Shown here piece after piece: positions 1 to 32,491 of a stretch of 32,491 nt of DNA (positions within the stretch are counted from its first letter, which is position 1; every line of letters starts with the position of its first letter). A model generated the notes under the pieces. The model was not told where the DNA came from, did not search any database, and saw nothing but the letters and a program-made list of their open reading frames with translations. Both the position numbers and the translations under genes were made by a program. The stretch is from Candidatus Regiella insecticola LSR1 (GTDB lineage Bacteria; Pseudomonadota; Gammaproteobacteria; Enterobacterales; Enterobacteriaceae): contig NZ_CM000957.1 of assembly GCF_000143625.1 (NCBI RefSeq), forward strand, positions 1 to 32,491, given 5' to 3'.

Positions 1-840
1 GTGACTAGAAAAAGTTACGTTTTCAATGCCACTCCCGTTTTTACCCCGCCTGCCAGTGAGAAGCCCCGTCCGGCCTTCATCCGTTATGCCATGCAGTGTG
101 CATCTGAGAAAGATGTGGCTCGGAGTGAATTGCTATATATCTTGCAGGGAACTATCCCTACCCGCTCCCGTCGTCTTAATGAACATCGAGCGCGTGCCTT
201 GAGGGCGATGGCGTTAGCCATGCTCTACCATTTTAATATTGCGTCCGGTTTAGTGATGGCGTCGGTGGAACAGCTGTCGGATGAATGTGGTTTGTCGACG
301 GTTTCAGACGCGGGCAATAAATCGATTACCCGAGCTTCCCGTTTACTCACCGATTTTCTCGAACCCATGGGTTTTGTGCACTGTGAAAAGGTTTGGGATA
401 GGATAATGGAAAGCTATATTCCCAAACTCATTACGCTGTCCCCGTTATTCTTCTTGTTATTTGATGTGTCATCAGAAAAATTAGAGAAAGCCCAACATCA
501 GCAAATGGGCTGGATTAACAAAGGTCTGATGGAAAAAGGAGAAGAGTCCATTACCTTAGGAGAAGCGCGTCGTCGAGCCAAAGAGCAGCACATTAAGCGG
601 GCGTTTGAATATCGACAATCCCGTTATGCCATGAATAAAAAACGCAAGCTCGCCCGACGTATGGCCAAGCTAGACGAACAGAAGGCAAAACAGACCCTTC
701 TTCAAAAAATCATTCAGCGCTATTCCCTGGTGGAACTCAATGAGATGGGACCTAAAGGGCTGAGAAATCAGGTCAACATCGAATATCATTATCTTCGAAA
801 GATAGCCAGTACACCCCCGCCAGATATTCCTGTGCATTAA
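1..840 (+). CDS. repA: RepA, IncFII/I-complex family replication initiator
   Basis: Initiator protein that would bind the plasmid origin and start theta replication with host DnaA, acting mostly in cis. The 279 residues match the IncFII_repA family layout: an N-terminal 'ATPVFTPP' segment, a central winged-helix-like region ('SVEQLSDECGL', 'KSITRASR'), and a basic C-terminal half rich in Arg/Lys ('ARRRAKEQH', 'KKRKLARRMAK'). Length is normal for the family (about 280-350). The start is GTG at base 1. If the molecule is circular, an AGGG at 32484-32487 lies just upstream, and the antisense-RNA target and pseudoknot element also precede it, so the start fits family organisation. Control is expected at translation, through the antisense RNA at 32345-32423. 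Family assignment is firm; the incompatibility group is not determined. Confidence 0.93.
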   Translation: MTRKSYVFNATPVFTPPASEKPRPAFIRYAMQCASEKDVARSELLYILQGTIPTRSRRLNEHRARALRAMALAMLYHFNIASGLVMASVEQLSDECGLSTVSDAGNKSITRASRLLTDFLEPMGFVHCEKVWDRIMESYIPKLITLSPLFFLLFDVSSEKLEKAQHQQMGWINKGLMEKGEESITLGEARRRAKEQHIKRAFEYRQSRYAMNKKRKLARRMAKLDEQKAKQTLLQKIIQRYSLVELNEMGPKGLRNQVNIEYHYLRKIASTPPPDIPVH

Positions 841-1130
841 ACTGAGTTGTCTTTGTCCCTCAAAAAAATTTTCTGCGCCTGTGCGTAGGCCTCCTCACGT
901 TTCAATACCCCTATTTGTTCCCATTTCCTCTCATCAAGTCAGAAAATAGAACTCAAAAATGACTTCGGGTCATTCAAAATGAGCCTAAGTTCGTTTAAAA
1001 ACACTTTGTCCACATTTAGATGCAAGTCGATTTTGATGATGGATGCATCCTGAGGAATAGATGCAAAATCACAGTCAACTTTTTAAAAAGAAAAAAGAAA
1101 TAAAACGTGGAAAAAATTGTGGATAAATTG
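841..1130. other. Probable oriV region with CIS-like spacer and DnaA boxes
   Basis: No gene is seen here. In IncFII/I-complex plasmids, repA is followed by a spacer of about 170 bp (CIS) and then the origin. Here the first DnaA-box-like site, TTGTCCACA (one mismatch), lies at 1006-1014, about 165 bp after the repA stop. A perfect DnaA box in opposite orientation (TGTGGATAA) lies at 1118-1126. Between them, 1078-1110 is very AT-rich. Position and contents support an origin; function is inferred from family organisation. Confidence 0.6.
1118..1126 (-). promoter_or_regulatory. DnaA box
   Basis: TGTGGATAA, the exact complement of the consensus TTATCCACA, next to an A/T-rich tract (1078-1117). 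Paired with the imperfect box at 1006-1014. Confidence 0.6.
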
Positions 1131-1284
1131 ACCTATGTTCTATTTTTAGTTGAAAAGATAAAAACCCGTCTGGCAGCGAACAAAAGCGCGGGTCCGTGGG
1201 ATATAACCGTTCAGGAGTTCGCTTACGCTCACGTCTCGGCGGATGACCTACTGTGTCCCCTGTCACTACCGAGTACCGCCTTAC

Positions 1285-1301
1285 AATGCCCTACGGGCAT
1301 T
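1285..1301. other. Perfect short hairpin in gene-free stretch
   Basis: AATGCCC and GGGCATT around a TAC loop. No T-tract follows on either strand, so it is not a clear terminator. The surrounding stretch 1131-1440 has no convincing gene: the open frames there lack support. Confidence 0.4.
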
Positions 1302-1458
1302 CAATCAAAAAATCAAAATTGAAGGGGTTTGCCATTAAAAATTAAATGAATTATCAATGATTGATATGCCCTTCCTTCTGTCACCTTCCATAAACCCATT
1401 GAAATAAAAACCTTCAGCGATTATATTGAATAAGTTGCCTATTAATAATGGCAATCGG

Positions 1459-1511
1459 GTTTGATAGCCTGAGTATCCAAGCGGACATCCGCCGCTATTT
1501 GCGGTTTTTTT
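1459..1511 (+). terminator. Leader with attenuator-like terminator
   Basis: A GCGG/CCGC pair (1481-1484/1489-1492) competes with a CCGC/GCGG hairpin (1492-1495/1501-1504) that is followed by seven T (1505-1511). The alternatives resemble a terminator/antiterminator switch. It begins with GTTTGATAGC (1459-1468), which recurs at 1631-1640 just past the structured element below. The arrangement resembles the leader of phage C4-type immunity loci. Confidence 0.45.
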
Positions 1512-1544
1512 ATGTCTGTTTTTAAGCCTAAAAAGTTACGTTCA

Positions 1545-1631
1545 TACCATGGCAGGGCGTAGCGGGGGAGCTTAGCGCTCACCGGGTTCTTGGATACCGG
1601 TCTATCAATCCTGTTACGTCTTGCCACCCTG
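1545..1631 (+). ncRNA. C4-like structured RNA (P1/P4 phage immunity type)
   Basis: The segment can fold as a closed multi-branch structure. CAGGG (1553-1557) pairs with CCCTG (1627-1631), or GGCA with TGCC. Inside lie GAGC/GCTC (1568-1571/1577-1580) and ACCGG/CCGGT (1581-1585/1597-1601). The ends, 'CCATGGCAGGG' and 'TTGCCACCCTG', are as I recall them from C4 antisense RNAs of enterobacterial P1/P4-like prophages. A small Icd-like ORF follows, as in those prophages. C4 RNAs act by base-pairing with their own transcript and cause early termination. Assignment is by memory and fold, not by search. Confidence 0.45.
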
Positions 1632-1683
1632 TTTGATAGCAGAATGGTGAGATTCGATAGAATTTATCCAAGAGGCTAAAACT

Positions 1684-1842
1684 ATGGCTATAAAAACCCC
1701 CCATTCTAAATTTATCGATATCTACTGGATTATCCCCAGAAACACCCATACTCCTTCCTGCAAAGTCTTATTGACACGAAAAGAACGAAGCCCCTTTAAA
1801 AGTGATGTTCAAGGAAGGCCGCCTTCTTTGGGCTGGACGTAA
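1684..1842 (+). CDS. Small Icd-like (prophage) ORF, 52 aa
   Basis: ATG at 1684 with AGAGG eight bases upstream; TAA at 1840-1842. The N-terminal half ('TPHSKFI', 'IPRNTHTPSCKV') resembles the conserved core of Icd-like host-cell-division-inhibitor proteins that follow C4 RNA in enterobacterial P4-like prophages. The C-terminal half does not resemble that family, so the gene may be frameshifted or diverged near residue 32. It sits 22 bp before the HTH gene at 1864 and could be co-transcribed with it. Function is not established. Confidence 0.4.
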   Translation: MAIKTPHSKFIDIYWIIPRNTHTPSCKVLLTRKERSPFKSDVQGRPPSLGWT

Positions 1843-1863
1843 GCCTGTGAGGGAGGGATTTCT

Positions 1864-2136
1864 ATGAAAACTTTCAACCTAAAGCAAATCAAAAAATTCC
1901 GAAAGGTCTTTCCAGAGCTCACCACGAAAGAGCAACTTGAAACGGCGATGCTTTTTTCTTTGGGAATAACTAAAAAAGAGATTGCCGCGATGCGGGATGT
2001 CAGCTACAAGGCAGTAGAAGTCATGTTAGATAACATTAAAAAACGATGTCAGGTTCACTCTCTCAACATGATGATGACTCTATTTCAGGTGCGTTTGGTG
2101 TTCTTTGCATTGTCTGGATGTGCTGTAAAAAATTAA
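1864..2136 (+). CDS. Small LuxR-type HTH regulator, 90 aa
   Basis: A 90-residue protein that is essentially one C-terminal LuxR-type helix-turn-helix. 'LTTKEQLETAMLFSLGITKKEIA' is the scaffold and first helices, and 'VSYKAVEVMLDNIKKRC' the recognition helix and following helix. The hallmark 'LT..E' and 'G.T.KEIA' spacing are present. No sensing domain is present. A strong ribosome site (GGGAGGGA at 1852-1859) precedes the ATG. It may act as a free-standing DNA-binding subunit or partner of the PAS-LuxR protein encoded 185 bp downstream; this is inference. No signal ligand can be read from sequence. Confidence 0.65.
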   Translation: MKTFNLKQIKKFRKVFPELTTKEQLETAMLFSLGITKKEIAAMRDVSYKAVEVMLDNIKKRCQVHSLNMMMTLFQVRLVFFALSGCAVKN

Positions 2137-2320
2137 TAATCTCTTCACTCATTCGAGGTCATAAAAGTTCAGTGTTATCTGTTTTATGGACTTTTATGAC
2201 TATTTCATACCCTAAAAAACAACTGACCACTAGGGATTTTCCCGTCTGTATTGATCTCGAGATATTCTTAATACTGCTCACTCTAATGAAAGCTCTTTTT
2301 AAAAAAAGAGGAGGGGTTAT

Positions 2321-3004
2321 ATGCATTTCAACCCAAAAGACATTTCTCCGCAGATAATTTATTTACTGAACAATCATCCTCATCCCTGCCACATACGCGA
2401 TAAAGCTTCTCGTTATCTTTATATGAATCTCGCGATGCGTGACTTCTTGAATTTACCCACAGGGTTTCCTATTGAAGGGAAAGAGTCATCTGAAATAAAA
2501 CCGGAAAAGGCGGGATTTTTTGAGGGGATCTATCAGAAAGAGGAGGTCGTCATACAAAAAGAAACCCCTGTCTCTTTACTGATAACGGGGCATTTTGGAA
2601 AAGACAATCAAATTCAACCCTATATTGTTGACATTCATCCCTTCTTTGATGAAACAGGTCAGCTTATGGGCACCCTCGCAGAAGCCAGACAATGCCTCTT
2701 TTTTTCACCCTTGGACTATCTCCAGGGCAAATCACCCAAAACATTAACCACTTCAATCCCCAATACGATTTTCACTCAAAATGAACTCCAGATAATTTTT
2801 TATGCTTATCATGCTTTAAGTAGCAAAGAAGTGGGGGAATATTTAAATCTCTCTCATAGAACAGCTGAGAATAAATTACAGGGTATTTATGAAAAAATGG
2901 GGGTTCATCACCAAAAAGGATTCAGAAAATATATTCAAGATAGTGGACTGAATCATTTTATTCCACAAAATCTACTGGCATCGAGTATTCAGCTCATTGA
3001 TTGA
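2321..3004 (+). CDS. PAS-LuxR solo transcriptional regulator
   Basis: 227 residues. The N-terminal part (about 15-130) looks like a PAS-fold sensor: 'HIRDKASRYLYMNLAMRDFLNLP' and 'VDIHPFFDETGQLMGTLAEA' match the ends of PAS domains. The C-terminal part (about 150-205) is a LuxR helix-turn-helix: 'FTQNELQIIFYAYHALSSKEVGEYLNLSHRTAENKLQGIYEKMGV', given here only as its span 2765-2905. No autoinducer-binding domain and no luxI-like gene is visible, so it is a solo. AGGAGG at 2307-2312 fixes the ATG. PAS-LuxR solos are common in insect-associated Enterobacterales. Ligand and targets are unknown. Confidence 0.75.
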   Translation: MHFNPKDISPQIIYLLNNHPHPCHIRDKASRYLYMNLAMRDFLNLPTGFPIEGKESSEIKPEKAGFFEGIYQKEEVVIQKETPVSLLITGHFGKDNQIQPYIVDIHPFFDETGQLMGTLAEARQCLFFSPLDYLQGKSPKTLTTSIPNTIFTQNELQIIFYAYHALSSKEVGEYLNLSHRTAENKLQGIYEKMGVHHQKGFRKYIQDSGLNHFIPQNLLASSIQLID

Positions 3005-3134
3005 CTACAGAAAAGATATTTTCTTGCCTTTATTTTAAATCAGGCTTGATTCTTATGATGTACAGGGGTCATGATGCCGTTTACTCTGTGGGTGCAGATG
3101 AAGGCGTTTTATCACAAAAAGAGAAATATCAATC

Positions 3135-4109
3135 ATGACTGAAGTATCACATCCCCACGATTCCTTTTTTAAGCGCTCATTACAAGAAAAAAAAATCATG
3201 ATGGATTGGTGTCAAGCACATCTTCCTGAAAAGATGCTGCCATTCATTGATTTGTCAACATTATCTATGGTGTCTAATGAGTTTATCAATTGGCCAAACA
3301 AATTACACAGTGACATTGTTTATAGTTGTCAAATGTATCACCAGCTTGGCTACCTTTATTTATCAGCAGAACATCAATCGACTCCTGATGAAATGATGGC
3401 TTTTCGGATTTTGGAGTATGTCATCAACATCATGGCCTCTCATCTTCGTCAAGGACATCCCAAATTGCCGATGGTGTTACCCCTCGTGCTGTATCATGGG
3501 AATAGCTCGCCTTATCCGCATTCAAATGAGATTTGGGCGTGTTTTGAAAATCCTGAGCTCGCAAAGAAGTGGGCCTTGGGCACCTTTGAGTTAATTGATT
3601 TGACGGTGCAATCAAACGAAGAGATTTACAAGCACGGCTGTGCTTTAGGAATGGAATATTTTTTCAAGCATCAGCGCAGCAAAAAACCGGCGGTTTTTTG
3701 GGTAGAGAAATTACTCAGAGAAGATAAACTCACTAGAATTAGAGAAGAAATTGGTTTTAAATACATCATAGATTTGGTCAAATACAATTTGTATTCTTGT
3801 GGAAATAAGGCCGATCCTGAAGAGTTAGAAAAATTGCTGTCTCTTTGGAAAAAGTATATCCCACAGACAGAGGAGGAAATTATGACATTCGCAGAACAAC
3901 TCGAAGCTAAAGGAATACAAAAAGGTAAACAAGAAGGTTATCAACAAGGTAAACAGGAAGGTTATCAACAAGGTAAACAAGAAGCGACCCGACAACTCGC
4001 AAAACAACTTCTTTCCAACGGTGTACAGTACTCAGTGGTAAAAATATCTACCGGGTTGACAGATAAAGAATTAAAATCACTCTCTCAAAAAAACAATCAG
4101 AATGATTAG
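3135..4109 (+). CDS. Rpn family recombination-promoting nuclease (Transposase_31)
   Basis: A 324-residue protein of the Rpn/PF04754 family, DNA endonucleases of the PD-(D/E)XK fold that stimulate recA-independent recombination in E. coli. Visible are the N-terminal 'HDSFFKRSL' motif, the catalytic pattern D60 followed by E79-x-Q81 ('SAEHQST'), and 'LPMVLPLVLYHG'. The C-terminal tail has the characteristic G-x3-G repeats ('KGKQEGYQQGKQEGYQQ'). The tail is encoded by a 24 bp tandem DNA repeat (3924-3983). The gene is intact and convergent with the JmjC-like gene. A second intact copy (30084) and a relic tail (29925) lie elsewhere in the window. Confidence 0.88.
   Translation: MTEVSHPHDSFFKRSLQEKKIMMDWCQAHLPEKMLPFIDLSTLSMVSNEFINWPNKLHSDIVYSCQMYHQLGYLYLSAEHQSTPDEMMAFRILEYVINIMASHLRQGHPKLPMVLPLVLYHGNSSPYPHSNEIWACFENPELAKKWALGTFELIDLTVQSNEEIYKHGCALGMEYFFKHQRSKKPAVFWVEKLLREDKLTRIREEIGFKYIIDLVKYNLYSCGNKADPEELEKLLSLWKKYIPQTEEEIMTFAEQLEAKGIQKGKQEGYQQGKQEGYQQGKQEATRQLAKQLLSNGVQYSVVKISTGLTDKELKSLSQKNNQND
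3924..3983 (+). repeat. 24 bp tandem repeat inside rpn, 2.5 copies
   Basis: Two near-identical 24 bp units (3924-3947, 3948-3971) plus a half unit (3972-3983) encode repeated GKQEGYQQ. In-frame expansion or contraction by slippage would change tail length without breaking the gene. Confidence 0.9.
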
Positions 4110-4226
4110 ATTTCTACACTGATACAAAAATCCCTAGGGAATTTTCTTCACCATACCAAAATGAGAGTAAGAGTAAATGAGACTTATATTTATGTGATTT
4201 TTGATGAAAATAACTCATCAATGGCA

Positions 4227-5345
4227 TCAGTCTTTTTTTATGGATGAGAAATACCAATACCCTTGATTAATCAGCAAGGTTAACGCTGAAATAAAATCAG
4301 TGTCGTTTATGAATTTTATGAGCATAAAGCCATCAATCGTTCTGTGACGTGCCAGCATATTCCAGGCGTCGGCATGATCTGATAACAGGGATTTGCCGTT
4401 GACAAAATAGCGGTTGCCGATGTGTAACATACGAAGCCCCATTAACCGGTGCAATGAATTTCTCTGTTGTAATAAGGTCTGAACCTGTGAAGGGGCGTAC
4501 ACCTCTGCCTCCGGTGCCTTCGGTAACTCATAGGCGGTTTGAGACATCTTTTGAACAAACCAGGTGTCCAGATGGGCTCTTTTCTGGAGTAAGAATTGAC
4601 TCATCATGTCCTGGAGGGCCGTGAGGTCTTGTGGCAGAATTTCGGTGGGATCTTCTCGCAGAAGTAAATCGGGTGAGGGGGAATACTCAATGCCTCGATG
4701 GTTTTCATCTGAAAGCGACTCAGTCCAGTTCCTTATCATGCGAAGGCTGTTGTCTGTCCAAAACTGAAGGCAGTAACTCATGGCCACTTCTGACGAAATG
4801 GCTTCATGGGGAAATTCCTTTGGGATATACAACACATCTCCGGAAATCAACTCTTCATTAATGATGGGCTCAGCAAAGTCGTTCTTGTTATAGTGCTCAA
4901 GCAATAACAATTGATGCCATACACGCCACCGACTACGGCCCATCCCTTGAATAACCAAAATGTCAGACGGTTTAGTCTGAGGGCCAATTCCACCGCCGGG
5001 TACTGAAAAAACCACCGTCAGCTCTTCTGTGTACCAATCGGGGAAAACACGAAACAGAGACAGAAATTCTTCAGCAGCTCTGTGCCAATGGTTTATCGTT
5101 TCGACTTTTAGTGACCAGTTCCGTTGACCTAATGAGGCATACCCATTAAAAGCTTGATGCACTAATTGACATTTTCCGTGACTTCTTTGAATGAGTTGGC
5201 ATTCGAGCGCTTTTTTTATCACCAGTTTTTCCAGCTCTTCAGGCGAAATCGGGTTCATAAAATCAGAAATCGCTTTTTTTAATAATACAGGGTGTTTCTG
5301 CCAGTGATGTTGTAAAAAATCTTCCCAGTTGATGATGAGATGCAT
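4227..5345 (-). CDS. RoxA/YcfD-like JmjC cupin protein, apparently lacking the iron-binding HxD
   Basis: 372 residues, colinear with E. coli YcfD (RoxA), the 2-oxoglutarate/Fe(II) oxygenase that hydroxylates Arg81 of ribosomal protein uL16. Matching landmarks are 'NWEDFLQHHWQKHPVLLK', 'VFSVPGGGIGP', 'IQGMGRSRWRV', 'LYIPKEFPHEA' and a C-terminal winged-helix segment ending 'INQGYWYF'. In YcfD the metal triad is His125-x-Asp127 and His187. Here the first two positions are Gln123 and Lys125 ('GPQTKPSD', read directly at 4971-4994), while the distal His180 is kept. The frame is open and full length, so this is not simple decay. Probably catalytically inactive or repurposed. ATG at 5345 aligns with the YcfD start. 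Confidence 0.85.
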   Translation of the reverse strand: MHLIINWEDFLQHHWQKHPVLLKKAISDFMNPISPEELEKLVIKKALECQLIQRSHGKCQLVHQAFNGYASLGQRNWSLKVETINHWHRAAEEFLSLFRVFPDWYTEELTVVFSVPGGGIGPQTKPSDILVIQGMGRSRWRVWHQLLLLEHYNKNDFAEPIINEELISGDVLYIPKEFPHEAISSEVAMSYCLQFWTDNSLRMIRNWTESLSDENHRGIEYSPSPDLLLREDPTEILPQDLTALQDMMSQFLLQKRAHLDTWFVQKMSQTAYELPKAPEAEVYAPSQVQTLLQQRNSLHRLMGLRMLHIGNRYFVNGKSLLSDHADAWNMLARHRTIDGFMLIKFINDTDFISALTLLINQGYWYFSSIKKD

Positions 5346-5381
5346 GTACTACACTTTTCCTTTTTTATTATCAAACTTAAT

Positions 5382-5402
5382 AAAAAAAAACCGCGCGGGT
5401 TA
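5382..5402 (-). terminator. Possible terminator/attenuator ahead of the JmjC-like gene
   Basis: On the minus strand AACC-CGCGC-GGTT is followed by nine T. It lies about 40 bases before the JmjC-like ATG, so it is either a leader attenuator or the terminator of a gene lost upstream. The stem is short. The rest of 5403-5637 is AT-rich and holds no gene I can support. Confidence 0.35.
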
Positions 5403-5637
5403 ACTTGACGAAAAATATTGTTATTTAAATTAATGATATCAAATCAAATATTGATTGTCATTTCTTATTATATTGACGTTTTTATGATTTCTGGTTTAGT
5501 CATTCATTTTATCAACCCGATCGCTCTAACATTGTCAAACTGAACTCTACCCTATCCTGATGTCAGGCTCTCATCACAAAACCGTCAGAATACTTAACAG
5601 CCCAGCCCACACCGAAAGAAAAAATTGGGCGGTTTAA

Positions 5638-6207
5638 AAAGATCCTTTTCTGACCACTGAGCAGACTGAAAGCTATGGCCGCTTCATCGGTGAGCCGGAT
5701 GAGCTTCTGCTGGCACGCTATTTTCATCTTGATGAGGCATACAAAGAATTTATCGGAAAAAGCAGAGGCGATAACAATCGTCTGGGAATTGCCCTACAAA
5801 TCGGGTGCGGGCGTTTTCTGGGCTCCTTTCTCACCGATATGAATCATACTCCTTCCAGAGTCCGGTATTTTATCGCCAGACAGCTCGGGATTCATGATAT
5901 CACCGTGCTGGCAGAATACGGCCAGAGAGAAAATACCCGTCGTGAGCATGCAGCGCTGATACGTCAGCATTATGATTATCGTGAATTTGCCTGGCCCTGG
6001 ACTTTTCGTCTTACCCGTCTTTTATATACCCGGAGCTGGATAAGCAACGAACGTCCCGCTCTGCTTTTCGACCTGGCGACAGGGTGGCTGATGTCGCACA
6101 GGATTATTCTCCCCGGAGCCACCACACTGACCCGACTGATTTCAGAGGTAAGGGAAAAGGCAACGCTGCGCCTGTGGAACAGGCTGGCAATGATACGTAC
6201 AGTTTTT
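5638..6207 (+). pseudogene. Tn3-family transposase, N-terminal fragment
   Basis: The open frame gives 'FLTTEQTESYGRFIGEP', 'ARYFHLDEAYKEFIGKSRGDNNRLG' and 'VRYFIARQLGI', then 'HYDYREFAWPW'. This is the N-terminal domain (DUF4158) of Tn3-family TnpA. It lacks an upstream start: TAA at 5635-5637 lies just before, and the first few residues are missing. It ends after about 190 of roughly 1000 residues at 'WNRLAMIRT'. No inverted repeat or resolvase is visible. It is joined directly, in frame, to the tail of a nuclease gene, so a deletion after insertion is likely. Confidence 0.8.
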
Positions 6208-6425
6208 AAGGAAGATAACACCAACGTAAATGAAACTCAGGTTAGTAACGGTATGGCGTGGGCCTACAGATACCATGAGCAGGTGAGAATCCAGCCATGC
6301 TAGACCTTGAACAGGAGGCTAGGCATAAGCGCCTTGGCCTATGGTCTGATCCGCAATCAAGCATTGTAGAGCCTTGGAAATGGCGGCGAGATAACAATAA
6401 ATTTCGTGCGCACGAAACCGCATAA
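6208..6425 (+). pseudogene. Thermonuclease (SNase-like) C-terminal remnant, frameshifted
   Basis: Reading on from the Tn3 fragment gives 'NVNETQVSNGMAWAYRYHEQV', then after a one-base shift near 6288 'NPAMLDLEQEARHKRLGLWSDPQ' and 'IVEPWKWRR'. This is the C-terminal third of a staphylococcal-nuclease-like secreted nuclease often carried on conjugative plasmids. The 5' two-thirds are gone, replaced by the transposase fragment, and the frame is broken. It marks the left edge of the kor/tra backbone. Its last codons overlap the 16 bp palindrome at 6402-6417. Confidence 0.75.
6402..6417. promoter_or_regulatory. 16 bp palindrome, putative Kor operator, copy 1
   Basis: TTTCGTGCGCACGAAA, a perfect palindrome about 20 bp before the korA promoter. 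The identity with copy 3 extends over 26 bp (6397-6422). Position before the kor operon suggests an operator for KorA or KorB; which protein binds is inference. Confidence 0.5.
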
Positions 6426-6436
6426 TGAATCATTAT
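6422..6436. promoter_or_regulatory. 15 bp palindromic operator candidate at the korA promoter
   Basis: ATAATGA-A-TCATTAT abuts the -35 element of the korA promoter. This is a typical place for autoregulation by KorA. Confidence 0.5.
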
Positions 6437-6439
6437 CTA

Positions 6440-6467
6440 TTGACATCAACAGATGATGATTTATATT
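6440..6467 (+). promoter_or_regulatory. Sigma-70 promoter for the kor operon
   Basis: Perfect -35 TTGACA (6440-6445), 16 bp spacer, -10 TATATT (6462-6467), about 50 bp before the korA ATG. Confidence 0.65.
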
Positions 6468-6517
6468 TAAGGGGAGGCCACAGTTAGGCCGTTGAGTTTC
6501 GGAGGTTAATCCATTGA

Positions 6518-6880
6518 ATGAAAAAACGACTAACGCAGGCCGAATTTGAACATGCCATTTCTAACCTGTCACGCGCACTAAAGCCAGCAAATGTAGAAAT
6601 TGTGAAAGCAATTTTGGTTGATGGCAGAAAGCAAAATGACATGGTTATTGAAACGGGATTAAGCCGTACAGCAATAGCGGCAATGACGAAGAAAGTTAGA
6701 GAAGCGCACAAGTTACATGGCAAACCACCGGCAGGCTGGGAACGTATCGAGCTATGTATACCATCATCAATGGTTCCTATGTTAAGGGCTATGGAAGATG
6801 AGGCGCGTAAACAGGCAAACGCTAAGGGTGAAATGAATGAATATCATAACAGTGACGAATCAGAAGGGCGGGGTAGGTAA
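6518..6880 (+). CDS. korA: KorA/TrfB-family transcriptional repressor
   Basis: 120 residues, opening 'MKKRLTQAEFEHAI' like KorA of IncP plasmids, with the TrfB helix-turn-helix at about 40-70 ('IVKAILVDGRKQNDMV' then 'GLSRTAIAAMTKKV'). KorA represses promoters of the replication, partition and transfer operons. The C-terminal part overlaps incC: the next ATG at 6837 is inside korA in another frame, the classic korA-incC nested arrangement of IncP plasmids. The GGAGG at 6501-6505 is 12 bases from the ATG, rather far. A 15 bp palindrome at its promoter suggests autoregulation. Confidence 0.82.
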   Translation: MKKRLTQAEFEHAISNLSRALKPANVEIVKAILVDGRKQNDMVIETGLSRTAIAAMTKKVREAHKLHGKPPAGWERIELCIPSSMVPMLRAMEDEARKQANAKGEMNEYHNSDESEGRGR

Positions 6881-7589
6881 ATCTACAATCGCCGTACATC
6901 TTGCTATGGCTCTTCAGGAACGAGGCGACAGAGTGCTTTTTGTTGAACTTGATCCGCAGGGTAACGCTAGTAAGACTTTAGAAAAGGCTGGAGGTGTGGC
7001 GGCACTTCAGGCAAGCCAACTTTTTGAAGAACAACAGTTAACTATTACGCCAAATGAAGGCATTACGTTAATCAATGCTGATGCAAAGATGGCTGATATT
7101 GAACGCGCCCCGTTAACGGTTATGTCAACCTTTAAAGACCACCTTACCGCGCTGGCGTCTCAGTTTGATCATTGTGTCATTGATACCCCACCTACCCTTG
7201 GTTTGCGTATGTCATCGGCGCTTATCGTTGCAAATCATGTGTTGTCGCCAATAGAGCTGGAAGAATATTCCATTGATGGCATTACAAAAATGCTGCAAAC
7301 CATTTTTGGTGTTAAGTTGAAATGGAATCCTGATCTGAACTTTTTAGGCATGTTACCTAATCGCTTTAATTCCCGTTCAGAAGACCAGAAGAAAACATTA
7401 ATGAATCTGGTAGAGAACTACGCTCATCTGTTAATTCGAGCGCGGATCGGCATTCGTTCATCAATTCCAGAAGCCCTTTCCGAAGGTATTCCGGTATGGC
7501 AGTTAAAGAAAACATCTGCGCGTGAGGCAGGGAAAGAATTTCAGGAAGCTTTTAAGCTCATTTTTGAAAAAATGGGGGTTGCCAAATGA
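6837..7589 (+). CDS. incC: IncC/ParA-family partition ATPase
   Basis: 250-residue ParA/MinD-type ATPase. The deviant Walker A is at residues 8-17 ('NQKGGVGKST'), switch/Walker A' 'ELDPQGN' at about 38-44, Walker B 'HCVIDTPP' near 112-119. It drives plasmid segregation over the nucleoid together with the ParB-type KorB encoded next. The gene overlaps korA upstream by 44 bp and korB downstream by 4 bp (ATGA), so the three are one operon. Length and motifs are complete; no sign of decay. Confidence 0.9.
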   Translation: MNIITVTNQKGGVGKSTIAVHLAMALQERGDRVLFVELDPQGNASKTLEKAGGVAALQASQLFEEQQLTITPNEGITLINADAKMADIERAPLTVMSTFKDHLTALASQFDHCVIDTPPTLGLRMSSALIVANHVLSPIELEEYSIDGITKMLQTIFGVKLKWNPDLNFLGMLPNRFNSRSEDQKKTLMNLVENYAHLLIRARIGIRSSIPEALSEGIPVWQLKKTSAREAGKEFQEAFKLIFEKMGVAK

Positions 7590-8710
7590 GCGCCAAAAAG
7601 GGATTGGATTTAAGCGGGCTGGATAACTTTTCAGCTTTGATGGGAGGCGCCCCGGCCCTTACTCAATCAGCGGCTTCAACAGACGTACCTGAAGGTTTCG
7701 CAGGAAACCTTATCCGTGTTCCTCTGAAAAAAATTCATAAGGATGCAGATAACGCCAGAAAGACTATTGACCCGCATGAACTCCGTGAGCTGGCCGATTC
7801 AATGAAGTCTGTAAATCCGGCAACCGGAAAACCACGTGGTAACAAAAACCCGGTAAGCCTGAAGCCTCATCCAGATATACCGGGGGAATATATTCTTAAT
7901 GCCGGTGAGCGCCGTTGTGCTGCTGCTGAACTTGCCGAGTTACCTGATGTTCTGGCATTCATTGATGAGGACGCCGACGAATTTGATAATGCAGTCGATA
8001 ACATTCAGCGCGTAGCTCTTTCACCAATTGAAACCGCTACGTTTATCCAGCGCCGGATTGAGAAAGGCGATAAAAAAAGCGCCATTGCGGCCCGGTTGGG
8101 TAAGCCAGCATCGTTTGTATCAGATCATATTATTTTCTTTGATATGGCTGATTGTATTCGCGATATGTACGACAGTGGCCGTGTTGTCTCTATGCAAGCA
8201 ATGGCCCTGTTACATCGCGCCTATAAAAAACACGCTGAAGAAGTAGAGGCTTTTTGTTCCGAAGCACAAGACGAGCTAACCACTGCTGATGTGCGGGCTT
8301 TTTGTGATTCACTCAAAGAGCCGGAATCTAAAGCCGTGAATACGTCAGGTGAAAATGAAGAAGGTCAGGAGCTGCCGAGCGATGCCAACGCATGGATCGG
8401 AGGGAGTGCCGATAGCGACGAACTGGAGAAGGGCGAAGAGCAGCAACCTTTAGTTATTGATGGCGAACCAATCAGCGGCGGCCCATTTTCTGATTTGGAA
8501 GATGAAGCCAGCAAAATCATTGCCGCAGATGAGGTAAGCGACAAGATTAAAAAGGCGATTGTCCAGATTCAATATGATGAACGCCCAGCGCGATTACTCA
8601 CGAACCGCCGAGCTTCTTATGGGTTCGGTTGGATTAAATACGATGATGATGGCAGTGAAGACGAGGTTGATTTAAAGGACGTTAGCGTTGTTGCCATTGT
8701 TGAAGGTTGA
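7586..8710 (+). CDS. korB: KorB/ParB-family partition and repressor protein
   Basis: 374-residue ParB-like protein. The ParB N-terminal domain ('IRVPLKKIHKDADNARK', 'NPVSLKPHP', 'YILNAGERRCAAAEL') covers about 40-135. A helix-turn-helix segment ('KSAIAARLGKPASFVSDHI') lies near 165-185. An acidic linker follows, and a C-terminal SH3-like domain ('RPARLLTNRRASYGFGWIKYDD'). IncP KorB both partitions the plasmid and represses transcription from its 13 bp operators. Here the operator sequence is unknown; the repeated TTTCGTGCGCACGAAA is a candidate. Translationally coupled to incC. Confidence 0.87.
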   Translation: MSAKKGLDLSGLDNFSALMGGAPALTQSAASTDVPEGFAGNLIRVPLKKIHKDADNARKTIDPHELRELADSMKSVNPATGKPRGNKNPVSLKPHPDIPGEYILNAGERRCAAAELAELPDVLAFIDEDADEFDNAVDNIQRVALSPIETATFIQRRIEKGDKKSAIAARLGKPASFVSDHIIFFDMADCIRDMYDSGRVVSMQAMALLHRAYKKHAEEVEAFCSEAQDELTTADVRAFCDSLKEPESKAVNTSGENEEGQELPSDANAWIGGSADSDELEKGEEQQPLVIDGEPISGGPFSDLEDEASKIIAADEVSDKIKKAIVQIQYDERPARLLTNRRASYGFGWIKYDDDGSEDEVDLKDVSVVAIVEG

Positions 8711-8721
8711 GGCGGGCAATT

Positions 8722-8955
8722 ATGAAAAATCGCATAGTGCTAATCAGCGGCGTTATCGCCGCTTTAGTCCTGATTCTTTTTCTGGCGTATCCCTACCTGA
8801 AAAACAGCCAATCATTTTTGGCTGTAGTAGCTATTTTCGTGACGTTTGCAGTATTGGCATTGGCTATACCAGCCAACTTATTTAGCGGGTTGAGGAATTG
8901 GAATCCTTCGATAGGTCAATTCGTCACCTATCCCTTGCGGAACAGCAGCGATTAA
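8722..8955 (+). CDS. Small two-helix membrane protein, 77 aa
   Basis: Two hydrophobic segments (about 5-25 'IVLISGVIAALVLILFLAY' and about 33-55) in a 77-residue protein. No family recognised. It starts at ATG 8722, preceded by GAGGCGGG, rather than at the in-frame TTG 8707. It follows korB by 11 bp and is probably in the kor operon, at the place where IncP-like plasmids carry small accessory genes. Confidence 0.6.
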   Translation: MKNRIVLISGVIAALVLILFLAYPYLKNSQSFLAVVAIFVTFAVLALAIPANLFSGLRNWNPSIGQFVTYPLRNSSD

Positions 8956-8975
8956 GGAAAAACAGACGAGATTGC

Positions 8976-9170
8976 ATGGATAAAAAGGCGAATCAAAATA
9001 TAAAAATTGCAATGATTGGGTTGGTTTTTATGATTCCGGCTGTCGTGTGGTTCGCGTTTACGTGGTACAACAATACCGTCTACGAAAATTCTCTTGCCAT
9101 CATATTAACAATGACACTTACCCCCTTAGCTATGTTGCTGGCTGATTTTCTGTTCAAAAAATACAATTGA
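8976..9170 (+). CDS. Small two-helix membrane protein, 64 aa
   Basis: Starts 'MDKKANQNIKIAM' and has two transmembrane stretches ('IGLVFMIPAVVWFAF', 'LAIILTMTLTPLAMLLADFLF') separated by a short polar loop. The frame is open upstream to a TTG at 8898, but the ATG at 8976 gives the better start. Last gene of the rightward kor operon. No function recognised. Confidence 0.5.
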   Translation: MDKKANQNIKIAMIGLVFMIPAVVWFAFTWYNNTVYENSLAIILTMTLTPLAMLLADFLFKKYN

Positions 9171-9192
9171 TTTATCTATGGCGTTAAAACTC

Positions 9193-9251
9193 GCTGTTGA
9201 TGGGGCCGTAACTAGCAAGCGTAGCGAGTCTGTTACGGTTCCATCAATAGC
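9193..9251. repeat. Long inverted repeat (hairpin, about 20 bp arms)
   Basis: Arm 9193-9212 pairs with 9232-9251: GCTGTTGATGG with CCATCAATAGC (one G-T) and CCGTAAC with GTTACGG; the two bases between could pair as G-U in RNA. The 19-base loop carries CAAGCGTAGCGAGTC, which recurs in similar form at 9255-9269. It lies between the ends of the convergent kor operon and the sprT-like gene. It could be a bidirectional transcript end or a protein-binding site; there is no long T-tract. Confidence 0.55.
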
Positions 9252-9267
9252 CGACAAGCGAAGCGCG

Positions 9268-9969
9268 TCAGTTTGCGACTTCAAAGGCTACGTGACAGTC
9301 TCCACACATCACATTCAGATCAGGTTTTCCCCAAATATTGGTTTCGCACATAGAGCAGGTGTATTTAATCCTGTTTGATTTGTTTTCATTCTTTATCGTC
9401 AATTCGCCATCTTCACCAACTTCAATCCCCATGGCTTCTAAGTCACCGGCGAACTGGTCAGCATTGCCAGATGCAATGGCTTCAAGAAGACGATCCCTTG
9501 CTGGAAATCTATCCATCCATGAACTGGCCACCTTCGATTGCATAGTCGGCCATGCTATCACCTGTTCTGGCCCCGCCGGGTTTCCCCGTTGAGGATGGCA
9601 TTAAACCGATAGACTCCATTTTGTCAGCCCACTCTTTATTGTGGTATCCACGGCGTCCGGGCTTACCAAAATGGTATTGCCAAAGATGGGCCATTTCATG
9701 GACTAGAGTTTGCATAATTTCTTCTGGCGGGTATACGGCAAAATAGGCCGGATTCATTGCTATCTCATCCGTCCGGGTTCCATTGGCGTGAACAAACCTT
9801 TCGGCAGAGAAATAGCCATATGTTTTCTTTTTCCGCTGAAGAGTGATCAGGCAGGGGGGAAGTGAACCATCAAAAAGTGCTTCATTGAAATGGTCATAGG
9901 TAACCTGCAATTCTTCGTAAGTCTGTTGTGTAGGTTTGATTGGCGTATATCTCTCATTTGTTATTGAAT
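9268..9969 (-). pseudogene. SprT-like zinc metalloprotease, frameshifted by a 4 bp duplication
   Basis: Two frames make one SprT-family protein. Upstream frame: 'YDHFNEALFDGSLPPCLITLQ', the active site 'HEMAHLWQYHFG' and a third-ligand His in 'RRGYHNKEW'. Downstream frame: 'MDRFPARDRLLEAI' and a C-terminal zinc ribbon with two Cys-x2-Cys pairs ('CSMCETN', 'CGDCH'). They join at 9509-9520, where ATCC is tandemly duplicated; removing one copy restores '...GQFMDRFPARD'. No in-frame ATG fits the N-terminus: the residue before 'TNERYTPIKP' is ATA, possibly a mutated ATG (start set there). Usual family length would be about 230-240 residues. Confidence 0.75.
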
Positions 9970-10008
9970 TGCACAATCTAAATTGTATCACTTTTAGTTT
10001 GCACAATC
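9969..10008 (-). promoter_or_regulatory. Promoter of the sprT-like gene between direct repeats
   Basis: TTGCACAATC occurs twice, 30 bp apart (9969-9978, 9999-10008; GATTGTGCAA on the coding strand). Between them, on the minus strand, is a -10 TACAAT (9982-9987). Repeats bracketing the -10 look like operator half-sites. Confidence 0.4.
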
Positions 10009-10107
10009 GAAAAAAATACCCGCAAATTTGCCCCTGCTCCTGTTGAGCTGGTTTTGATTTTGGGCCGAGGCGTAGCCGATGGCATGAAATGGCCATTCGT
10101 GCAAAAT

Positions 10108-10123
10108 CTTCGTGCGTACGAAA
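10108..10123. promoter_or_regulatory. 16 bp palindrome, copy 2 (degenerate)
   Basis: CTTCGTGCGTACGAAA, two differences from TTTCGTGCGCACGAAA. Lies upstream of the mob promoter. Confidence 0.4.
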
Positions 10124-10187
10124 AGGATATGGGGGTTATATCTAAAAAAGGCAGGATTCGCAAAATGCTGGCGCATGGCACCGGCTT

Positions 10188-10196
10188 TGCTATAAT
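10188..10196 (+). promoter_or_regulatory. Extended -10 promoter for the mob genes
   Basis: TGCTATAAT is an extended -10 with a perfect hexamer, about 35 bp before the mobC ATG. No good -35 is visible 17 bp upstream, consistent with an extended -10 promoter. Confidence 0.55.
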
Positions 10197-10230
10197 ACCC
10201 CCATCCCTCCATATTGTTAAAGGCCCGCTA

Positions 10231-10746
10231 ATGCCGAGGATCGTTAAGAGAGTTACGCCGGAATTAAAAGAGAAGTGGCAAACCTTTTGTCATGAGCGTG
10301 GTGTTAGTGAATCCGATATGTTGGGACTGTTGCTCGAAAAGGTAACGGCGGGAATAGTGCCTAATGAAGCTAAAGGGTTGGAAGAGCCACGTTCAGATAA
10401 AGTAACGATACGTTTGTCACCGAAAGATATTCACAGCATGACAAAACGCGCCAAGGCTGAAGGGTTTCCCAGCAGAACCACATGGCTTACTAATTTAGTG
10501 TTGGCGACCTTGAGCAAAGAGCCGGTATTAACTGACGCCGAAGTTAATGCTTTGCGGGGTTCCAATCGTGAGTTGGCCGCTATAGGTAGAAACTTGAACC
10601 AGATAGCCAGAACGTTGAACGTAGAGTTTCGTGATAGCGATAAGCTGAACAAAGAATTAATAGACCGGCTGCTTGAACAGATAGATGGCCATCGAGACAA
10701 GGTATCTAACCTTATTGATAGAAACATGAATCGTTGGGGAGGTTAA
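10231..10746 (+). CDS. mobC: MobC-like relaxosome accessory protein
   Basis: 171 residues from ATG 10231 ('MPRIVKRVTPELKEKW'). The middle part is ribbon-helix-helix-like ('DKVTIRLSPKDIHSMTKRAKAEGF') and the C-terminal half has the MobC signature 'LRGSNRELAAIGRNLNQIARTLN'. Such proteins bind oriT and help the relaxase open the DNA. The stop lies inside the ribosome site of the relaxase gene, so the two are coupled. The frame is open upstream, but that part runs through the promoter and is not coding. Confidence 0.82.
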   Translation: MPRIVKRVTPELKEKWQTFCHERGVSESDMLGLLLEKVTAGIVPNEAKGLEEPRSDKVTIRLSPKDIHSMTKRAKAEGFPSRTTWLTNLVLATLSKEPVLTDAEVNALRGSNRELAAIGRNLNQIARTLNVEFRDSDKLNKELIDRLLEQIDGHRDKVSNLIDRNMNRWGG

Positions 10747-10748
10747 CC

Positions 10749-11735
10749 ATGACCGTTGATAGCTTGTTAAAACTCCTTGAGGGGAAAGTAAAGACTAAAT
10801 CCAACAAAACTACAGACCTGAAAGGCAAGGCTAGTCACATAGCTAATCGTGCTTCTGAAGTTATGGTTAAGGTGAGTGGCAATGCAAAAGGCCCAGCTCA
10901 CGTTAAAGCCCATTTAGATTACATCAGCCGTAATGGAAAGCTGGAACTTGAAAATGAACGCGGTGAAATCTTGAGGGGAAAGGACGACGTTAAAGCCGTT
11001 CATAAAGAATGGACTCAGGATCAAGGTAAGACACGTGCTAACACACGTGATACAACTAACGTAGTGCTATCCATGCCGAAAGGAACAGAAGCGAAGGCCG
11101 TGAAAGAATCGGCTAGAGCATTTGCAAAAAAACAATTTGGCGAGAACTACCAGTATGTTTTTGCATTTCATGAAGACGTTGATCACCCGCATGTTCATAT
11201 CAGTATAAAAACCTTGGGTTTCGATGGCAGGCGCTTACATGTCAAAAAAGGCGATCCTCAAATATGGCGTGAAGGATTTGCTAAAGAGCTTCGCGCTAGA
11301 GGGGTTGAAGCTGAAGCAACATCCCGTGCTACACGTGGCGTAGTTAAGAAAGGAATTCATCAGGCGATTATTCATATCCGCAAACGGGGATTAACCCCTG
11401 AAGTCGATAAAGCTAAAATAAAAGAGATCGCTGAAGAGTTTAAAGATAAGAGGGACGGAAAGCCTGAAAAAGTGAAACTGTGGGAAGAGAAAATACAGGC
11501 GAGGCAAAGGGAAGTTAGAAAAGGGTGGTTATCTGCTGCGCAGGAACTTAACCAAAGTTCAGAACCAAGTGATAAAAAGTTGGCCGCTGATATTGTGAAC
11601 TTTGTTAATACCATGCCACCTATGGCTACTGAACGGCATGAAATGGCTAAAGCTGTCAGTCAGAAATTAGCAAGCCAGCAGCCCGGTAAAAAGCAAAACT
11701 CAACTGGCAGAGATAATGATCAGGAAGAACGATAA
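10749..11735 (+). CDS. MOBP-type relaxase
   Basis: 328-residue relaxase/mobilization nuclease (PF03432-like). Motif I tyrosine is likely in 'AHLDYISRNGK' (near residue 55), and motif III is 'HEDVDHPHVHISIKTLG' with the three-His metal site. It would cut one strand at oriT and lead it into the recipient. ATG 10749 is preceded by GGGGAGG at optimal spacing; the upstream TTG at 10734 is not needed. Much shorter than RP4 TraI: only the relaxase domain plus a charged C-terminal tail, and primase functions are encoded separately on the other strand. Sequence looks intact. Confidence 0.85.
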   Translation: MTVDSLLKLLEGKVKTKSNKTTDLKGKASHIANRASEVMVKVSGNAKGPAHVKAHLDYISRNGKLELENERGEILRGKDDVKAVHKEWTQDQGKTRANTRDTTNVVLSMPKGTEAKAVKESARAFAKKQFGENYQYVFAFHEDVDHPHVHISIKTLGFDGRRLHVKKGDPQIWREGFAKELRARGVEAEATSRATRGVVKKGIHQAIIHIRKRGLTPEVDKAKIKEIAEEFKDKRDGKPEKVKLWEEKIQARQREVRKGWLSAAQELNQSSEPSDKKLAADIVNFVNTMPPMATERHEMAKAVSQKLASQQPGKKQNSTGRDNDQEER

Positions 11736-11736
11736 A

Positions 11737-11752
11737 TTTCGTGCGCACGAAA
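11737..11752. promoter_or_regulatory. 16 bp palindrome, copy 3
   Basis: TTTCGTGCGCACGAAA, perfect, starting one base after the relaxase stop. Same 26 bp context as copy 1 (11732-11757). Confidence 0.45.
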
Positions 11753-11770
11753 CCGCACAGGGGAGGGGAG

Positions 11771-11798
11771 ACAGGCGTGCTTTTCCCGCCTGTTTTTT
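11771..11798 (+). terminator. Intrinsic terminator of the mob operon
   Basis: ACAGGCG (11771-11777) and CGCCTGT (11787-11793) form a 7 bp stem with a 9-base loop, followed by T residues to 11798. It ends mobC-relaxase and overlaps the 3' end of the convergent ardC relic. Confidence 0.75.
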
Positions 11799-12921
11799 AA
11801 CGCTCTAAATCCGTATCTTGTTTTAGACCTTTTTTGTTTACTACAACCATATTGGTTTCCTTTATTTTTATTTCCGTATCTGGTTTTTCATGGGTAAGTC
11901 TGGACTGTATTTTTTCCATGAATTTAGCCCGATCTTCTGCGTTGTTAAAACGCTCTGCAAGCTTATCAGCGAGTTTTAAGGCAATGCGCTATCATTCCCC
12001 TCTTTTGGGGCTGTATCGCTTTCTGGTGCGTTTTGAGGGGCTTCCTGCGCCTTTTCTTTCTCATGGCTCAAAAGGTTGGAACTAATAGCTTCAGCGTCTT
12101 TTGCTGCCCTCAGTATTTCTTTTAACGTAAGCGTCGTGTTGTCCGGGATCATGGCCTATTTGTAATTCGTCACCAATCATCAAAGAGGCGATTTCAGCCC
12201 TCAGTTCTTTTTTTGCGTAGGACTCAGAACCAAAGCGCCCGGTTAAATCTCTATCCAGACGGCTTTTGTGTCCGGTTGAATGGCCAGCTTCATGCAATGC
12301 AGTGGCATAGTAATTATCTGCGCTGGGGAATTGGCTACGTTCCGGGAGGTGTATCGAATCTGTAGAAGGGCGGTAGAATGCGCCATCAGCTTGATCATTC
12401 TTGATAGGTACGCTCATGGCCAGCAAGATATTTTCGGCCCGTTCATGGCGTTCCCAATCGGGTTTTGTTGCCGTAACTTCTAATGGCGGTAAGCCCTGAA
12501 TCTGTTCCGCGTTAAATACCACTGCTGAAAAAACTTTTGGGCGTTCAAGCTTCACGGTAATCATTTTTTTCTTACCGTTATCATCCAGTACCGGTTTCCC
12601 TTTATCGTCGAGATTTGGTATTGTATCGGAAAACTTCCAGTATTGAACCAGCGTACCTTTTTCGCCTTTTTGAACCTGCGCATTCACGCTTTGGGCTTGC
12701 TTATACGTCATCCAGCGGGGATCTGTACGCTGTTGCATAGCCAGCCATAAGGCGTTGGCTCCCTTGTAACGAGTACCGCTAACCGGGTTGTGCGGCATTC
12801 TGCTTGAACCCGGTTCCCATGGTTTTTGCCATGGCGCTGTTCCTTCCTCAAGCTGTTTTATCAGACGATCAGCAATTTCTTCATAGAATGGTTTCTTCTC
12901 TTTATCGTCGCCTCTGGCCAT
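11797..12921 (-). pseudogene. ArdC-like antirestriction/metalloprotease-like gene, frameshifted
   Basis: From ATG 12921, the N-terminal ArdC ssDNA-binding domain ('FYEEIADRLIKQLEEGTAPWQKPW', 'NPVSGTRYKGANALWL', 'WMTYKQAQ') and the zincin-like domain with 'HEAGHSTGH' read normally to residue about 265. Near 12123 the frame breaks: TGA ends it at 12091, but the next frame continues 'LKEILRAAKDAEAISSNLLSHEK'. A second shift near 11985 returns to the first frame, giving 'LKLADKLAERFNNAEDRAKFMEKI' to TAA at 11797-11799. Relatives have extra residues after 'GQHDAYV', so a small deletion is likely. The N-terminal 276 residues, with both domains, could still be made. ArdC proteins protect incoming ssDNA from restriction. 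Confidence 0.75.
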
Positions 12922-12924
12922 CGC

Positions 12925-13077
12925 TTAACCCTCCTGCTCGTCTTCAATATCAATCGCCTCTCGTGCATCAGCTTCAGATAATGCGTTTTCTTCAAATGCG
13001 CCTAACTCTTCAGCTTTTTGGCGGCTCATTTCAATTTCACGGCCCGGTATATTCAGATCCAGTATTTTATTGTTCAT
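12925..13077 (-). CDS. Small acidic protein, 50 aa
   Basis: Short frame 'MNNKILDLNIPGREIEMSRQ' to 'AREAIDIEDEQEG', strongly acidic. TAA at 12925-12927 lies next to the ardC ATG (12921), and its last codons supply GGAGGG as the ardC ribosome site, so coupling is likely. It begins 15 bp after a terminator. No family recognised. Confidence 0.5.
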   Translation of the reverse strand: MNNKILDLNIPGREIEMSRQKAEELGAFEENALSEADAREAIDIEDEQEG

Positions 13078-13091
13078 GGCTATTACCCTAT

Positions 13092-13121
13092 AAAAAAGCC
13101 CGGAGCTAAAAGCATCCGGGC
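13092..13121 (-). terminator. Intrinsic terminator after the primase-like gene
   Basis: On the minus strand GCCCGGA/TCCGGGC (7 bp, 10-base loop; 13098-13121) followed by six T. It separates the virD4-primase transcript from the 50 aa ORF and ardC, which would depend on read-through. Confidence 0.8.
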
Positions 13122-13140
13122 CATGGTAGATAACGATAAA

Positions 13141-15805
13141 TCAGCGTTCCAGTTCGGTGTCTTTAACCCGTGGGTTATCAACCGTTTGAACCTCTTTGAT
13201 TTTCAGTTTTGGCCCTTTTTCGCCACTGGCCACTTTATCCGCCAGTTTGTCCCGGACGCGGCTCATAAAGCGTTCTTTGTCGTCAGCGTTCATTGATTGA
13301 GATACTTTCTCAGCCAGTTTAACCGCTGTAATTTCGTTTACTAAATCGGGATGTTCTTTAACGATTTCCCGCGCTGGGCGTTCCTGATCGCGAATGGCAT
13401 CAGCTTTGACCTGCCAGCTATTACGGAACGTATTGATAGTTTCCTTTTTGACTACTTTGCCCGTTTCGTCTTTAACATCTTTTTCAACGGTAACAGCTTT
13501 GCGGCCAAGGTTTTCTAACTCAACATGATCCCCCGGTTGAGCTTCACTCTCGGCCATGGCACGTTGTAAATCAACACTCCATGTTGTGCTTTGCTTACCA
13601 TCTGCGTTTTCCAGCGTTACATAGTAATTATCTTTGTTGTCTTTCTTATGTTCATAAGGGGCCGCGCCATGCTCAACCAACTTACCGGCCAGCTTATTAA
13701 CCTTTTCTTCAGTTTCAGCTTTAGCACCCTCATTTTTGCCTTGTGTCGTACTGTTTGACTCATTGGTGCCGGTTTTGGACGTAGGGGCTTCGGATTGAGT
13801 TTTTGACATTGTACCGGAAGGGGCAGAAGGTGACGTTTTCACGTTATCAGCAATTTCACGCGCTTCAACTTCGTTAATGTTGCGCTCACCGGCTACTTTT
13901 TTCAGACGTGCTAAATCCTCTTCTTTTGGCTTGTAGCCATGGGCTGTTAGTCCTCTGGCCGTAGCCTGTAACCATGCTTCACGCCTAAAATCTTCAGTAC
14001 CTTTTACTTGGATCTCAGTCCAGCCACGTGCTTCAGCAATATCAATCATGGAACCAGCTACTTGGCTATTGCTCAGTTTGGTTTGAAGCTTTGCGCCTTT
14101 GTCCACAAAGGCCAGTGAGTCCGGGCGATTTTGGAAATAATATTTACCCTCGACCTCAATATAAGACTTGGCCACTCTATCGGGCACTACGGGCTTATAA
14201 GAGCTGTCTTCAAAATAGTCCTGATCTTGCGGCTGGCGTTTAAAAACTGGCTCTTCAGCGTCAGGTTCTACTTGCTTGAACTCTTCGCGTTTACGGCCCT
14301 CGCGTTCATCGTCTTCAGCTAACATATCCGCGGTAGAAACACGTGATGATGATAACCATGTTCTTACATCATCATCAGCCGTTTGGGCCTTTTCCTGTTC
14401 TATGTGCGTGTGCGGCTCGATGCTGTTTTCTGCATCGGCGTTCTGTTCGGCAGTGGCCACAGGAGTTGGCGCGGTGTTTTGTTCAGCGTAATACTGATCC
14501 ATATACTCTGCATACTCATCCTCTTCAGATTCATTCGGCTCTAAATTTATAGAGGAACGATTCACATTAAGGGCGGCGTCCATTTCTCTTTCAAAATCTT
14601 CAGTAATCACCGGGCCGGTATTTATTGCCTCATGTTCTTTATCAGCCATTGTTTCAGCCTTATGAGTATGTTCAGTAATGATTCCTTCAACCTGATCGCG
14701 AACGGCATCAAGCCCGCGTGATTGGTGAAGGTCGTTAAAGTCAGTCAAACCGCGCTCTTTTTCTTCAGCGGTAAACGCCGGTACGGTGAAAACACCATTT
14801 GCGATAGTGGCCGCTTCTTCAGCTTTGGCCATCCCTTTGTTAACGGCATTTTTGCGGTCGTCGTCACCAAGCACAACATGCAAGCTATCCGGGTATTTAT
14901 CTTTAAGCTTGTCAGCAACTTTAGGCAGGTTTCCCGCGTCAACGGTCATTACTACCGGGCGATTGGTGGCTTCGCTAATACTCGCCGCCGTTGAGTAACC
15001 TTCAGCATAGAGAACCGGCTCACCGTTTTTCAATTCACCGCCAACCACAAAAAAATTACCGGTTTTCTGGCCGTTCTTCTTCAGCGATTTGAAACCATTG
15101 GCGCTGATACGTTGCAGGGTACGAACTTCGCCTTCTTCGTTGACCAGTGGAATAACCACCCGGTTTTTCTTATCAGCTTTAACGCCGGGGAATGCTTTTA
15201 CACCCTTATTAACCAAATATTCTTGGCTACCGTCAGCAACCGGCATCGCGTTATATACTTGGCCAGATCTCCGGGCGTTGTGCGCATCGTTGTAAGGCAT
15301 TCTCTCTATCAATGCGGTTTTGGGCCGCAATAGCACGTAAATGGGCTTGAGCTTCGGCGTCCACTTGCTGGCCAGTTGATACCCATTTAACGGGCTGGTC
15401 ATGGATTCGGTGATTCTGATACCATCCAGCCGGAACGCCGTCTAAGTAGCCAGCATAAACCCCGGTCTTTTCGCCTTTTTTATCGACAGCCGTTCTTACT
15501 CGGTGCTTTTTACCATCCATCACCGGCAAGCCATCCAGTTCAAAGCCTGCTTCAGCTAACGTAGCGCCAAATTCAGCCGCCGGATTATTATCCTGCACTG
15601 GATTACCTTTATGCTGATCTGGTAGCCACTTGCTTAACTTGCTCAAATCTGCACCCGGTTTAGCAAACCAGTGTTTCGCTTCCTCATCGAAGCCTAAAGC
15701 GTTTTCGCCGTTCTCTAACTTACCAGCCGCTTTTTTAGCTTCATTCCTTTCCTCAAAACTGACGATAAGGACGGTGTTCTTAGTTGCTAAGTTTGGTTCA
15801 TTCAT
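13141..15805 (-). pseudogene. TraC-like Toprim/LPD7 plasmid primase, one frameshift
   Basis: ATG 15805 with AAGGAG upstream. The first frame gives about 165 residues including an N-terminal single-domain module ('LGFDEEAKHWFAKPGADLSKLSKWL', DUF5710-like). Near 15300 the frame breaks: the first stops at 15251, while the other continues 'YNDAHNARRSGQVYNAMP', then a Toprim-type domain ('GEPVLYAEGYSTAASISEAT', 'LHVVLGDDDRK', 'GLTDFNDLHQ'). The remainder is a long acidic linker and a C-terminal LPD7-like region ('SYIEVEGKYYFQNRPDSLAFVDKG', 'QVAGSMIDIAEARGWTEIQVKG'). One inserted base near a GAGAGA run would restore about 888 residues. Such proteins are delivered to recipients to prime the incoming strand. 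Confidence 0.75.
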
Positions 15806-15819
15806 AGTGAATTACTCCT

Positions 15820-17748
15820 TTAAGCAGCTTCTAAGCCAGAGAAAAATTGATTAACTATGTTGTCCATCGCATCATCGGTAATATCCCCTTTAGGGATCTC
15901 AACCTTTGAAAAATCACAACTAAAATCATCAAGATTCAACTTGTCGATATTTTCAATGTCAGCAACGGTAACAGCGCGTTCCACAACTTCGGTTTTTGTC
16001 TCTTCAGCCTGTTCTACCCGGTTGCTCATAAAGGAAACTTCACCTTTTGGCCTGTTGGCCGGGTCAATAATTGTTACTTCAGGGGAAGGGAATTTAACGC
16101 CATCACGCCCATTACCTCTGGCTTCAAAAGTGGGATCTTTATACCAAGTAATTTTAGAGCATTGGATCGGAGGGCAATCCTCTAACAGAATAATTTCTTT
16201 GCTTTTCCCCATCTGTTTAAGTTCTTGAGGCATTAACAGTGCGCGGCCAGTTTCGCTGGTATTTTCTGAACCGCTGGCTCTCCCAATAGTAGAACGGCTG
16301 CGGGATCTGGCTTTCACTGTTTTAGTACCAAGAGACTCTGAAACTTCTTTGGCGATTTTAAGATTTTTTGGCGCAAAAACTATTTGTAACGCATGGTTAT
16401 CAATAAATGTTTCCGCTGCATCATGGCTATAGGTTTCTCGTAACTGCGCGGGGCTTTGGATTATTGGCAGCATCCGCAAACCGTAACCCGCAACATAGCT
16501 AATACCTTTTGACAGGATGTTAACTTTCCCCATGGCCGTGAACTCATCCATTAACATCAATACCTGATATTTAAGGTCGGGGTTTTGCTCCGGCAGTTCC
16601 CGCGTGTTCAGGTCTATGACTTGCTGGAAGAATAAGTTAATTAGAGGGGCCAAACGTTCTAAATCGTCTGGTGTAATGCCAACATAGATAGACATGCGGC
16701 GCTTACGCAGTTCACGCAAATCAAAGTCATTACCGCTGGTTACGGCATCGATCACCGGGTTATAGAAAAGTTCTAACGCCGAAGTAAAACCTTTACGGAC
16801 AGAACCACGTGTTTTATCTGGCGTGTCTAAATATTCTTTTAGGGCCAAGTAACATTCATCTGATAAAGGGGTTTCAGATTCTTGTCTGGCTTCCACAATT
16901 TCCGCCAGACGTTCATCACCCATGGTTAACTGGCGAAGGGCTTCACCCATTGTTATCGGCAGCTCTTCCGTCTCGATGAGGTAAAGCACCATACCTAACC
17001 AAAGAGAACGGGCCGATGATTGCCAAATTGGCGCTTCATTCTCAATCTTGGGAAACAACATCTGACCAATTTTCTGAATATCGTTAATGCGAAAATTGGG
17101 ATCGTCAGAAATATAAAAGAGTGGGTTCCAGCGGTGCGAACGGTAATCCCTTGGCGCAAGATTTAACAAAAAACAGTCTTGGCCATGACGAGAGCGAAAG
17201 CCGGAAGTTATATCCCAGTTCTCCTGTTTTATGTCCAGAACTACAACGCTATCACGCCATGAAAGAAGGTTAGGGACTACGATACTAACCCCTTTGCCTG
17301 AGCGAGTTGGCGCGGCCATCAAAACGTGTTGAGAACCGGAAAATACAAGGTACTGCATGAAAAGGCCCATAAAGCCTTTTTTTACGCCGACGATAATACC
17401 ATCATCACTGAATAAACCAGCCTCGCGGATCTCACGACTGTTAGCCCAGCGAGCGTTACCATGCAACGGGGTTTTCTTCGGTAGAAGTGGCAGGAAGCAA
17501 GGCAACGCAGTAATAATTAAACCTCCAACCAAAGACCCCATCAGACATAGATTAGTTTTAGGTATATCGCCGTAATAGTACCAGTATTGGTATAGAGTAA
17601 AGGGCGTGGCATCTTTGGCCTCATACCCATTACCCGCCATGAATATAGCTCCGCCAATCCAAGTCGCAACCACTAAAAAAATAAGCGGTAAGCTAATCAG
17701 CAGCAGGATTTTAAGCCACCAAAATATTTTGTTTGAACTCTGGCTCAT
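15820..17748 (-). CDS. virD4: VirD4/TraG-type coupling protein
   Basis: 642 residues from ATG 17748 (GGAG eight bases upstream). Two N-terminal transmembrane helices ('ILLLISLPLIFLVVATWIGGA', 'LMGSLVGGLIITALPCFLPLL'), then the P-loop 'APTRSGKGVS' near residue 145 and Walker B 'VLMLMDEFTAMG'. It couples the relaxosome to the secretion channel at the inner membrane. The gene starts inside the end of virB11 (38 bp overlap), indicating one transcript. An upstream extension to 17886 is open but runs through virB11. Intact. Confidence 0.93.
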   Translation of the reverse strand: MSQSSNKIFWWLKILLLISLPLIFLVVATWIGGAIFMAGNGYEAKDATPFTLYQYWYYYGDIPKTNLCLMGSLVGGLIITALPCFLPLLPKKTPLHGNARWANSREIREAGLFSDDGIIVGVKKGFMGLFMQYLVFSGSQHVLMAAPTRSGKGVSIVVPNLLSWRDSVVVLDIKQENWDITSGFRSRHGQDCFLLNLAPRDYRSHRWNPLFYISDDPNFRINDIQKIGQMLFPKIENEAPIWQSSARSLWLGMVLYLIETEELPITMGEALRQLTMGDERLAEIVEARQESETPLSDECYLALKEYLDTPDKTRGSVRKGFTSALELFYNPVIDAVTSGNDFDLRELRKRRMSIYVGITPDDLERLAPLINLFFQQVIDLNTRELPEQNPDLKYQVLMLMDEFTAMGKVNILSKGISYVAGYGLRMLPIIQSPAQLRETYSHDAAETFIDNHALQIVFAPKNLKIAKEVSESLGTKTVKARSRSRSTIGRASGSENTSETGRALLMPQELKQMGKSKEIILLEDCPPIQCSKITWYKDPTFEARGNGRDGVKFPSPEVTIIDPANRPKGEVSFMSNRVEQAEETKTEVVERAVTVADIENIDKLNLDDFSCDFSKVEIPKGDITDDAMDNIVNQFFSGLEAA

Positions 17749-18748
17749 AATAGATCTCCGAAATATATCGACGGCCTTGATGGTTTTGGAATTGAACAAT
17801 AATGTCGATGCAACTAAACAGAAGCTGTTTAATATCCTCACGTGACATTGTTCCGCCGCTTTGGCTTTCCTTAATGAACAAAACAAGCTGTTCTATGGCC
17901 ATTCGCGGGTTAGTACCATGCATGGACGTTATAGAACCGGGATGGCCACTATTGACGTTACGCAGGTAATAGAACGCCTCATCACCACGTATCAACTCGG
18001 CAACAAATACGCGATCTGGTTTCATGCGAAGAGAACTTTCTAAAAGATGTTGCTGGGTAACATCAGCAATACCTTGGCCACCGGCGCTATAAAACAGAGG
18101 CACAACGTTTTTATGTGTTAGGTATAGCTTCAGCTCGTCTACGTTCTCGATGGTGATCAGTCTTTCATCATCGGGTACAAGCTGAAGCAATGAACGCATG
18201 AACGTTGTTTTACCTGAACCTGTAGCGCCGGAAACGATCATATTCTGGCGATGCTTAATCGCCAGCGTGAGGAACTCTTTAAAACGTCTGGCGTTTTTTA
18301 GCTCGATAAGTTCTCGCTCAAAGTCACGCAGGCCCACAACGTCCGTTACGATGTGATCGAATGCACCGTCACGCTCGTAATCATCCAACGTTCTGATCAC
18401 GTCAGAAGGTTTACGGATAGTCAGGCTGTAACGGTCGCTCAGTGTCGCCGGTGGCCGCACAATCTGGATACGTTCTCCATAGGGTAATGTTGCGGAAACA
18501 ATCGGTTTACGTTCGTCAAATGACTGGCCAGAGTAGGTGGCCGTAAGCTTTGATATGTCAGCGCAGGCCGCAAAATCTAACTTTGGTACGTTATGAAACT
18601 GCCACCCTTTCCGGCCTTCAGTAATGACCTCTCCGGGTTTATTGACCACCACTTCAGTAACCCCATCTTCGTTTAAAAAGGGCTGGAGTACCCGAAGGTA
18701 CTCCAAAAGTGATGAACCTTTAGCATTAGTAGGCTGCTTTAAGGTCAT
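17711..18748 (-). CDS. virB11: VirB11 traffic ATPase
   Basis: 345 residues, hexameric ATPase of the T4SS. Walker A 'GATGSGKT' at 174-181, Asp box 'ITIENVDELKL', Walker B region 'DRVFVAELIRGDEA', His box 'NSGHPGSITSMHG'. N-terminal domain with 'DGVTEVVVNKPGE'. It starts inside virB10 (23 bp overlap). Intact and of normal length. Confidence 0.95.
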   Translation of the reverse strand: MTLKQPTNAKGSSLLEYLRVLQPFLNEDGVTEVVVNKPGEVITEGRKGWQFHNVPKLDFAACADISKLTATYSGQSFDERKPIVSATLPYGERIQIVRPPATLSDRYSLTIRKPSDVIRTLDDYERDGAFDHIVTDVVGLRDFERELIELKNARRFKEFLTLAIKHRQNMIVSGATGSGKTTFMRSLLQLVPDDERLITIENVDELKLYLTHKNVVPLFYSAGGQGIADVTQQHLLESSLRMKPDRVFVAELIRGDEAFYYLRNVNSGHPGSITSMHGTNPRMAIEQLVLFIKESQSGGTMSREDIKQLLFSCIDIIVQFQNHQGRRYISEIYYEPEFKQNILVA

Positions 18749-19910
18749 ACACCCCCCTGAAGTCGAGATCGCGAGCTACAAAGATAGAAATATTGTCACC
18801 CTGATTTTTGGTTAACGTTGGCGGTATGTTGATCGAGTTTTCCAGCGCAATACTCGCGGAATCTCGCGCTGTTTGTGCAGTATCGCCAAAGTTATATTGG
18901 TTGCCATTGCTACCATTGTTGGCGCTATTGGCCGCGTAAGTAACAACGCCGTTAACCGTAGTTAACAGAATGGCGCTACCGAACCGTTCCCAAAAGTGCG
19001 TATCAACGAAGCCATCAAGACCAGATCGGCCAAGGGCATCAGTACCCGGCGAATCCAGTTTGACCAACACCCCTTTAGGCGTTTCTATACGAGTCCAGAG
19101 AACGAAAATCCGCGCCTGTCCTCTCTTTATGCCGCCTTGATACTGGCCAACAATTTTTGAACCCTTTTCCAGCAGCAAAACTTTCTTGTCTATACTGTAG
19201 ACATCATCAGTTAAACGGCAGGCGGTCATTCCGGGTACATCACTACTAATTGCTGTTTCCAATGCACAATTAAGGAACGTGCCTTGCGTAATAAAATAAC
19301 TTCTGTCTACTAACAGGCTTGCACTGCTACCGTTAACCTCCGTACCTTTAAGCCGGTTAGATAGGCTATCAGCGCGGTCAGTTTCAGAGAGTGAGCTATT
19401 TCCCTCCTGTACCTCTCCGGCCAATTGAACGGGTTGGCCATTACCTGCTTTCTGTCCGGGTTGCTGGGGTTTAGAAATATTGCCAAATGCCAGAATAGAG
19501 CTAGCCCGCTTGCGTTCATCTGGTGTCTGCTCGTGCTTCCCATTGCCACCAGTTCCCGAAGCTGAAGACGGCGGCGGTGCGATTTTCCCTGTATTCAACA
19601 TCCTGTATTCTTTTGGCGTTTCAGTTTTCGGCGGTGCTGGCGGTGGCGGTAACGTTGGCGGTAGGCCAAGCCGGTTGGCTACTCCGGTGTTACCAGCAAG
19701 CTTAGGCGGTTTATCTTCTTCACTACTTTTAAAGCCACCATTTACCGCTATTAACGCCAGAATAACGAGGATCCCAATAATGCCTACTACGATTTTTTGC
19801 CCGATACCAGAAGCCTTACCCGTTTTCCGATTTTTGGAAATCGAAGGCATACCACGATCAGCGTCTTCCTGTTCGATATCTGTATCTAAGTCGTCGCGGT
19901 CTTTAGCCAT
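18726..19910 (-). CDS. virB10: VirB10 T4SS core scaffold
   Basis: 394 residues. Short cytoplasmic N-terminus, one transmembrane helix at about 39-57 ('KIVVGIIGILVILALIAVN'), a proline-rich periplasmic stretch ('PPTLPPPPAPP'), and the C-terminal beta-barrel domain ('GTFLNCALETAISSDVPG', 'DALGRSGLDGFVDTHFWERFG'). Spans both membranes with VirB7 and VirB9. Its ATG shares one base with the virB9 stop (TAATG). Intact. Confidence 0.94.
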   Translation of the reverse strand: MAKDRDDLDTDIEQEDADRGMPSISKNRKTGKASGIGQKIVVGIIGILVILALIAVNGGFKSSEEDKPPKLAGNTGVANRLGLPPTLPPPPAPPKTETPKEYRMLNTGKIAPPPSSASGTGGNGKHEQTPDERKRASSILAFGNISKPQQPGQKAGNGQPVQLAGEVQEGNSSLSETDRADSLSNRLKGTEVNGSSASLLVDRSYFITQGTFLNCALETAISSDVPGMTACRLTDDVYSIDKKVLLLEKGSKIVGQYQGGIKRGQARIFVLWTRIETPKGVLVKLDSPGTDALGRSGLDGFVDTHFWERFGSAILLTTVNGVVTYAANSANNGSNGNQYNFGDTAQTARDSASIALENSINIPPTLTKNQGDNISIFVARDLDFRGVYDLKAAY

Positions 19911-20464
19911 TACTGCGCCCCTCCCTTAATTACACGCTTAACGCCGGGTGACGTTGTGCCGTTGGTATTGATTAATCCATGAGGGTTGAAAGATTCGTTG
20001 TAGACGTTGGCAATATATTTGCCGTTGCGTAAAACAAACCTAGGAGCCACTTTTTCAACAATCATGGTATCCGGGTGATCGGAATCCATCGTTGGGTTCA
20101 GAAGTGTTTCAGAGCCATCAGCATGTTTAATGTAGATAGCGGGAATCGAGGTATTGCCGGAAAACTTGAAGTAGGTAAAACGGCCATCATCATAAGCACG
20201 CCAAGGAGAAACTTCACGAGAACCGAATATCCAATAGTTCCAGTTTGTCCAAGCGTTAGGCGCTTTTTCGTTCATCCGCTCTTTCAGTCTGCGAGCATCT
20301 TCTTCAGCTACACGCCGCGCCGCTTCGTCCTGCGGATAACGGAAGTTCACCTGAAAATACATATCGCCGGTTTTCTTGTCAGTTGCCGATAAGTCAAACG
20401 TGTATACGCGCCGGTCAGTTAAAACCGTCATGTTTGTAGTGGCCTGATCGCCCTTTGGTTTAAT
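19910..20464 (-). pseudogene. virB9: VirB9, C-terminal part (split by IS)
   Basis: Reading from the IS edge the frame gives 'KPKGDQATTNMTVLTDRRVYTFDLSA' in two short overlaps, then 'DMYFQVNFRYPQDEA', 'NWNYWIFGSREVSPWRAYDDGRFTYFKF' and 'ADGSETLLNPTM', the typical VirB9 C-terminal domain. Joined to 21376-21645 it makes a full-length VirB9 of about 274 residues. An internal ATG (20431) could start a fragment, but it lacks the signal peptide needed for export to the outer-membrane core. Confidence 0.88.
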
Positions 20465-21375
20465 AGACCTCTTCGGAAACTATCATTTATCTAATTTCCA
20501 TGTTATAAATTGCAGCAATCAGATTAAATCTTAATCCAAAACGTTTTCGCCTGTTTCGATAACGGTCTGATACAATTTTAAATCTTTTAATCATACCAAT
20601 GACATGTTCGTTTAATACACGCTGGCTTGATAACGCACGATTGTTGCGTTTATCTTCTTTTGTTAAGGGATTTTTCTTTGTCTTTTTCTTAGGCAACGCC
20701 GAGTTTGAATGAATCTTGCCAAGCCCTTGGTAACCTGTATCGGTAACTGTTTTGATGTCAGGATGTATTCGCACACCAGACTCCTTAAACAACCTAAAAT
20801 CATGGCGCCTCCCATTCGTAAAGCTTGTACAGATGACTGCTTTACTTTTTTTATCAACGAGCACTTGTGTTTTTAAGGTGTGTCGTTTCTTTTTTCCTGA
20901 GTAAAACGGCTTTTGTTTTTTTGGGGACGTTCAATCGGCGTTTCTGTGGCATCAATAAGAACCAGCTCATACTCCCTATCCCTTTTTAATACAGCTTTGC
21001 GTCCAGGTAGGGCAAAATCAGGATGCTTTATTAGCGTATTCTCTATCCATTTAATCGTTTCATAGCATGTGCTCTCACTCACGCCATAGCTTTGGCTGAC
21101 ATGAAAATAAGTGCGATATTCTCGTATATACTCCAGTGCCATTAATAAGCGCTCTTCTAAACCCCGCTTGGGTTTCCGACCTCCTTTCCCTTGCTTACTC
21201 TTATCTGCTTCATTCAATATCTTTATCATCTTTTCAAATGTACTGCGTTTAACACCCGTTAAGCGACGAAATTTTTCCTCTTCCAGTACTTTTATTACTT
21301 CATATTTCATGGCGGCTCCTTGTTCAGGAGTGTTTTACCAAAATTCCTCATGAATGCTAGTTTCCGAAGAGGTCT
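20465..21375 (-). mobile_element. IS5-family insertion sequence, 911 bp
   Basis: Ends are near-perfect inverted repeats beginning AGACCTCTTCGGAAACTA (differences start at base 19: TCATT versus GCATT). Flanks carry a 3 bp direct repeat, AAT on the + strand (20462-20464, 21376-21378). Removing the element and one AAT restores the virB9 frame '...NHIFIKPKGDQ'. It encodes one transposase in two frames. Complete and likely recent. Confidence 0.9.
20487..21310 (-). CDS. IS5-family DDE transposase made by -1 frameshifting
   Basis: First frame 21310-20873 (145 aa) has an N-terminal HTH domain ('RLTGVKRSTFEKMIKIL', 'YFHVSQSYGVSESTCYETI') and the first catalytic Asp in 'LIDATETPIERP'. Second frame 20487-20925 continues 'KPFYSGKKKRHTLKTQVLVDKKS', second Asp 'TVTDTGYQGL', Glu in 'RVLNEHVIGMIKRFK'. 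The switch lies at A_AAA_AAC (20915-20921), a classical -1 slippery heptamer, so programmed frameshifting is likely; a mutation is the alternative. The ribosome site AGGAG sits in a hairpin CTCCT-gaaca-AGGAG (21316-21330) that would block translation from outside transcripts. Confidence 0.85.
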
Positions 21376-21645
21376 AATGAATATATGGTTTTCTACTGGC
21401 GCAACGTCCCAAGCGTCCGGGTCGCCCATCGCTATGCTGCTAATGCTTTCGCCTGGGGCAAACTGAATATCGGTTGAATAACCATAGTGGCCAACCAATT
21501 TAACGACCTGCTCATGGTTGTATGAGATAAACTTAACTCGTTTGTCATAAGCGCCACCTCTTGGAACTTCAAGTGCGAACGCCGTAGAAGAAAAAATACC
21601 GAGCACGAGAAGAACCGATAAGGTGGTTTTATTAAGCGAACGCAT
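21376..21645 (-). pseudogene. virB9: VirB9, N-terminal part (split by IS)
   Basis: Signal peptide 'TTLSVLLVLGIFSSTAFA' followed by 'LEVPRGGAYDKRVKFISYN' and 'VVKLVGHYGYSTDIQFAPGESISSIAMGDPDAW', the VirB9 N-terminal domain, ending at 'VENHIFI' where the IS begins. The frame runs on into the IS to a stop at 21307, giving a 112 aa truncated product. A strong AGGAGG within the last codons of virB8 starts translation. Confidence 0.9.
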
Positions 21646-21647
21646 AA

Positions 21648-22406
21648 TTAACCTCCTTCCTGATCTTTGCGGTAGCTAATAACCTGAAAACCAACCGGGT
21701 TTATCAGGCGATCATCCACCTTGATTGGCTCTTTACGGTAAACGAAAGAAATAGTCGCAGCCCAATGAGTTGTTGCTGGCGTTTCACCCTCTTTTTTTAC
21801 CGTGGCCGTGTAGCGTACTAAGGCGGTATATACCGTTTCACCGAACTGATCTTTCTCGCCCTTCTCTGGTTTCACTCCACCTTTACCGTTCAGGTAGGTA
21901 ATGGCAGGATTGACCTTAATATCAACCTCAGTGGTTTCACCATAAATTTTAATGGGCGCATAAGGGTTAACTTTGGGATTGGTATAGTCAGCGTATTGTT
22001 GCTGAATGGCACCGTCTGACAACATGCCAACCTGAAGGCGATCATCTTCGCGGGTATTCCAGTGGTAGCCTTCGCGGTGGTTAATATATTTAGCCAACCA
22101 GTAACGGCTCATTACTTGTTCGGTAGCCTCATCCATGTTTTTTAAGTTGCTGATTACCTCAGTTTCGCCGGTAGTGTCATTAATACGCACAATTGAATTT
22201 TCGATTGTTTTCAGAGGCATCATTGTAGAAATTGCAATCGCCTGAACAATTACAACGCCGGTCATAGCCCAAAATGCCGACCAAGCTCTACGGGCTGATT
22301 TCTTTTCTCTGACAATCTCAGATTCGTCCCAGCTTTTAGCCTCATCAAAGTAATCCTTGTCGGTTACTTTTTTTTCTTTGGCAGGGGCTGCTTTTTTATT
22401 GGCCAT
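21648..22406 (-). CDS. virB8: VirB8 inner-membrane T4SS protein
   Basis: 252 residues from ATG 22406 (GGAG at seven bases). The upstream TTG (22412) is possible but not needed. Cytoplasmic basic tail, one transmembrane helix at about 42-62 ('WSAFWAMTGVVIVQAIAI'), then the periplasmic VirB8 domain ('YWLAKYINHREGYHWNT', 'ADYTNPKVNPYAPIKIYG', 'INPVGFQVISYRKDQ'). Overlaps the virB7 end. Intact. Confidence 0.93.
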   Translation of the reverse strand: MANKKAAPAKEKKVTDKDYFDEAKSWDESEIVREKKSARRAWSAFWAMTGVVIVQAIAISTMMPLKTIENSIVRINDTTGETEVISNLKNMDEATEQVMSRYWLAKYINHREGYHWNTREDDRLQVGMLSDGAIQQQYADYTNPKVNPYAPIKIYGETTEVDIKVNPAITYLNGKGGVKPEKGEKDQFGETVYTALVRYTATVKKEGETPATTHWAATISFVYRKEPIKVDDRLINPVGFQVISYRKDQEGG

Positions 22407-22614
22407 GCGCAAACTCCTTCAGTTGCTGTACCTGTTTCTTATTCACTTCCTTGTACTTTGAGCTGACGGCATTAATCTGTTCTTGCGTAACAATTGCCGG
22501 GTTAATCGGAACCATGCCGCGCCCATCGTCTACAGCTTCAGCAGGTGGCGGTGGCGTGAGACTGCAAGCCCCAAGTGTGAAAGTGAGTGCGATTACTGCT
22601 AGAGATTTCTTCAT
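22396..22614 (-). CDS. virB7: VirB7-like lipoprotein
   Basis: 72 residues with a lipoprotein signal ('MKKSLAVIALTFTLGAC', lipobox LGAC, lipidated Cys17), then a Pro-rich stretch and a charged helical tail. Size, position before virB8, and signal fit VirB7, the outer-membrane anchor of VirB9. AAGGA precedes the ATG. First gene after the terminator and operator at 22639-22710. Confidence 0.8.
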   Translation of the reverse strand: MKKSLAVIALTFTLGACSLTPPPPAEAVDDGRGMVPINPAIVTQEQINAVSSKYKEVNKKQVQQLKEFAHGQ

Positions 22615-22638
22615 TCAATCGTTCCTTATCAAGTTGCG

Positions 22639-22675
22639 TTATGATAATCAATATAGTGTATTTTGATTATCATAA
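22639..22675 (-). promoter_or_regulatory. 13 bp inverted repeat operator at the virB7 promoter
   Basis: TTATGATAATCAA (22639-22651) and TTGATTATCATAA (22663-22675), perfect arms around an 11 bp AT-rich spacer that can hold the -10 of a leftward promoter (candidate -35 TTGCAT at 22675-22680). The core TTGATTATCA also occurs at 28141-28151, before the head of the virB operon. Confidence 0.6.
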
Positions 22676-22678
22676 TGC

Positions 22679-22706
22679 AAAAAAATGATAAGGGGAATTT
22701 CCCCTT
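22679..22706 (-). terminator. Intrinsic terminator after virB6
   Basis: Minus strand AAGGGG-AAATT-CCCCTT stem, extended by ATGA/TCAT, followed by seven T (22679-22685). It splits the T4SS genes into two transcripts: virB2-virB6 and virB7-primase. Confidence 0.8.
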
Positions 22707-22756
22707 CATCATTCGATTTGTGCGTTTTTTTTATATACAATAAAAAGGCTTCACTG

Positions 22757-23770
22757 CTATCCTTGTGCGACTGAGTTACCACCAAAGCGTTTTTGATAGG
22801 AGGCATAAGCCGCTTGACCCCCGCGAACGGGGGAAGTCAGGGCGCGTTGAGTCGTCTTAACTTCTCGGTTAACGTTCTGCATACCGCGTTTCATTGCTGT
22901 TGGCCGTAACGCATTCATGGCAGAGCCAAACGCGCCTTGCGTGGCCATGGCCACACCGCCGCCTAATGCTGAAGCGATGGAAGGAACTTGCCTTACCACT
23001 AAAATGCAAAGCGCAAATACAAGGCATAACATCGCTGCATCCCCTAGGTTAGCCATGTTGGCCGCTGCGCTTTCTGTTGGTGCCATCTTTGAAATGTAGG
23101 TATCACCTAGCGAGATCATCAGCGAACCTACCGATGCCGAAAGAATCAGCAGAATGCCAAAGTTGCATACCATCGCTAACCAAGCTTCAAAGAAACGCTG
23201 CGTGGTGTTAAAAAGCAGAGCAATGATAAACAACGGCCCAATCCCTAGCAGGATGGTTATCATGAACTTTGACAACAAGACCAAGAACGCCACAAACAAC
23301 GTCAATCCACACCCGACAACCAGCACAATCAGCGCTATCAGGTACAAACCAAAGTTTCCGTTCATGACCCCACCCTTATCCCATGCAGCTTTGGCCACAT
23401 TGAATATTTTGGTAAAGAGCGCATCCAGTGTGTCGGCTGTTGTTCCTGTTGTACCGGAAACAACCGCAGAAATGTGTTCCGGGCCTTTTTGTAGGACATT
23501 AACGACCACATCCATATAAGTACCGACCGTTAAGCCCAGCGCGACAATCCCACCAATACGAATAATGCGAAAGACGCCATCACGTAACGGCTCATCAACT
23601 TTGGCGAACATCATCAGAATGCCCCACATGGCGATCCAGACAATCATCATGCTGGTGAACAGTGGCGAGGCATAACCGATTACATTACCGACCGTATCGG
23701 TAATGTAGGTTGATAACGCCGAATCAACGTTGGCAAAAATACGGACAAATAAGTTTGTTCCCGTACCCAT
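22757..23770 (-). CDS. virB6: VirB6 polytopic membrane protein
   Basis: 337 residues with about six hydrophobic segments, including 'PLFTSMMIVWIAMWGILMMF', 'LYLIALIVLVVGCGLTLFVAFLVLLSKFM', 'ITILLGIGPLFIIALLF' and 'FEAWLAMVCNFGILLILSASV', given here as partial runs. This is the TrbL/VirB6 fold, which forms the inner-membrane channel. The C-terminal tail is soluble and basic. GGAAGGGGGC precedes the ATG. Intact. Confidence 0.92.
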   Translation of the reverse strand: MGTGTNLFVRIFANVDSALSTYITDTVGNVIGYASPLFTSMMIVWIAMWGILMMFAKVDEPLRDGVFRIIRIGGIVALGLTVGTYMDVVVNVLQKGPEHISAVVSGTTGTTADTLDALFTKIFNVAKAAWDKGGVMNGNFGLYLIALIVLVVGCGLTLFVAFLVLLSKFMITILLGIGPLFIIALLFNTTQRFFEAWLAMVCNFGILLILSASVGSLMISLGDTYISKMAPTESAAANMANLGDAAMLCLVFALCILVVRQVPSIASALGGGVAMATQGAFGSAMNALRPTAMKRGMQNVNREVKTTQRALTSPVRGGQAAYASYQKRFGGNSVAQG

Positions 23771-23785
23771 AACCGCCCCCTTCCC

Positions 23786-24034
23786 TTACCAATTATTAAT
23801 GTGGCGCAATGAGCCACTAGAGGCTTTTTGTTCCGCAGCCATGGCATTTTTACAGTTTGGCGTATTGCCAAGCTCGCCGGGGTTATCACTACAACGCTTA
23901 ACGGTTTCGGCCCGTTCGGCTTTGTGATTTGAGAACCATTCAACGGAATGCGTTTCTTCTTTGTCGAAGCATCCGGTAAGCGCAAGGCTTACCAGACACA
24001 CCGCGCTTATTTTTTGTGCGCACGAAAAAAACAT
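23786..24034 (-). CDS. eex: EexN-like entry-exclusion lipoprotein
   Basis: 82 residues: signal with lipobox 'LVSLALTGC', then the EexN pattern 'SVEWFSNHKAERAETVKRCSDNPGELGNTPNCKNA', shown here by its ends 'SVEWF..NH' and 'C..NPGEL..TPNC.NA'. Such lipoproteins stop redundant transfer into cells already carrying the plasmid. It lies between virB5 and virB6, the usual place in IncN/IncW-like systems. A palindrome copy (24012-24027) overlaps codons 3-8. Its C-terminus 'SSGSLRHINNW' mirrors the VirB5 tail. Confidence 0.82.
   Translation of the reverse strand: MFFSCAQKISAVCLVSLALTGCFDKEETHSVEWFSNHKAERAETVKRCSDNPGELGNTPNCKNAMAAEQKASSGSLRHINNW
24012..24027. promoter_or_regulatory. 16 bp palindrome, copy 4
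   Basis: TTTTGTGCGCACGAAA, one difference from the consensus, inside the 5' end of the eex gene. Confidence 0.4.
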
Positions 24035-24042
24035 AGTTACCT

Positions 24043-24666
24043 CTACCAGTTCACATTACGCAGTGAGCCAGATGATTGAACGGCCATCTGTTTAACCTTC
24101 TGTTGGTACAACGCATCATTTGCCTGCGCTGTCTGCTGGAGAATTTGCAACTTACCAACTTCATTTTGTAAAAAGGCTTGTTCGGCCCCAATACGTGCGT
24201 TTAAGTCCATCACTTCTTTGGGATCACTGGCCGTATTTACCCGGCGTACCAGACCTGATAATTCCGCAAAGCGCGATTGTGCTTGGTCAAGTGAACGGGA
24301 AGATTGGCCAGCATAGGTGGCGGCATTTTTAGCGGCAGTGTCGTAAAGGTCAGCTACATCTTCAGGAAGCTTAAAATCACTGGCTGAATTGATACCTCTA
24401 TTGCGTAGAATGCTGTCTGTATTGATTCCACTAAGCGCGTCAGTGTCGTATTGGGAATTGATTACGTTAGCTAACCCACGTGCGCTGGTCATAGATTCAT
24501 ACTGTTTAACCTGCTGCTCGATTTGTTCAATGTATTTCGCCATATCTTCAAGGTGTGCTGTCCATGCTTGAGGGTCGGCAACCACAGATACCGGAACGCC
24601 AGCATAGCTAACGGCATTAAAGCTTCCTGCAATGGCCAGCACTAACGCTAATTTTTTCAGTTTCAA
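24043..24666 (-). CDS. virB5: VirB5 minor pilin
   Basis: 207 residues from a TTG start (24666) with GGAG seven bases upstream. Signal peptide 'LALVLAIAGSFNAVSYA', then an all-helical VirB5 body ('DPQAWTAHLEDMAKYIEQIEQQVKQYESM', given by its ends) and long heptad-like helices to the end. Sits at the pilus tip. Followed 8 bp later by eex. The last residues 'SSGSLRNVNW' resemble the end of the Eex protein. Confidence 0.9.
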   Translation of the reverse strand: MKLKKLALVLAIAGSFNAVSYAGVPVSVVADPQAWTAHLEDMAKYIEQIEQQVKQYESMTSARGLANVINSQYDTDALSGINTDSILRNRGINSASDFKLPEDVADLYDTAAKNAATYAGQSSRSLDQAQSRFAELSGLVRRVNTASDPKEVMDLNARIGAEQAFLQNEVGKLQILQQTAQANDALYQQKVKQMAVQSSGSLRNVNW

Positions 24667-24685
24667 TTGTATTCTCCATTAATAA

Positions 24686-27136
24686 TCAGGCAGCTACGCG
24701 CTGTTTATGGAACTCTGGCAACCAGACTTTAGGATCATCACCCACTTGTTGCATTATGCGTTCCAATAGTTCCACGTTGTCAGCCGTTCCAGAGATAACG
24801 GCTAGTTCGTCGCTAAACCCTGCAAGGTCGAGCTTGGCGATCACTGAATTATGGCCATGCTTAATAAGGAACTGATGAGAACCGGGGGCCATGTCGGTTT
24901 TGATTAACTGGTACTCACGTTCTGTAAGTTTGAAGCCTTTAACGTAATCATCCCAATCAGCTTTAGGGTTAGGCATAAAGACCATCGTTGCGCATTGTTC
25001 AATGATGCTGTATCCAATAGCGGATTTAAGAACGTCCTTAGCTGATTGAGTACCAAACACCATTAACCCGTTCAATTTACGGATGGTTTTCAGGCCGTTT
25101 TGTGCAAAGTCTTCAAAATATTCATCCAGTAATAATTTCCAGAACTCATCCATGAAAATCATCATTCGACGGCCATCAATAATTTGAGAAATGCGATGGA
25201 ACAAATACATGATTAATGGCGTTCTGATCTCGGCGTTATCAAGGAAGTCCGTAACGTCAAAACCAAACATCGTGTTATTACTAAAATCAATGTCGTCAGT
25301 TTCGTTATCGAATACCCAAGCTAATGTTCCATTGCCACACCACTTAGCCAAACGAGCGCCCACACCTTCTGGATCTGTTGGGTCCATAAAGTCGAGACAG
25401 GCGGAGATACGGCGTAAGTGTTTCGGCAGGCGCATAACCCCGCGAACGGTATTACTAATGTCAGTTTCCTGAACAGTCGTGAATGAGCCACTGGCACATT
25501 TTTTAACTATCTGCTCAAGAACCTGATAAGTATCTTCGGAAGGTTCCATCTGGAACGGGTTACAGCCAGTGCGAGCACCATTCTTAAAAGGCAAATAAAC
25601 GCCGCCTTCTGCTCTTACATAGATTTCTAACCCACGATCTTTATCGAAGATAATTTGAGTGGGGTTAAATTTCTTACTCTGAGCCATCAAGAAACCTTGT
25701 GTTACGGTTTTACCGGAGCCTGAAGGCCCGATAATTAACGTATTCCCTAGGGCTTTTTGTTCCTCTTTCGTTTCCTGAATGCTATCAGCACCCTTTTCAG
25801 CTTCCAGTTGCGCTAATTTTCTGGCTTTCTCGGTGCTTAACTCACTATGAAAATTGAAATAATAGGGAGCGCCAGACGTGGTTTTAAGTAGCGTTACCGA
25901 TGGCCCCCATTGGTTGCCGGTTCTGCGGCCTGTTGGATAGTTGTGAAATGAGGAAAACCCAGCAAAGTTACGTGAACTAATGGGCGCTGGTCTTGCCCGA
26001 TACTTAAAGTTTCCGGGCAACATAGACCAGAAAGCAGACTCTATAGCCCAATCTTCACGCGATACGATCATGTTGCAATCGACCAGTTCCGCTTTGGCAT
26101 CAGAGAGGTTTTTCTTCAGGCTCCGCGCATCTTTAGCCAGAATCGTTAGGGCTAAATGATGTTCACCAAATACAAGACGGCCTGAAGTTAAATCATCAAG
26201 CGCATCGTCTATTTCTTCCATTTGCGTTTTAGACAAATCCCCTGCGTTTTTCATTCGGCGTTGTGTTCTGCCTAATAATTCAACTGCAACCGGCTTACTT
26301 AAGAAATTGAACGACTGCGACAAAATCAACGGGAATGGCGCGGATAAGAACGCATTCATTAAGCCTGCTTCGGTGCCTTCTGGATATTCGCCAATGCTCA
26401 GGACTGCGCCCACGGTGCTTTCAGTGACCCCCCTAACTTCAAAGGCATCTTCACCAAAAAACGGGCGATCAAAAGGCAACGCTTCAGAAAGTACCTTGCG
26501 GGGTAAAGCGCGAGGAATCCACTCAAGATTTATCAGGTAAGATAAAAACTCTAATACTTCAGAGTTTTTTATTCCCTTTCGGTCATAACACCCTAAAACA
26601 CGCGCACCATAATGTTTTAGGCTACTGGTGACGGTGTTAACCACTTCGTGTAACCCTTCAATAGCTTCAGCCTGTATGCGTTTAATGGATTCAACATTTT
26701 TTTCAAAACGCTGAAGGAGATTAACGCTGGGAATACCTGAAGGGCGATAAAGAACTGTAAGGTACAGCTCGTTTACCATCATGTTATTTTTACCAACATG
26801 ATTTTTGTATTTGTTGTTTAGTTGTTCAGCAAAACTACTTTCTTCAAACTCCCCGCCGGGAAATGTATTTTCTTCACGGCGAATAATATTTGTCCAAAGA
26901 GATATGTTTGGCGAGGCTATATTTTTCAGCAGCCCATTAAGTTGCTCTTTCCAGTTAATTACATCTTCTGGATCTGCACTTTCATGGGCGCGGCCATCAA
27001 TCTTAATTACCTGAAGATAATAGCCACTGGTAGTTTTAATGGTGTTTTCGTCAAGGTGAACAGAATGAGGGATAAACTCAGCAACAGAGTTTTCATTCAC
27101 CCATTGGCGTGATTTTGTCGCATTTGCATTACTCAT
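24686..27136 (-). CDS. virB4: VirB4 ATPase
   Basis: 816 residues. N-terminal VirB4/CagE domain, P-loop 'IIGPSGSGKTVTQ' near residue 470, Walker B 'MMIFMDEFWKLL', and the downstream motif 'LMVFGTQSAKDVLKS'. Energises pilus assembly and substrate transfer. The ATG overlaps the virB3 stop (ATGA). Intact, normal length. Confidence 0.96.
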   Translation of the reverse strand: MSNANATKSRQWVNENSVAEFIPHSVHLDENTIKTTSGYYLQVIKIDGRAHESADPEDVINWKEQLNGLLKNIASPNISLWTNIIRREENTFPGGEFEESSFAEQLNNKYKNHVGKNNMMVNELYLTVLYRPSGIPSVNLLQRFEKNVESIKRIQAEAIEGLHEVVNTVTSSLKHYGARVLGCYDRKGIKNSEVLEFLSYLINLEWIPRALPRKVLSEALPFDRPFFGEDAFEVRGVTESTVGAVLSIGEYPEGTEAGLMNAFLSAPFPLILSQSFNFLSKPVAVELLGRTQRRMKNAGDLSKTQMEEIDDALDDLTSGRLVFGEHHLALTILAKDARSLKKNLSDAKAELVDCNMIVSREDWAIESAFWSMLPGNFKYRARPAPISSRNFAGFSSFHNYPTGRRTGNQWGPSVTLLKTTSGAPYYFNFHSELSTEKARKLAQLEAEKGADSIQETKEEQKALGNTLIIGPSGSGKTVTQGFLMAQSKKFNPTQIIFDKDRGLEIYVRAEGGVYLPFKNGARTGCNPFQMEPSEDTYQVLEQIVKKCASGSFTTVQETDISNTVRGVMRLPKHLRRISACLDFMDPTDPEGVGARLAKWCGNGTLAWVFDNETDDIDFSNNTMFGFDVTDFLDNAEIRTPLIMYLFHRISQIIDGRRMMIFMDEFWKLLLDEYFEDFAQNGLKTIRKLNGLMVFGTQSAKDVLKSAIGYSIIEQCATMVFMPNPKADWDDYVKGFKLTEREYQLIKTDMAPGSHQFLIKHGHNSVIAKLDLAGFSDELAVISGTADNVELLERIMQQVGDDPKVWLPEFHKQRVAA

Positions 27137-27450
27137 TCTGGCATTTTCCTTCTTTTGCGAGTGCTAACGAGTGGTGAGGCCGTAGCCGCACCCCAATAAC
27201 GCCACCCAATGGAACGGCACTTAGTTGCAAACCATAAAGATATAAGCCTGAAAAAACGGGGGTCTTTTAGGCAAATCAGGTAGCAAGCACCGTGTAAAGG
27301 AACATACAGAGGCAACAACCAAATGCTATTTACAGCGAGAAAAATCACTCCAGTTGTAGCGATACAGAAAATTATTGCCTCGTATGTTACGCCCCACACA
27401 AGTGAGGGGCGTGTAGCACCGGCAAAGAGAACATCTTTTCCTGATGCCAT
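27133..27450 (-). CDS. virB3: VirB3 inner-membrane protein
   Basis: 105 residues. 'VLFAGATRPSLVWGVTYEA' is the VirB3 signature, followed by two transmembrane stretches (about 25-60) and 'DPRFFRLISLW'. AAGGAGA precedes the ATG. It overlaps virB4 by 4 bp. Confidence 0.92.
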   Translation of the reverse strand: MASGKDVLFAGATRPSLVWGVTYEAIIFCIATTGVIFLAVNSIWLLPLYVPLHGACYLICLKDPRFFRLISLWFATKCRSIGWRYWGAATASPLVSTRKRRKMPE

Positions 27451-27460
27451 GACGCTCTCC

Positions 27461-27718
27461 TTACTGGACTACAGCAATGATTGCGTCGGCAATAGACGCC
27501 GCACCAAATACCAGCACGATACCGCCGATAGCAAACCCCGCATTACGGGCTTGGAGACGTCCGGCCCATGCTAAATAACCCAACACGGCGATCGCTAAGA
27601 TTGCGCAAGAACGGGCAATGCCTGACGTTAAGAGATCAATTAACCACTGAAGCCCTTGGTTAATTGGATCGCCCCCGGCTGCGTGAGCGAAACCCGGTAA
27701 CATCATCAAACCCAACAT
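27461..27718 (-). CDS. virB2: VirB2 major pilin, start uncertain
   Basis: 85 residues from ATG 27718: a signal with cleavage after 'GFAHA', then 'GGDPINQGLQWLIDLLTSG' and two transmembrane helices ('CAILAIAVLGYLAWAG', 'GFAIGGIVLVFGAASIADAI'), the VirB2 fold. The frame stays open upstream and encodes 'KTFTRQIDSTTWL', a normal basic signal n-region. However, the only nearby ATG (27751-27753) is two bases out of frame (ATG-TA-AAAACC). The original start may have been lost by a 2 bp insertion, leaving a weaker signal. Confidence 0.85.
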   Translation of the reverse strand: MLGLMMLPGFAHAAGGDPINQGLQWLIDLLTSGIARSCAILAIAVLGYLAWAGRLQARNAGFAIGGIVLVFGAASIADAIIAVVQ

Positions 27719-27776
27719 TAGCCAAGTGGTAGAGTCAATCTGACGGGTGAAGGTTTTTACATTTGCTATGCTTTAC

Positions 27777-28106
27777 TTACTCCATAAGTTGTAACTCAAT
27801 GATCGGGACTTTCCCGTACTTACTGTTAATGTGTTTCACTAACCTGTCTAAACTCGACCACACTCGCGGCGTCTTCCTTTGTGTCTCTAATAAAAGATCT
27901 CCTCCTTTCCACGAAAGCTGTACGCGGATGCTAAATTTTCCATTTTCACCTTGTACCAGCATCATCTTCTTTACTGACTGATTCCCAAGGTTATCAATCA
28001 ATTCTGGTTCTGTTATCGTTTCGTTGTTCATGTCAATATTCTCGATTGGGGATTCCAAAGTTCGAGAACATTTTAAATGCTTTGCGCAAAAAGTCTTTTT
28101 CTTCAT
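27777..28106 (-). CDS. Conserved-looking hypothetical at the head of the virB operon
   Basis: About 109 residues from ATG 28106. GGGGGAGG is only one base upstream, so ATG 28031 is an alternative giving 84 residues; the frame is open to 28151. The C-terminal part 'FSIRVQLSWKGGDLLLETQRKTPRVWSSLDRLVKHINSKYG' (span about 27800-27925) looks like a compact folded domain. No family recognised. It occupies the place where virB1 (lytic transglycosylase) is often found but has no transglycosylase motif. 58 bp before virB2. Confidence 0.6.
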   Translation of the reverse strand: MKKKTFCAKHLKCSRTLESPIENIDMNNETITEPELIDNLGNQSVKKMMLVQGENGKFSIRVQLSWKGGDLLLETQRKTPRVWSSLDRLVKHINSKYGKVPIIELQLME

Positions 28107-28140
28107 TCCTCCCCCGCCGGAACAATCAAAATATATCATA

Positions 28141-28167
28141 TTGATAATCAAAAACTACTTTTTGATT
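28141..28167. promoter_or_regulatory. Operator-like repeats at the head of the virB operon
   Basis: An 11 bp palindrome, TTGATAATCAA (28141-28151), overlaps an inverted repeat AATCAAAAA/TTTTTGATT (28146-28154/28159-28167). It shares TTGATTATCA with the virB7 operator, suggesting one regulator for both T4SS transcripts. Confidence 0.5.
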
Positions 28168-28370
28168 TTATTTTTTCTCGAAATTAGGCTTCCCGTTCAC
28201 TGCATCAAATTTTGATGAACAGCCGGAGTAGCCAGAACAGCCGAAAAAGTCATATTCTTTTTGCCGCCGGTGGCTGGTTTTTTACGCCGGATAAGAGGCT
28301 TTCTACAGTGAGGACATTTAAAGCCTGAAGCTTCTGGCTTGGGCTTCCCCGGTTTCCCTGCTGTATCTGG
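28168..28370 (-). pseudogene. Topoisomerase IA C-terminal zinc-ribbon remnant
   Basis: Minus strand, frame 'GKPKPEASGFKCPHCRKPLIRRKKPATGG', shown here by its core 'FKCPHCRKPLIRR', then after a one-base loss in an A-run near 28256 'EYDFFGCSGYSGCSSKFDAVNG' (core 'FFGCSGYSGC'), ending TAA at 28168-28170. Four cysteines in the zf-C4 Topoisom pattern identify the tail of a plasmid topoisomerase (TraE/TopB type). Everything upstream is missing beyond a stop at about 28372. It marks the right edge of the kor/tra backbone. Confidence 0.65.
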
Positions 28371-28404
28371 TTAACACATATCAAAAAAAGTCATAAAAAA
28401 CGGT

Positions 28405-28498
28405 CTAAACATTCCTGTAGTGTGACCTTGGGTTAGCATAAAAAGGTTTTTTTGTCCAGCATTTCTAAACATAAGCACTGTAAAGTAATGCTAAACAT
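28405..28498 (+). repeat. Three CTAAACAT repeats upstream of the XRE gene
   Basis: CTAAACAT at 28405-28412, 28465-28472 and 28491-28498. A TTAGCAT/ATGCTAA inverted pair lies at about 28433-28439 and 28487-28493. Probably the operator for the HTH protein encoded at 28528. Confidence 0.45.
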
Positions 28499-28527
28499 GC
28501 CGTCAACTAATATCAGTGGCGCATGTA

Positions 28528-28788
28528 ATGATAAATTCCCGACTCAAACCCATCAGGATGCAAGCAAAGCTCTCTCAGGAGCGGCTGGGCGTTCTTGCGG
28601 GCCTAGACGAAACCACAGCCAGATCGCGTATCTCTCAATACGAAACCGGCACTTACAGACCTACCTTTGAAATGATGTGTGCAATCGCTACCATCCTCGA
28701 TGTACCAGAGTGTTACTTCTATATTGTTGATGATGATTTTGCCGAAGAGGTTTTGCAGCTTTACAGAAGTAAAAAACGCCAGAAATAA
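28528..28788 (+). CDS. XRE/Cro-family transcriptional regulator
   Basis: 86 residues from ATG 28528 (an in-frame GTG at 28516 is possible). Residues about 5-60 are an HTH_3 domain: 'LKPIRMQAKLSQERLGVLAGLDETTARSRISQYETGTYRP' (span 28543-28660), with 'PTFEMMCAIATILDVPECYFY' closing the fold. The C-terminal acidic patch 'VDDDFAEEVLQLY' is common in plasmid-borne regulators. No ribosome site is obvious, so it may be leaderless or poorly translated. Likely controls its own repeats and perhaps the neighbouring virB promoter; this is inference. Confidence 0.8.
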   Translation: MINSRLKPIRMQAKLSQERLGVLAGLDETTARSRISQYETGTYRPTFEMMCAIATILDVPECYFYIVDDDFAEEVLQLYRSKKRQK

Positions 28789-28997
28789 GCCTTTCAACCA
28801 AAATTCACTGTCAAATAGAAAACCTCTTTTTGGTAACAAATTAGCAACATCAATCTTCCCTCTTTTTCGCACCGAAAACCATAGCTTTTAACGCTTATGT
28901 GTTATTTTTCGGGCGAACTCTCCTTGGGCGGTGCTGATAAGATCCATTATGTTAAATCATAGGTATCTACACATCTTTCGGGATATCTGCTATTACG

Positions 28998-29845
28998 TTG
29001 CAGCATGATCTGAAGTTACCTATTGACGGGATCGATGCCCGCCTCAACCGGCGTTATCAGCGTCTGGTTAAACAACACATGACATCCGCAGCCCCATTGG
29101 CCCCTGCGGTTAAAGACCTTGCTAGCGCGCAGAAAACAACATTCGCCACAACTCAGGCCGTCTGGCGTTTTTTTAATAATGAACGCATTAGCTTCGGTCA
29201 GCTCAGTGAACCGATTATTTCTCTGGCTCTCGAGCAGGTTGCGTTTAGTCCTCATCCATACGCTCTCGTCGTTCACGACTGGTCTCGTTTACAGTTTCGT
29301 AGCCACAACGGGAAAGAAGAACGTTTGAAAATGACGCATTGTGGTGACGTCGGTTATGAACTACAAACCAGTCTACTCGTTGATGCTGCAAATGGTTTGC
29401 CAATAGCACCGCTGTCTCAAACACTTACCGATGGGGCAGGTTGTCGTTCAACGCTAACAGAGGGGTTGTCTGAGAGACTGACTCATATGGATTCTTTGGC
29501 GGGCTGATATTGGGGTCATCTCATTGACCGTGAAGGGGATTCTGTCGGTCATATGCGCGAGTTAAGCGCCTAGGGAATAGGTTGGCTTATCCGGGGAAAG
29601 GAAGGGCATCGGGCCGAGTGGGGGGGAGAACCCGTAAAATTGGTGAAATTGCAAATGATCTGCCCTTGATCGCATGCGGACAGATTGGCTGGAAAGGGAA
29701 AAAAGCCAATATGGAGATCGGCGAAACATCTGTAATCATCACACGAACAGCAAAACCGAAGCGGAAAAACAAGAGCACGGGCCGGCGAGTGAAAGTACAG
29801 CCAGGTGTAGCTCTGACGATCAGACTGGTTGCGGTTCGCCTTCCC
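28998..29845 (+). pseudogene. IS4-family transposase relic
   Basis: 'RLNRRYQRLVKQHMTSAAPL', 'TQAVWRFFNNERISFGQLSEP', 'VVHDWSRLQF' (first catalytic Asp) and 'LQTSLLVDAANGLPIAPLSQTL' run to a TGA at 29505-29507. Past it the reading resumes 'IDREGDSVGHMRELSA', hits TAG at 29570, and continues in another frame as 'RTRKIGEIANDLPLIACGQIGWKGKKANMEIGE' (span 29620-29720), ending 'TIRLVAVRL'. The C-terminal third with the catalytic Glu is missing. Terminal repeats not recognised. Confidence 0.75.
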
Positions 29846-29924
29846 AACATAGGCTTCCACTTCGTTGACAAAGCGTATCACGCTCATAAAATGAGCGAGG
29901 TAAAATACCCTCACTCGACATCGA

Positions 29925-30050
29925 TTAATCCCTGTCGATTTTCTCTTCATGGCGGCCTTTTTGTTCGCCAAGCTGGATACCCTCTTGACGACCTTTCAAT
30001 ATACCTTTTTCTATACCCCTCTTTTCGCCCTCTTTCCGTAGCTGCTTGCA
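29925..30050 (-). pseudogene. Relic of an Rpn nuclease C-terminal tail
   Basis: The minus-strand frame 'KQLRKEGEKRGIEKGILKG', then 'RQEGIQLGEQKGRHEEKIDRD', ends at TAA 29925-29927. It has the G-x3-G repeat tail of Rpn proteins and lies directly downstream of the intact rpn gene at 30084. The body of the gene is absent. A third copy of this family in the window. Confidence 0.65.
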
Positions 30051-30083
30051 ATGGTAAGACTTGGGATCTGAACATCGCCAAAA

Positions 30084-31043
30084 TTAATTATCACGTTTGC
30101 ACAGGGTATTGATCTGTTCTCTCGTCAATCCAGTAAATTTCATCACAGATCGCCTATCCATGCCACTTTTCAACATTTGACTCGCTATCTTCATCGAAGC
30201 CTGTTGTTCCCCTTTTTGAATCCCTTCTTGAATCCCTTCTTGAATCCCTTCTTGTCTGCCTTTTTGAATGCCTTCTTGAATGCCTTCTTGTTTTAATACT
30301 TGAGCCATCGTCATCAGTGCCCCCTCATGTTTCTCTGATTGTTTCGCTATCTCAGTGATAAACTGCTTCGGGTTTGTCGCGTTCCCCTCTTGAATGAGAT
30401 AATTCATCATCGTGACAACGTGGTTATCGGTATACTCATTATGCGATAACACGGCCACAATTTCATTGAGTAACTCGCTCATATCCCGCCGTCGAATGTG
30501 CTTTTGGATGAGCTCTAACAACGCCATCCGACGATGCTGCATAATCTCCCCATCGTCCAGGGTCGTCACATCCGCCAGTCTGAAAGGTTGCGTATAAATA
30601 CGCTCCGCTAATCCCCTGTCTTCAAAACAATCGAGCCAATAGGTACTGTGGGGGTGGGGGCTTGGCTCTCCCACGTAAAATAAAATGGGAAAGACTAACG
30701 GCAGCGTTTTATTCCCCGCGTCCAGATGCTTTTGCATCGTCGCCATGCTATACCGCATTAATCGCCACGCAATCAGTTTATCTGGGGTCGACTGCGATTC
30801 AATGAGCACATAAAGGTAGCCTTTCCCCTTTTTCGTCTTTAATGAATACAGAATATCATTTTGATACGCCTTCATGTCTTCATCGACAAACGAACCCGAC
30901 TCGACTTTCATCGTCGTGAAATCACACAGCGCTTTAATTTCATCTGGCAGCCATATCTCAAAAAAGTCTTGCGCCGTCTCTTTTTCATGGAGAAATTGAC
31001 GAAAAACGGCGTCATGGGGAGTCGGGGTGAATTTTTTGCTCAT
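30084..31043 (-). CDS. Rpn family recombination-promoting nuclease
   Basis: 319 residues, same family as the gene at 3135 but clearly diverged. 'PTPHDAVFRQFLHEKETAQDFFE' opens the fold; catalytic D63 and E82-x-Q84 ('IESQST'); 'LPLVFPILFYVGEPSPHPHSTYW'; and a tail of 12 bp-encoded repeats ('EGIQEGIQKGRQEGIQEGIQ'). Intact. E. coli RpnA cuts DNA and promotes recombination. The weak upstream GAGATG context gives no decisive ribosome site. Confidence 0.88.
   Translation of the reverse strand: MSKKFTPTPHDAVFRQFLHEKETAQDFFEIWLPDEIKALCDFTTMKVESGSFVDEDMKAYQNDILYSLKTKKGKGYLYVLIESQSTPDKLIAWRLMRYSMATMQKHLDAGNKTLPLVFPILFYVGEPSPHPHSTYWLDCFEDRGLAERIYTQPFRLADVTTLDDGEIMQHRRMALLELIQKHIRRRDMSELLNEIVAVLSHNEYTDNHVVTMMNYLIQEGNATNPKQFITEIAKQSEKHEGALMTMAQVLKQEGIQEGIQKGRQEGIQEGIQEGIQKGEQQASMKIASQMLKSGMDRRSVMKFTGLTREQINTLCKRDN
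30215..30291 (-). repeat. 12 bp imperfect tandem repeat in rpn
   Basis: TTGAATCCCTTC units (+ strand), some as TTGAATGCCTTC, encode repeated EGIQ/KGIQ-type tetrapeptides in the Rpn tail. Copy number could change by slippage in frame. Confidence 0.8.
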
Positions 31044-31238
31044 CTCTATACTTAATCAATTTCAGGTGAAGCCTGAGCCTATCACAAAATAGCCCGGAAG
31101 GCTTACTTCAAGGCCTTCATGCTTAATGTCACACCTCACACTCAACAAAAATAAAAATAAAAATTTAAATAAGTATTTTTTACTCTTTTTGCTATAGTAT
31201 AAAACATATCTACCCTTCAAATCATGAGGAGAAATATC

Positions 31239-31451
31239 ATGTCACTGTCTATTCAAAGCCAAAATAATCGCTATCGCTTATGCCAGAAAGCGCTTAACGA
31301 GAAAAATATCGAACACCCAATTAAAAGTCTGTTTAAGAAAAACGCGACCAATATAGGAATATGGGAATCCATTAAAGGCTTTTTTTGTCGAACCAGGAAA
31401 ACTCAAGTTCTGGAAAAAGTCCATGAATTAACGCATCACCATTATGAATGA
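31239..31451 (+). CDS. Small basic protein of unknown function, 70 aa
   Basis: Starts 'MSLSIQSQNNRYRLCQKAL' at ATG 31239 with GAGGAG seven bases upstream; the in-frame ATG at 31224 overlaps that site. Ends 'VHELTHHHYE'. Basic, no hydrophobic segment, no family recognised. A very AT-rich upstream region with TATAGT/TATAAA near 31192-31203 suggests its own promoter. Confidence 0.55.
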   Translation: MSLSIQSQNNRYRLCQKALNEKNIEHPIKSLFKKNATNIGIWESIKGFFCRTRKTQVLEKVHELTHHHYE

Positions 31452-31553
31452 TGAACTTAATTAATACTGAATCAGCAGTAAAAAAAGGGAGCTTTTTATC
31501 CACTCAAGCAAATGGCGCATCCTGTTTATCAAAACAACTTTAAAGCGTTTGTG

Positions 31554-32100
<547 letters not shown>

Positions 32101-32129
32101 TTAAATGAAATTTATCTTACACATAGATA

Positions 32130-32148
32130 TCATTTACTGAGTAAATGA
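32130..32148. promoter_or_regulatory. 19 bp palindrome upstream of the rep control region
   Basis: TCATTTACT-G-AGTAAATGA, perfect 9 bp arms. A looser related element (ATTTACTCGTTTAAATGA) lies at 32092-32109. Candidate operator or initiator-binding site; no gene is seen between 32071 and 32299. Confidence 0.45.
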
Positions 32149-32299
32149 ACCGTTTAATTTAAGAAAATGGGTCATGGAGAGGAGCCAAATAAAAAGTCAA
32201 TAAAACGGGGTCTTTTTTGTGAATTGTTACTGAGCTTGATCTCTTTGTAGCGATCGTGATATCGTTAAAAGTACGATTTCTTTAAAAGAATTTTTGCGG

Positions 32300-32406
32300 A
32301 TGGACGTCCCGGTAATGACGTCCGGGGTGTGGCGAAGGCCACAAAAACTAAACCCCCGAATCCTGTCTTCAACTTTGGTCGGTTAGAACAGGATCGAGGG
32401 GGCTAA
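32300..32406 (+). CDS. Possible RepY-type leader peptide (two overlapping candidates)
   Basis: I-complex plasmids need translation of a short leader through the antisense target to open the repA ribosome site. Two frames fit. ATG 32300 to TAG 32384-32386 gives 28 aa ('MDVPVMTSGVWRRPQKLNPR...'), ending in the target loop. GTG 32329 to TAA 32404-32406 gives 25 aa ('MAKATKTKPPNPVFNFGRLE...'), ending just past the stem, where the family mechanism would need it. Neither has a strong ribosome site. Two hairpins (32302-32323, 32328-32343) lie at its start. Confidence 0.4.
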
Positions 32407-32423
32407 AATCTGGCTCGCTGCCA
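32345..32423 (-). ncRNA. Antisense copy-number RNA (Inc RNA/CopA type)
   Basis: Transcribed against the repA leader. The RNA would form the long stem CCCCC..ATCCTGT/ACAGGAT..GGGGG (32353-32402) with the loop 32369-32384, followed on the minus strand by TTTAGTTTTTG as a terminator. Loop bases complement the repA mRNA loop for kissing contact. Predicted length about 80 nt, like Inc RNA of IncI/B plasmids. Confidence 0.8.
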
Positions 32424-32475
32424 GTAAGGATTATAGCAAGTGTTCAATCTTAATCAAGACTTTTCTAATCCGGCC
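32353..32475 (+). promoter_or_regulatory. repA mRNA stem-loop and activating pseudoknot
   Basis: Loop bases GGTCGG (32377-32382) can pair with CCGGCC (32470-32475) over six positions (one G-U). CCGGCC lies 16 bases before base 1, the repA GTG, if the molecule is circular. In ColIb-P9 (IncI) and pMU720 (IncB), such a pseudoknot switches on repZ/repA translation and antisense RNA blocks it. Confidence 0.7.
32430..32457 (-). promoter_or_regulatory. Promoter of the antisense RNA
   Basis: Minus strand TTGATT (32452-32457), 16 bp spacer, perfect TATAAT (32430-32435). Start expected near 32423, just before the stem. Confidence 0.75.
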
Positions 32476-32491
32476 ATAAGTGCAGGGTTGG

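Follow-up and report, generated by a model that had tools for sequence, protein, structure and literature searches.

A plasmid gene of Candidatus Regiella insecticola LSR1 for a RoxA-like protein with replaced iron-site, cosubstrate-position and pocket residues

RoxA, its closest described relatives and the plasmid locus

RoxA is a conserved ribosome-modifying oxygenase, and the Escherichia coli enzyme (RoxA/YcfD; PDB 4ccl, 4lit, 4nub) is the 3-hydroxylase of Arg81 in uL16. The dimerisation domain consists of three helices in intimate contact (PMC4295552). For the ycfD of Rhodothermus marinus (4csw; 4cug with a uL16 fragment), the pocket of the target arginine is defined by Y137 and M120, the arginine can hydrogen-bond D118 and S208, and in ycfDs generally the betaIV-betaV loop is assigned to substrate binding (PMC5862942). 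Activity of this enzyme falls to background in the first-ligand variant H133A (PMC5862935). In Hydra Riox1/2, a lysine that lies 15 residues after the first metal histidine contacts the C5-carboxylate of 2OG (PMC6006756), and by analogy the arginine found at this position in RoxA would do the same job. Among other subfamilies, the human proteins AspH, AspHD1, PHF2 and hairless combine an oxygenase fold with an incomplete metal triad; AspH itself is active, its variants with a single histidine ligand remain substantially active, and atypical natural cases exist (PMC8252765). Given AspH, loss of the motif alone would not prove inactivity. RoxA-type genes also occur on plasmids: among the 40 listed of 77 matching records, those of Cronobacter, Citrobacter and Klebsiella show 35-39% identity, and a Sphingobium gene shows about 28% to P0009.

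The gene studied here, which we call pseudo-RoxA, lies in a window of 32,491 bases, one whole contig of the Regiella insecticola LSR1 genome (2,067,400 bases, 173 contigs). The genome was reported as 2.07 Mbp in five scaffolds and 168 contigs, with pRILSR1 as a circular 32.5-kb plasmid scaffold that carries a virB-like conjugation system (PMC2955975). By its length and its IncFII-type repA, the window is presumably this plasmid. The same source found repA of pRILSR1 and of Hamiltonella pHD5AT very similar (dN 0.0217, dS 0.2597) and inferred horizontal transfer of plasmid genes between Regiella and Hamiltonella (PMC2955975). The Hamiltonella strains A2C, AS3 and ZA17 have been grown in vitro (PMC5841374). 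The features of the locus are collected in Table 1.

Pseudo-RoxA is an uninterrupted frame of 372 open codons with full-length homology to E. coli YcfD (E 2.7e-87, 39% identity). The JmjC_2 core (PF08007, 58.4 bits) and the RoxA-like winged helix (PF20514, 44.4 bits) both passed the cut-off of 22 bits, and NCBIfam had no match at E <= 0.001. A monomer model predicts that the protein adopts the three-part YcfD fold, and the domain order is also that of the active R. marinus enzyme. Chance resemblance is excluded, because the match to YcfD is so strong, the motif is broken in all readable relatives and omega is well below 1. A frame or base-call error was ruled out as well, given the 372 open codons and the presence of the same CAG ACT AAA codons in two Hamiltonella copies. 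The likeness to E. coli RoxA ends at the active site: the HxD motif, the arginine at the 2OG position and the arginine pocket are intact in RoxA only, and in pseudo-RoxA the betaIV-betaV loop is shorter and variable and the dimer segment appears to have changed and then been held. Like the AspH group, pseudo-RoxA has an oxygenase fold with an incomplete triad, but it has lost cosubstrate-position and substrate residues in addition.

Table 1. Features of the window that are discussed in the text (nucleotide positions of the window; residue numbers of the window protein)
Feature	Position	Strand	Remark
IncFII-type repA	1..840	+	also on Hamiltonella plasmid
PAS + LuxR-type HTH regulator	2321..3004	+	neighbour common to Hamiltonella 59-kb plasmid
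Rpn-family (YhgA-like) recombination-promoting nuclease	3135..4109	+	mutL at this place on Hamiltonella plasmid
Pseudo-RoxA gene, 372 aa	4227..5345	-	JmjC_2 core, helical dimerisation segment, RoxA-like winged helix
RoxA-like winged helix (PF20514), residues 252-366	4248..4592	-	domain match
Dimerisation segment, residues 201-251	4593..4745	-	most constrained part of family
Codon 192, former pocket Ser replaced by Cys	4770..4772	-	4csw alignment
Codon 180 CAT, distal iron His (H180), kept	4806..4808	-	alignment with RoxA
betaIV-betaV loop, residues 143-161	4863..4919	-	substrate-binding insert in ycfDs; most variable segment of family
Codon 138 AGT (Ser138), Arg expected at 2OG C5-carboxylate position	4932..4934	-	YcfD R140 by alignment
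Codon 127, former pocket Tyr replaced by Ser	4965..4967	-	4csw alignment
Codons 123-125 CAG ACT AAA (QTK), former iron site, H-x-D expected	4971..4979	-	YcfD alignment
Codons 108-110, two former pocket positions (Asp to Glu108, Met to Thr110)	5016..5024	-	4csw alignment
Promoter-like element ATGACA-N17-TATCAT, TG before second hexamer	5423..5461	-	conserved across copies

The window reads repA, a small ORF, PAS-LuxR, Rpn nuclease and pseudo-RoxA, and a 59-kb Hamiltonella plasmid reads repA, a small HTH-like ORF, PAS-LuxR, mutL and pseudo-RoxA. The mutL (mismatch repair) gene that adjoins pseudo-RoxA there is full-length, and a near-identical one lies in a chromosomal island (L109:3239-5071, minus strand, and L110:8275-10107, plus strand). 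PAS-LuxR genes form a large family in these symbionts, with 13, 29, 20 and 9 matches in the genomes G000, G040, G191 and G055, respectively. The Hamiltonella chromosome of G191 has 11 pseudo-RoxA and 16 PAS-LuxR places, counted after merging neighbouring matches by hand; four of the former have one of the latter within 2 kb, and none of 5000 random placements reached four. We did not adopt a functional pair of the two genes, because islands copy both and PAS-LuxR is abundant in G040, which lacks pseudo-RoxA.

The plasmid is a chimera. Its backbone (5647-12000; partition, mobilisation and SprT-like genes) shares ~95% identity with plasmids from Citrobacter, Klebsiella and E. coli, and for the region before it the nearest relatives known are in Hamiltonella. 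An N-terminal piece of a Tn3-family transposase lies just before the partition genes (5839-6303, plus strand), and a DDE transposase split into two ORFs lies within the conjugation genes (20487-21310, minus strand).

Active-site residues across the pseudo-RoxA family

Searches of protein collections returned 25 relatives of the pseudo-RoxA type, which are Hamiltonella/Williamhamiltonella or metagenome proteins and in many cases fragments; the remaining four matches (P0016, P0017, P0021 and P0030) are more distant and RoxA-type. Our alignment comprised 18 family rows, the window protein and 17 of the 25 relatives, the other eight being short or frame-broken. The 58 unique RoxA rows are P0021 and fetched loci drawn from three sources: 40 relatives, six second copies, and a scan of 198 genomes of the bacterial family, in which 126 had a match and those that scored best contributed rows. 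YcfD residue numbers were obtained by counting along the alignment.

In a maximum-likelihood tree of 67 rows, midpoint-rooted for drawing only, the nine full-length pseudo-RoxA members formed one clade (support 100/100, stem 2.39 changes per column), and this Regiella/Hamiltonella clade fell where the enterobacterial roxA sequences branch. An origin from the second enterobacterial RoxA paralogue was unsupported, the clade grouping, on its long stem, with roxA and not with L016 or L040-L045. A viral origin was rejected after a viral contig search with two patterns gave no relative. Three phage records match pseudo-RoxA, and both that were fetched (L117, L118) keep HxD; the gene at L117:271-1434 is an HxD RoxA-type gene in an Acinetobacter phage assembly, possibly cellular DNA within that assembly, and phrog_1978, a full-length PHROG family, also matches pseudo-RoxA. 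PADLOC, consulted for membership of a defence system at E values up to 0.1, returned nothing for either P0001 or P0009. The literature searched, with limited coverage of subscription papers, gave no description of such a protein, and we drew nothing decisive from PMC9994133, PMC7530917 and PMC6180509.

The iron triad of active RoxA/YcfD, HxD...H, reads QTK...H in the window protein, with Q-T-K aligned to H125-L126-D127 of E. coli YcfD. The first histidine and the aspartate are present in 58/58 sampled RoxA rows each. Twelve family rows span the iron site; their first-His column holds Gln (11) or Tyr (1) and their Asp column Lys (6), Glu (3), Arg (2) or Gln (1). P0015 and P0023, which lie outside the alignment, read QTK too, so that both residues are missing in 14/14 readable family proteins; the site is unreadable in P0024, which breaks off there, and in P0029, whose frame is lost at that point. 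Among DNA copies, the aspartate is missing in all 11 distinct readable ones of the window and the Hamiltonella genomes G191 and G055, which read QTK (5), QTR, QTE, YAK (2, one of them decayed), RAK (decayed, with the frame lost before the iron site) and H-I-K. Since every readable relative has a broken motif, a private recent mutation was ruled out. The H-I-K copy belongs to HaCicurvipes (L033:1501-2403, that is G055:C4:31451-32353), contains many stops and has CAT ATT AAA where an intact copy has CAG ACT AAA. Because several RoxA have His-Ile before the Asp, this copy may preserve an intermediate of the loss, in which the aspartate would have gone first. The distal histidine is found in 58/58 RoxA rows and in 14/16 readable family rows; it is Arg in P0003, an intact copy, and Tyr in P0010.

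The losses extend to the cosubstrate position and to the pocket of the target arginine. Residue 15 after the first metal histidine is Arg in 58/58 RoxA rows; the window protein has no basic residue there, and its serine recurs in 15/16 readable family rows, the one Arg belonging to the truncated P0025. Mapping Y137, M120, D118 and S208 by alignment to 4csw gave positions 127, 110, 108 and 192, and all four residues are replaced (S127, T110, E108 and C192), the change from Asp to Glu at 108 being conservative. Three of the replacements are largely fixed in the family (T110 in 10/10, S127 in 10/12 and C192 in 14/16 rows), and position 108 is variable (E 6, A 2, S 1, D 1). Among 90 columns that are at least 90% conserved in RoxA, the family keeps 45 and loses 45, and 19 further columns are invariant in the family and below 50% in RoxA. 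We read the 45 lost and 19 newly invariant columns as signs of probable re-specialisation rather than simple decay.

These data bear out much of what the first-pass annotation had read from the window: the full-length, intact RoxA/YcfD-like frame, the replacement of HxD by QxK, and a plasmid-borne pseudo-oxygenase, which, judged by the 14 readable proteins, would belong to a non-HxD clade. Sister plasmids with HxD, which would have spoken against such a clade, were looked for and none was found; the closest case is the broken H-I-K copy, with the histidine only. Its statement that the flanks are kept was right for the upstream GGG.GP and for H180 but not for the GRxRW arginine region, where the arginine at the 2OG position has become Ser138. 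By these residues, and by the selection described below, pseudo-RoxA qualifies as a putative pseudoenzyme clade derived from RoxA, in which catalysis is probably absent.

Copies in the symbionts and selective constraint

Pseudo-RoxA is the single PF08007 match of its own genome, and a second genome of the same species (G040, 3.3 Mb, one contig) has no PF08007 match. In the two Hamiltonella genomes, G191 (contigs of 2,110,331 and 59,032 bases) and G055 (HaCicurvipes, also labelled G041), a query with HxD RoxA returned only places that the family profile had also found, and the copies that cover the site are without HxD. Absence of RoxA is not peculiar to these hosts, as 72/198 genomes of the bacterial family are without a match (0.4-3.3 Mb among the 20 listed of the 72). 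G191 carries three intact full-length copies (C1:1051547, C1:172623 and C2:5256), a copy with a single stop (C1:1279992) and several fragments, and G055 carries one intact copy and several broken ones; P0004 is a named Hamiltonella protein on a 59,032-base contig. The many decayed copies mean that the gene is dispensable in places. Because C1:1279992 is 98-100% identical to the plasmid copy across the first 360 alignment columns and 94-100% identical to the window copy across columns about 450-810, the copies recombine, also across the gene pools of both symbionts. The family also points to plasmids of Regiella and of Hamiltonella having exchanged the gene. C1:172623, the most RoxA-like copy of G191, lies after genes that we take, by eye, to be tolQRAB-pal-cpoB; this position speaks against an origin at the phoQ-roxA-pepT place. 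Near a chromosomal Hamiltonella pseudo-RoxA lies a 1053-aa ORF with a Peptidase_M91 (effector protein) domain (L108:2456-5617, plus strand).

Upstream of the gene, the promoter-like element lies 73-80 bases ahead of the start codon in the window and in seven Hamiltonella copies or former copies, and it is missing from C1:172623. Eight of ten sites with at most four mismatches precede the start codon; the other two do not. The promoter consensus alone is uninformative (3 sites found vs 3.5 in shuffles), and it is conservation, not the match to the consensus, that supports this putative element.

Comparison of the window copy with the intact HaCicurvipes copy gave dN 0.127, dS 0.663 and omega 0.19 (bootstrap 0.14-0.27), and across all 10 pairs of the five intact copies omega was 0.16-0.33; these are Nei-Gojobori counts on copies that have recombined. 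The purifying selection that the first-pass annotation had supposed is thus seen between Regiella and Hamiltonella copies, with no omega near 1. Four decayed copies, each compared with its closest intact copy, gave omega 0.55, 0.51, 0.26 and 0.33, which is higher on the whole than for the intact pairs, yet overlapping.

We then compared segments of the protein, using seven disjoint RoxA pairs picked from 48 with dS 0.3-1.1 and two disjoint sets of two pairs for the family. In RoxA, the segments that make up residues 1-200 had omega 0.03-0.06 and the winged helix 0.12, and the highest value, 0.205, was that of the dimerisation segment. The family showed its lowest values in the dimerisation segment (0.053 and 0.077) and its highest in the betaIV-betaV loop (0.581 and 0.378), with a winged helix that is not unusually constrained (0.34 and 0.19). 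For nonsynonymous vs synonymous changes in the dimerisation segment against the rest, Fisher tests, which treat changes as independent, gave opposite directions: an odds ratio of 0.20 for the family (p 9e-5, first set of two disjoint pairs) and of 2.1 for RoxA (p 6e-7, seven disjoint pairs). Pairwise identity followed the same division, at 0.906 in the family vs 0.659 in RoxA for the dimerisation segment and 0.463 vs 0.825 for the betaIV-betaV loop (9 family, 36 RoxA rows). As judged from these substitution patterns, constraint is shown to have shifted away from the catalytic core and onto the dimerisation segment.

Proposed role and competing explanations

We propose that pseudo-RoxA is a RoxA-derived protein whose metal, 2OG and pocket residues have been replaced and whose role is that of a dimeric scaffold for protein binding, not that of an oxygenase, a reading that we hold with slightly more belief than doubt. 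The dead enzyme would have been retained for binding, through a predicted dimer interface that is held tighter than other segments; the helical segment expected of a homodimer is present in the window protein and highly conserved within the family. What selection keeps could be this interface, perhaps between different copies in one cell, and the variable former substrate loop might set the binding target of each copy. Because the winged helix is not unusually constrained, the case for a scaffold depends mainly on a single segment. The retention of H180 in 14/16 rows is more than a wholly unused site would predict and counts against it, as do the active AspH variants with one histidine ligand (PMC8252765) and the broken Hamiltonella copy that keeps the first His.

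That retained histidine is also what an oxygenase, or a metal or 2OG binder, would need if it worked with His180 and new ligands. The one-His variants of AspH, substantially active, and the atypical natural cases lend this reading some substance (PMC8252765). We nevertheless consider it very unlikely: the other ligands have been lost, and with them the 2OG-position arginine and the substrate pocket, the Asp position is occupied by Lys, Glu, Arg or Gln, and the intact P0003 lacks even the distal His. Binding of uL16 in the manner of RoxA, one of two roles suggested by the first-pass annotation, is weakened by the replaced residues 108, 110, 127 and 192. In a broader form, in which an inactive RoxA would keep binding uL16 or late 50S particles and serve in assembly without hydroxylating, this role is unlikely, though it would fit the retained predicted fold, winged helix and dimer segment. 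The uL16 of the own genome also keeps EVRMGKGKGN, which, from a by-eye comparison with the E. coli protein, is presumably the R81 loop. For YcfD itself, specific binding of Rpl16 is described and sequestration is proposed as a role (PMC4295552). The replacement of all four target-arginine residues and a betaIV-betaV loop that is the most variable segment of the family speak against this role, although pseudo-RoxA may bind uL16 by another surface.

Decay poses a different challenge to the scaffold reading, since the gene might be a functionless passenger of mobile elements, on its way to decay, with a low omega that dates from a time when it still had a function. Its place among transposon and plasmid parts, the many broken copies in both Hamiltonella genomes and the overlap of decayed-copy omega (0.26-0.55) with that of intact copies all agree with this. 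We regard it as distinctly improbable in view of intact frames in two genera at omega 0.16-0.33, the 19 columns that the family, unlike RoxA, keeps invariant, the conserved upstream element and a selection focused on another segment than in RoxA. The second role suggested at first, competition with the chromosomal enzyme, has no visible target in these hosts, because no resident HxD RoxA was found in the own genome, the second genome of the species or the two Hamiltonella genomes. A related possibility, mixed dimers that act as dominant negatives on an active RoxA in some other host to which the plasmid has spread, gains a little from the backbone, which at about 6197-12000 shares ~95% identity with plasmids from Citrobacter, Klebsiella and E. 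coli. It is scarcely credible when set against the same lack of HxD RoxA in four searched genomes of both host groups, a dimer segment strongly different from that of RoxA, and the plasmid records: all 77 matches are below 60% identity and none is of the pseudo-type, a set from which records near the own genome are possibly excluded. Four plasmid genes that were fetched (L114, L115, L116 and L119) keep HxD and, unlike pseudo-RoxA, the Arg 15 residues on; two of them lie in a phoQ-roxA-pepT segment. Both originally suggested roles are weakened, and we propose the dimeric scaffold in their place.

The scaffold reading can be extended, tentatively and with much more doubt than belief, to a multigene family in aphid symbionts, carried on plasmids and islands, whose products would be recognition proteins that dimerise. 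In it the interface would be frozen, the former substrate loop would be shuffled and diversified as copies recombine, and different pairs would bind different partners.

Pseudo-RoxA would be a bacterial RoxA pseudoenzyme clade in which selection has measurably shifted from catalysis to dimerisation. Proteins annotated as cupin/JmjC in these symbionts are unlikely to hydroxylate uL16. The family would also offer a tractable case of the re-use of an oxygenase fold after the death of its active site, E. coli RoxA being both solved and assayable. If true, the recognition-family reading would make a dead ribosome-modifying enzyme the source of a repertoire of binding proteins.
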